Assembly (NCBI GenBank): GCA_028673005.1
Contig: CM054115.1
Location: forward strand, 54,325,738 to 54,389,737
Direction: 5' to 3'
DNA length: 64,000 nucleotides
Origin: Tanypteryx hageni
Lineage: Eukaryota; Arthropoda; Insecta; Odonata; Petaluridae
Shown: in pieces, positions 1 to 64,000 of the stretch
Position numbering within the stretch: the first letter of the stretch is position 1
Layout of the letters: the number at the start of each line of letters is the position of its first letter
The notes under the pieces: model-generated
What the model saw: the letters and a program-made list of their open reading frames with translations, nothing else
Told to the model about the DNA's origin: nothing
Databases searched by the model: none
Translations under genes and position numbers: made by a program

Positions 1-1083
1 CACACTTAGATATCACTGCATACATAATCAGTTAATTTATAATTAAGGCGGCGGGCATCTCAAATTAAAATCAAATCGTTGGCGCTTACAAATAATGAAA
101 ATTAATCACAGTTTAAATTCAACCGCTTCTTGATATTTTAAGACTCAGGTTTCACCTTTATCAGACATTTGTTTTTATCCATCAAAAAAGCCGAGAATAT
201 CAACAACAATACTACAGATTTTTTATACTACTGTGGAGTTTTGTTGCAAACAAATTAGAAGCACATTTCATGCTCTCATATAAAGCAAAAAGGGAATTGT
301 CTCACTCGAAACAACAGGAAACAATAACGCTCATCATATGTCGTAAAAGAATTTCACTCGAATATTAAAAACTAAAAACATTAAATGCAGCAGAATCTTT
401 GACTTTTTCACATTTCCATATCTGAGAGAGAGTGTGAGAGAACGGGTAGAGGGGGGGAGGACACGGCATTTCCATCTGTTTTTCTTTATTCCTATTTTTT
501 TACATTTTCAATGGACAAGTGCTCTGACTTCGTTTCCATTTCCATTATTCGTTTCTAAAACTCCGAAGCATCGGATGAAAACTCTTTCTGCGCATATTAT
601 TTTGTTTTATTTCGCCCACTATTTTTCTCTAACCTTTGCAAGCGAAGCGACGACGTTTGAACTCAACGCGAAAAAAAGGTAACTCAGTTCGCACAGGTTA
701 AGACGCAACACAAAGACTATAACTACTTCAAATTCCAGCGGCGCAATCCATTTTGCGTTTAAATCTCTTTTTTTGCAGGACCATTGCTAAAAAGCGTTAC
801 TAGTTATGAGGATCTTCCTCTCATTGTATTGCACTGTATGAAGTAAATTTCCTATGCGATTCCTCAGTCAAGATGGATGGATTTGCACTGCTTACTTCGC
901 CAATGTCTATTTACGCATTGCACTAGCGATTTTTCCGCTTAAAATAAAAAATATTTCAAAAGAGTATTTAATTATATAAGGTCGCACATAAGTTAGAATC
1001 CAGAGGCTTTTTGCGGTGATCTTTCATACACTGATTTGCGCGCTGCAAGTTTGAGTCAACATAATCGTATATTCAAGAACACC
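1..1083. other. AT-rich DNA, no gene seen
   Basis: Short chance open frames only. I see no splice-flanked conserved coding segment, RNA gene or repeat boundary in this stretch. Confidence 0.6.
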
Positions 1084-1277
1084 GGCCTCGGTGGTGGCAG
1101 GGTAACGTCCTCGCCTGCCAATCCGAAGGTCGCGGGTTCGAATCCCGCCTAGGTGGGTTTTTCTTCACCTAGGGTATGGATGTTTGTGATAGTCATTGTT
1201 ATTATGTTAATGAGCCCCTTGTAAAAGGCCGATTACGGCTGTTTAGGGGCCGCATGGAAATAAATAAAGTAAAATAA
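1084..1277 (+). repeat. tRNA-derived SINE
   Basis: The head resembles a tRNA promoter: an A-box-like GTGGTGGCAGGG near 1091 and a perfect B box GGTTCGAATCC at 1135-1145. After it comes a body with AAAAGGCCGATTACGGCTG and an A-rich tail of AATAAATAAAG type at about 1256-1277. A diverged relative with the same layout lies at 12126-12285. This is the expected structure of a Pol III-transcribed, LINE-mobilised SINE. The cloverleaf is too degenerate for a functional tRNA. Confidence 0.75.
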
Positions 1278-1557
1278 AAAATATAATTTTAAAAATATAC
1301 TTTCCTCAGGTATCTCCAAATTTCGGCAAAAAGCAACGTCAACAAAAAATATTCGACGGCCATTCGCATCAAAACGTGACATACCACCTCTTACACTTTC
1401 ATTTACCCTAAACCAGTGGTTCTTAATCTTTTTCGTCACATGTCCCATTTCTGATCTTCTAAGAACCTCACGCAACCATTCTTATAATCTAAAACATCCA
1501 CGTCCCCCTCCATTCTCCAGAAAAAATTTCTTGTATGTTTTTAATGGTTTTTATCAT

Positions 1558-3815
1558 AAAATTACACTGGTCTGCATTGATTTTGATGTTGAAACTTGCA
1601 GCTGTTTTTTACACATTTTTGGCGCTGATTGCGAAAATAAAAACAGTTTGGTTTAGTTGCAAACAGCCTTGGTCTCTTTTTTCAAAATTTACGTCAAGGC
1701 TAGAGGTTGCCATGTCTTGTAATTGGCAATTCTGCTTTGAGGTGACCGTTTGACCTTGAGTAGACTATGCGGTATCTCTTTCCGGCAGGCGAGTTAGTTC
1801 AGTTGCATTTTTGGTGCAGTAGTGTCCACAAGTCGCTGCTGGGTGATTCATGTGATACTTATTGTGACTGTAAACATGGAATCACGAGAGTGTGTGAACA
1901 ATCCTTTTTGTTACATATGTGGTAGTTATGTTGTACAGAAGCAAAGACAGAACATCACGGACTTTGTGAAAAAAGCATATTTTGCGTATTTCAGAATGAG
2001 AGTAGGAGATCAAGACAAGTCATGGGTGCCACAAAATATGTCGTAAGTGTGTCGAAGGTTTGCGACTGTGGATGAGGGGTAAGAAGAAAGCCATGCCATT
2101 TGCAATCCCTATAGTATGGAGGGAACTTCGAAATCACGGAGAAGACTTATTTTTGCTTGATAATAGTAGATGGATAAAGTGCAAAAACCAAATAAGGTAT
2201 TGTTTAACCCAACATTCAATCTGCAATTAAACCATTGCCATATGGACCCGAACTGCCGGTACCCTCCCTCCCAGATGTTTTGGAGAATCTGCCATCGGAC
2301 CGTGAACCTGAAATTTCTGGTTCTGAGGAGGAAACTGAATGTTATCAACCAGAAATTCGTGATTGTGCACCAACTTTGTTCACATAACATGAGCTTAATG
2401 ATTTGGTCAGGAATTTAAACCTAGCAAAAGATTCGGCAGAGCTTCTGGGATCTAAACTAAAAGCCAAGAATCTGTTTTCTGTAGGTACGGTTTTTTCATG
2501 ATGCATCGTGAACAAGAATTAGTTCCATATTTTTCTGAAGTGGGCTCAATGGTCTATTGCAATAACATTTGTTCCTTAATGAACTACTTTGGAATTGTCT
2601 ATCGAGCAATCGAATAGCGGTTGTTTATCGACTCTTCAAAGAGAAGCCTCAAAGGAGTTCTCCGTCATAATGGTAATGTGTATGCATCGATTCCTGTGAC
2701 CCACTCAGTGTATTTGAAAGAAAGTTATGAAAACCCTCAACTTCTCTTGGAGAAAGTGCAATACGAAGATCATTGTTAGTTTTTGTGTGGAGATTTCAAA
2801 GTGATTGGTATATTGCTTGGTTAACAGTCTGGATGCCATGTTTTATGTGTGAGTGGGATAGTCGAGCAAGACATGTACACTGGGAAAGAAGACTATGACC
2901 ACCTCGGAAAACTCTTACACCTGGTTCAAAAAACATAATACACGAGTCATTGATTGATCCTAAAAAGGTGCTGTTGCCTCCCTTGCATATTAAATTGGGT
3001 TTGATGAAACAATTTGTAAAATCCCTGAACAAGGAAAGTGATTGCTTCAAATACATCTGCAAAAAGTTTCCTTCACTCACAGTCAACAAAATAAAATAAG
3101 GAATTTTTGTAGGCCCTCAAATCCGAAAGTTATTCCAGGACAAGGAATTCGAAAAAACTACGGATGAAAGTAAAAAACAAGCATGGAATAGCTTCATAAA
3201 TGTTCTCCATAACTTCTTGGGAAACAACAAGGATCCAAATTACAATATGATCGTTGAAGATATGCTGGAGAATTTTCGAAAACTGGGTTGCAATATGAGT
3301 CTAAAGGTGCAATTTTTGCACTCTCATTTGGAATATTTTCCGAAAAATCTAGGAAGCGTTAGCGAAGAATGGGGTGAAATATTTCACCAGGATATCAAAG
3401 AAATGGAGAAGAGGTACCAAGGACGGTTGAATGTGAATATGATGGCGGACTATTGTTGGATGCTGAAAAGAGACAGTTCCTGCGAAGTGAGTTCCGGAAA
3501 GGAGTCAAACAAACGGAAATTTAATCCTTTGAGCACCTAAAAATAAGCATAAATACCTATGACATATTGGAGTATTCATTTCCTTTGTGTTCTGTATACC
3601 ATTGTAGTGAAATGTAAATTAAGGAGCCATATTACAATTACAGAAAATATTTCCTTTCGTTTTTTTTAACTTATCAAAAATTCTGACTTGATAGAGCAAA
3701 AAATATGTTATTTTTGAAATCAGCATATGGAAAAGATTTAAAAACATCTGTCATATTCAAAACATCGATAAATCTTTTCAAAAATGCGGACTAGTGTTAT
3801 TAGTAATAATAACCA
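1558..3815 (+). mobile_element. Orphan-gene TIR element, copy A (degenerate)
   Basis: The DNA around the decayed orphan gene resembles the flanks of the better copy at 55.4-57.9 kb. The 5' side has GCGCTGATTGCGAAAATA near 1623. The 3' side has TTTTTGAAATCAGCATATG at about 3710-3729, which is its approximate reverse complement, and CTAGTGTTATTAG near 3790 resembles the outer end of the other copy. These are long, badly decayed terminal inverted repeats. The outer limits are estimates. The whole sits inside a hAT element. Confidence 0.45.
1876..3540 (+). pseudogene. Decayed copy of arthropod orphan gene family (candidate transposase)
   Basis: The conceptual translation is homologous along its length to the protein at 55801-57402. 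The N-terminal block has the same Cys spacing (CVNNPFCYICG, then KICRKCVEGLRLW). The middle has LFIDSSKRSLK, GDFK and CEWDSRA. The C-terminal block at 3217-3540 matches to the end: EEWGEIFHQDIKEMEKRYQG, then MMADYCW. The frame is broken by a shift around 2040, further shifts around 2150-2500, and several stop codons, so no product is expected. The strongly conserved ERFHQD motif reads EIFHQD here. I chose the ATG at 1876 because it aligns with the conserved start of the other copy. Downstream, 3540-3700 still resembles the family's 3' flank. The biochemical role of the family is unknown to me; a transposase role is inferred from the flanks. Confidence 0.8.
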
Positions 3816-4307
3816 ATTTTTGTGAAATAGATTTCTAACATAAGTGTTTCTATGTAAGCTGAGTTCTATTGTGCGAGTTTATATAGTGAATTCTAATCTT
3901 AAATGTTTGTTTCGAAGCACATTGCACAGCTGACAAGCAAGCGTCATTTTTGGGCAGTCCGCAATAAGTTTTCATTGTCTAAAAATTTCGTGTAGTACTT
4001 TATATATTATTTCTACGTATAATAAATCCATTCGTCTGCACTGCATCTGTTATTGAGGTGATAAGTTGACAGAGCATTTGGATACATCAGTACAAGACTT
4101 ATACATGTAGTCTAAACAGCTGTAAAATAAATGAAAAATATATTAATTTGGGCAAATCGGACAGCATTAGAAAAATGTGAGAGATGGAAATTTGAGGCAG
4201 AACTGATTTTGGTCCAAAACATTTACGAGTCCTCCCCCCCTCTCCTAGAATCCTCATACGCCCCCTAGAAGGGCGCGGCTTCCCGGTTGAGAACCACTGC
4301 CCTAAAC

Positions 4308-5884
4308 AATAAAAGGCAGCGACGTTTCGTTCCGCCTTTGCAATTCTTTACTCAAAGCAATCCATCTCCTCCGAAACAGAATTGCTCAAGTCAACGTGAC
4401 GCACGAAAAAAACGGGATTCGTTCGCCAAAGACCCACGTAATGTATTACACACGAGCCCACCTCTCTTTTCTCATGCTCAACACTATGAAACATCGACTC
4501 CGATTTAATTTCGCAAGAGTTACTTTTATTCCGACGGTGCGATGCAAACAATAATGTGAAAAAGAAGGGACTTCAGCGATGCGTATTCGTCATACTATAT
4601 ATATATATATATATATATGTAGGTGTGTGTGTATGTATATGTATACATATATATAGCCCTTTCCCTCATTACGTACAAAACTCCTTCGTAAACTACATTT
4701 CAGAACCCCTTTTCTGCTCCGATCCCTTTTGTTGCTGGGCAAAAACGCAACGCCCCTCGCACCTTTGGTGAGAGACAACGTGACGCACTCTTGTATGCTT
4801 TCAGCAGGGACTCCTCGGCCCATTGAGGTAGCTAGGGATGGAAGGTGGGAGGACAGTTTAGCGTAGAGTTGGGGAATACGGAGGGTGTTGGGAAGGGTAT
4901 GCAGGAGCAAGGAGGGATGCTACGGAGACTTCTAAGATGAATCGGAGTGGGAAAGTGCCCAGGGATATGAGATTAGAATGGAAGGAGGGAAGATTAGAGT
5001 GGAGGGAAGGGAGTGGTGGAAGGGAAAGTTTAAGAGATGAGGGTAAAAGTTACCAAAAAGAGGATTGGGAAAGAAGAGCGCTGAATCAAAGAGGGATGCC
5101 ATATGGTTTGGGATTGGTGTGTGTGTGTGCGTTTGTATGTGTTTGGGTGTTCGATAGATGGAGAGGTAGAGAGAGTATTAAGGAGAAAGGAATAGGGATG
5201 AGTAGAATAAGAAGCGAGAGAATGAATGTAGAGGGATGGAGGGTTTTAGTTTGGTTTGGGAAGTTTTATGGTGGACACAAGGAAAGAACAAGTGAGAAGT
5301 TTTAAATTTGAGGTGAAGGCAAGTTGGAGATAGTGGAAGAAACTAGAATGGAGAGAGAGATATGAGGGTTAAGAGAGTGAGAGTGATTGAGAATGTTCCA
5401 GGGAAAGTTGAACCATAATAGTATATGTTAGACTTCTTTATTTAGTTGACGAAGTGGAAGCTGGCGTTTGTAAGAAGTACTGGAGAGGAATGCGTTATAA
5501 GCTGATTAAAATAAGAGATGCGAGCATATCGCATGTAGAAAACGTAGTTTAGCTAAGGGGAATATTCATTTAATCGATTTATTGTGGGTTTTAGCGCGTT
5601 TATATAAAAAATGCGCTTATATTCTTCCAGTCTGACTCCACTTGCTTTTATTAAAATTGTGACTAATCCGTAAACGACAGACATTTGAAACTTGGAGGTT
5701 ATATTTCTGTACTACTGTTTTTATTTTTTCCGTAGATTTGAGTTTTGAAAAATACAGAAGCCTAGATTGGGGCCCATTTAAAATTGTATTTTTTAAAACG
5801 TCTCCAGATGGAATGCTGAAAACTCGAGCGTATATTTCCACATTAATGCCACTTATTCTTGAAAATTTTGAGAAAATTCCAAAA
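4308..5884. other. No gene; TA/GT microsatellite and purine-rich tract
   Basis: 4596-4656 is a compound TA then GT/TA microsatellite. About 4830-5400 is strongly purine-biased (GGAAGG, GAGAGG runs) on the plus strand. The open frames here are low-complexity artefacts of that bias. Nothing else is recognised. Confidence 0.55.
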
Positions 5885-6211
5885 AGAATGTAATTTATTT
5901 TGAACTTGAAAAATTTCTTACGCGGTTTTACTAACTGTTATCTACGAAAGCAATCTTCGTGACAACTGAAGTAAACAAGATCTACTAAAAATACTTTCAG
6001 CTCCCATCGGGTGCACATAGAGTATAGTAAATGAAAGTAAATGTATTATCTACGACGAAGAAATGAACGTAAATACGTTAGTTTTCCTTTCATGCGCACA
6101 AAGCGCTAAGTAAGTGAAGAAGAATTTTTGACCAAGGAATGAACTCGAACGTAAAGATTACGTTATAATTCCCCATTGAGGTGTATTTTAAATAATTTTC
6201 GATTATTTTAC
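5885..6211 (+). repeat. Dispersed repeat R4, copy a
   Basis: Clearly similar to 58735-59035: shared blocks include ATCTACGACGAAGAAATGAA (6050-6070 here, about 58865-58885 there), GCAATCTTCGTG-like and GGTGTATTTTAAATAATT-like sequence. A third copy is at 61690-61889. The function is unknown and the repeat is non-coding here. Confidence 0.7.
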
Positions 6212-6570
6212 TTATACCTCCAAAGGAGGGCAGCCCACGGCCCGCGGGCCTTATGCGGTCCTCGAGAGCATTTTATGTGGCCAGCGAAGCTATGATGAAA
6301 AAGAGATCCGTAAACTTTAACACGCACATTAATGTATTTTTAATTCAGAGTATAATAATAAAACATGTAGCATCGAAATGTTAACCCTAAAAAGGCATAT
6401 ACGCTTGATTTTTACATATACGATACCTCAGAATATCTAGGTGACTTAAACCGATTTAAACTCTAATCCTGCCCACCGAAGCATAGAGAACTTACGATGC
6501 AGCCCGCCGAAGTATTGGCAACCAAAGATGAGGCCCATCGTGCAGAAAAGGTTGCGAACTCTTGGTATAA
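6212..6570. mobile_element. hAT-like non-autonomous insert in R4
   Basis: The ends are short inverted repeats TTATACC (6212-6218) and GGTATAA (6564-6570). Inside the left end is GGCAGCCCACGGCCCGCGGG and near the right end AAAAGGTTGCGAACTC, both typical of hAT-type termini (compare GGCAACC...). I could not find a convincing target duplication, so the exact ends and the superfamily are tentative. Confidence 0.45.
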
Positions 6571-7004
6571 AAAATGAAAAGCTGAAACTTTCCACACTTA
6601 TGTTACTCATTCATGAAATGTTTATTTTAAAACTTTACAGAGGCGGATAAGGAAACGTTCAAAATTTTAATACAAGATTGATTGCGTTCTACACTTAAAT
6701 GTCATATTGGAAGTATCAGTTATCCAAAAAAGTATATGTTGATGAAAACTATACTATGTAGAATGATGATGCGCAACATAATGTTAACATAGCTATTAAG
6801 CCTCTCTCATTTAAACGTCAACCTCACCATCACATGTAACCCCACGTTATAAAACAAACGAGGATCTATTGACCGAATATGTGGCGGTAAAGCTACATGA
6901 AAAATTAAAAACGCGCTAATTTTATCCATGTTCAAGAATAACACTACTTGTCGCTATAATAAACTTATTTTTAGTACTTTTTTCAAAGTAATTAGATTTT
7001 CATT
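6571..7004. other. AT-rich DNA, no gene seen
   Basis: No coding potential and no clear repeat boundary. It may contain the downstream part of R4 copy a. Confidence 0.4.
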
Positions 7005-7080
7005 ATATGTCGACGACTCTTACAGAGGAGGATATAACATCATTCTATATAGACGTTCCTTACAGAGGAGGATATAACAT
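7005..7080 (+). repeat. Two tandem Helitron-like 5' ends
   Basis: The block CTTACAGAGGAGGATATAAC occurs twice, 40 bp apart, preceded by TCGACGACT in the first and TCTATATAGACGTTC in the second. The same sequence forms the 5' end of the units at 23980 and 61890, so these are two stacked 5' termini without their bodies. Confidence 0.65.
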
Positions 7081-7081
7081 A

Positions 7082-8143
7082 CTAGTAGTTGGTGCTTGCA
7101 TACTGCAAGCATTTCATCTCACCTTGAAAAAACATTCATTTTTCAGACAGACATTTTATCATTACAAATAGTCTATTAATTCTAAAGATTTCAACGTCGC
7201 AGCGATTTTGTTTTTCCCACATGTAAAAATAATAGATTAAAAAAATCTCCAAATGTTGCAATTTTAAAAGATTTATACTTTCCCCATTATGGGGTACTAA
7301 TGCTACATATTTTAGCCAAATTTTAAAGTTGTAGCTTTTCTAGAAGTATAATAATATTTTTCTAATTGTTTAAATTTAAATAATTTTTGACGGCCGCCAC
7401 ATTTCATATATGGTAGAATTGAAATGTTTATTTGTGCAAATTTACTACTCTGTAAATAATTTGAAAATTTCAGCTTCCTAGCTCATCCCGTAGTACCTAA
7501 ACAGTTATCCAATTGTTTAAACTTTAAGAATTTTTAACTGCCAAACAAATTAAAATATCAAAATTTGTATAATCCCTATTTCGTTTTTTTTTTAAGAATT
7601 CTACTTATAAAAAAAATTTCAACTCCGTAGTACACGCGAAAATATATAAACCATGAAAATTTGTTTAAACAATTGCGAATTGGCAGTTAAAAATTCTTAA
7701 AGTTTAAACAAATAGATAGCTGTTTAGGTACTATGGGATGAGCTAGGAAGCTGAAATTTTCAAATTATTTTCAGTATAGTAAATTTGCACAACTAAACAT
7801 TTCAATTTTACCATATATGTATTGCGGCGGCCGTTCAAAATTATTTAAATTTAAACAATTAGAAAAATATTTTTTTATTTCTAGAAGTGCTACAACTTTA
7901 AAATTTGGCTAAAATGTGTAGCATTAGAACATTATAATGAAGAAAGTGTAAAATTTTTAAAATTGCGACATTTGGAGATTGTATTAAAATATTATTCTTA
8001 CACGTGGGAAAAACGAAAATCACTGCAGAAATGAAATCTTTAGAATTAAATGACTATTTGTAATGTTGAAATTTCTGTCTGAAAAATGAATGTTCTTTTA
8101 ATGTGAGATGAAATGCTTGCAGTATGCAAGCACCAACTACTAG
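7082..8143. mobile_element. Two Helitron-like 3' halves in inverted orientation
   Basis: The left copy (7082-about 7680) is on the minus strand and the right copy (about 7681-8143) on the plus strand. Each outer end is the family's 3' terminus: hairpin GCTTGCA-N3-TGCAAGC followed by 11-12 bases and CTAG (right hairpin at 8115-8131, CTAG at 8140-8143; left CTAG at 7082-7085). Hairpin plus CTRR is the hallmark of Helitron 3' ends, and the base outside each end is T in the element's orientation. The arms 7082-7543 and 7681-8143 pair around a spacer of about 137 bases. Confidence 0.75.
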
Positions 8144-8163
8144 TATAACATATATATAACATA

Positions 8164-8880
8164 TAGGAGGATACTAATGTTTACGCACTTCCAGATGAGC
8201 TGGAGATTCGAAATTTTATTCTTAGGTAGGATTTTATGCAAAACCCACTAGAAAAACGAAAATCTTCAAAAAGTGCAACAATGCGGCCGCTAAAAATTCG
8301 CAATTGTTTAAACAAATTTTCAAGGTTTATGTATTTTCGCATGTGCTACGGAGCTGAAATTTTTTTTATAAGTATAATTCTTAAAAAAACGAAATAGAGA
8401 TTATACAAATTTTGATATTTTAATTTGTTTGGCAGTTAAAAATTCTTAAAGTTTAAACAATTGGATAACTGTTTAGGTACTACGGGATGAGCTTGGAAAC
8501 TGAAATTTTCAAATTACAACGTAGTGAATTTGCACAAATAAACATTTCAATTTTACCATATATGAAATGTGGCGGCCGTTAAAAATTATTTAAATTTAAA
8601 CAATTAGAAAAATATTATTATACTTCTAGAAATGCTACAACTTTAAAATTTGGCTAAAATATGTAACATCAGTACTCCATAATGAAGATAGTGTAAAATT
8701 TTTAAAATTGCAACATTTGGGGATTGTTTAAAACTATTATTTTTACATGTGGAAAGACGAAAATCGCTGCGGAGGTGAAATATTTAGAATTAAAAATATA
8801 TGTGTAATGATGAAATATGAATAATGAATGTTTTTTATGTTGAGATGAAATGCTTGCAGTATGCAAGCACCTTCTACTAG
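8164..8880 (+). mobile_element. Non-autonomous Helitron-like unit
   Basis: Begins GGAGGATACTAATGTTTA and ends with hairpin GCTTGCAGTATGCAAGC (8852-8868), then CTAG (8877-8880), followed by T. The body is four degenerate modules of roughly 140-155 bp, with the AGCTG/AAATTTT anchors near 8197, 8351, 8489 and 8630. Non-coding, with no RepHel protein. It closely resembles the units at 23980, 61890 and 62732. Confidence 0.75.
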
Positions 8881-9539
8881 TATTTCATACTTGGAACTAT
8901 ATTCAATAATCTTTAATGAAAAAATGTTACATTTTATGGCCATCTGATTGTAAATCGCTGTAAATTAATAATCCATGTTATTCCACATATTAAAGGAGAA
9001 TCTAGACTGACACCCCTAATTCCAATAGCCGGACGTAAGAAAAAATTGTGGAAGTAATACTTCTCATTAGTATTTCAACACGACTGAAACGTTTCTCTTA
9101 AATTCCACCAGTTGTTCAAGCAACTGAAAAGCATTCCGAAACTTTCATTTTGAGAAAGACTTGCGTTTAGCAGTTTTTTCATTCGCCTGAAGTAGTAGAG
9201 ATGATATATTTGGCTAAAACTATAAGTCAAATATGAGTTTTTGAGGTTGCGTTAAAAATATAACCTATCGTTGGGAAAAACAGTAGATTATCTCTTTTCA
9301 CGAATAAATAATTTCGTCTGAATAATCTTGCTTCAGTGAAAATTTTATAGTTTTTAACGCGGACGCTTCCAAAGGGACAAACGGGTTCGCCTCTCTTATT
9401 TTATAAAAAATAGATTTTTTCTATTTATATTAGCTGCATAGCAATAAAGGAGATGAAGGCGAATATTCTGTAATAAATGGGGACGTTGAATCAAAGAAAG
9501 TGTTTGAGACTTCCGGAGAAATAAGTAACTTCGAGATTT
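8881..9539. other. AT-rich DNA, no gene seen
   Basis: No recognisable gene, RNA or repeat terminus. Confidence 0.5.
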
Positions 9540-9780
9540 TTCTCTTTTGTGCATTATGTTGTTTGTTTATGTAATTAACGAATAACATGATAAGAGTAAA
9601 CATACACTTTTGTTTAACCGTTTTTGACCAAAAACTTCACATACACAGACATCATCGAGAAAATTGTCAAAACGTGCTCAGGGGATCTCAAAATGTGTAT
9701 TTCCATTGAAATCTCGAAATCGATTTTTTCATGAAAACAATAGCTACTTTCCTCTATACTACGTATGGAGAAAGTAAAAA
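9540..9780 (-). repeat. Dispersed repeat R3 (minus strand)
   Basis: Read on the minus strand it contains ATCGATTTCGAGATTTCAA, GGAAATACACATTTTGAG and ATTTTCTCGATGATGTCTGT. The same blocks are at 16945-17060 and 63775-63905 on the plus strand, and part at 58561-58625 on the minus strand. One edge has an imperfect palindrome, TACTTTCCTCTATAC facing GTATGGAGAAAGTA (9745-9776). Non-coding; origin unknown. Confidence 0.65.
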
Positions 9781-10150
9781 TATAACTACTGAATAAATAC
9801 AAGAATTAGCACAAAAATCCACTCCGTAAGCAGTCGTCAAAATCAGTGCAGGAGTCAATAAACCATTACGGTCGGTCACTTTACATATAACATCCATATA
9901 ACTAACGATTACAGTGTCCACATATGTACAATTATGAGGTACATAGCAAGATGAAAAAAGGCTGGATAAGATGAAGGTGAGAAACTTGTTCGGCGGAGGA
10001 AAATTTGGATGGATAGTTAATGTACAACATTTGATAAGACACGAAGAGAAAGACAGAGAGAAAGGCATGGGGAAGAATAGAGTGTAAGAGGGCGATGGAT
10101 TTAAAGGTATAAGGGAATCGAGGGAGGTTGGCGCAGCGTTGAGGACTCTT
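9781..10150. other. Unassigned sequence
   Basis: No gene or repeat recognised. Confidence 0.4.
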
Positions 10151-11350
10151 CCTTAGAAGCCGTCCCACGAGAATAAGAGAGAGATTGCATCTCTAACGTA
10201 ACTGTCGCCCCAGCGTCTGGCGCCCGAAAGAGGGCCCGTGTAGGAGGGGATGGGATGGAGGGAGGGAGACGGGCGGGAGTGGTAGGGAAGGGGTCGATGG
10301 TGATAGGACATGGAGAAGAGATGGGATGGGTAAGGAGGGATGGGAGAATCGAGAATGGTGACGATGGGGAGAGAGATGGTTGGAGAAAAAGAAAGAGATA
10401 GTGGGAGAGGAAGATGGGGAAAGGGAAAGCAGTGATAAAGAGGGTGAAAAGGTGATAGAGAGGGGGGGAGAGATAATGAGGTACGGAAAGGGAAAGAGGG
10501 AGGGGGTGAAGAGGAAGATAATGAATGAGAAGGGGAGAAAAGGTAGGATAGAGGGAGAGAAAAAGCAATGGGAAATAGGATGGTAAGGGAAGGAATGCGA
10601 GATAAGGAGGAAAGGATGAATAAGAGAGGGGAGACAGGATAATGGAGAGAGATGAGTGATGGAAAGGGAGTGAGTTAGATATAATGATGAAGAGAGGAGG
10701 GAGAGATATGGAGAATGAGAGAGAAGAGAATGGAGGATAGGAGGGCTAGGAGGGAAAGAAAAGGAATGAGGAGAGAGAGAGTGAAGGGAGAGAGCAGGAG
10801 AAAGAGATCGATAGCGGAACGAAAAAGGGAGTTGGAAACAGGCAGGGTAAAATGAAGACGAAGTAAGGAGCAACGAATCTTTCGTTTGACTCCTTCAGTG
10901 TCGGAGAAGTGGGTGAGAAGTTGGAAGAGACCGGAGGGGGTTAGGGGGAAGCATGGGGGCGGGAGAGGAAGGCTGGGCTGCGCTTGGATGAAAATGGCGC
11001 GTTCATGAATTGAAACAGATTACTTCGCAGCCCAGACGTCGCCTATAGTGCGCCGGGGGAAGCACCTAAGCATTTGGAAGGCTGAGGGATGAAGAGAAAG
11101 AGGAGCGAGGGAGTTAGCGGTCGGTTAGTGTGTGTCGCATGTGGCTGAGAGTGAAGAGGACTCGGAGGATTTCTTGAAGGTGCCGAGGGGAGGCAGGGGA
11201 AAAGAGGGAGGAGGGGGGATAATGGAAGGAGATAAAGGGAGTGGAGGAGGAGGGAGGGGTGGGACGGCGCGGCAGAAATATCGGGAGAATGTGGGATAGT
11301 TGGAAGGCCGTGAATGAGCGCAATGACGGAGAGGGAGAGGAGATTTTCAT
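10151..11350. other. Purine-rich tract with GC-rich islands
   Basis: 10210-10880 and 11085-11345 are almost entirely A and G on the plus strand. They are broken by GC-rich segments with many CpG at 10160-10260 and 10970-11070. The long minus-strand open frames here (up to 226 residues of Ser/Pro/Leu/Phe) are artefacts of the composition: they show no domain and overlap in several frames. The tract may be regulatory or simply low-complexity. Confidence 0.6.
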
Positions 11351-12125
11351 CGGTGATTGACGGACGGATTCAAAAGGCGTTGAACATTTCGGTGCTCTAA
11401 CGGCGAATCCTGCGACTCAAATTCGAGCGGAGATGTATTCGTGGGGTTTAAAAATTTTCTCTCCATTTTTCTTATTTTTCCTTTATTTTTTAATTTAATT
11501 AGTTCCGCGTCGTTTTAGTTTCGATTTTATGTTTAAGTTACGGCTAAAACATACGGTATAATTGATGCAGGATGAATACTTCTCAATCTTTTATTAATTT
11601 AAATCCTGTAGATGATAGCTCATAAACACTTGGGCTCCAAGTTGAGCAGTGGTGGAAAACTCCTTCAGCCAAAAATTATAGAATAAGCCTTATGCATTTC
11701 GCCCACTAAGTGGGCGAACTGATCAATTTAAATCCTAGTGAGGTCTCACATACTTATTACAATTTGCAACAAGTGAAGGGAGAATGGCAAGACATATTTC
11801 ATTAAGCGCTTTCTTTTCACTGACTGCCATCGGAGTAAAGAATAGCATGTGCTATGTGTTTTTGGTTACCTACATTCGTATATCATGCATGTACTTACAT
11901 ACTTTTAAGCTATTTTTCCGATTATTCTCCAGTAGCTGATTCTAGATCCACCAAATTTATACCATAAGTAGCTCTAATGTAAAACTATCTCTCTAGAATT
12001 TTGGCGTTTATAACCTACGTCATTTTTTAGTTATTTTGACCGATGGACAAATCTCATATATAAACGATTTTTTTAGAAAAAATGCTAAAAATTAGACAAT
12101 GGATTTTAATTATAATAATAACTTG
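11351..12125. other. AT-rich DNA, no gene seen
   Basis: Only a 21-base palindrome (10-base arms) at 11698-11718 stands out. Confidence 0.5.
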
Positions 12126-12285
12126 TAGTAGATAGGGAGGCGGTTATCGTGTTTGTATTCCAATGCTAGGGTGACAGGTTCGAATGTTACCGAGGACATG
12201 GTTATGTGTTTATTATCGTTATTACGATGGTTTTAAAAGGCCGTTAAAGGCTGATTATAAGCTGGTTAAAAATAAATAAAAAGAG
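12126..12285 (+). repeat. Diverged SINE related to 1084-1277
   Basis: It has a B-box-like GGTTCGAATGT near 12179 and then the family's AAAAGGCCGTTAAAGGCTG and an AAATAAATAAAA tail. The layout matches the better SINE at 1084-1277, with many substitutions. Confidence 0.6.
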
Positions 12286-13282
12286 GAGAATTACCAAGAA
12301 TTTTTTTAGATTAACTTGTTTTCATCTAACATTTTGATCCAATGCTACCTGCCAATCAAAATTCGATGTTGCTAATTTCAGAAGGTGCGGTGGGCGTCCA
12401 AGCGATATGATTGATTGCGGGTGTTCGTTGCGGTTAATCAAATTGACTTCGATAGTTAAAAAAAATGAGCGATATTTTCAGACTCTCGCCTTTTATTTTC
12501 CTGGCCCGTCACCAATTTATACTAATGATGGCCGTGGGAGTTACAGTTTTCGTTTCTCCGAAACACGAAAATTTTCTGCTGTAAAATGACAGGAGTAATA
12601 CTTGTTAAATTAAGCATACGGAGAAATCGAATCACAAATTGCCGTATTTTCCGGAATCGCAGGGTTTAATGTAAAATATTATAAGCTTAATTTCTTAGAC
12701 AATTATATTGCTTTATTTCCATTAACGTTAATTTGGATATCACATAAATCAGTGGTGATCGTTAAAATATTCATTCTAAGGAACATTTAATATGCAATAA
12801 ACTTGTATGAAAAGCGATAGGTGATTTTCTTTAAATTATCGCGGACTAAGAGTACTCCTTGTTTAACAATAAATATCAGTTTAAGTATTTATTAAAAAAT
12901 TTTCATGCATAAAAGCCAAGAGAATGATAGATCGTAACACGGTTCTTTGCTGATCTTATCAGGAGAGTTAGTTTAGAAATCTTGATTCATTTTAGCTAGC
13001 ATGATGCATTATAACGATTCGATACACCCATACATTGTGTCAGTGAATAATTATGAATACGAACGTTGCTAATTTACTCCGAATTACTAGAGCTTTAGTG
13101 CAATTAGAAAGATCGTAAAATGGTCGTACTGAACATATTGTCTCTGATATTTAAAAAATCTCTTTTTTTATGAAATGATATTTTTGGGCTATGCAGGAAT
13201 CTCTTCATTCTAAATTATATTACGATCGCGCGTAACAAGTCTGAATTCGTACAACTATCTATGTACCCAAAACACGACTTAA
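12286..13282. other. AT-rich DNA, no gene seen
   Basis: No domain, RNA gene or repeat terminus recognised. Confidence 0.5.
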
Positions 13283-13284
13283 TA

Positions 13285-13907
13285 AAGCAATACCTCGCTT
13301 TACGCGACAGATGGCTTACTGAAATTTTCGCGCTAAGCGCAATTCGCGCAAAACGGGATCAGTATGTCAATGAGGTTAGGTTCCATGGACGATAAAACTG
13401 AAGTGTACATTAATAAAAATTCGCCGTCAACCTGAAAAAACAGCTTATTTTCGGCTTCCATCCATCAACGCCAGATGCAAACCTTAACATTTTTCAGTAA
13501 CTCATCTTCATCGGTAATTTTCAAATGGTACAGAAAACTAAAAGCTTTATTATATTCGGGCAAAATTGTAATTATTTCCTGTATGAATGAAATACTAAAT
13601 AAATCAGCGAGGAGGTTTTATTCGGAAAGTCACCTTTCTTTTAAAAAAAAACCGTCGATCGATAGATAAAAACGGTACGCCGTCCTCGGGATTTCTTTTA
13701 TAGTATCACATCCAGACCCTAAATGTGGATACATAAACTATGTAACTAACATTCACAAGTCTGTAAAAAATAGAATTTCGAATTCATATATGGTTAGGCT
13801 GCCTCAATAATAGGCCACCTTTGTTTTTTTAACCTGGTAGGCGTGGGCCTGCCTTGCGCTATAACGAATACGCGTAAAACGGGATCGCGCAAAGCGAGGT
13901 ATGCCTG
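13285..13907. mobile_element. Tigger/pogo-type MITE
   Basis: The left end is AAGCAATACCTCGCTTTACG and the right end, on the minus strand, is CAGGCATACCTCGCTTTGCG. Both are followed inward by a GCGCAAAACGGGATC-like block. TA dinucleotides flank the element (13283-13284 and 13908-13909), as expected for the Tc1/mariner/pogo superfamily. CATACCTCG ends are characteristic of Tigger families. At 623 bp with no transposase it is non-autonomous. Confidence 0.75.
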
Positions 13908-13909
13908 TA

Positions 13910-14382
13910 TTCCACTGCTTTCTAAACGTATCGTTTGATCTCAAATTGAATGTAGCTGTTTGGGTACTAATTTATGGAATCTGAAAATGGTCTAGAATAA
14001 AATTCATGTTGGCGCTTTCGAAAAGTTGGCAAATGACCTCGATGTTGCAGAATTAATGAAATGACCGAGTTTTTCTCACATTCTCACAATACTTAAAAAT
14101 TGTCGGTAACCATTAGTGAATAGTATATGGCTAACCATTCATTTGTTTTTTTTCCTCCCTATCGGCTGTACGTTCATTTTCTGCGACTTCATGTACACTT
14201 GCTAAACTGCAAATTTCAAAGCTAGCACCTTCAACCCGATCTTTTATAATTATGTGAGACGTCATTCCCAGCCTTGATGCCAACTTCATTATCTAAACTT
14301 GTTCTGTCGAAGCAATGAGGGAACCAAAAACGAGACTAATCTTTATAATGAGGCAATATTACCCTCAAGAGTACCGCAAATG
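13910..14382. other. AT-rich DNA, no gene seen
   Basis: Nothing recognised. Confidence 0.45.
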
Positions 14383-14684
14383 CCTGTGTATAGGACGCAC
14401 CCGTGTATAAGACGCAGGGAGATGTTTGGTCCAGAATTATAGGAAAATTCAATCTCCTTGTGTATAGAAAGTGTACGCATTCTAGCTAACTAGGGCAGCC
14501 GCTGGCAGGAGCTGATTTTCCACTCACGAGGTATAAAGAGTTTCGCAGAGCCGCAAGCAAAGTATTTCCTGTTTATGACTTTTAAATGTGCTTCCATTAA
14601 ATATGTATAGACTGCTTGCGTTCGAACTTAATTACTCCTCTTATTAAAGTTCTCTATAGAAATGTAAATGGAAAATCTGAAAAC

Positions 14685-14936
14685 TTTCGTGCAGGGTAAT
14701 TTTCTCTTGCACGTTAAAATATCTTAGAATTCTCATATCGGAGCGAGATTTGTAATTTTCTCGGAGGAAAAAAATAGAAATTCTAATTACTGTCGTAGAA
14801 TTTTGCTTATCGATCGTATTTCTTCGAATTTCGCTTAAATACTGTCGTTTTTTGCAGTTTTTATCACTCATTACGAGAGTATTGCCATTGCAACGACTAT
14901 TGTTGGACTCACAATCAGATTCGGTATAGTCTAATG
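14685..14936 (+). repeat. Dispersed repeat R2, copy 1, left part
   Basis: Aligns with 20318-20550 and 23336-23555. Shared blocks: CAGGGTAATTTTCTCTTG, TTAAAATATCTTAGAAT and GCAGTTTTTATCACTCATTA. It is interrupted by the hAT at 14937-15660 and resumes at 15661. Confidence 0.75.
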
Positions 14937-15668
14937 CAGTGGTGTCCAACCTTTTCGGGCTCGGAGGCTACTAAGCTTGCCCAAAACTCACGGCGGACCC
15001 CTTCCCTCCCATAACTTATGGGGTTTCCTCCGTGATATTCTGTTGAGCGGGGGGACCCCCCTCCCTCCAATAAGTCGGTGAAACTCATGGGTCATACCTG
15101 AGAGAAAACTTCATAGACAACAAATTTATATAATTGTACTTTATTTTTATTAATAAGGTTTAAAAAAATGGTTTACATCAAAATACAAAGTGACCGAAAT
15201 TTATACTTTTCTTACCGATGACATTACAAATAAAAATGTTGATACTAGTGTGACACGATTGAACATTTTGTGACACTATTTTAAAATCTGGTACGGATGG
15301 TGATACAGCGAGTGTCATACAATTCCTCAAATGCTTTTCGGAAAGACGATTCCTGTGTTTAGTTTTTATGACATTCATCTGCGAAAATGCCGTCTCGCAA
15401 AGGTATGAGTATACATTTTTCTGCGTATACATCGTACATTGTAACCATCAGTCCGCTGATATTGTAACTCTTCGAATCAAAGGGATGCTTTCAATGATAT
15501 TGCAAAGATTGTTTTCAAGCACTTTGTCTCACTAAAAATATTTTTTGAGTGAAATGATATTTTGTATTGACCAACTGAATTACAAAATTAGTTCCGCGGA
15601 CGCCTGAAAAAAGCTTCGCGGGCTATCAGGCGCCCGCGAGTTACCGGTTGGGCATCACTAGTCTAATG
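14929..15668. mobile_element. Internally deleted hAT with 8-bp target duplication
   Basis: The element is 14937-15660 (724 bp). It begins CAGTGGTGTCCAACC and ends GGTTGGGCATCACTA; 12 of 15 terminal bases pair. The flanking duplication GTCTAATG is perfect (14929-14936 and 15661-15668). R2 copies 2 and 3 show the uninterrupted sequence at this place, giving paralogous empty sites. The interior keeps only the 3' end of a transposase on the minus strand. Confidence 0.88.
15178..15432 (-). pseudogene. hAT transposase C-terminal remnant
   Basis: The 84-residue frame contains CETAFSQMNVIKTKHRNRLS, then LRNCMTLAVSP and PDFKIVSQ. This matches the C-terminal dimerisation region of hAT transposases of the ZBED5/FAM200A/GTF2IRD2-like (Charlie/Buster) type, in which C-E-x-x-F-S and K-x-x-x-R-x-R-L are conserved. 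The DDE core and the zinc finger are absent, so it is an inactive deletion derivative. It lies wholly inside the hAT at 14937-15660. Confidence 0.8.
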
Positions 15669-15878
15669 CATACACGCGTTATTTTTGCCACACAAATATG
15701 CGTGATCAATTTAATTTTCCATTCAAATGAATTTGTAATATTTTTAACGCTGATTATGAAATTTGGGAACACAAAGAGCAATTCACCCGTGGTGATTTTA
15801 AAGCTATTAAAGCCAATATAAGTATTAAATAAATATTATGTGGAAAGTAGGCATCAAAAGTTCCATTTGAATCGTCTT
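15661..15878 (+). repeat. Dispersed repeat R2, copy 1, right part
   Basis: Continues R2 after the hAT: TGCGTGATCAATTTAAT, AACACAAAGAGCAA, AAAGCCAATATAAGTATTAA and GGAAAGTAGGCATCA. It ends at the same ATC(A/G)TCTT as copies 2 (20764) and 3 (23768). Confidence 0.75.
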
Positions 15879-15956
15879 GTTTTCTTCTCATTTTGGGTGA
15901 AATAGTGGAGCCTTTTTTTAGCCCAAAGTTTTTGGAAAAAGTGTCTTATACACTGG

Positions 15957-16504
15957 TATATACATTACTCCCATTTTGATCACGATAGCGACTTGTTTCT
16001 CAATAAAAATGGCTAGAGTGAATTAAAAAACGATCGAAAAATCTTTCTATCCTTCCTTAAAGGAAAATTTTTACAGAAGTTTCTGAACTTTGAAAGTTGC
16101 CAATGAATTATTTATCCGAACTGTCGAAATCCAATGTAGGTGATGGTTGCTGGATGAGCGTGGATTTTTATCGGAATTTCTATTGAAGTGAATATTAAAA
16201 GAGTCAATCCGCATGCGGCTTTTCTTTCCGACGGATATTTTGCGCGACAAACGCTGAAGGGCTGTCCTTGCAATTCATGGATATCCTTTGAAGATTCCGA
16301 GTAAATAAAGAATCTTCATTTTAGTTAGCGTCGTTTCATCTGGTTGCCTTTCATAAGTGGACGCCGTGACGCCGTAAAAACTTCTGGTTTGATTCTCTTA
16401 CATACCCTTGCGCTTATATCGATCACTCAATAAACGTATGCATTACAAGATATGTTCAAAAATATTATGAGAAACTAACGTACGAGTATAACGTAAGTAT
16501 ATAT
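15957..16504. other. No gene seen
   Basis: AT-rich; no repeat or coding signal recognised. Confidence 0.45.
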
Positions 16505-16765
16505 CATAGGTGGCCAAATCGTGACTCACGAGACTATTTTACATTTTTATTGACAGGCGTGTCAACGCTTTTCACTAAAGAACTCAGTAATTATTGAGAC
16601 GTTTTAGGGATGCCTAAGAGACACTCATTCTCTCTGTATTGGTTCAAGTATTGGTTATGTTTAATTTTCACAAATATATGTGCACAAAATGTATGACTTG
16701 TGGCTCTCGAACTTCTGACGATTATCGTATGCGGCTCCGAGGGCAAGTAGGTTTGTTCACTCTTG
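16505..16765. mobile_element. hAT-type MITE
   Basis: The left end CATAGGTGGCCAAATCGTGA and the right end on the minus strand CAAGAGTGAACAAAC resemble decayed hAT termini. Internal TGTGGCTCTCGAAC and GCGGCTCCGAGG are typical of hAT subterminal DNA. The flanks GTATATAT and GTATATGC agree at 6 of 8 bases. Confidence 0.5.
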
Positions 16766-16773
16766 GTATATGC

Positions 16774-16870
16774 CAGGGATCTGCAACCTTTCAAAGTAAA
16801 AGAGCCATTTTTTGTTTTTGTCTCATCCCAAAACACTTGAAAGCTTCACAGTTAACGTGCACGGTTACTA
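16774..16870 (+). mobile_element. Solitary hAT 5' end
   Basis: CAGGGATCTGCAACCTTTCA followed by AAAAGAGCCATTTTTTG matches the usual hAT terminus CAGGGATCGGCAACC with an AAAGAGCC subterminal block. No partner end is seen; it runs into a microsatellite at 16870. Confidence 0.55.
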
Positions 16871-16918
16871 TATATATATATAGGTATGTGTGTGTGTGTT
16901 TATGTACACACACACGTA
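16869..16918. repeat. Compound TA/GT/CA microsatellite
   Basis: TA repeats, then GTGTGTGTGT, then CACACACACA within about 50 bases. The GT and CA parts can fold on each other. Confidence 0.8.
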
Positions 16919-16939
16919 TTGACCCGCAATTGCGATTAG

Positions 16940-17062
16940 ATTTCTTTTTACTTTTTACTTTCGTGAAAAAATTCGACTTCGATATTTTGATAGAAATACA
17001 CGTTTTAGGTGTCCCTGAGTCCATAAAAGTGATTTTCGCCGTGCCGTCTGTCTGTTAGCATG
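16940..17062 (+). repeat. Dispersed repeat R3 (plus strand)
   Basis: Contains TTTCGTGAAAAAATTCGA, AGAAATACACGTTTTAGG and a GTCTGTCTGT end. It matches the R3 copies at 9540-9780 and 63775-63905. Confidence 0.6.
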
Positions 17063-17159
17063 TTCTCCGATCTAGGGCCCAAACGCGTACATGAAATCGA
17101 ATGATATTTCGTATATGTGCAATATATCATCTTTTGCAGACCCTTTTTCATAAAAATGA

Positions 17160-17740
17160 TATTGCGCAAAAATTAAGGGTAGTTTATTCTTGGCGATTGT
17201 TTGAAAAATTTTATTTACTCAGAAATTGCTACAGAGAATTTGATTAAAATAATACCAATTGTAGAGCCTGATGTCACAAACAATATTACGTAAGCCATAT
17301 ACATATTAATCACTCCATATGCCATCCAGTGGCATTACAATGTACGCCAAGCTACCTTACCTAAGCCTCATGACGTCACGCTTTCGCCGCGATCCATTCA
17401 AACTCTTACTACAGCCTTAAGGCTAAACTAAATCAAATTATATCTCATATTTATGGATAATATCATTCATAAAAGACATTCTGACGAGATTAATTATATT
17501 GCGCAACAATTAAGGGTACTTTATTCTAGGATGTTTTGAAACAAAATTCGATATACTTACTCAAAAATGGCTCTAAGGATTTCGTTTAAAATGCATCCAA
17601 ACGTACAGCCTGATGTCACAAATAATACTAACTAAGCCATCTGCCCCAAAAAAGTTCCTATATATCGTCCAGTGGCATTATTTCTGTACAAGACGCTCAG
17701 CCCACGCGTCCGAGGGGAGAGCTAATTTCGGATCAAAAAG
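17160..17740 (+). repeat. Diverged 337-bp tandem duplication
   Basis: Two units repeat ATATTGCGCAA...TTAAGGGTA (17159 and 17496), GCCTGATGTCACAAA...AATA (about 17268 and 17606), ...AAGCCAT and ...CCAGTGGCATTA. The period is about 337 bp. No open frame is conserved between the units. Confidence 0.65.
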
Positions 17741-20073
17741 AGTAGTGAGATCAAACGTATATACGTATATGAGAAAGTTTGTGCGATGTATATTGCGCCG
17801 CTTATTTTAATATTGATTTTTTTCAGGATGATTAATTGCCGTATTTCTTTCTAAACTTAAGATTGATTATTTTTGCTACACAATCTTAACTACTGGCAGC
17901 AAAAGGACTTTTGGGATACGCTGTAAGTTTATATTCTGCTGTTATTGACTTATAATTTCGCGTCCAGAGATGTTAGTTCCTTTTATTCATCAGTGCCGGA
18001 TTCAGATGCTTTTCGTCTTTGGAACTTTGTGCCTTTATCGACAGTATTAAGTCTGAGCAATAATTACTTCTCGCCAAGCGATACAAAAAGTTGTTGGTGG
18101 TGGTGCGAAGCGTCACTTCCATGACCTAATTAAATACGTGATTGATCCTGTTGTTACACGGAGGAAAGGAAGACGCAACTTTAAATTACCCCGCCTCTTC
18201 CCTTCTTCGCACCGTCTGCTCCTCTTACATTATCCTAAAGGTGCCGTGTTCGATGACATTAACAGGTGGCCTTACGATATCGCCTTCTTATTGCCTCGGC
18301 GCCGAGATATCACTAATGCTGCAGCGACGGGATTCTTTTACCGTTCAAACATGACTAATAAAAATAAGGCTTGATATTTTAGCAATATTTTTCAACTGCG
18401 TACTCTGTGGCATTATAATCGACAGCTTTTAAACAAATAAAAAGATTGTTTGAATGACACTTTAATGTCCTTAACCGCATCTGCTGGTATTTTGTGGTTT
18501 TGTGAAATATTATTGCCTAGTAATTATATTAGAAATTTAAAAAGTAAACATTTTATACCTTAGAGAGAAGTTTCTTCTGCGTTTTTATTGTATAAACTGA
18601 TTTACTGTACTGTTTATTTTGAATAAACGCGTCAAATTTTATGGCTAATTCGAAGCAATCGAAACGAATTTGTATCTGCACGCATTGATTGACCTTTCAT
18701 GGCTTAACTGCGTTGGTGTATGATTCAACTACTTTTTACGATTCCCTTTACACTTCACATAGATTCTTTGCCGTCGAATGTAGCTTTTGGTTATGTATTT
18801 TCATCCTATTAGATAATTTCGTCTAATATATCCTGTTTAATTTTTGTGGTGTTTGGCAACTCAAAGCTAAACTGGGAAATGAGCTGAGTTACAGTACAAG
18901 TCGTTGCATTTTACCGAGGGTAATAATTTTAAAAATAAATTTTATATTTATTGTAATTCATTAACAATTATTGCGGTAAATAGATGATTCACTGTGCCAG
19001 GTCACTAATGATACAGGAACTCGCTTTCTGCGATATGTATTTTGTAAATAATATGACATAAAGTGGTAAAATTTGTGAGAAAACGTCCGATGATGAAGTA
19101 GTATTACACGTTAAAATACGGCCGAAAAAAGTTCGTCTGTGACTAGGTTAAGAAAAAAGCGTCCAAATCTCGTAATAACTTTCTCTCTTTGCCAAATTTC
19201 GTTTAAAAATATCGTCCCGACCGCGGATTCCAGTCGTAATTGAGTACGCGACGTCACGAATAAAACCGAGGAGGAGATATTAGTTTCCGACAGCGTCCAT
19301 ATTGACTGTCCGACTGTTGAAACGTCTCTCAAACCCCTCTCTTGCTTGTATAAGTTATTACACTCCGCTAATTAATATATCAATCTTGACCTCAAGTGAG
19401 GCGCGGGACCTCTAATTAAGATTTTTCCCTTCCATGACTCCTTCGGCGTCCTCTTATGCGTCTCGCGTATCACGTAACGGGAAGGACCACGAGTGAACCC
19501 TAGGAAATATAATTTTTTCTTCCATTTAATATTTCGGGTTATTGCGGAGAGTCCTTCTCCTCTGATACACCATTACTTCCTTCATCTTCCAGCGTCGGCT
19601 GTGGGAAAAGAAGTGAACATGTGATCGAGCGGTCAGCGTGGAATGGCGTGCCGTGATCCCAAGCGTGCGTTGACGCCCTTCCCTTTTGCCCCACGCTTCC
19701 TGACCAAAGCAGAACGATTCCGCCATCCAATCAACAGGGGATGGTAGGATAGAGAGGGAAGGATGGGGAAAGAGAAGGTTGGAGAAATAGTGGGGAAAAG
19801 AGAGAAGAAGAGGAGGAAACTTAATAAATACTGTAGAGAATGGAAAATATGGGGATTAGAAAAGGAGACCAATACATATAATTAATGCTTCTAGAATTGT
19901 TCTTAAACCTTCAAATCCTATTAAACATCTTATCTACGTACGGTGGAAATTACATGGTGCAAACACATATGTATGTACCTATAAACTAGAAAGCATGGGT
20001 ACCTCCGCGCGATCCTTCACGTCAAAATAATTTTTCATTTCCCGAGAGGAGCTCAATTCCAGCACGTATTTAA
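17741..20073. other. No gene; two GC-richer patches
   Basis: 18060-18360 and 19380-19720 are richer in G+C and CpG than their surroundings. 19740-19830 is purine-rich. Open frames are short and lack domains. No repeat terminus found. Confidence 0.45.
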
Positions 20074-20764
20074 TTTTTTAGCCTACTTTCCAGAATGGAA
20101 ACAGGCTTATAGTTTTGTCGTTGTGTCTGTCTGTCTGTCCCCCCCTATTAACTTTTGAACCAATATACCTATTTTCATGAAACTTGGTAAAAATCTCTTG
20201 CTACATGGGCCGAGCTCCCGGGGATAGTTTTTGTTGCGAAGATTAAATTCCCGGGTTCGAATCCAGAAACCTTCCTTCCCATTTGATTTACATGGGAAAT
20301 CTCAAGTCCATCGTACAGGGTAATTTTCTCTTGCTCATTAAAATATCTTAGAATCGTAATATCGGAGCGTGTTTTGTACTATTCTCTGGGGAAAGAAGTG
20401 AAGATTATAATTTTTATCTTAGAATTTTGCTTATCAATTGCCTTTCTTAGAATTTCGCGTAAATCCTTGCGATTTTGCAGTTTTTATAACTCATTACGAG
20501 AGTGTTGCCATAGCAACAACTATTGTTGACTCAGATTTGGTATATTCTATTACGTACACGTGTTATTTTGCCCGCATAAATACGCGTGATCAATTTAATG
20601 TTCCGTTCGAATGTATTTGTAGTATTTTATAACGCTAAATTATGAAATTCGGAAAACAAAGAGCTACATATCCGCGATGACTTTAAAGCTATTAAAGCCA
20701 ACATAAGTATTAAATAAATGATTAAATGGAAAGTAGGCATCATAAGTTCTGTTTGGATCATCTT
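20074..20764 (+). repeat. Dispersed repeat R2, copy 2
   Basis: About 690 bp, aligned with 23098-23768 from AGCC...TACTTTCCAGAATGGAAA through CCCCCTATTAACTTTTGAAC and GGGTTCGAATCCAGAAAC to TAGGCATCATAAGTT. It contains a B-box-like GGTTCGAATCC (about 20257) and a palindromic GTTGCCATAGCAAC (20504-20517). No protein is conserved between copies. The class is unknown: possibly a SINE-headed or non-autonomous element. Confidence 0.75.
20504..20517. promoter_or_regulatory. X-box-like palindrome in R2
   Basis: GTTGCCATAGCAAC fits the RFX-factor X-box consensus (GTTGCC-AT-GGCAAC type). R2 copies 1 and 3 have ATTGCCATTGCAAC (14881) and GTTGCCATAGCAAA (23508). Whether it is bound is unknown. Confidence 0.3.
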
Positions 20765-21888
20765 GTATCTTATAAATTATTAGAATTTTTATTTTACATA
20801 TTAGTGATTTTCTCTGTCTCGTGTGTATTGCCATGGTCACTACCCAATTCATATTTATCAGGTTAATGAAAACACACAAGACAGCAGATGATAAATTGAG
20901 CTGTCAAACTACGTTTTAGTTTATGGCGAAAATTTTGGGCGTCGGATATGTGTGTCAACGTGAACTGTAGCGGAAATTTTTAAAATAAAAATTGAATAAT
21001 CAATGAAAGACATGGAGTAATTGCAGGTCAATAATACTTCGTGTTACTTATAGAGCTTTACTACTAAATAAACATTTCTGCGATATAGTCTTCCTTAAAT
21101 TTTTTAAAATACTTTTTAATTTGCAGTAATCGTTCTTTAAAACGGAGAAATAAACACGCGCGAGCATACACACATACATCGGGAGATAATTTAAAAACGT
21201 GAATAGGAGAATAGAAGACAAAGGCAATGAAAAGATGATATATTGGATGAAGATAATTCAATAAAGAAAAAAGGTAATTACTTAAAATATAGAAATAAGA
21301 AAACATAGATTGTAATATAAATTACGCAAAAGGATATAGTAATAAGGAGGAAATGGATCGACTATGAAGAAGATGCTAAGAGAGAAGGGACAATTGATAA
21401 GGCTAGGAAAAAATAAGGCGGGGGATCAGATTAGGCTGGAGAGGGAGAGAGACAGACAGACAAACGCCTTTATTTGTGGGAAATCGAGACCGTGTAGTCC
21501 CTTTCTTAGGGAGAGAGATAAGGAGATTTGGAGAAAGGAGGAAGATGTGGAGTAGAAATTCGAAGGCGGGCATCAGACACCAATTCCCATTCGTGCCGGA
21601 GAAGCCGGGATAGCTCGACAAAATGTGCATCAATCTCGTTCTCTTCAATTTCGGAGGGAAGCTAGAAGAAGAAAGCCGGTTTGAAAAAAGCGACCACCAT
21701 AGAACTCTTTAGATACTGATTGGGCGCACTCAATTCCACCCAACCGTGCTTTCTCCAAGCTGGGTAGAATCTATGCACTTTAGGAGACGCATGCAGAAGA
21801 TTCCGTCGACCCATAAATAAAACCGGCGATCAATAAGCATTGAATGTCTCAAAAGGGAATTATGGAGCTCTTCTTGTAGCTGAAAATT
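20765..21888. other. No gene seen
   Basis: AT-rich, with a purine-rich stretch at about 21340-21560. Confidence 0.45.
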
Positions 21889-22128
21889 TTCAAGAACAAG
21901 AACTTAAAAAAAAAATACTTTTCTCAGATAACTGAAATAGCCGCAACAAGGTTATAAAAAACCAGACGCGCATTTCGATTACATAGCAGCCGTCTTTTAG
22001 AATCTGATTTCTGTGAATTACCACTGAAGACGGCTGCTTTGTATCCGAAATACGCATCTGGTTTTAATAACATTTTCGTGGCTATTGGAGATACCTGAGA
22101 CAAGTATTTTTAAGTGCTTGTTCTTGAA
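21889..22128. mobile_element. 240-bp foldback element
   Basis: The left arm 21889-21996 (starting TTCAAGAACAAGAACTTAAA, ending GCAGCCGTCTT) is the reverse complement, at roughly 75-80 percent identity, of the right arm 22027-22128 (starting AAGACGGCTGC, ending GCTTGTTCTTGAA). The loop is 30 bases. The gene-less snap-back structure suggests a foldback MITE. Confidence 0.75.
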
Positions 22129-22326
22129 TTGAGTTCTCGATTGATTGCGAAATAAAGATGGAAGATTTTTTTGCATCCAATTAGTGCCTGGGATAAATCT
22201 ACTCGTTTCCGCTACGTATTCAAAACATTTGGTAATTTTATTTAGTTTTTTATTATTGTGTGGGTGTATTTCGAAAATATTACTTTCAAGGGCGAAGTTT
22301 TCTCCAAGTGCACTCATCACCTACAC

Positions 22327-22480
22327 CAGTGGCTCCCAAACATTTTAACGCTTCGAGAACCCCTTTGTTAATATATTTTGTCGCGAACCCCATTCTAAAA
22401 ACAAGTGTTGTGAGAACACCTCCTGATTCGACTAAATTTCAGCTGTTGAAATTTATTAATTCTATATATGTACATACATA
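22327..22480 (+). mobile_element. Solitary hAT end
   Basis: CAGTGGCTCCCAAACATTTT, then GAGAACCCCTTTG and GCGAACCCC, is the standard layout of a hAT terminus. The matching right end and target duplication were not found, so the element is truncated; the inner limit is approximate. Confidence 0.55.
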
Positions 22481-23097
22481 TATATTTCTCTTACTCCGTC
22501 TGCAACAACTTCATTTCTACATACAGCATATCTCAAAAACTAAGAAACTTGGAGACTTAAAACGGGGTACTCTTACTAATAAGACCATAAGGAATTACAT
22601 CTTGGACCAGAATTTTGATTTTTGTGGGAGGGGGTGCCATTTCCCATATGATAATACATAAAAATCTATTTTTCGACATACAGGCTTATACTCTTTTTCA
22701 AATTAAAATTAGAAAGAATTAACGTACGATCTTCGGACCTAGACCGTTTTATAGAATAATAAATAAGATTTCATAGTCTTATCGTCACAATACAAAGTCG
22801 CTCAGATTCTACGTTTAAATTCTATTTATTTGAAAATTTTAAGTTATTTTAACGATATGTCTTGCCGACCGTGTCATTGTTAAACATCGAGATTGTATTT
22901 TCGCCTTAATCTTTATACTACATGCGTAAGGAATGCGTGCTTTGAATGCTTTAATTCGAGAGAGAGAGAAAAAGAAAGAAAGGAGGAGAGAGACAGAGGG
23001 ACAAAATTAAATGTTTCGTAAATTAAATATAATTTTGGGCGTATAAAAATTGTGTAGTGTCATGCATTTCTTTGTCAGAATTTCTATTCGCCCAAAA
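22481..23097. other. No gene; short GA microsatellite
   Basis: AT-rich, with a GA/GAAA-rich run at about 22960-23000. Confidence 0.45.
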
Positions 23098-23768
23098 CTA
23101 ATTTTAGCCATACTTTCCAGAATGGAAATAGTTTCGTCGTTGTGTCTGTGTCTGTCTCTCAGTCCCCCCTATTAACTTTTGAACCAATAGACCAATATTC
23201 ATGATTCTTTGTGGAAATCTCTTGCTACTGGTACCGAGTTCTCAAAAATAGTTTTTGTTGCTATGATTGAAAGTCCCGGGTTTGATTCCAGGAACTATCC
23301 TTCCCATTTGATTGACATGGGAAATCTCAAATCCATCGTGCAGGGTAATTTTCTCTTGCACATTAAAATATCTTAGGATTGTAATATCGAAGGGAGTTTT
23401 ATATTATTCTCTGAAGAAAGGAATTAAGATTGTAATTATTGTCGTCTTATCGATTGTATTTCTTAGAATTTTTCATTTTTGCAGTTTTTATCACTCGTTT
23501 CGAGAGTGTTGCCATAGCAAAAACTATCGATGGACTCAGATTCGATATATTCTAATACGTACACGTGCTATTTCTGCTCACAAATACGCGTGATCAATTA
23601 TGTATTCCATTCGAATGTATTTGTAATATTTTTAAAGCTAAATTACGAAATTTAGGAACACAAAGAGCAACTCATCCGCGGGGATTTTAAAGATATTAAA
23701 GCCAATATAAGTATTAAATAAATGATTACATGGAAAGTAGGCATCATAAGTTCCATTTGGATCATCTT
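23098..23768 (+). repeat. Dispersed repeat R2, copy 3
   Basis: Aligned with copy 2 over its length (about 670 bp), including CCCCCTATTAACTTTTGAAC, the B-box-like GGTTTGATTCC and the GTTGCCATAGCA motif. It preserves the uninterrupted sequence at the site where the hAT inserted in copy 1. Confidence 0.75.
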
Positions 23769-23979
23769 CTTACTCTCTTTAACACTCAGTTATGTGAATT
23801 TTATATTTATTGTTTGCTTATTAGTGCCTATCAAAGTTGATCTCATTAATTTTTATTTCAATTTGAACTTCGTACTTAATTCATGCATACTCGTCATATT
23901 TGATGGGCAATTACGCTAGTATTTTTTATTAACTTTATGATGCTGGTTAAAAAATCAAATCCTCATTATTCGATATCAA

Positions 23980-24727
23980 TCTATATAGACGTTTCTTACA
24001 GAGGAGGAGGAGGATACTAATGTTTAGGCACTTCCAGATGAGATGGAGATTCGAAATTTTTTTCTTAGGTCGGATTTTGTACAAAACCGACTATATAAAA
24101 CGAAAATCTTGAAAAAGTGCAACAATTCGGCCGATAAAAATTCGCAATTGTTTAAACAAATTTTCAAGGTTTATGTATTTCCAAATGTTCTACGGAGCTG
24201 ATATTTTTTTAGAGATAGGAATTGTAAAAAACGAAATATAGATTATACAAATTTTGATATTTTTATTTGTCTGGCAGTTAAAAACTCTTAAAGTTTAAAC
24301 AAATAGGTAACTGTTTAAACATTACGGGATGAGCTAGAATGCTGAAATTTTCAAGTTATGTACAGGGTAGTGCATTTGCACAAATAAACATTTGAATCTC
24401 TCCATAAACATATTGCGACAGCCGTTAAAAATGTTTAAAATTTAAACAATTGGAAAAATGTTATTTCACTTCTAGAAGTACTACAACTTTAAAATTTGGC
24501 TGAAATGTGTAGCATTAGTACCCTATAATGGAGAAAGTATAAAATTCTTAAAATTGCAAAGTTTTGGGATTGTTTTAATCTATTATTTTTACATAAGGGA
24601 AAAACGAAAATCTCTCCGGAAGTGATATATTTAGAATTAAAAAAGTATTTGTAATGATGAAATATGAAAAATTAATGTTTTTTTATGTTGAGATGATATG
24701 CTTGCAGAATGCAAGCACCAACTACTA

Positions 24728-24728
<1 letters not shown>
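23980..24728 (+). mobile_element. Complete non-autonomous Helitron-like unit
   Basis: Starts TCTATATAGACG (23980) directly after an A, and ends with hairpin GCTTGCA-GAA-TGCAAGC (24700-24716) and CTAG (24725-24728) directly before a T. This is the A|T insertion rule, the 5' TC and the 3' hairpin-CTRR of Helitrons. 749 bp, no protein. The body has the same four modules as the unit at 8164-8880. Confidence 0.8.

Positions 24729-24776
<48 letters not shown>
24729..24776. repeat. (TA)24 microsatellite
   Basis: Pure TA repeat of 48 bases abutting the CTAG end of the Helitron-like unit. Confidence 0.95.
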
Positions 24777-24777
<1 letters not shown>

Positions 24778-25759
24778 CCGGCTTTAACTTCCTTAATTTT
24801 AATCCTTTTATTTTTCTGTGAATTAATTATTTTTCATATTGTTAACAGCACTACAGCAACCGCGGGTGGACTGATTCCTAAATTTTCTCATGATCGTATA
24901 CCTTTTTTATAGTTTTATTACTTCAAAACACCATTGATAATTTCAAAAGATTTATAATAAAAGATGTTATATTAATTTTAAAATTGCAAAATGGCCTTAA
25001 ATTTTCAAAATACGCGATGCATTTCTTTATTATTGATAATATCAATGTTATCGAAAGGCTGGAGTTTGTCATTATTGCCTGTAAATCTTCGAATGATACC
25101 TTATGCGCCTACATATTCCGCTAAAAAAAACTATATAAATATCGAGTCTACTTTACGAAAATTTTTTGGCGAATCGCTTCAAGTACTTGGTGAACCTTTT
25201 TTTGGGAAAAATGACCTACTCTCATGCATATACAAGCATACAGTGATTTTCGAATAACTGCGGAAACAAGAACCCATGTTTTTATATTGAATGTATTATT
25301 TAAGCCGCTCGCGTGAATTTTATTTATGATAGTAAGCGTATATGAAGTTATTTATAGTGATCTGCTTAAAGTCACTATTCGAATTGAACGGCGTATCAGT
25401 GAGATAAGATTTATGCATGATTGATTCATCGCTGACTCGAAATTTCGACTATTGCAACAACATAACGAATGACTTTCAAAACCGACTGAATAATTTTAAA
25501 TAACAACACTTTAAAGCAAGAATTTCAAATTTATCTACTGTTAAGCATCCTAAGCAGTACAGAAGAAGAAAAATATATCTAGAATACAGTCATGCGCTTG
25601 TAATTCAATAATTTTCCCAACCCTCCGATTTACATTCTCAACGAATTATATTCATTTTATATATGTGTTTGAAAGGGATATTTTGAGGGGATTTTATTAG
25701 TAAAAACGCAAGTGAATGTACGACTCTTTTCACGGGCGCATGTGCGACTATTTGCATTA

Positions 25760-25761
<2 letters not shown>
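24777..25761. other. AT-rich DNA, no gene seen
   Basis: The 88-residue open frame at 24991-25257 has no recognisable domain and no supporting context. I do not call it. Confidence 0.45.

Positions 25762-25800
<39 letters not shown>
25762..25800. repeat. (GT)n microsatellite
   Basis: Uninterrupted GT repeat of about 39 bases. Confidence 0.95.
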
Positions 25801-25802
<2 letters not shown>

Positions 25803-25858
25803 CGTGTTTGCGCAGGTAAAATTTTCAATGAGACGAAAATTACGTTTTGTAATTCTAT

Positions 25859-26233
25859 ATGTGTGAGAGTTTAGCCGTCATGATAGGCGGCAACGTCGGT
25901 GGCACAGATTGGAAATTCGTCTGTCTATCTCTCTCTCCCGCAATTCTCTGCGTTTTTTTCTTGTCGATACGACAACCTCCGAATCACCCTCGCGGTCCCC
26001 TTCCCCGACGCGGAGATGGAGCGGGTCATTGCTCGTGTCTCGTCGCCAGATTGTTCCGATTGGCTGTGCAGACGAGGGAGTTGCATTGTTCAAAGTCATC
26101 ACATCAAACGGACGAAGAATGGTTCCATGGCATTTTTTTCACCCAGAGGTGTCAACATTCCGCGAGGATTCTCTTTTTTTATTTTTTTAAATATTTTTTC
26201 GAAAGGAGAATAATGTCCTCGTGTCATGATTGA
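25859..26233. other. GC-rich island, open in three forward frames
   Basis: This patch has much more G+C and CpG than its surroundings. All three plus-strand frames stay open for about 280 bases and one minus frame is also open, so the openness reflects composition rather than coding. It contains a CCAAT-box core (GATTGG near 26058). It could be a promoter-like or conserved non-coding element. Confidence 0.4.
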
Positions 26234-27770
26234 AATTGCCGCACAATGACGGAAGTTGCGAAACGTTCGTCTACACTGTTTTTAATTAGTACTCGTGATC
26301 CAGGAAGTCGCAAATCTTCGTGCGGGAGTATCTCTTTTAGCCTTCAAAAAATATTAATTATTATTATTACGATTTCTTTGCAACAGGAGCATTGACCACG
26401 GACGAAAACGCATGTGATAAAACTACTTCATTTACACGAACTAATCGGATGGAATAAATCGCCTCTAACATTAAAACAATCGCAAGTTAGATAGCAAAAG
26501 TCGGAACGTCTCTTGGTGCTTTCGTTATTATAAAACTGGGTAACTAGAAATGTTATCGTTTCGTTACAGAATTATTTTTCACCCTTTGAAAACATGGTCA
26601 GGCAAAATAAAGATTAATTAATTTCATTCAGCTCAAACCAAATGCAAAGTAAAATATTTATTTGCCCCTTTATCAAGACAACACTTCGTTCATTATTCAA
26701 AAAAAAATTAATTTAATATAATTTCCCTGCGGTACTTTTTAGCGCATTAATCGAGTTTTTTTGTTCCACTGAGGCATTGTATTTCTGAAATTTTTACTCC
26801 TGGAAGTTAATTAAAATACGTTGAAACTTATCACATGCTCTATTATTTGATCATAACGAGGGAAATATGATTTTTGCATTGATCGTATGTGTGTTCGTGT
26901 CACGCGTATTACGAAAACAAGTTCAAATCGAAAATTGCGCCAAAGTTTCATTGAAAACTCGTATTAATTAGTCTTACCTATTACATAGAGAATAAAATAA
27001 GTTTCCGTCGTTTTCTATAATCTGCGACTTATTCTAAATACACATAACAGCAGTTTTAAACTTGCCATCACTTCAGAAAATATATAATTTCAGAGTGAAA
27101 ACCATATATTATTTCAATTTCGTAACTCAATTCAGATCACACGTAATATGCTGAAAGGCTAAAGAATAATCATAAAGTTTTTGCGGGAAGCGATCTGAAC
27201 TTCCCTCCTAAATTTTTGCATATCTGTGAAAAAATAATTCAGTTCATATATTAATAATTCGTTCCGTTTTCTCGCACCATTGCTGTCTTTATCACTTACG
27301 CAGTATACCATGAATTTGTAGACGATGTTTTTCTAAATACCCATTATTAATTAAAAATTGATTTGCTAGGAATTTCGGTGAACATTTTTATTATGCTGGA
27401 ATGAACAAATGCACACGATTTATAATATGAAAGATATGCGGTTGTTTTTCTTGAATGAATTTTCAACCTGACCATTCATGTTTTACACGGACGTAGCCTT
27501 TGTTATTTAGCCATCAAAATTGAGCCAATAAAGAGTGAGGTTGAAAATAAAAAAAATCGGTAAAAACTTGCGTGTATATTTATTAGCCGGTGTAAATTTT
27601 TATTGAGCCTTTTTATTATCCTCAATATGCCTTCTGTTTCACTATCGCTTTCATAAGTTTGTAAGCCTGTCCTCAATTTCTGAGATAAATGAAGAATTTA
27701 GCCTCATAATTCCCGTTACGCGGGGTTAAATGGTTATTATTATTATGATTATTATTATTAATTATTCGTT
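26234..27770. other. AT-rich DNA, no gene seen
   Basis: No coding, RNA or repeat signal; a short ATT-rich run at 27733-27768. Confidence 0.5.
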
Positions 27771-28800
27771 TTTTGATAAGCAATCAGTTTTTCTTACTCC
27801 ACGAAAAGAAAAACCGTGGGTTTTTATTCTTGTTATGTGCCCGTATCTCCATACGAAATCGCCTACCTGATCCGCTCTTGAAAAGGCTATCCCATTCCCG
27901 CAAGGGGGACAACGAGGTTAAAGAGTGGACAGGGACGCGATGTGCTTCACACCACCACGCTTTAAGCACCACCTTTTTCCCTGCTATTTTAAGTAACCCT
28001 TCCCTCTCTCTCGAATATTTAATAGGCTCACATACAATCGTTGCTTTTTTCCGGTAATATATTTTTATCTCGCTATGAACTGCACCTCCTCCTCACCCTC
28101 CCTCGCATACTCGTCCAAAACATGGGGCCATGAAAACGCATCGCAGATGGATGTCGCCATGATGTTCGACCGTCAGCCAATAGGGTTTGCTTGATGTAGT
28201 AAAAAGCGTCCTCATTGGCGGGCAGGGTGGATGTCGATCGTATTTTTTATTGTTGCAACCCGCGCCAGGGAGACTTGGTTATGTTTGGTATATTCCCGGT
28301 GTATGATCGTGAATGGTTTCGGCTCGATTATTTTCTTCGTATTTTTTATGCGTACACACAACGCCGTCGGTTTGTTTTCGTTGGCGGGAGGGAAGGATGT
28401 GGAAAATTTTCCGTCGGGAACTGCTGGGAAAGGGGAGGGAGGGAGAGAGAGAGAAATTGAGAGAGAGAGAGTTTTGATTTTTGGTGAGTTCGAGGCCCGT
28501 CTCGATTCGATTTTGTTTCTGGTTTTTTATTTATTTTTGGCCCCATCGTGTCCGTGTTTTGCGATTTTTACCCTGCGGCTCTGGCTAGGCCGTTTTGCAT
28601 CGTGGGGGAAGCGAAGGAGAGGTGGAGGGTAGGAGAGATGCAAAGCATTGGAAAGGGAAGCACGGAATGCGCAATCCATAAGGATCGTCTCTCAGAAATA
28701 TTTCTCCCGCTGTTTTCTGATATCTTCCTTCAAAAGAACGGCAAGAATAGTGTAAATCGTTCACCACGGATAAGACGACTGTTCGTTAACACGTAATTTA
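27771..28800. other. GC-rich island with GA tract
   Basis: Several overlapping chance frames; CCAAT cores near 28178 and 28214; a GA-rich tract at 28430-28475. No frame has a domain or convincing splice structure. Possibly regulatory. Confidence 0.4.
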
Positions 28801-29404
28801 TGCACAGTCTGTTCCAGCGTCGATGTTTTAATTATCCATAATTATTCGTTTAGCGAGAAATTGACGGCACGAAAATATCGTATGACACAAAAATTACTTT
28901 CGGTCCCACGAATATAATTTAATGAAAACTACTTCAAAAACAGAGAATGTAGTTTGAACAATTTGTTAAAAAGAAAATTATGCCTTCCCGGTCGTTTATT
29001 ATTATTGTTGTTAAAGTGACACTTTTTACTAAGTTGACCCTTCATTTAATTTTGAAAAATACGTTTTAAGTGAAAATTAGAGGGTCTAATTTTGAGCTCG
29101 GACGACCAAGAAAAATTGAGAGTGAAGGGGCTCTCAAAAATGAATTCAGTCAATCACTGAATTACTGCGTGGTGCACTACCCCTGTATTTCCTTTCGGTT
29201 CCCATTGAATGCGATTTGGCAATTAATTTTAAAAAATTTTAATCAAGAACTCATAACCATCAAATTGCGATGAGAGTCTGCATCTGCTCCCGGAAAATTA
29301 CGTGAGTTCAAAACATTATTTTTATATCTATGCCTTACCATAATATAATCAATCCGATACATTTGTAAGACTCACGGTATTTTCCATGCATGTGTTTGTC
29401 TGTT
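28801..29404. other. No gene seen
   Basis: AT-rich, nothing recognised. Confidence 0.45.
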
Positions 29405-29730
29405 GTGATGCTTCAACCACGTACCTTAACCTTCACTAACATCATATGGTAGTTTATCTTCTGCGTATTGATAACTATTTGTACTACTTCATTGTTTAAA
29501 TCAAATTCTGCTTCCCTCTGGCTCTCATTTCCCCCACGTTATATTGCCATGACATCAATCCAAAAAGTCCCCTTTTTCCAACTAATCTCGCGCAAGCGCA
29601 GTATGTTTATCTTAGCTCTCTTCACTTTATGGTTTATATTTTCTAATTTCTCTTTTCCATGAATTGTTCTTACGCTCCAAGTTCCTATTAAGATTTCTGA
29701 AGTCTCCTTCTTCATCGTTTCGTTACCATA
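29405..29730 (-). pseudogene. LINE endonuclease-domain remnant
   Basis: Read on the minus strand from about 29730, the frame gives EILIGTWSVRTIHGKEKLEN, then KINILRLREISWKKGTFW, an in-frame stop, and later HMMLVKVKVRG. This is the start of an APE-type endonuclease as in RTE/craniofacial-development-protein-2-like ORFs: GTWNVRT carries the Asn motif and the L-x-E-x-x-W block the catalytic Glu (LREISW here). The rest of the endonuclease and the reverse transcriptase are missing. Premature stops show it is dead. Confidence 0.65.
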
Positions 29731-30130
29731 AGCTGTGTTAGGATTTCGTGAGATGACAACCTACCCATCACTTGGTGATTTACAGGGTAGCATGTACCTA
29801 TAGACTTCTGTCCCTGTCGGACGCGACACCAGCTCTAATGGGCATTATACCGTACCCATCGTGAAACAAATGTCTCTTTATACGTATAGCCATGATGCAT
29901 GGAACAGAAATTGAGGTGGTTTTCCAATGCACGTGAAACCATGACTTTGGACGACTTATTGGGTGCAGAAGAGTTTGCAACCACTCCCATGAGATTCAGA
30001 TGCGTGGACTATTCCTAGTAGGACCTTTATCTATTGGACTAATTGGCATGGGTGACCTTACCAGGAGCAGATGCTCCATCTAGGGTAGCTCTCAAGGTCT
30101 ACGAAATATTCAAACCCCTCTACCACGACA
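29731..30130 (-). repeat. Probable 5' part of the same LINE
   Basis: Lies directly upstream of the endonuclease remnant on the minus strand. It contains TACATGCTACCCTGTAAATC and AAGTGATGGGTAGG, which look like repeat-derived leader sequence. The assignment is by position and general resemblance only. Confidence 0.35.
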
Positions 30131-30670
30131 AGATTATAGTCCAAAGAAAAGATGCATATGCATATCCCATGATTAATAATTAAAATTACAGCATCAAAAC
30201 TTTTAGCATTTCATTGCTGGTCCTCCATATCTCGTGTTAAGCTCTTTCTACTGCATTTCGAAGTTCAACATCGTAATTTTAAATCGTATGAAAGAATGCA
30301 AGTAGTAAAAACTTATTCCTCTTGACATTTTTTATAAGCTTTTTATATCTAAGTCATGCGTGGAACGATACGACTTCGAGTATTCGCCCATTAAATGAAT
30401 TTCAAATTGATCTTTTATTCTGGAATAGGAAGAATTCAAAAGGGGAGAGATATATTGTTTTGGCATCGAGGGAACTCATGCGAGCAAACCTAAAGAAGTG
30501 TTATCGGCTGGATATTTTCATTCATCAATGGCAATCAAGGTCGTGGGAACCTGAATCTAAAGCGAAACTCGTAACAATACAATGCAAGGTCTTTACCTTC
30601 GTTGCAAACTAAACTCAATCATTTCGGATGCCGCCCATGCAGAAAACTCGACAAAAGTTGTACCGCCACC
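30131..30670. other. No gene seen
   Basis: AT-rich, nothing recognised. Confidence 0.4.
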
Positions 30671-31395
30671 TTTTCGCTCTCTCTCTCTCTCTTTCCTGTC
30701 TTTCTCCTTCTCTTAATGCCTCTCTGTCTCCTCTCACTCCAACTATTCTCCCTCACGTACAAACTAAAATCTAATTACAACTCGGGATAAATACGATTGG
30801 TGCTCTTAGTTTCGTCCAAAGGGGAGCATCGAACTTTTTTATGAATCCTTGTTTGTGCTACGTCCACCGTGAGCGGGATTCATTCAGCGTTCATATTTCC
30901 ACAATGTTTTCAATTGTTTTCCATCCCTCACACTCCCGTGCTGCAGTCTTCACGTTCGGAGATGAGTGGAGAGAGAAATAGGAGTGTGCAGAGACGGATG
31001 GTGCAAGGGACGGAGTTGATTAAAAGTCCAATAATTCTTTCACTACCATCTTCACCTCTTTCTTATTCTATTTTATTTCTTCTCCTATTTCTCTTCTTAT
31101 TACTCACTTTTCTTTCTTTCTTATTCACTTTGTCACTCTCATCTCCTCTAGCACTGATGCTTCTTTCTCTCACATTCTTTCATTATTTCTCTTTTTCCCT
31201 ACCTTGCTATTTATTTCTCCGTCTGAAACTCTTCAAATCTCTTCTCCTTTTCCTAAAACTTTGCATCTCTTTTCTTCGCTCCTTCTTACCTTACCCTTTC
31301 TCTCTCTCATACTATCCTTCTCTTTGTATCTCCCTTACTTGTTTAACTGCCTTCTTTATTTCTCTCTCGTCTGCTCTTACCCTCTTCTTCCTTAT
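30671..31395. other. Pyrimidine-rich tract
   Basis: 30678-30740 and 31030-31395 are dominated by C and T on the plus strand. The 180-residue Leu/Ser/Phe frame is an artefact of that bias. Confidence 0.6.
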
Positions 31396-31800
31396 TCTCA
31401 AGGCAGGATAGGCTGACAGGGCCGCAGCCCTAGGCTCCTGTGGTCGTGAGGCCACCGTTTGACAAATAAAATCAATTAATATTAAAAACGAAAATTTTTG
31501 TTATACATAGAAATAGACAACTCATTACATTTTTGGAAAAATATGTTTTTAAACATTCTATTGTTCTATTGTTTTATCATAATTACCCCATTGGCCTAAT
31601 TATAGGGCGAACTGAAATGTAAGGCGTCCTCCAATTTCAGGAGCCATGCAAAAGAAACATTTTTCGGGAATAAAGGAATAGAAGATATCGTCTGATGCGA
31701 GTATGCATTTTTCGGCTTACATAAAAAACGCCGCCTTATAATCGGGTCAACTCTGTTTTTATTGTGGAGGGCACCAAATAAAATTTGCCCTGTGATCAAA
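31395..31800. mobile_element. Possible hAT-like remnant
   Basis: The left side has CAGGGCCGCAGCCCTAGGC and GAGGCCACC. The right side, on the minus strand, has ACAGGGCAAATTTTATTTGG and TGCCCTCC. Such paired GGGC...GCAAA...TTTTATTTGG.GCCC ends occur on ZMYM-type hAT elements. No target duplication or protein was found. Confidence 0.3.
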
Positions 31801-32345
31801 AATTCTCCATCCACCATAGCCTTCTCCATCTCCCTTCCTCCCTTCTCTTCCCCGTCTTTCTCCCTCCCCGGTCCATCTATTCTTCTCCTGCCTCCTCTTC
31901 CCTTCCTCTCTTCTCATCCTTTTTTCTCTGTAGTTTTCCTTTCTATCATTCTTTCATCGTTTAATTCGCCCCGATGAAGGTGTCTCTCTGTCTGCCTCAT
32001 CTCCTTTTCTTTTTGTCTCTCAGTTTTCTTGTTCGAGCCTTATCCCTTTCCTTGCTATACTTATTTCTGTAGGATTAACTGTCTTGTTCATACTTTTGCC
32101 ACACATTTCTGATTATTTTGTCCTACCCATCATCTCTACATATATTCTCTCTATTCCTTTCTCATCTACCATTGTCTCTTTGAAACATCTTCTCACGACA
32201 TATTTTGTTCCATTCCCCTGCCTCTTGTCTCGCTTCTTTCCACCGTTCTCTACGTTCTTCCAACTCCCTCTCCCTCCATATTGTATCTCCCTCTCTACCG
32301 TTCCACATAGTTTAAAATTAGAGCATCCCTTTGGAGAAATAGAAG
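31801..32345. other. Second pyrimidine-rich tract
   Basis: Long C/T-dominated run; chance frames only. Confidence 0.55.
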
Positions 32346-32775
32346 CTATTTCGTTTGATATTGCCGGGTGAGGGGAAAGAAGAGGAGGGGAAGATGGCGC
32401 CGGTGGGGTTAGGGAATAGGGGAGGGTCGTGGATATCGGGCGCACCGGGAGGTCGCATTGAAAATTCCACTCGCAATCATCATTAGAAAGGGGGAGGAGG
32501 AAGAGAGAGAGGCCCGAGCGCGCGCTCTGCGCTCCGTGATGCTCTTCTTTTTACCTCTGCGTACTGGTTTTAATTGGGCCGCGTCGCCTCCCAGTTTTGT
32601 TTGCGCATAAAACGTAATCAGACCAAATGGTGGCGTATAAGGGAGGAAGGGGACTGGGGGATGGGGATGCACAGGAGAGAGAGGAGGGGAGAAAGAATAA
32701 AAAAAATAAAGGCGAAAAGAGATCTTATTCAGTTCGAATGGAAAAAGACCCCGGTCAGATATTTGTGAACGACAG
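32346..32775. other. GC-rich island
   Basis: CpG-dense (for example CGAGCGCGCGCTCTGCGC near 32515), followed by purine-rich 32640-32720. No gene assignable. Confidence 0.4.
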
Positions 32776-33541
32776 CCGACCATTTAATTAGCCACAATGC
32801 ATCAATCCTTTTGATCCTCGTGGCTGATTTGGTTCGTGGAGGGAGAAAGAAAATTATCCAAAGAAAAAGTGTCATTTTGTACCCAATCAGGTGTTTTTAA
32901 TCATATAACTTCTTTTGGGTCGATATACTAGATTCTTGTACACAGATACTCCGATTTTTATGGGCCCTGGAAAATATTCAAAGCACCATGGTCGGTTTAT
33001 TCCATCGATCACATAACTTTCCGCATCCTATTTAATGCGAACTAAAAATCGTTATGATTAATAAGCTGAAGTGAACAAAAAAGATCTTCTTATTAACATG
33101 TCTTAATTTTAGTTTCAATCGATTGACCCCAAATAGGGGGGAACTGGTGCTTTAGGAAAAAGTGCTCCATTTTGCTTGAATGGAAATAATTTTGTCTCAT
33201 AATGTGAGTTGGGGAAAGGTGAATTTTTCCGTTTTTAGGTGCGTTTCGTGTCCATCGTAAGCGACATTTAGCTTTGTTCTGTCCGTCCGACTACGCATGT
33301 TCGTTCTCGGCTTCTATCGAACGGATTTTCATGAAATTTTATATTTAGGTTTTACGGCTCAAGACAATAAGAAAATGGCACAAATGCTTCGCATACCCAC
33401 TCGTGTAGAAAAAATAGGAACTGTTCGTCGTAAAATAATAGTCATATCGAAAAATATTTCAAATAAAATTTGTAGAACCAGTCAAATAAAATATTTCTTA
33501 CAGGTACATTTTCATCATAGTAGAAAATGCACCTAAAATGC
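32776..33541. other. No gene seen
   Basis: Contains GTCCGTCCG and a CGAACGGATTTTCATGAAAT-like phrase (33318-33337), faintly like part of R2. Otherwise unassigned. Confidence 0.35.
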
Positions 33542-34966
33542 TGAAGTGTCCTTCTATGTTCGTGATCGTGTGATCGAGAAGATGGAAAATACCCTAAATA
33601 TTTGGATCGAAGATCATACGCGGAAAAAAGTTCCATTGAGTAGCCAGGTGATATGCGAAAAAGCTTCGCTTATACTAGCGCATAAGGGAAACATCTGCCA
33701 CTGAAGGAAGCAGTACCAAATCATTTACAGCAAGAAGGGATGGTTGGAGAAATTTGAAGGAAGATATGCTTTGCGTAATGTTATAACAAGTGGAGAATCG
33801 GCATCGGCAGAAACTGTAGCTACTGAAGTTTTTCCCCGAGATCTTTAAAAACTCATCGAAGAGAAGGGGTACAAACACGAACAAGTTTTTAATGCTGAAG
33901 AGTTGGACTTGTTTTGGAAGAATATGTCTTCACGAACATTCATCCCCACAGAAGAACGTTCGGCGCGTGTATTTAAAGCAGGTAAATACAGGTTAAGCCT
34001 CCTTTCTGTGCGTATAGTCCTGGGGATTGCACGATTAAGCCGATGTTGATTTATCGTTCACTGGATCCTCATGCGTCGAAAGAGAAAAGTAAGCATGAAC
34101 TACCTGTTTTCTGGCGTTCAAACAAGAATGCCTTAGTCACCGAAACAATTTTTATGGATTGGTTTCATAATCGTTTTGTTCATGAAGTCGAAAAATAATC
34201 AGCTTAAAAAAATTGGCATTTAAACTCTTTTTCATTGTAGATAATGCGTCCGGTCATCTGCAGAGTAGTCATTTTGCACATCCGAACATCGAAGTCATCT
34301 TTCTGCCCCCAAATAAAACTTCACTTCTCCAACCATTAGACCAAGGAGTAATTGCTGCGTTCAAGAGCTACTGTGCCGTCACACATTTCGCTGCATCTTA
34401 AATGAAATGGAACTCGACCCCACTATGACTGTCACCGAATGCTGGAAAAATTATACCATTGCAAATTGTATACAAAACTTTAATGAGTCAATTGGAGAGG
34501 TGTAACCTATGATTATAATCGCATGCTGGGGAAAATTGTGGAAGGAATCTCTCATTAATTTTGATGGATGTCCTTCACTTGTTGTAAAAATGAAGATGAT
34601 TGCAAGGAGGGCACATGATATTGGAGGGGAGGGGTTTGAGAATTTGCAACCAGAAGAGATAGTAGAACTTTAGACTCGCACAATGGAGAGTTAAATGAAA
34701 AGGACCTTGACGAACTTGCTCAGTTTAGTGATGAAAATAATGATGTGGAGGAGGATGTGACGACAAAGTCAAATTTCAATTTGAAAACATTGGCAGGGAT
34801 AATGAAACAGGCGTTGGGGCTCATGGATACAGTGTTTGATGTTGACCCAGTCATGGAACAAAGCATTAAATTTAAGAGAAGTATGGAAGATTTACTCAAT
34901 CCCTATAGAGAGGTTTACAAAGACCTTAAAAAAAGTCGAAGCAGGTGCCAACTCAAGCTACTTTAA
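33542..34966 (+). pseudogene. Tigger (pogo-type) transposase pseudogene
   Basis: Blocks of the Tigger/CENP-B-like DDE transposase appear in order across several frames. At 33560-33720 is the HTH_Tnp_Tc5 region (KKVPLSSQVICEKAS). At 33740-33900 come GWLEKFEGRYALRNV and GESASAETVA, then VFNAEELDLFWKNM. At 34213-34401 is the second catalytic Asp block FIVDNASGH, followed by IEVIFLPPNKTSLLQPLDQG. At 34430-34520 is MTVTECWKNYTIANCIQNF. At 34745-34966 is the acidic C-terminal tail. In-frame stops and frameshifts (for example at 33702, 33846, 34196-34210, 34399 and 34502) abolish the product. The N-terminal helix-turn-helix is missing, so the copy is 5'-truncated. It normally cuts and pastes at TA sites. 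Confidence 0.85.
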
Positions 34967-35465
34967 GATAAGCTCAAATACTGTATCCGAAAGTACCACC
35001 GCCAACGCTTGAAGTTCTCCTCGTTTATCTGTTGGATCGTCAATGAATGATCCACAGGAGGAAGCCTCCTCCAACTAACATTTCGATTAAAGGGACAACA
35101 AAACTATTATTAAATGTATGAGTCATTTATTTGTTGTTTTTTATGAATGCATTAAATTGTAAATGAACCACCATATTTACTCGAATTATTCTCGAAAAAT
35201 TTCCTTAAAATATTGCAAATAAAACGTTGGTTGCGTTATTACGTCTACCGCGTATTTTTTCTTAATTCCACGTCTATAAGTAAAGATTCGAGAACTACAG
35301 GCTATGCGTATTAATGCTAAATATTGCTAAAAACAAAAACAATATTATTACTATATAAACTGGGGTAGCTGTTCCCTAACCCAATTTATCTCATAACCCT
35401 TTAGTATCTATATTCGCGGCGTTTTTCAGGAACCTAACCCCCGCGAATATGGAGGGATTACTGTA
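34967..35465 (+). mobile_element. 3' end of the Tigger element, with TIR
   Basis: On the minus strand the terminus reads CAGTAATCCCTCCATATTCG, ending at 35463 next to TA (35464-35465), as for Tigger ends. Just inside, ATATTCGCGG (35410-35419) pairs with CCGCGAATAT (35441-35450). The left terminus was not found. Confidence 0.7.
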
Positions 35466-35889
35466 ATTATTCTATACACCCACGTATTATTGTTCTTCGC
35501 ACAACTTGATGTCGTAGTCACGTGACCCGATATTCGATCATTGGTCGTAAAAATAAATGATACGTAATGTCATAAATTATGACAATAATATTCAATACAT
35601 GGTTATTAAAATAGAATGTGGCAAGTGAAATACCATAATTTTAGTATGAGTTAATATTAAATTTTTTTTATTTGTTAACGTAGCATCGAAAGTTTTGATT
35701 CCTTGCGAGAGAAAACAAAGGTTTTTAATGTCGTGACTGTTATAGGGTTTCTTAGATTCAAAACAATCAAGAGGAATTATTTTTACTGTATTATTATTGT
35801 TGCTATTAATAATATTATCAGTATCACTTCTTCTGTTGCTTGTTTTCATTCTCATATTTGTTACGAAAAATAACGGATTTTTTTCGTAA

Positions 35890-35988
35890 CTTTGAGATTT
35901 TCGTACGTATAACGAAGCACTGGACAATTTTTTTTCGCAACTTCGAAATTTCGTTAAACGGGGCAACGTAAATCGAGGTCGACCTGTA
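35890..35988 (-). mobile_element. Second Tigger/pogo-type terminus
   Basis: On the minus strand it begins at 35986 with CAGGTCGACCTCGATTTACG, next to TA (35987-35988), continuing with CCCCGTTTAACGAAATTTCG. Solo end; the partner was not found in the window. Confidence 0.5.
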
Positions 35989-36140
35989 GATTAGAAAACA
36001 TGGGTTAATAAAAATTAATATCTCCCTAGAATCATTTCTGATATATCGATTTTCAATATTTACTCGTTATGTTTAAATTACTTAAATTCGTTTATTAATG
36101 CACCAACTTAGGGGAGGGAATTATACTATAATATACTATA

Positions 36141-36197
36141 CACACTATAAGACAGAGACACACCACGGTTCGTGGTGTGTCTCTATCTTATGGTGTG
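36141..36197. repeat. Near-perfect 57-base hairpin
   Basis: Arms of 27 bases (36141-36167 and 36171-36197) pair with 25 Watson-Crick pairs, one G-T and one mismatch, around the 3-base loop GTT. The left arm contains GACAGAGACACACCACG. See findings. Confidence 0.85.
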
Positions 36198-37337
36198 CGT
36201 TCGTTCAAACTATATAGTTTAGTTTTAAATACTCCATCGTACGAAACGCGTCTATTGGTGTTACATTTCGCACTTGCCTAACTGGTTTTTATTTCACGGA
36301 GTGGCGGAAGATATAAGGGAAAATTTTTAAACCGCTGACGGTAATCGGTAATTTTGTTGCACATTTATTCTTGAACATTTATGCTTCCTTTATTGCAAAA
36401 TTATTTTTAAACACAAGACATCTTAACAAACTTTGCTGTTTCCTCTACGAGTGAAAAATGTCTATATTTTTGGCAGGTCTATTATAATTTTATCAGCTAC
36501 TGTTTTCTAAAAGAAACAAGATCTAAATTAACGTAACGAGGATTTACGTGCAAATTTAATTTCCGTAAACAGTTGTATTACGAAAGCCGCTCCTGGCGAT
36601 GGTGCATCAGTGCTGATTTAATTTGAATTACAAATCAGAAATTAATTTTACATATCCATGCATCATTCATAAGTGGATATTTCTTTTCTAACATTCATCC
36701 ATAAAATATCCTCGACCAAAATTCAGTTATAAGATTATTTCATGCCACAATATTTTATAAAATACGGAGGTCTGTGTGAACTTCGTATTACAGAACGCCA
36801 TGGTGATTATGTCATTCTAAGTTACAATTCGACCCAGTTAATTTACGATCAAATCCAATAAGTTGACTCAATGGCAATTTACACATTCACCGAGGGCTAC
36901 GAACTCGACGCTTTTATTAAGAAGCGGATTTAAGATGAAAGATTGTTGTCTATAACAAAGATAAAATTAGGCGCAATCTGAATCTGCAAACAAAATTTTA
37001 GAACATTAAATCTAATGCACAACATGTAAAAGAAATATAAAGCAGTTGAATAATAATACCGAGAGTATTTTTATGAACAAATACACTATGTCAATAAAAC
37101 TCTTTCTTGGACGAAGAACGGTACAGATAAGGTAACTTCGAAAAAAAGTCGTCCGCACTGAATGTGTTAATATTCTTTAGCGAAAATATAGCCTGTAATG
37201 GCAGTTAATCTCGCGTTATCCTTTAATATGTCAGTAATTTTACACATTTGTGCTTGTAAAAGAACTATGTTTTGATAATAAAATCCCTATTTTTTAACTC
37301 TAATCGCCTTTAAATATTTAAATAGCATCTAACATCT
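36198..37337. other. AT-rich DNA, no gene seen
   Basis: No coding or repeat signal recognised. Confidence 0.5.
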
Positions 37338-38850
37338 ACATTTTACCCTGCACCAGGCTGGTGGATGGCAGCGGGTGCAATGCACAGAGACCGACCTAAC
37401 AGTTATTACTCGCAGATTTGTCTTTACTGTTCAGGTCTAGTATTGTTCTCGGAAAGAAAGAGCCTCTATAACGCTTCATCCTACAATGGATCTGACGTAT
37501 CTTATCGTCTACCTATGTACGTTGGAGCCTTAATTATTCCCAATACATCCTCTGCTATATATTCTGACCTCTTTTTCTCTAGGAGCCTTAACCTTGAACA
37601 CAGTCTATTGCCCTCCAGAGATCTCCATTTTAGGTCTTTCAATAATGATGTGACGCTTTCCGTATGTACGTATTTTTGTTTAACAATGGCTCTTCTCCGC
37701 TGTAGGTACTCTTTCTAACTGAATTATATGACCCTCCTCATACTGGAGGCATACTTATTCCACCTGCGGTCTAACTAGTGAAAAATAACACGCTTCGCGT
37801 ACTTTCCCTGAACTATGCCGCGCTAATATTCTGCCTATGAACGTGTTTCTTTTTAACTGCGCCTATAACACGACAATTGTGCATGTCCCACGAAAGGTCA
37901 TGACAAAAGGTAACTCCTAAATATTTAACATGCTCAGCTGCTTGAATATTACTTCTATCGATTTCGTACTCGAAACGTATTTATTTGTTCGTACTTCTCC
38001 ATAACGATACTGCGGCACATTTGCTGTAATTAATTTCTATTTTTCATTCCTTACACCACGCGGAAATGGCTTTTAAATATTCCTGCAGCAACTGATGGTC
38101 ATCTCGGTTGACTATCTCCCTATTTATGACGGTGTCATCAGCGAAAATTCTAATTTTCATGCCTACTACCGAAAAATATCATTTAAATAAATTAAGAATA
38201 GTAGAAGGCCCAATACACTTTCCTGAGGAACACTGACGCAACATGAAAGGGGGAAGAGTGCATTCCATCGATGGACACTATATGTTCTCTATTCTAGAGG
38301 AAGCTTCTCACTCAACTGACAATTTTCGGATTAATACCAATTTTACTAGCTTCGCTATTCATTTCTGATGAGGTACCTTATCAAACGCCTTCCTGAAATA
38401 ATGAAAACAGAATCGACCCGAATATTTTTCTCTCCGCATCGCAACAAATCATTCACGAAAAGGCCGAGTTGCGTTTCCCGGAATCCGTGCTGGTATCCGC
38501 TATGACATGAAAGACTATTTAAGTAACCGATAACAGAGCTAAAGATAATATGCTCGAGTGTTTTGCCTTAAGGATGGGGGTAACTTGTGCTAACTTCCAG
38601 TCTTTAGGAACGGCACTTTGCGTAATGGATTTCTCAAATATTATTTTCAGATACGGTGCAGTTTCAGAGGTCATTTCTTTTAGTACTCGCGCGGATATTT
38701 TCTCCGGCCCGGGAGGTTTATTTTGTTTAATCAAGCGAAGTTGGTGCGCTATACCTTTTACCGAAAGGGCGAAATCCTCCATCGAGTCGCCCTGGTACAT
38801 TGGAATAGGTTCATATTCATCGCTAATAAAGATAAAGCTTCCTGATATTG
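37338..38850 (-). pseudogene. 5'-truncated LINE reverse transcriptase (family L-a)
   Basis: On the minus strand the RT blocks appear in order: LRLIKQNKPPGPEKISARVL (38519-38800 frame), then HGFRETQLG, GINPKIVS, VPQESVLGLLLFLIYLNDI, the catalytic box IFADDTVI (FADD at about 38132-38147 on the plus strand) and a HQLLQEYLKAISAWCKE block. Many frameshifts and stops divide them. It is a non-LTR element of the jockey/CR1-like group by eye. The endonuclease and N terminus are missing from about 38850 upstream. The 3' tail lies at 37338-37390: TGCATTGCACCCGCTGCCAT, then a TGTAGATGT end. The same tail occurs at 45166-45239. Confidence 0.8.
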
Positions 38851-39136
38851 CAATAGGTATTGTAAGTACGTGACTAATATCAACAAAAGTAACTTTTTAA
38901 AAAGAATCTATTCATTAGTCTTGTCTATATCTTGGTTAGTATGCATTTATCATATTCGATTGCAAAAAAATTCTGTTTTCTGTATTATATTTTGCATTTC
39001 ACGCAGTTTTCGTGATTAAAACTCGCATGTGGCAATTTAATTCAGTTATTATACACCTGTTAAAGATGACATTCTATATGCTTTATCAAGCAAATTTCTA
39101 AGTTTATAAAAAAGTTTATAAAAAAATTTCCAAATA
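38851..39136. other. No gene seen
   Basis: AT-rich gap between LINE and MITE. Confidence 0.4.
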
Positions 39137-39308
39137 CAGTAATACCTCGATTTAGCGCCCCCTATAGTGCCACTCTCGCATACCGCCCATGAATCGTTAT
39201 GAACAGAACTTCCATCTTATGATTACATAGAACAAGCATATAGCTCGATTTACCGCCACCCTCCATTTAGCGCAAATGCCAGCGGTGGTGCTAAATCGGG
39301 GGTTGACT
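39137..39308. mobile_element. Short Tigger-like MITE
   Basis: Begins TA|CAGTAATACCTCGATTTAGC and ends, on the minus strand, AGTCAACCCCCGATTTAGC. About 172 bp. Internal CTCGATTTACCGCC repeats part of the end. The right TA is not perfect. Confidence 0.6.
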
Positions 39309-40540
39309 AAAAAAATGAACCATAACCAACCCGTCAACAATGTTTACATCGGTCGTCGTTGTAATTCATCCCTTTAAAAGAGTTCGACCTTGGTAAAAAT
39401 GCCCTTCCTTAACCCCGACGGCTCCTGTAGTATTTTACTACATCCCTGATCCGGTTTGCATTCCCTCTCACTACAACAGCTGTTGCAGAATCATCCCTTT
39501 CTCTTTACCGCACTATCCCTCTCGCCATCACCCACATCTCCAAAAGGGAAAGAGAAATAGAGAGAGAGGCGAGCCATAAAAAATAAATTCGCCGAGTTGT
39601 CTCCATCAATGCCATGGCAAATATAACGTCAACGGGGGAAGAGGAGAGAGGGGCAGGAGTATGGTAAAGAGGTTACAGGAGTTGGTAGAATTAGGAAGGG
39701 GAGATTGAAAGGGAAGAGGGGAAAGAGAGAGAGAGAGAGAGAATGGGAGGACGAGAAAGACAAAATCTCCAACTTCCTTTCACAATCGCGAGAAAGCAGT
39801 GCATCCGACGGCGCAAACTTTCGTCCCAGACATTTTTATGCGTCCACGCGCTGTGCGACGGATGGGGCAAAAAAGGGAATAAATAAAAAAGCGAACGGTT
39901 TATAAAAAAATCGCAGTAGTGTTGAGGAAAGGGGTGCGTAGAGGGTGAGAATGGAGAATAACAGGAGAAGGATGGGGGAAAAAAGCTTCGGGAAGGTAGG
40001 TCCCTAAGTGCGACAGTAAAAACATGAGAGAGAGAGAGAGAGATAGAGAGCGGGGATAGAAAGAAGGAGGTTTTTTATATTTTCTTGTACCTTATCCTAT
40101 CCTGCTGCGGGAGCGAGAGCGCGCACATGCGCTCGTGATAGTTCGAACGACGTGTGCATTTTCTTTATCCCTCTCGTTTTATGTATTTTTTAAGTGCGCA
40201 GAGACGCCGTTCTCTTCTCGAAAGACGGGGCCATCAACGTGCAGAGAAAGAGATCTCCCTCTCTCTCTCTCTCTCTCACTTCATCTTTTATTATTATTTT
40301 TTTACGGTTTGACTACGACGGAGTTTCAGGTCGATTAATCCTCGTTTTTTTTATTCGCGCGAGGAGGTTGAAGAGCGAGGGAGTACAAAATTTACAAGAA
40401 TGGCGAACCTCTCGGGTGGAATCTTTCTCCACTTTTTACATGTGCGTTTTACGTTTTACTACAGCTGCGGTGCCTCGTACGCGTGGCGGAAACGGCGCGA
40501 TGTCGCTGTAGACGGGTTGGCGGGAAGTTTCCTGCCAGGT
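39309..40540. other. Purine tracts and GC-rich island
   Basis: GA-rich stretches at about 39545-39570, 39640-39745 and 40025-40065, a CT run at 40256-40279, and CpG-rich unique DNA at 40085-40260 and 40440-40555. Open frames are short and unsupported. Confidence 0.45.
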
Positions 40541-40923
40541 AAAGGGTGCAGGCGTGTTCCCCATTCTTTACAAGATTAAACGCGAGCTTATGAATGAATA
40601 ATGCGTTTGTATATATTTCAGGTTCGTTGTATCGTTTTGGTTAGGTGATTGATTTTTGGATGAACTTTTGCATAAGTATACATGGCTTCTTAGCACCACT
40701 CAGCCAAATGAATTACATTTTTATATCATTAAACTGCACTTCGATTCAACATTTGTATGTATATTTTAAACCAAATTGAAATGAAAATAGATTTATACGA
40801 GTTTAATGCTAAATTTCTTTATGATAATGATGAGATGAAGATATTAAAAGTATAACCTACCGCAATTCAGGGAAATATGAATAACACACGGCCATTGAAC
40901 ACGTAAGAAAACATAGTAACTTT

Positions 40924-41028
40924 GAAACGGGAGAATTACCCTGCTATGATAATTCAGTAGTAGAATATCTGCACAAGTAGAAGATCAGGGTTCGATTCCT
41001 AGTCAAAGCAGATTTTTTCTCCCGTTTC
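40924..41028 (+). other. tRNA-like sequence inside a 12-bp inverted repeat
   Basis: 40941-41011 (71 bases) folds roughly as a tRNA: CTGCT pairs with AGCAG as acceptor, a D-arm-like AATTCAGTAGTAGAAT, and a T-arm with GGTTCGATTCC. The anticodon arm is poor and position 8 is not T, so it is a pseudogene or SINE head. It is enclosed by GAAACGGGAGAA (40924-40935) and TTCTCCCGTTTC (41017-41028), perfect reverse complements. Confidence 0.5.
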
Positions 41029-42650
41029 CAAATTTTCCAAAATTCCAACATAAAGATCTTACGATCCATAATTTCCATCTATTTATACTATTTGCTTCCA
41101 AAATAAGCCCGAAATTCATTTACACACAGCAACTAAGTACTCGATGCGCTGTGGCACATTTGGAATTAAATTTAAGAAAGAATTTCAGTGTGTTTTATCA
41201 TATCCAGGCCTCGACTAGAGAAAAGGGTGTTCTTACGAAATCGATTTGGTCAAATCTTCTACCCTGTTTCGGTTAGTTGAAATCAGAGATTTCCGTCTTT
41301 CACTTGTTTCATACGGCAACTGTGATTAGTTTAGCTCTAATTAGTTCCAACTCGGTTAGAGTAAATGATTATTTTCTCTTCCCGTTTTTCATTGCGGAAT
41401 GATAAAAAATTTACTTCACAATCTCATAAAATTCTGTTTCAACAGGATATTGGAAAATGCATGCCCCAAGATAAGAATTTTCCGAATCGCTGTCCTACGA
41501 TGTGGTCAATTCATATTTTAGAAAGATTTTCCGTAATTATCGTTATATGGAAAACATTACACTCTGAAAACTTAATCCACCTCTTACTTATGATTATTTT
41601 TTATAGTTTCAAACAAGAGAAAATAATATTTCCTCCACTCCCACAATAAAGGCATATTGTAGCAGAATGAATGTATCTCTCGCGATTCAAAAAAAAAGCC
41701 ACGAGAAGTGAACGCGTGAGATTAGAAATTTTCATTAGCGAAAGAAACGGAGTAATCAAGGACGGAGCTACGAAACGCATCCCGAAACACCCAAGTTAGC
41801 CACGCCAGCCGATCCGTTTGGAGATAATCACGAGCGCATTTTACCTTTCGGGCGATTGAATTGGGTCGAGGGCTAGTGGGGGAGGGAGAAATATCACCTA
41901 CCTCTCCCGCATCTCGTGCTCTCCTTCCTTCCGCATATCCCTCCTCATTCTCTCTCCCTCCCCTCCCGGGGCTAGCGAACCTGCAGTGTAGAGCGAGAGA
42001 GAGAGAGAGTAGCTGGTGCATTTGACCGCAGGCGTAATTAGCGGCTTTATGGGTATGGAGAGAAAGGGGAGACGCCTGCGGTCTGGGTGTATGTACCCTT
42101 GGTAACAGGAAGTGCATTTCTCTGCCCCCCGCAGTCGCTCGGTCTGTAAGGTGTATGAGAGGGGGGAAGGGTCAGATAGGAGAACCCCCCTCACCATCCC
42201 TTTCCATCTTCTAAGTCGGAAGAGGGGGTTTCGTAGCAATGGCTGGGAGGGGCAGAGAGGTGCAAGGAATGAGTGGAGAGGCGGGGCAGGTGGATGAAAC
42301 ACCCCAGGGCGCATGGGAGAAGGGCGGTAACGTAGAGGCGGGGAAAAGAGGTAGACGGGAGCGGAAAGTGCGCTGGGAGATAACTTATCTACATCTGACC
42401 GTCTGGCATTGTCTCTCTCACTTCCTATTTCTCTCTATCCCACGCCCTGCATGCTCTTTCTTCTCCGACACGCGGTATTTTTTTAAAGGTCAAACAGAGG
42501 AGATTGCATGTCTGTGTGTGTGCATTGTGTGTGCGCATATGTGTTACACGTACTTGCACCATGCGTTCATTAACCTAACTGTGAGACGTTTTATAGTTAG
42601 CAGTCCGCAGCGTTTCGCGTCGCCATGGTTTCTTCGCGTGTAAGAATCAT
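41029..42650. other. No gene; GC-rich purine/pyrimidine island at 41.8-42.4 kb
   Basis: 41860-42350 is GC-rich with mixed CT and GA runs. Several overlapping chance frames on both strands have low complexity and no domain. Confidence 0.45.
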
Positions 42651-45165
42651 TTTCTATTAATTAGTCTACTGGATTTCTATGAACTCGTATAGAAACAAAT
42701 GAGGAAAATTTTGCGTGTAAATACTTTTTAAACGTCTAATACTTGTTCACCTCCTTTGATTTATATTGAGTTTAAAAAATTGAGATGAAGATAAGTACGA
42801 GCAATATTTATCTCATTTTTAGTGTGAATACCGATCTATCTTACTTAATCAATAACTAATTTATTTCTTTAAATTTACGTGTCTTCAATCCCAAACTGTA
42901 TAATAAGAGATGGATCATTTTTATTGAAAATAATAAATAAGAGTGAAAAATTGCGTTTTATCTTCTTCTTTTGGTCTAAACACTAATGCTAAAGAACGTA
43001 AATTAATATTTTTATTGGAAATATTATTATTTTGATTTATAACGAAGTTAAATCAAAGCAACTGTAACATGACGGTTAAATTTGGGATATTTGAATGCTA
43101 CTTAATTAGTACCAATATCATCAGGAGGCTTTTGGAGCCATAATTCCAAAATTTCTATTTGATATATTAATATCAGCATTTTCGTGGCTTCTATCATTTA
43201 AAGAGTTAAAATTTTAATAAAAAACAGGAAGATTAAACAGTTTGATATGCTGCAGTGTAACTGGCTTTCCAAATGAATTCATCTCACGCGGCACTTCGAG
43301 CAAACTTGCTACTGTTTTGCAATCCACTACATATATCATCTGGCTGCTAATTTTTTTAACGCGATACGGGCTCATTTTATATTCATTTACTTTTCAAGTA
43401 AAAGACAAAAAAATAGCAGGCGTGATCTATGGACAAAGTTCGTCGACTTTTTCATCCGTGGGCTGCAGTATGACGTTAGAATTAAGTTGAATCAAGGACA
43501 TTGCATTTCAGTCGCATTTTTTTCGCCTAACGCAATTGATCATTACGCGCAGAATAAAATCCACCCGTTATTCGATTGGGTGATGTTGGCTATGGCTGCA
43601 ATTTTACTTCGAACTTAATCGATGCGAATACAAAAATGAATCGCCAAAAAGCATTATTTAATGAATACGGAAAATATAATTTTTCGTGTTCTCGAAGCTT
43701 TCCTTCCCCCTGTTCCTCGTACGATAAAAATGTCTGACCAGTGATTGTATTTGAGAAAAATTATAATTAAACGGCCACATTTTGATTGAAATGTATTAAT
43801 GTTTTGCTCAGAAATTTTATCGCAAAATAAATACATGAAGTTTTGTCTCCAATTTATCTTAACAAAAGTAAATGAATACATTATGTTTGGCCATGCAAGC
43901 ATGTGACGATAGATTCTAAAACCTATATAGAATTATTTATCTCCTATGCAACATAACCAATATATAAGAATATATTATTGTCGATCTGTCTAATCCCGCA
44001 GTGGCAAATCTTAATTCGCCTTAATCTGGTGTTACTGGATACGGTTGGGATCGAGCAAGGGGATAAAAACCCTTCCGTGGCGTCTAGCAGTTTGCTGCTG
44101 CATAGTAATATCTTTATGGCAAGTCGACATGCGTTCAACTCCAACGGAAGTTCTCCACGCATCTCGGTCTCTTAGGAAATTCCATCCGATATTACGACAA
44201 ATTAATTCGTTTAGATTAGATAAATGGCCATATTAGACCGTTCTTTCGCGTGACACGCTGTAAACAAGCGCCGCGACCGAATGTTAACTTAAAAATAACA
44301 TTTGACCTTCCTTTCTTCCAACACAAGCGGCAAAGTTTGAATTGTTAATCGTTCGAAAAAATGGGCAACGCCCTCGAGCAATAGAGATTCTCATCGCATA
44401 ACTAACATCGATTTTTTATAAGTAAAACTTATACGAATTTTAATAATCGCCTAATTCTACGCTTAGGAAGATTCGTGCATTTCTCCGAAATTTAGTTCCT
44501 GTTAAGGGAAGATGAAGCGAGTCTTGAAATATATGCTTCAGCACCTGAGGGTGTTTCAGGTTGGTTAAAATAAAAGCGTCCAAACGACCGCATGCGTTAG
44601 TAAAAATGCATTCGTCGAAGTGGATGCAGATGTTTTCACTCCTCTCTCCCCTTTACTGATGGGCAAATAAATCAAGTTTTAGGAGAAAACGGGTTAAATT
44701 TCTCATTCGGACAGCTTATTAAAGGGCCGGGGACGAAATAACCGGTCTGGCGGTTTCGGATTCTTTTTTCCCACAACCGCCTGCGACGATCAGATGGACG
44801 TGGAAAAAAAGTTTTTTTAACGCTTTCCTTAAAAAACTGAGAGAGATAAAAGTCTCTGATATATCAAGGAGCATTTAATATCTTTTAATGCTCCAAGTGG
44901 CGCGAGATGTACAACTCGAAAGCGTTTGTCCTCCCCCCATGGAATAGCATTTGCATAATTGCGATGCCTACTTTAGCCCCCTCCCTCTCTCTCTCTCGCT
45001 TATAATGCTTCGGGGTTGGAAGGGTTTCAAGCGACATAAATGCGACGGTCGATTTTCCACCTGCGTCGGAATAGGATCATTTTTTTAAAGCCACATAAGG
45101 CATTGTTTCCTTTAAATATAAGCTTCTTGTGAAACATAAGGATTGAGTATATGATAGAGGTTAGA
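42651..45165. other. No gene; GC-richer patches at 44.0-44.3 and 44.7-45.1 kb
   Basis: AT-rich from 42651 to 43970. The patches at 43980-44280 and 44690-45080 look like unique, non-repetitive DNA. 44949-44962 has ATTTGCATAATTGC, which contains an octamer-type ATTTGCAT site. No protein domain. Confidence 0.35.
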
Positions 45166-45239
45166 GGTTATGGTGCATTGCACCCCCTGCCATCCACCAA
45201 TTAGGTGAATTGCAGGGTAACATGTAGATGTAGATAGAT
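45166..45239 (+). repeat. LINE 3' tail fragment (family L-a)
   Basis: TGGTGCATTGCACCCCCTGC, then CATCCACCA, GCAGGGTAACATGTAGATGT and a TAGATAG end. It is the same tail as the minus-strand LINE ending at 37338. Extreme 5' truncation, as is usual for target-primed insertion. Confidence 0.7.
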
Positions 45240-45560
45240 CGAACCTCTGACTCGAATTTCAATGCTCAAATTTTCGTTTCCCCGAGGAAGATGTTGCTCA
45301 CCGTTAATTTTTTTAGCTTTGAATTTGTCTTCATATTAGAATTTTCTGTTACGAGGATCATTTTATTTATGCCAAAGAAATCGAATTCCGGCTTTGGTGT
45401 TACATAAAGCTTTTGGCTGGAATAGCGGATCTACCAAAATTTTACCTTTCAGGCTGCTCGAGAGAGTTTTTCCAAAGATGGATGTCAAAACAATTTTTTA
45501 ATTATTGTTATTCACATAAACGCTACAATTGGGAGCAGGTCCCGGTGGCAGCGGGTCTCC

Positions 45561-45855
45561 ATCACAACTCAATGCATAATACCCAAATAACATAATAAAA
45601 ATTGGGTTTACTTAATACAAAAATATAACCTTTTTGATACCATTTCCTATACACTATATGCTACTTCTTAACTTCAAGTCACAGGAACTCTCGTCACAAC
45701 AGCTTAGGTATCACTCAATACATAATACCCAAATTAAATAACAAAAATTGAATGTACTTAATACAAAAATTTAACCTTTTTTGATAGTAGTTCCTATACA
45801 CTATATACAACTTCTTGACTTCATGTCACAGGAACTCTCGTCACAACAGCTTAGC
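45561..45855 (+). repeat. 146-bp tandem duplication
   Basis: Two units, starting at about 45561 and 45709, share CATAATACCC (45575 and 45721), TACTTAATACAAAAAT, TTCCTATACACTATAT and CACAGGAACTCTCGTCACAA. Identity is high (about 85 percent by eye). Confidence 0.8.
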
Positions 45856-46019
45856 TACAAACTACAACATGTTTCATTTGTTATTTGTCCATACAACTAC
45901 AAAAATTTAGAATAAGTTAATAATCTTCTTCATGAATTAAAAAAAAAGTCGACCCTAATTTGATATTAGATATTTATTTGGAGTATTGTGATTAAATTAT
46001 AACCCTACTATGTTTATTT

Positions 46020-46111
46020 ACAATAATTAACGCCACTTGGTGGCGCAAGTCCTATAAAAAATATATATAATAATAAATAAAATGCTAACCTACAAATACT
46101 CATATTAAATA
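46020..46111 (-). repeat. 3' untranslated tail of LINE L-b
   Basis: Downstream of the RT remnant on the minus strand: A/T-rich with TATATATAA. It ends near a short hairpin, CGCCAC facing GTGGCG (46031-46045). Confidence 0.45.
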
Positions 46112-47408
46112 TTAAATACTAAAGTTTTTAACAATTTTACTTTTGAATGCTTTCTCGGTTTGAGGAAAGGGCATAAGAAGTTCTTCAGGTAAATCATTCC
46201 AGTCCAATGCTGTTCTATTGAAAAATGAATATTTACCAACATCTTTTCTTCGAACGTTTGTACGAACTTTACACGAGTGATCATTTTTACCTGTAAATGT
46301 CGGGGTTTTAATCTTAAGTTTTAGTTCTTTCCAGGCCGGTTTACCGGTATACACTTGATAAAAACAAACCAACCTTTTCACTTTCCTCCTCTTTTCTAAA
46401 GTTTCCCACCCAAGCTCCTTTAACATATCTGTTACATTATCCTCTCTTCCATAACGACCCATAACAAACCTGGCTGCCTTTCGCTAAACCTTTTCCAATT
46501 TATTAATATGTATTCTGTCATGATGATCCCAGACTCCTGAAGAATATTCCAATATAGGCCTTACTATTGTTTTGTATGCTAATTCTTTAGCTTTCCTACT
46601 TCTATGTTTTAAAATTCTCATAACAAAGTTAAGTGCCTTGAAACCCTTTGAAACTATACATTCTACCTGAAGACCCCATGCTAAATCTTTCGTAATATGT
46701 ATTCCAAGATATTTTATATTATCAACCTTCGGTATTTGTATCCCCTCCATATAGTAAGTAAAATTACTCTTTTCCCTTTTCATAGAGAATAGAATATGCT
46801 TGCTTTTCTTAACGTTTATTTTCATTTTATTTGAACATACCCAAGACATCAGCTTATCTATGTCCCTCTGCAGTAAACCTGTCATTTTCATCTTTAATGA
46901 CTCTATAAATGATGCAGTCGTCTGCGAAAAGTCTCATTTTTGAGGATATTTGACTTGGTAAATCATTTATTTAGATTAAGAATAATAACGGTCCTAAAAC
47001 GCTTCCCTGAGGGACACCTGAGGTGACATCTATTTCATCTGATAAACTATCTCCTATCCTAACCCTTTGTTTTCTATCTGCTAGAAAGGTTTCTATCCAT
47101 CGCACTACCCTCATATCTATTCCTAGAGCGTAAACCTTAGTAAAGAGTAAATCATGAGGTACTACATCAAATGCTTTCGTTAGATCTATCACTATACCTT
47201 CCGCTTCCTGACTATTGTCTAATGTTTCTGCAATATCTTCACATAACTCTAGCAACTGAAGCTCGCAGGAATGACCCTTTCTGAACCCAGCCTGACCTTC
47301 AAATATCATATAATTATTTTCTAAAAACTTTTGTATATTTGTAATTTTCGTCAAACGCGTTTTTATAAAATATGTGTAAGTATTAGTGCGCATATCTACC
47401 CTTTGCAT
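46112..47408 (-). pseudogene. 5'-truncated LINE reverse transcriptase (family L-b)
   Basis: The minus-strand frame starts inside the RT domain. It shows FEGQAGFRKGHSCELQLLEL, then IDLTKAFDVVPHDLL, SGVPQGSVLGPLLFLI and, after one TAA, INDLPSQISS and MRLFADDCIIY, so the catalytic FADD box is kept. A single frameshift near 46880 moves into the thumb/C-terminal frame (LQRDIDKLMSW, INVKKSKHILF, IKYLGIHITKDLAWG, RPILEYSSGVWD). A TAG near 46475 interrupts before a last segment at 46112-46462 that ends in WNDLPEELLMP, a typical LINE C terminus. Two stops and one frameshift in about 1.3 kb make this younger than L-a. The 5' end is lost above about 47408. Confidence 0.85.
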
Positions 47409-49289
47409 GGAATAAGAGGGAACATTATGCTAGTAAATACTACGAAGGGAACGTAAACTTTACATTTATTCTGACATTACTTTTCCAAATTACACTCATT
47501 GGAATTAAAATGAGGACGAAATTAGTTCCCAATATCCATATGAAATATTTTAAAGTAATTAAATAAATCAAGGGGTTGCCTATAAATCTTTGAAAGTAAT
47601 TCGAAAATGTAAAAGTGACAGACGATCTATAAATCCGCTTTACCTAAGACCTACCTATGATTAGCAAAAAAGCTGCACCAGACTGGTGAACCTGCTTCCT
47701 TCCAGCCTTTCCCACAAGTGGTGAATTAATTTACGAAAACATTTTATCCCAAAAAAGTTTATTTTCGCGATATTTTTTATGGTGAATCCGAAGTGGTGAA
47801 ATATCCGAAAATAGTAGTTAGCGCCCTTTATAAACGCTGGGGCCTGTCCAAAGTTGTCTTCTTCACGATAAAGTTTCTAGGGGAGGAGAAAAGAACGGCG
47901 AAAAAGTAAAATACCGCATTAAATAATTCCCTTCCTTCTCTCTCTGATCCGGACTATTTCCTCCTACTTAGTTTTGTTTGTGTATTGCACCCGCAAAGGC
48001 TGTTATCTCAGTCTGTTCCACCTCCGGTCTTGCACCCGCTTCCTGCCCCCCCCCCCCCTACATCAAACCCCTCCCACCCAGCCGCACCCACCCCTTCGTA
48101 CACTGTGTTTACCTCCTCCCAACTTTATCTTTCTATACCCTATTTTCCTCCGCCATCACCCTCCATCTGTCCCTACCACCCCCTTCCTATTCCGGCCTTC
48201 TAAAATATAGACTTTCAAACTCTTATCTATTAGTTCCGGTAAAAAATATAAATTGCGAAACTCGACGTAGCGAGAATTTATAAATATCCCAAATAATACC
48301 CGTTTTTTCCCCGTATTCGAAAATGACTAACATACCCGCAACTTTCAAGGTACGCGATCAAAGGTTTAGGTCTAATTTAACACAGTTTCGTACCATTGTT
48401 ATTATTTGCTACATATAAAAAGCGTTATTTTTTGTCAGATATACGTATACTAATTTGGCTACCAGTTTATTTTAATTATCGTTTGTGGGAAAGCAGAGAG
48501 ACGGGTTCAATGATCAACTTCATACTATCTGCAAATAGAGTACACCACGTCACTTCATCTACTTTAAGCGTAAGATATAGAACAATTAATACTAACGTCC
48601 GCATATTTATTTTAAAACCGATTGATAAGAAACATTGTACTAAAATTATATTAATATATGAACCAGATCGGAAAAAAGCCGCAATGATTATACTTTGAGT
48701 TTTTGTTGCTTAAAAATTGTATTTTCTCAATATAGTAGTGCTGAGCATTAATTTATACTACAGTAACTTCATTTCAATTACCCGTTCAAGATTTTTGTCT
48801 AATTTATGACATTTTGAATGGTTTGCGGGTCGGTTATAGCTAAGCTATCACAGCTTACAAGAAAATATGTTGAAATAATCGCTGGAAATGAAAAAACGCT
48901 GCCAATGATTTTTTCCATATGCGATAATACAGATTAATAGAGACCCTAATCAGAGCGATTACATAGTGTAATTACACTTGCAGGATAATAAATTAAATGT
49001 GAAATTCCTACTTTTCTCAAACTCTCCAACTCCTATCACTTCTCCTTCCTCTCACTCACTCTCCCAAAGAAGTTTGTCTCTCTCACTCTCAGCACCTCTC
49101 CCTTCTTCTCATAACCCTTTCAATTGCATGGAAGATATGTTCCGGCAACGAAAATGATTCTTTTGTAAACTATTCGACAAACTTTTGTTCATTTTCACAA
49201 CGATATCTCAAAAGAAACAATAATTTATAGTGTCGTCTGAAAAAGTCACATCAGTAATAAATTAATAGATAATAATGGATCGTAGAGTT
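47409..49289. other. No gene; CT-rich patches
   Basis: 47930-48190 is C/T-rich with a C homopolymer at 48049-48058. 49015-49125 is CT-rich. The proline-rich frames are artefacts of composition. Confidence 0.5.
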
Positions 49290-51459
49290 AAGGTACTTTA
49301 TGCATTGAAGACTTCATATTTCCGGGTGGTCACACGTTGGTCAAATGGTGGACTGACAACAGTTTCGCCGACCTTCCTGTCGGCGTCTTCAGGTCGAAGT
49401 AGCGATGCAGTCAAGTCAAAGTATCTTATCCTCTACACCAAAAGGGAAGGAAGTTATGTAATTTTTAATTTTTAACTTCCAACTATGGTAGGGCTGCTAT
49501 AGGCTAGAAAACCTCTTCAGCCAAAGAAGGGAGGAGAGAAACCCGGTGCAGGTGTAGGAGGCAGGATGGACTCCCCAGGCAAGGTAGACTATAGAGTCCA
49601 CCCTGCCGCCAGGCAGGGTGGACTCTAGTGTCCGTCTCTCCTAAATCAGTCATCAGGAGGGTGGACTCGATTAAATATATTTTTTGATTTGCCCAAGTTT
49701 TCGTGTATATTTTGATATTAACGAGCATCTCAAGATTTCTCGAGAAATATACAATAACAAAATTTTTATTTCGATAGTTTTTAAATTTATAACAAACAAA
49801 TAATAATTGAACAAAAAGACAATGCTAAATAATAATTCATGATAAATTTATAGGTTGTAAAAATTATTTATTTTGTTTTTCCTTTTTTCATTGAAAAATA
49901 TTATAGGAAACGTAAACAATTCACAGATTTATCGCACATACACATTTTTAGGGCAAAAAATTTCCAGAAATTGAAGCTTTTCACCAATTTTGAGTTGATA
50001 TTATATATAATATTTAAAAGAGCTTTTTGCTAATTATAACTTTCATGCAATTTTTTCTGTTGATTCGTCAATATTAATTTGTAATTATATATATAGATTA
50101 TATTATATATATTATTATATTATATATTCTTTTATTAATCTACAAATTTTAAAATTTTAATGATGAACTTGAAGCAAATATTATTTTTTTAATTTGTCAT
50201 GTGAGGCTTTAATTTAGGTTATTAAGTTTACGAATGGTTTTTTACAAATGTATGATGCCAAAACCGTATTTTCTTTCGTAGTTGACGATGGAGGGTATCA
50301 ACTATTCTTAGATTTTTGCGAAAAACGTATTAATATATCAATTTAGGCGCGTTTCGCTTAGAAGCTAACAAGATCGAAAAGTATACTCCATAAATGTAAT
50401 ACACAGAGATTTCAAAGGGAATCTTTATGAGAATTACGTATAGAGCGGTATCGAAAAATTAGGTGCTTCGTGAATTTTTACCTCCGTAACTATAAGTCGT
50501 AATCATGTGATCTCGCGGACTCTTACGTGGTGAATAATCTCCTTTATCCTAATCAAGTGTTGAATGTATTACTCACCGATTAGCGCGCTTGAAGCGCAGA
50601 CAGTACATACATTTTTTGAGCAAAGCAAATTCGATAATTGATTATTATGCTTAAAAATCAGTTGTATGCAAAATTACACACGATTCGGACTCTACTTGAG
50701 AGAAGATATATTCGATAATTGAAAAGACTTAAACAAACTTACCGATCTGAATAATACGCATCAAACGAAATGGTGCTTAAAATTGCATACAATGTTTCTT
50801 ACTTAGCTTGAAAGAAACAACATTCCATTAAGTATTTGTGCCTTTCCCCTTCTCCTTTCTTACTGGCCGTCGTTAATCAGAATGAGACACCACACACACC
50901 CTCCTCTCTCCACCTCTAGCCAATAGTTTCGTCCTTATCCCTGCTTTTCAAGACTGCCTTAACTCTTTCCCTTTCCCGTGCCTAACCTATATATGACGTG
51001 GTTTTGGCCCTTTTTTTCATCTGATGGTGATGCTAAGCGTCGAAACCAGGGTTGTGAGTTTTTCTAAATAAAAACTTTGGTGCTATGAAAGTTAATTTTC
51101 TCGTGTTTTTGTTTTGTATTTGTAGTAGGTTTCAAAAATAAATGTAAAAACCATCAGATAAAAATTTTGTCATTGTATATTTCTCAAGAAATCTTGAGAT
51201 GATCATTAAAATCAAAATATGTATACACGAAAATTTTGACAAATCAAAATATACAGGCAAGACGGACACTGGAGTCCAAGGTGACGCCTAGAGTCCATCC
51301 TGCCAGATGACTGGTTTAGGCGAGACGGACTCCACTCTGCCGCCTGGCAGGGTAGACTCTAAAGTCCACGTGGTCACTGAGCAACGTGGTGACCACCCGG
51401 AAATATGAAGGTTTCAAGACAACAACACCACGAAAGCCTTCGAAGGTACTTTATGCATT
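49290..51459. mobile_element. Foldback-type element with 17-bp flanking direct repeat
   Basis: The direct repeat AAGGTACTTTATGCATT is perfect at 49290-49306 and 51443-51459. Inside, the ends are inverted: TTCATATTTCCGGGTGGTCA (about 49313) faces TGACCACCCGGAAATATGAA (about 51391). Further in, blocks with GAGTCCACCCTGCC and TCTCAAGATTTCT occur inverted on both sides (49560-49770 and 51170-51350). The middle (about 49780-51160) is AT-rich and non-coding. Confidence 0.65.
49592..49627. repeat. Perfect 16-bp hairpin in the foldback arm
   Basis: TAGAGTCCACCCTGCC (49592-49607), loop GCCA, then GGCAGGGTGGACTCTA (49612-49627). The opposite arm of the element has a related, imperfect palindrome at about 51328-51362. 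Confidence 0.9.
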
Positions 51460-51847
51460 ACACTCACCAGTGATGGTCTCGAGGCTGACCCAATGTGTTA
51501 TTGAAACCGACTGCCTTCGCTACGATGCAGCAAAGGACGCAATTAACTGTATCATATTCAATAGAAAGTTATCGAGCTGTTGCTCGTGGCTGAATTGTTA
51601 AAGTGAAAAGTGACTCAATGTCCCTCCAAATATTGCAGAACAATATGCGCATTACGTCTATTAATCACCCATTGTTGCCGAAACGCGTATTTGATTTTCT
51701 ATGTCTATTGCAGAGACATTGCGTCACTTTGATAACAGTATCGTATGAAAGATAACACAAATATTTCATTTAGAATATAAAATTTATTCTTTGAAGCTTC
51801 ATAGCCAATTCTGTAATTATTAAATCTACATCCAACATATTTTCCCT
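51460..51847. other. No gene seen
   Basis: Unassigned sequence between the foldback element and the hAT pseudogene. Confidence 0.4.
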
Positions 51848-53958
51848 CTATTTATTCATCAAAGCCAATCCATTCAATCTGTCTTCAGACAAAGTCGATC
51901 TTAGGTAAGTTTTCAATCGTTTTAATGTGGAAAAACTTCTTTCGGCTTCACAAGTAGTGACCGAAAGTGTTATAAGAATGCATAGAAGATTATAAATGTT
52001 TGGGAATACTTGTTTGTTACAACATTTAACAATTTCTATCAATGAAATATTTTTCGCATTCACCGGCAATTGTTTTTAATATTTCAGCCAAAGTACTATT
52101 TCTGCAAGAAATTCTTGCCTGCTGCATGTCGTGTCCTCTGGATAAAAATTGCATAAATGTTCAACATTGTGAACGTTAATTGTTGATGCATAAGCGTCAT
52201 CCCAATTCCGTAGTAGTAAAATAAATTGAAAGCTTTCCATTGCATTTCTGTGATTGGAAAATTTTTGGTTAAGGCTAGTCAGAAATTTTTCCAATAATGG
52301 TAAATATACATAATTTCTATAGTATTATTTAGGTGATACAATTAGATAATCGTTACCTGGCCGACCTCAAAGCTTTGGTTTTTCAACTGCAAAATCATAT
52401 TTATGCGCAATTCCAACAGATTCTGAGAAAAGTTTTTCAAATTCCGGTGCATCATTTTTTATTCCAATTAAAATTGAAATAAGATGATCAGCATCACGTA
52501 TTGCTTCATTTAAATCTATAACTCTCTATTGAAAATATCGACAGAAAACAAGGCTGTAACTGAAAACATGATTTAAACAAACCACACTAATTGTAGTTTA
52601 AAATTTTTTAATATTAAAAATTGATGTGCTTTTGATGAGGCAATACTATTAGTCCAATTTACTATTGTTTCTAATGCAATCACTGCATCTTGCAGCTCCA
52701 AAAACGTTGAAACTGAGTTATGACGTTCAACTCATCTAGTGGCGCTAAGTTGAGACTATGACTCGAACAGTAGACGTAAAGTGCATTAGGAAATTTCTCG
52801 TAAATGTTTGCTTGAACAATACCACTCATAACTGGCACGCCATCATTTCCTTGGCCACGAAGAGTTTTAAGATTAATTCTAAGTGATGATAGCATAGTAT
52901 TTGCCAGCCCTTCTGCAGTAACATCTAGGACTGGTGCAAATATTAAAAACTTTTCGCATAAATTTGATTCTTCATTTTCGAACATCAAATATCTTATACA
53001 TTTAGAGAGTTGCTCATTGCCTGCAGTGTCAGCGGTTTCATTGGCAAACAACGCAATACACGGTGCTTCATTACCTTCTTTTACTATTTGTTCTCTTATA
53101 AAATTTCGACTGTTTCGATAATATCATTATGAAATCTAGGACTAATATAAGAAGCATTTTCGGGGCTTTTTCTAACCTTGTTTTAAAATTTTCATTGTAT
53201 CTAGCACATAATCTAAGTATTGATCGAAAATTACCATCATTCTCATGTGATGATGAATCACATGATATGGGTCCCGAATCTTATGTCCTCTCAACGGAAT
53301 TCCTTGCATTCCACATAATATGGTTGTCTCAGTTATTGGAATTCTGCACTTGTCTACGGCGCTCATGGTCTATTTGTAAATTTACTGTAATTATTTCTTT
53401 ATTTTCAAATTTGATAAGGCTGTTGCTTTTATGATGCAGTCTTTGTGATAAGAGGCGTCATAATGCGAACAAAATCGTTCAAGGGCACGCTTCCATGTAT
53501 CAAATTTGAGATTAACTGTCCTAATTACTTCTTGTTTGATCATTTTTTGCGAAAACGAAACAGTACTTACAATAAACACAATCAAGAATCTTCGAATATG
53601 ACAAGTGAAACCTTTCACACCAACTTATTCGAAATTTAAAATTTGTTGGCCTTTTTGTGGGAAATTTATAAGCCTCATCTGGAATTGTTAACAAACTGAT
53701 TGCCTTTAATTTTTCATGAAGCATCATTGAAGCCACTTCGTCAAAATAAAAGCCAATGTCATCATTTTGTGGTTTCATATCAAGTGAATCAATGATTTTA
53801 GGGAATAATTTTTTTTTCAGATACTCTCTCACATCTACTCTATGAATTCGAGAGCAATCGTTAGAACATGTTTGGTGTTCGCAATCATTTATCTCTATGC
53901 AATATTTCATGGGAACTTTTTTAAAATAACTTAACAAATTATTCTTTCGTTTGCTCAT
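51848..53958 (-). pseudogene. hAT transposase pseudogene (ZMYM1/THAP0-like)
   Basis: The minus strand gives, in order: an N-terminal MSKRKNNLLSYFKKVP start (53958); a TTF-type zinc-finger region ending DCVYCKYCFVFAKN; a GIPLRGHKIRD block (53172-53366); the DUF4371 core with FANETADTAGNEQLS and GQGNDGVPVMSG, then VYCSSHSLNL (52680-53051); and the C-terminal dimerisation block CEAERSFSTLKRLKTYLRST (51848-52069). This is the full domain order of the hAT group that gave rise to ZMYM1 and the p52 repressor of PKR inhibitor. Frameshifts and stops separate the blocks, and the usual DET of the first catalytic Asp reads NET. Terminal inverted repeats were not found. The homologous functional enzymes excise and insert DNA with 8-bp duplications. 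Confidence 0.85.
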
Positions 53959-55400
53959 TCTGAACCCCAAAAATATTTGTTGTATAGAAATACGACAAGG
54001 ATGACAAACAGAAATGATCAGAGAACAATCTATTTGATATTTATTTAAAATATTGAATAATCTGAATAAATATTAAATTTTATACTGTGGAATAGAATAT
54101 TGAAATATTTTAAATCATAAAGAAATATAAAACAAGTATAAAATATTCTCCGTAATGAATATTATTTAGCTAGATATTAAACGAGAGAAAAAAATAAATA
54201 AATATTAGATACTTATTACGGTCTAGTGAGCAATAAAAATCAATAAATAAACTATGGAAAATATAGAGAAGACACATATGATCAAAGAAAGTAATACAAT
54301 GAAACATTGACAAACGAAAAAAATCCAGGGACTAATTTACAGAAAATTAGAGAAACGTTTTTGCTGAATCTTTTACAAGTCCTCTCTCTATAACGTTTCG
54401 ATTTCCGACGTGTAATCTAATTGGCTTGCAATTCATCTTCTTGTTTGACCTTCAGACCCATTATCCGACATATTGCCAGCCACCCCATTTCACTCTTCAA
54501 TATAAAATGGCTACTATCACTTTGATGGAACGACTGAAATAAATAGAATTTCGGAAAAAGTGGACCATGCCAAAAAATATTGCACTAAAGAACTTATTGC
54601 CGAGGCTGAAAAACATTGAAACTTAACAGAACATTTCCAAATCTTCCTCAAAAAGTCTTCAATTGGACACTGCAAACGCTCTTTTCTTAATTCCTCCCAT
54701 AAATGAGCCCTCCTCAAATGTCAAATGGATTTTCTGAACTATGGAGACGGGACATTATTATCCAACCGATATCTCTTCCAAGGGTTGGAAGAGATTTAAT
54801 AAGGACTGACCACGGGAAATTAAGTGTCAAAAGTAGCATATAAATACCATGATCACTTACTGGGTCACGTGTATGCATTCACTACAACGATTATAACACA
54901 AAAACAGGGTAATAACACAACTATGGAAAGATTATTCACACTTTTGCATTGATCACTATCCACTCATACGCACGCATTTTACCATCACTCGAACTGAGTT
55001 CTGAGTTGTATGAACAACATTTCCACTCTTGGCGCTTGATTTGACGACTTCCTGATTAACTTTACGGTTACATTGTACGTAGTTTCTGTCCTCTTTTTAA
55101 TCGGACAATGTCATGTGATGCCAATCGTTCGATCATTGTCGTTACAATTTAGGCACTCACAGCCTATACTCGGTATACATAGATATGGATGGATGATGAT
55201 GTGTTATTTTTAGAAAAAAAAATACTACGCATCATCTCTAATTGCACCCTATGAGGATTATGGAAGTTAATTTCCCAAGTATCAAAATAAGAAGCGAACA
55301 AACTGATCAGTAATTAACCCCTTAAACGGGGTAAGTGACTTGAGTCACAGATTGAATTCGTTTCCAAGGTGGGGAGCATTACTATATTCGCTTACCCCAG
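53959..55400. other. No gene; one perfect 11-bp hairpin
   Basis: May include leader DNA of the hAT pseudogene. A palindrome ATCTCTTCCAA-GGG-TTGGAAGAGAT lies at 54771-54795. Otherwise AT-rich without coding signal. Confidence 0.4.
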
Positions 55401-55401
55401 T

Positions 55402-57866
55402 TAAGCAGATAACACAGCCCAACACACATTTTGGTGCCTGCTATTTTTTAACTGTTTCTAGGTAATTTTTGGGTGTAGAATCCAAAATAACTGTCAGATT
55501 TAGTCTATCAGATCTAGCTTTTGAAGTACGCTATATTGACCTCTTTTAGAAAAAAATCATCTTTTTTTAACTCATGTACATTTCAAGTTATAAGTATTAG
55601 TATTTGCGACAAAGGCTCATTAAAAAACAAAGAATACAAAGTAAGGTATTTAATTCACAAAGTAGATAAATATACATTCATGGCTTATCACTTAAAAATT
55701 TTCTTTTATACGATTTTCTAGCATGGAGTTTAGTAGGACAGTCTCGCTGCAGACTCCAACAGTAGTCGGCCATCATGTAGGTATCCCATCTTCCTTGATA
55801 TCATTCTTCCATTGTCTTAATGTCCTGATGAAATCTTTCCCCCTGTTCTTCACTGTAATCACCTAGGTTTTGTGGGAATCGATCTAAGTGGTTGTGGAGG
55901 TAGTGAAGTTTTATGCTCATGTTACAACCGAGAATATTAAATTTAGAAAGCATATTTTCCACTAATTCTGTGTAATTCTCTGCTTTATGATTGCCAAGAA
56001 AATGTTGTACTACTTTAACAAATGAGCACCAAGCATTAGATTCAATCTCGTTCATTGCTGCGGTAAATTGTGGATCTTTTATAAGCTGTCTTATCTGAGG
56101 GCCATCTAATATGCCTGCTTTCAGTTTTTCCATGCTAATCCCAGGAAATTTACGTATTAAGTACCCAAAGCAAAGTCCAACTCGATTTAACGCCTTCACA
56201 AATTGCTTCATAAGTCCCAACTTGATATGCAAAGGTGGAAATATGATTTTCTCTCTCGCAACCAAAGGTTCGTTGATTACGTTTTCTTTTCCTGGAACCA
56301 TGACGTTTCTTAGGGGCCAATTTTTGTTAACCCAGTGCTGATCCTTAGCTCTGCTGTCCCAAAGACATAAAAAACAAGGATATTTTGTGTATCCACTTTG
56401 CTGTCCAAGGAGGAAGTTTACCATTTTTAGATCGACACAAATCACCCACTGATGTTCTTCATACTTAATTTTTTTCAGGACTAGTGATATTGTCTCGTAT
56501 TCCTCTTTCAAGGTGGTAGAATGACCAATGGGTATTGCGCCATATCTGTTACGGTTGTTCAAAAGAACAGATTTTAAACTACGTTTTGAGCTATCAATAA
56601 AAAGACGCCATTCGTCTGGTGTGTATTCTGATAAACCCATTGCTTCTAAGAGTCTTCTTAAATCATTACAGAATACTAGGTTATTTTCCTCAGAGAAAAA
56701 GGGCAGCAGATCCTTTTCTCTTTTACGATAAAATGTAATATTAGTACCCGGATTAAGCAGATTCTTTTCTTTTAATCTGGAGGCAAGTAATTCTGAAGAC
56801 TCCTTGGAGAGGTTCAGGTCTCTACTAAGATCGTTCAGTTCTTGTTGATTGAAACGTTGGGGCTTGTCTGAATCTGCTTCAAAATCACTATAGTGATCAC
56901 GATAACTATCGTTGTCTGATCGCACATATTCACCTTCATCAGATGATGATGGTTCGGTTTCGTCTTCCGAGAGTCTAGGCAGACTGCTGAATGATGAAAT
57001 AGGGATTTCGTCGGAATGCGGTACCGGTCTCTTTGCTGAATTAAGATCAGGATATGTCCATTTGTGTCTATTGTTCCGATTAATGCCTTTGATATTTACG
57101 ATACAAAAATAGCAGTCATCGTAATGGTTCCTCGGTTCCCTCCAAACCATTGGTACTCCAAACTTTAGGCACTTTCTCTTTCCAATTGTCCACTGTCGCA
57201 AATGTTCAACGCACATTTTACACACCAAATGTGGAGCCCAAGCTTTATCCTGATCTCCCAAGTGGACGCCGAAATAAGCAAGATAACACCGTTTTACAAA
57301 GTCAGAAATAGGTTTTCTGCTTTCTTTCAAAGTGTATTCGCCACATACGTAACAAAAAACGTCGGGGTGATTCACACAGCTACGTCTGCTTGTGGATGCC
57401 ATGGTTTTAATTAACTGTTTTATGACTAAAGAACGCCAAAAACAAAAACAAACTGAAAGCACAACTGCAACTATGTAAACACAATCGTAAACTGAACCGG
57501 GTACGGCAGTGCTAGACACGAGGTAATATGGGCGGATGAGTTCGTGGTGGAGGAGTGGGGGTTAGGCAGGTACAAAAGGTCGAAGTTTTACGGTCATCGG
57601 GAATACCAAATAACTCTAATTGCCTAATTATATAATTTAGTTTTAGGCACCACGTTTCCTGTAAATATACCATTATTTCATTATTTGTGCCTGTTATTAA
57701 AACGAAAATCAATTAGCCTGTATCTCAAAAACTAGAGCTGCTACGAAAAAAGCCAGGTATTTTTGGAATCAGCACATCAAATATATCCAAAATCAGTTCT
57801 CAGTTTTCCGGCACCAAGAAAAAAATTTAATTTTGTTGGCTTGTGTAATCAATCTATTACATTAGT
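55402..57866 (-). mobile_element. Orphan-gene TIR element, copy B (near intact)
   Basis: The DNA on the two sides of the gene is inverted relative to each other. Innermost, TATCAGATCTAGCTTTTGAA (from 55506) corresponds to the reverse complement of 57720-57743, with 19 of 24 bases equal. Moving outward, both arms show TCCAAAA-TA-CTG, TTGGTGCC (55431 on the left; reverse complement GGCACCAA at 57810 on the right) and ACACA-GCC-AACA. The arms run at least from 55402 to 55530 and from 57720 to 57866. Target duplication not determined. The only gene is the orphan ORF. Confidence 0.6.
55801..57402 (-). CDS. Arthropod orphan protein, candidate divergent transposase
   Basis: Longest real open frame in the window. 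The frame opens at 57519, but I take the ATG at 57402 as start (533 residues), because copy A begins there too and the 39 upstream residues look like translated leader. In the numbering of the longer frame (starting at 57519): Cys clusters C48, C56, C59, C100 and C103 (zinc-binding candidate, ZAD-like spacing), then C136 and C139; an acidic low-complexity linker at 183-220; IDSSKRSLK at 308-316; VDLKMVNFLLG at 362-372; CFLCLWDSR at 382-390 with HW at 395-396; PPLHIKLGLMKQF at 428-440; GPQIRQLI at 473-480; and EEQGERFHQDI at 557-567. I recognise it only as one of the multicopy uncharacterised proteins of insects and other arthropods. It has no named domain that I can assign. The TGA at 55801 appears premature: 40 more codons in frame (55681-55800, stop at 55678) keep homology to copy A (YQGR, MMADYCW). 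No introns are evident. Confidence 0.75.
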   Translation of the reverse strand: MASTSRRSCVNHPDVFCYVCGEYTLKESRKPISDFVKRCYLAYFGVHLGDQDKAWAPHLVCKMCVEHLRQWTIGKRKCLKFGVPMVWREPRNHYDDCYFCIVNIKGINRNNRHKWTYPDLNSAKRPVPHSDEIPISSFSSLPRLSEDETEPSSSDEGEYVRSDNDSYRDHYSDFEADSDKPQRFNQQELNDLSRDLNLSKESSELLASRLKEKNLLNPGTNITFYRKREKDLLPFFSEENNLVFCNDLRRLLEAMGLSEYTPDEWRLFIDSSKRSLKSVLLNNRNRYGAIPIGHSTTLKEEYETISLVLKKIKYEEHQWVICVDLKMVNFLLGQQSGYTKYPCFLCLWDSRAKDQHWVNKNWPLRNVMVPGKENVINEPLVAREKIIFPPLHIKLGLMKQFVKALNRVGLCFGYLIRKFPGISMEKLKAGILDGPQIRQLIKDPQFTAAMNEIESNAWCSFVKVVQHFLGNHKAENYTELVENMLSKFNILGCNMSIKLHYLHNHLDRFPQNLGDYSEEQGERFHQDIKTMEE

Positions 57867-58560
57867 CGGATTTATTTTGGGGTGCGGGTACCCCTGGAAG
57901 GTATGCAACCAGGAATGAATGTCTATTTCGTATTTTCGCTATATTTACGTTAAAATAGTGGTTAAATTAAAATAACTTTTTTACAATGTCTTATAATAAA
58001 ACTCTGATGTGGCCACCACATGACTTTCTCCATATCTGTAATATTTCTAAAAATTCCAAATAGGTTACATAATAATAAATATTTTAAGAAACTGCGAGAA
58101 AATTTTGACTTGACAAAGAATAGAAATAAACTCAAACCATAGGCTTCTAATATTGGGTATAGCCACAAAGCCCCAACAATTAAGAAAAGAAAAAGGAGCT
58201 TTACTAACACGTAACTAAGCGTCAATTGTTAACAATAGTCTTCGGTAGGTGGCGTGGTGGTGTCAGATAAAAGTATAAGATATCTCTTAAACAATGCATT
58301 ATATGGAAAAATGTTTCAAAAAAAGGTCGTAGAAAATTAAATGTCCTACAACGTTTATTCCTAACATTTTTACATTTATCAAATATTAAAGCAAATATTT
58401 CAAAATAACGGATAAGTGACAAGAGTAAACACCCACTTTCGGTCAACCGATTTTTACCAAGAACTAATTAGTTCTTTCGACTTTTATAAAAATGTTAAAT
58501 ATCAAATTTCGCGTTGACTTAATTAATAGTTTTTGAGTTAGAGCACCCACAATAAGCTAT
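57867..58560. other. No gene seen
   Basis: AT-rich. 58400-58560 resembles the region next to R3 at 9540-9620 (both contain AAGAGTAAACA). Confidence 0.4.
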
Positions 58561-58625
58561 CACATACACACACTAAGACACACAGATATCATCGAGAAAA
58601 TGGTCAAATAAAATTTTAGAACTAG
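58561..58625 (-). repeat. R3 fragment (minus strand)
   Basis: Contains CACATACACACACTAAGACA followed by a CAGATATCATCGAGAAAATG block, matching the R3 copy at 9640-9665. Confidence 0.5.
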
Positions 58626-58734
58626 TAAAGTAGCATATGTTTTGTTCAGTACATTTTTATGGAGGTAGTAGCCGATTTCAAGTAAATAAAACGAGAAAGT
58701 CGTAATTCACTTTGAACTTAGAAAAAATTATCCC

Positions 58735-59240
58735 GTGTTTTTTAAATTGTTGTCAACGAAAACAATCTTCGTGGTAACTGAAGCAAACATCTACTGTAAA
58801 TATCTAATTAGTTTAATTTTCTTTCGTACGCTCGCAACATTTGGTAAATGGAGGGAAATGAATTATCTACGACGAAGAAATGAATGTAAATACGTCCATT
58901 TTCTTTACGTATACGCAACGTTTGTAAGTGAAAATAAATGGATAATTCACGTCAAAGGAATGAATGTGAGCATAAAAATTATATTGCTACTATTTGAGGA
59001 GGTGTTTTAAATAATTGTCAATTTTTTATTAATTACAACTGCTTAGGAAATTAATCTGCGAAGAAAAAATTTGATATTTCCTTGGAATGACTACTGCTAC
59101 CTGTCATTTTTTCAGTTCTTAGACATTATACTAAGCCATTAATGTTTATCTTTTTTGACATGATTGCATAAATCACAAAAAACGCCTCTGCCTCGCATGA
59201 TGTGTGCATCTTTCCTCTCTTGTTTTTACAGTGAAGATGT
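58735..59240 (+). repeat. Dispersed repeat R4, copy b
   Basis: Best continuous R4 copy. It matches 5927-6200 in its left part, and 61835-61889 plus 63655-63760 in its right part (TTTTTTGACATGATT, ATGATGTGTGCATCTTTCC), so it shows the uninterrupted state of copy c. Confidence 0.75.
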
Positions 59241-59355
59241 TTACATTTTTTGAGTCAATCTTTAAAAAAATTTGATATGATAAATAACGAAGTCTTACTG
59301 AAACTGTAAATTCCTCCATTCTGCTGACATTTTCAATTCCTTTATTTCGCTTTTC

Positions 59356-60352
59356 ACTTCCTACTGGTGATGAGCATTGTCGTTCTTTTTGTGGATTCGT
59401 TCCTTTTCGTTTCGTTCCGGCTGCACTGCACTGGGTAATTGCTATGCAACTAAATTAAATAAGATAGTGTTTAGTTTCATTCTGAAAAACATTCCGAAAA
59501 CATCTTCCAAATTCCACTTCTTTTGCGTTCCATTTATTGGTATGAAGCAGAAAAATTACTTTTTCCAGCAAGGCCAAAGCAATTCTTTTCGTCGCTCATA
59601 TCCCTGCTATATTTTCTCTCTCTCTCTCGTTTCAAATGGTAAAAAAAACTTGGGTGGAAGAATTTAAAAAATTTTAGAATTAAAATTAATTCATAATAAA
59701 TTATTATATTATTAAAATTAAGAAATTAAAGAGTTTTGTGGAAGAATGGTAAAAATCTTTGACGATATATTTTTCCTACAAACTACTAAGTATTATAAAA
59801 TTATTACGAATTATGTTGTAAGTGTGGTTGTTTCTCGTCTATTAATATCCCATGCACCCATAATATCTCTTTATACAGAATCATTTAGAAATAAAGAAGT
59901 CAAATCTTGCAATCCCAATAAACAATAAAAAACATTTCGTTGCGCTGCGAAAAGAAGAGATAGAGAGAGATCACTCCGGTACGAAATACACTTCTGCGCA
60001 TGTCCGATTTCGTTCATCCAACTCCGGAACGAAATTCTCTGGCAAGGAGAGACTACGGACTGTAACCCACAGATTCGGTTCATCTACTACCAGAGGAGAA
60101 TTTAGGTCAACATAAGAATACCTTTTCGGAATTTCGGGCCTGTGGCTTTTAGTTTAAGAGAAATAATTGTGAGTCCGAGGAACGAAATTTCCGAATCCGA
60201 GTGGAGTCTGAGGAACCAATGAGTCCGGAAAGAAATCCTCCGAGTCCGTAGAACGAGATTTTTCAAGGCCGTGGCTTAGTACCTGCTGGTTCCGGCGCTG
60301 GATTCGTTCCGTTGGAACGAAACCTTCCGGAACGACACAACACTACTTCCTA
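59356..60352. mobile_element. hAT element with 8-bp target duplication
   Basis: The element is 59364-60344 (981 bp), flanked by perfect ACTTCCTA duplications (59356-59363 and 60345-60352). The right end on the minus strand is AGTGTTGTGTCGTTCCGGAA; the left is a decayed CTGGTGATGAGCATTGTCGTTC-like counterpart. TTCGTTCC/GGAACGAA motifs recur near both ends (59386-59422; 60178-60338). No transposase frame, so non-autonomous. Confidence 0.7.
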
Positions 60353-61689
60353 TCACCTTGCCCTTACGTTTCTTCCCTTCCTCTTAAACTCCCAAATATC
60401 TCATCCTTTCCTGCCATTCATGCCGCACTCAGCCTCCCCGTCTCGCTCTCAGTTCTCTCCCCATCCCTCCATTAGCATTCACTCTCCTCCCTCCGTCGCC
60501 CCATGGCCGCAACCTCCGGGACGTCTGGCATACATCCCTTAGCAACGCGGTGAACCTCCTCGTCTCCTTTTCATACCCAGCCACTCCGCACACGCCTTAT
60601 TGGATCTGCGGTCGACTCTTGGGTGTGAATGGGAAGCATGTTTCGGTCGGAGGAAGGAAAGAGATTTATGGCGACGAAATAGAAATGGTAACCTTTCACG
60701 TCTCTTTTGTTCAAGTCTCCGCAAATCTTTCTCTTTCCTGCATTAAATTCTCTCACTTTCAGAATAAGATGATTTCGAAGTAATAAAGCGGGGGATGTTT
60801 TATTTTTCTTTTTTCCATTGCTATTCTGACCCCACGTGTATGTACACTCATTTCCAAAAGTTTTCCATTAATTTGAGCGGCGTCGATTTCGCGGCAGACT
60901 GAATTTTAACTTCCTATCTACGTGAATACTATGTCAGTCTGTGAATATGTATTCCTGTCCTGACGCCACCTCAGCCTTCAGGGTGCATCATTGTATAAAA
61001 TATGACATTCTTGCATATTGACCGGGGTTAACAAACATTATTCTGCGTCTTGGGCGATCGTTTGAGCGTACTATTATAATTCGCCGTTGTTACTTAACAG
61101 TCATTCTTGCATCGTGATGAAAGAGTAAGCAGGCTCGTGGAATTATTTTTTTGTCCAAGTGTGGGGTTGTTGGGGGAGGGCTGAAGAAAACTCGCTGCGT
61201 AATTAATTCTAATAGTAGAAGTACAAGTGGATTTACGAATTTTGAATCGACGATTTCATCGGGTATATCAAATTCCTTGGTTCGATAGTATTTGTTCATT
61301 AACGGAAAGAGCGATAGTTACAAGGCACAACTCTCAAAAGCAGTCGAAATATAAGAGTTTAATAAAAGTAAAAAAAACATTTTCAGTTTCTTCTTCCATG
61401 ACTTGCTACTTTATAGCATTCTCCGTATGTTCCACGTTATACACCGACGTAAGAAGTCGGTTTGACTGACGGAATGCATGAGATTGTAATGCGGTATATG
61501 TTTTTTATAATTCATCCAGTTAAATTGTTGTTGCAGCCATCATCATTTTGTTTCACTTCGTTATTAAGTGAACCTCATTTTCACAGACGAGTCGTAGGTA
61601 ATTGCAGGATAAATCAATCTCCGAACTATGTGTGACTGCTCGGTTAAACATGCAGATTTTCGACTGGCTTCCCAAAAGTTTTTGCTGGC
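60353..61689. other. No gene; CT-rich and GC-rich patch at 60.35-60.70 kb
   Basis: 60353-60500 is C/T-rich and 60500-60640 is GC-richer. Overlapping short frames only. The rest is AT-rich. Confidence 0.45.
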
Positions 61690-61889
61690 ACCACTAGATT
61701 GTTTAATTAATTTACGACGAAGGTATTACGTGAACATACAGATTATATTACAACTATTCGAGTAAGGTCTGTTTTATGTAATAGTCGATTGTATTATTCA
61801 TTACAATTGATAATGAAAATAGTCGGTGAACCTAAATTTCGATATTTCCTTGGCATCAGTACGGGAATTTCAGTTCGTAGACATAATCA
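61690..61889 (+). repeat. R4 copy c, left part
   Basis: Ends GATATTTCCTTGGCATCAGT and TTTCAGTTCGTAGACATAAT, matching 59070-59135 in copy b. Interrupted here by two Helitron-like units; resumes at 63655. Confidence 0.65.
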
Positions 61890-62659
61890 TTATATATCGA
61901 CGACTCTTACAGAGGAGGATATAACATATAGGAGGATACTAATGTTTAGGCACTTCCAGATGTGCTGGAGATTCGAATTTTTTTTCTTAGGTAGGAGTTT
62001 GTGCAAAACCGACTAGAAAAAAACGAAAATCATGAAAAAGTGCAACAATGCGGCCGCTAAAAATTCGCAATTGTTTAATCAAATTTTCAGGGTTTAGGCA
62101 TTTCCGAATGGGCTACGGAGCTGAAATTTATTTTATAAATAGAATTCTCAAAAAAAACGAAATAGAGATTATACAAATTTTGATATTTTAATTTTTTTGG
62201 CAGTTAAAAATTCTTAAAGTTTAAACAAATAGATAACTGTTTAGGTACTACGGGATGAGCTAGGAAGCTGAAATTTTCAAATTATTTACAGAGTAGTAAA
62301 TTTGCACAAATTTACAATTCAATTTTACCATATATGAATTGCGGTGGCCGTTAAAAATTATTTAAATTTAAACAATTAGAAAAATATTATTTTACTTATA
62401 GAAGTGCTACAACTATAAAATTTTTCTAAAATGTGTAGCATTAGTACCTTATAATGAAGAAAGTGTAAAAATTTTAAAACTGCAACATTTGGGGATTGTT
62501 TTAAACTATTATTTTTACATGTGGGAAAAACGAAAATCGCTGCGGAGGTGAAATCTTTAGAATTAATAGAATATTTGTAATGATGAAATATCTGTCTGAA
62601 AAATGAATGTTTTTCAAGGTGAGATGAAATGCTTGCAGTATGCAAGCACTAACTACTAG
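61890..62659 (+). mobile_element. Complete non-autonomous Helitron-like unit
   Basis: The 5' end is TATATATCGACGACTCTTAC with AGAGGAGGATATAAC. Body modules have AGCTG-type anchors near 61962, 62118, 62256 and 62404. The 3' hairpin GCTTGCAGTATGCAAGC is at 62631-62647 and CTAG at 62656-62659, followed by T. No coding capacity. Confidence 0.75.
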
Positions 62660-62731
62660 TATGTTATATCCTCCTCCTCCTCCTCCTCCTCCTCTGTAAG
62701 GAACGTCTATATATAATGATAACATATAACA
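62660..62731 (-). repeat. Inverted Helitron-like 5' end with expanded GGA repeat
   Basis: On the minus strand: TATATAGACGTTCCTTACAG followed by eight or so GGA units and ATATAAC. The plus-strand TCC repeat is 62669-62693. Other copies have two to four GGA units. Confidence 0.75.
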
Positions 62732-63654
62732 GGAGGATACTAATGTCCAGCCCAAACTACAAGAGCTAGAAAGCTGAAAGTTTTAGTTTTTGTAGATATG
62801 ATGAAGAAATCTTCAGATAAAATGAGACTTCTTACCTAAGTTACATGAGTTCGACTCCAGAAATTCCGAAAGTTGCGTTTTTTCCCATAAGAAAAGCATT
62901 GCGCCATTTTTGTAAATTAATTATGGGCACTTGCCGGTAAGCTAGAAAGACGAAATTTTAAGTGTTGCTAAATGGCCGCAATATCTATTGAGAATTTTTG
63001 TTACTTTTGCTTACAGTGTCTTGGGTTCGACTCCAGAGACCCCGGTATATCTCCCATAAGTTAGCATGGGAAAACGCAATCCAGTGTTTAGACCAATCTA
63101 ATAAGTTTAGGAAGCTGAAATTTTGCAAGATTATAGACCTTTTCTCATAACCAACTATAAAAATCGAAAATTTTAAAATTGTAAATTTTAGGGGTTGTTT
63201 AAACCCCACTTGAACATTAAAGTTTAATAATTTTTTGGGTACTACGGGATCAGCTAGGAAGCTGCAATTTTCAAATTATTTACAGAACAGTGCAATTGCA
63301 CAAATAAACATTTCAATCTCTCCATATGTATATTGCGGCAACCGTTAAAAATGTTTAAATTTTAAACAATAATAAAAATATTATTTTACTTCTAGAAGTC
63401 CTACAACTTTAAAATTTTGCTGAAAAGTGTAGCATTAGTACCCTATAATGGAGAAAGTGTAAAATGTTTAAAATTGCAACATTTGGGGATTGTTTTAAGC
63501 TATTATTTTTACATGTGGGAAAAACGAAAATCGCTGCGGAAGTGAAATCTTTAGAATTAATAGAATATTTGTAATGATGAAATATCTGTCTGAAAAATGA
63601 ATGTTTTTTCAAGGTGAGATGAAATGCTTGCAGTATGCAAGCACCTTCTACTAG
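62732..63654 (+). mobile_element. Variant Helitron-like unit
   Basis: Begins GGAGGATACTAATGTCCAGC and ends with the family hairpin (63626-63642) and CTAG (63651-63654), followed by A rather than T. The first 450 bases differ from the other units and hold two repeats of a block with GGGTTCGACTCCAGA-like sequence (about 62847 and 63027). The last 420 bases match the family. Confidence 0.7.
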
Positions 63655-63905
63655 AATTAAGATATTAATATTTTCTTTTTTGACATGATTATATAAATCG
63701 TACAGAACGCCTATGCTCGGATGTTTGCACTCATGATGTGTGCATCTTTCCACTCTTCATTACTTATTTCACACGTAGTAATGGGAAAGTATCGTTTTAA
63801 TGAAAAAAATCGATTTCGAGATTTCAACGGAAATACACGTTTTGAAGCCCCTGAACTAGTTTTCACCATTTTCTCTATGATTTATATGTGTGTTTGTATG
63901 TGATA
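63655..63905 (+). repeat. R4 copy c, right part, running into R3
   Basis: 63655-63760 resumes R4 (TTTTTTGACATGATTATATA, ATGATGTGTGCATCTTTCC). From about 63780 it is R3 (AAAATCGATTTCGAGATTTC, GGAAATACACGTTTTGAAG). R3 and R4 may thus be parts of one larger repeat. Confidence 0.65.
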
Positions 63906-64000
63906 GAAATATTATGGGTTCTCTAACTGAAAAATTATTAATCTTATATTAATGCTCCTAGAGAAATAGAGATCAGAATGTCTAGCAGAGGATGTATTGG

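Follow-up and report, generated by a model that had tools for sequence, protein, structure and literature searches.

The open reading frame at 55801-57402 of the window (the whole 64-kb stretch of DNA analysed here) very probably, at a rough probability of 95%, encodes the transposase of a cut-and-paste DNA transposon of the Chapaev3 group in the CMC (CACTA-Mirage-Chapaev) clade. Chapaev3 is an already known group to which the window element is an addition, and the placement follows published descriptions of ends, duplication, motifs and size. As read from the sequence, the element has defined ends, inverted repeats, a 3-bp TWA duplication within ATWAT, a single gene, near-identical copies and empty sites. 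The parts of the window element, hereafter copy 2, are as follows.

55413-57845, minus strand: putative Chapaev3 element (copy 2), 2433 bp, with CAC..GTG ends at which the similarity of other copies stops
55410-55412, no strand: target-site duplication TAA, preceded by A, in the pattern common to 21 of 26 copies
57846-57848, no strand: target-site duplication TAA, followed by T, read beside the end of copy 2
55413-55583, plus strand: terminal inverted repeat at the element 3' end, from the inverted-repeat alignment
57663-57845, minus strand: terminal inverted repeat at the element 5' end, from the inverted-repeat alignment
55801-57402, minus strand: transposase frame of 533 aa, with its ATG ending at 57402 and a premature TGA as stop codon at 55801-55803
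56968-57402, minus strand: N-terminal zinc domain, ZAD-like, residues 1-145 (model pLDDT 92.5; conserved cysteines)
55804-56865, minus strand: catalytic part, residues 180-533, with a RAG1/Transib-like fold and D270, D324 and E519/E522

The flanks of the frame form a long, imperfect inverted repeat in which 55408-55583 pairs with the reverse complement of 57850-57663 (local score 83.5 vs. 63.5 for the best of 200 shuffles); the element ends alone scored 77.5 against a maximum of 61.0 in 400 shuffles. This pairing had been proposed in a preliminary description of the DNA, and we recovered its innermost 24-bp block with 19 of 24 matching positions, exactly as claimed there, and the short blocks quoted from the two flanks in identical order on both sides; the outer bounds given there were 11 and 21 bp too wide, the true ends lying at 55413 and 57845. 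We do not claim a small inverted repeat suspected on visual inspection near 55317-55410, which the repeat tool did not recover. Scanning the window for ATWA-CAC..GTG-TWAT gave 18 pairs, and the two real elements match at 12 and 11 of 16 end bases; since the pair 54897-55972 also reaches 11 of 16, 16-base ends alone are little proof.

In the whole genome (1.68 Gb), a protein search gave at least 89 matches (81 of 2890 candidates scored). The best 30 loci, at 94-100% protein identity, were compared with the window element together with 200 bp of its own flank per side. Both ends were present in 26 of the 30 by a terminal 16-base rule, and similarity in the end-keeping copies ceased no more than about 12 bp from CAC or GTG. 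The exact arrangement A-TWA/CAC..GTG/TWA-T was found in 21 of these 26; of the five misses, two deviate by a single base (L004 and L012), two have other flanks (L015 and L019), and the last is L025, whose 5' end is probably false. Point changes in the last three end bases occur in L003, L015, L018, L022, and L023. With the outer 160 bp as genome query, all 40 scored candidates were matches at 98-100% identity. The pairs L006/L007 and L024/L026 have flanks in common within each pair and are segmental duplicates, which leaves 19 of 24 independent insertions with an exact duplication, TTA in 12 and TAA in 7. Beyond ATWAT, an A stands at -8 in 15 and a T at +8 in 13 of these 19; this is a hint only of a longer palindromic target, because the positions were chosen after viewing all positions.

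One copy, L027, is inserted within a dispersed repeat that the window carries too. When its flanks were joined with one TTA, the junction was spanned by six uninterrupted window copies of the repeat, each with a single ATTAT. Joining the flanks of L024 gave one weak junction match (69%) without a clean TWA-T, which was not counted as an empty site. The repeat family lies at 7039-8889, 23975-24739, and 61886-63671 of the window, about 82-91% alike between places, and also flanks element copies L021, L022, and L027. The earlier reading of the gene and its flanks as a mobile unit is thus supported by sharp ends, terminal inverted repeats, a target duplication of constant 3-bp length (21 of the 26 two-ended copies), and the empty sites of L027.

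With L025 and L029 counted (the latter has an internal deletion), the 26 elements differ pairwise by a median of 0.024. Copies have diverged almost equally at the first, second, and third codon positions (0.0273, 0.0285, and 0.0294), and thus drift with no constraint in evidence. L004, L006, L007, and L013, or 4 of 26 copies and 3 of 24 independent ones, keep frames of 568-574 aa. We concluded that the genome carries dozens of recently inserted copies of the element. An alternative is that a host gene family, situated next to repeats, was copied by segmental duplication. Segmental duplication is real here, given the common flanks of L006/L007 and L024/L026 and the partial matches about 221 kb apart on C9; such an origin has nevertheless a negligible probability, as the flanks differ in 24 of the 26 two-ended copies, similarity ends at the element ends, the target duplications and empty sites speak against it, and equal change at the three codon positions means that the copies are not constrained as genes. 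The C9 region (G000:C9:161460637-162803795) holds seven transposase matches spaced about 221-232 kb apart, L024 and L026 among them, two covering residues 40-533 and five covering 159-533, which suggests a large tandem segmental duplication. More distant transposase matches, at 45-69% identity, suggest several Chapaev3 families in the genome. A copy at G000:C6:59518195 has a 5' end at 98%, yet 69% protein identity with 18 stops; as its alignment covers the full length and shows few differences besides two small gaps, the simplest account of the 69% figure is single-frame translation across a frame shift. Of the distant matches, at least C6:59518639 owes its low identity to a frame shift.

We confirmed the 533-aa minus-strand frame. 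Beyond the premature TGA it runs 40 codons further, and this tail is conserved in homologues. Copy 2 probably lacks a working enzyme; as it retains both ends, it could in principle be mobilised by the enzyme of another copy. In a Pfam scan of the 533-aa protein no family reached its cut-off, in agreement with the earlier remark that it has no nameable domain. The gene had also been called an uncharacterised orphan of arthropods, and neither part of that view holds: the protein fits Chapaev3 transposases (PMC4079192), and the named relatives, among the matches listed, include the lizard Rhineura floridana and Hydra. Relatives numbered 2277 at E <= 0.001, with no Pfam domain on the 120 listed. 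Our searches of viral contigs, bacterial and archaeal genome contigs, and phages found no relatives; sequences of solved structures gave chance-level rows or none, and nothing in a viral structure library matched at E <= 0.001. By structure comparison the catalytic part matches the fold of RAG1 and of Transib transposase, and the transposase is distantly related to RAG1, the enzyme that rearranges antibody genes. In the aligned members, D270 and D324 of the RNase H-like core are present in 77/77, E519 in 76/77, and E522 in 75/77, and D270, D324 and either E519 or E522 are the putative catalytic residues. The C(2)C motif (C343 and C346) and the LH motif (L391 and H392) occur in 77/77 members, and the H(4)H motif has H500 in 75/77 and H505 in 76/77. 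The N-terminal domain is cysteine-rich and conserved, with a Pfam RAG1_imp_bd match in 1/77 members (E 0.011).

The original Chapaev group has a 4-bp target duplication. A 4-bp duplication was rejected for the present element, which duplicates 3 bp. Chapaev proper (DUF1280, PF06918; cited for Chapaev in PMC3985635, partial text) resembles it in CMC clade and CAC..GTG ends and differs in duplication length and in PF06918, which is absent among the listed Pfam matches of our protein and its relatives. Published Chapaev elements have CAC..GTG ends with 3-4 bp duplications, and the Chapaev3 elements examined have a TWA duplication between A and T and the motifs C(2)C, LH, and H(4)H (Zhang et al., 2014, PMC4079192, partial text). 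The A/T-flanked TWA was present in 21 of 26 genomic copies and in both window copies; the CAC and GTG termini lie within terminal inverted repeats, with end point changes in a few copies, and all three motifs and the DDE residues were found. Most Chapaev3 elements are single-exon, repeated horizontal transfer is described for the group, and full-length Merrow and Garfield measure 2289-2455 bp with 556-562 aa (PMC4079192, partial text). The window element shares with Merrow, Garfield, and Conan the ends, the flanked TWA, the three motifs, a length of about 2.4 kb, a transposase of about 560-575 aa, and many hosts; Merrow and Garfield have two exons whereas it has a single exon like most Chapaev3 (PMC4079192, partial text). 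It is very improbable that the element belongs elsewhere in the CMC clade (to Chapaev proper, EnSpm/CACTA, Transib, or an unnamed lineage) and resembles Chapaev3 in its ends. In favour of this, C(2)C and H(3-4)H and, mostly, CA..TG termini with 2-5 bp duplications are common to the clade (PMC12730594, partial text), and our comparison was with published descriptions; against it, the A/T-flanked TWA described for Chapaev3 (PMC4079192, partial text) is the very pattern of 21 of 26 copies, and length, single exon, and protein size likewise fit Chapaev3.

The second copy reported in the window does exist, with a broken frame, inside another element.

1565-3796, plus strand: copy 1, putative degenerate Chapaev3 element of another family, 2232 bp, with CAC..GTG ends
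1562-1564, no strand: left target-site duplication TTA of copy 1, read from the sequence
3797-3799, no strand: right target-site duplication TTA of copy 1, read from the sequence
1414-4299, no strand: hAT-like non-autonomous element holding copy 1, with an exact 8-bp duplication CCCTAAAC at 1406-1413 and 4300-4307

The frame of copy 1 is interrupted by stops and shifts (pieces at 1885-3411) and shares 53% protein identity with copy 2 over the best piece. In the compared piece, with 192 bases per codon position, the two copies agree at 118 first, 146 second, and 61 third positions, the mark of past selection on the protein. The ends of copy 1 pair mutually (58.0 vs. a maximum of 45.0 in 400 shuffles). 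Parts of the same flanking sequence had been said to surround both copies; this holds weakly, with one of four cross-copy end comparisons marginal (score reached by 5/400 shuffles) and one weaker (16/400), and fails for the two at chance level (44/400 and 62/400). The clearest common block is 38 bp at 76%, 3709-3746 with 57758-57795. The end sequence of the 1414-4299 element presumably resembles hAT ends. Eight bp is the usual hAT duplication length (PMC12730594, partial text). That the gene is cargo of this hAT-like element would fit the position of copy 1 inside 1414-4299 with its 8-bp duplication; it is extremely unlikely, given that within the hAT-like element copy 1 is bounded by ends and a TTA duplication of its own, and that CAC/GTG termini and a 3-bp duplication mark the limits of copy 2 and its genomic relatives. 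A hAT identity for copy 2 was likewise rejected, with 3 bp seen in place of 8 bp, which occurs only at 1414-4299. The simplest history has the hAT-like element inserted first and Chapaev3 copy 1 later.

What the genome contains are the products of transposition, from which we infer transposition itself. Going by family, the transposase would bring both inverted repeats together; family and fold suggest that the N-terminal zinc domain, named Chapa in Chapaev elements (PMC4411706), would help to hold them. The RAG1-like DDE core would then cut at CAC and GTG, the cut ends would join at a 3-bp stagger within ATWAT, and TWA would be duplicated by gap repair.

ZAD (zf-AD, PF07776) is the N-terminal dimerisation domain of insect C2H2 factors. 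Common ancestry of the Chapaev3 N-terminal zinc domain with the ZAD of insect zinc-finger transcription factors is possible, and we regard it as doubtful. The element's domain scores 11.6 against the Pfam gathering cut-off of 28 bits, by which zf-AD membership was rejected, and the protein adds a downstream cysteine/histidine group (H93, C97, C100, H129). Weak zf-AD matches occur in 47/77 members (best E 0.0029), and FYVE has a better single Pfam E-value (0.0015; 10/77 members). Profile comparison with four ZAD sequences gave a probability of 0.1%, with the 15 best of 50 column shuffles at 0.4% or more. For a second ZAD profile, 20 of 30 host ZAD loci were translated and 10 passed a pattern filter, making 11 sequences with 1pzw. 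This comparison scored 17.7 (probability 2.9%), the highest of 200 column shuffles reached 17.3, and the two cysteine pairs aligned in register. The 11-sequence profile gave 11.2 bits on the best of 120 full-length relatives vs. 6.6 on the best of five shuffled N-terminal sets, real and shuffled sequences differing in length. A search for ZAD relatives returned three short proteins. Among the papers searched, none mentions Chapaev together with ZAD, and none combines zinc finger-associated domain with RAG1. Both C-x2-C pairs are present in the host ZAD exons at L031 (1465-1704, plus strand) and L032 (1357-1719, minus strand); many other host ZAD matches cover only about the second half of ZAD, as if an intron split the domain.

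A protein left uncharacterised by databases in many animals now gets a name and a mechanism, and such genes should be masked as transposons instead of being counted as gene families. The near-identical whole-frame copies make the host suited to testing Chapaev3 transposition. If the ZAD resemblance were true, a major insect regulator family would be tied to a RAG1-like transposase.

Elsewhere in the window, 1081-1270 has by eye the look of a tRNA-derived SINE, and 1219-1268 matches 12231-12280 at 74%. The tRNA B box pattern matches at 1135, 20254, and 40989; a tRNA scan of the 64-kb window gave no tRNA gene. At 45567-45854 a 147-bp unit is present in two tandem copies, 88% alike.
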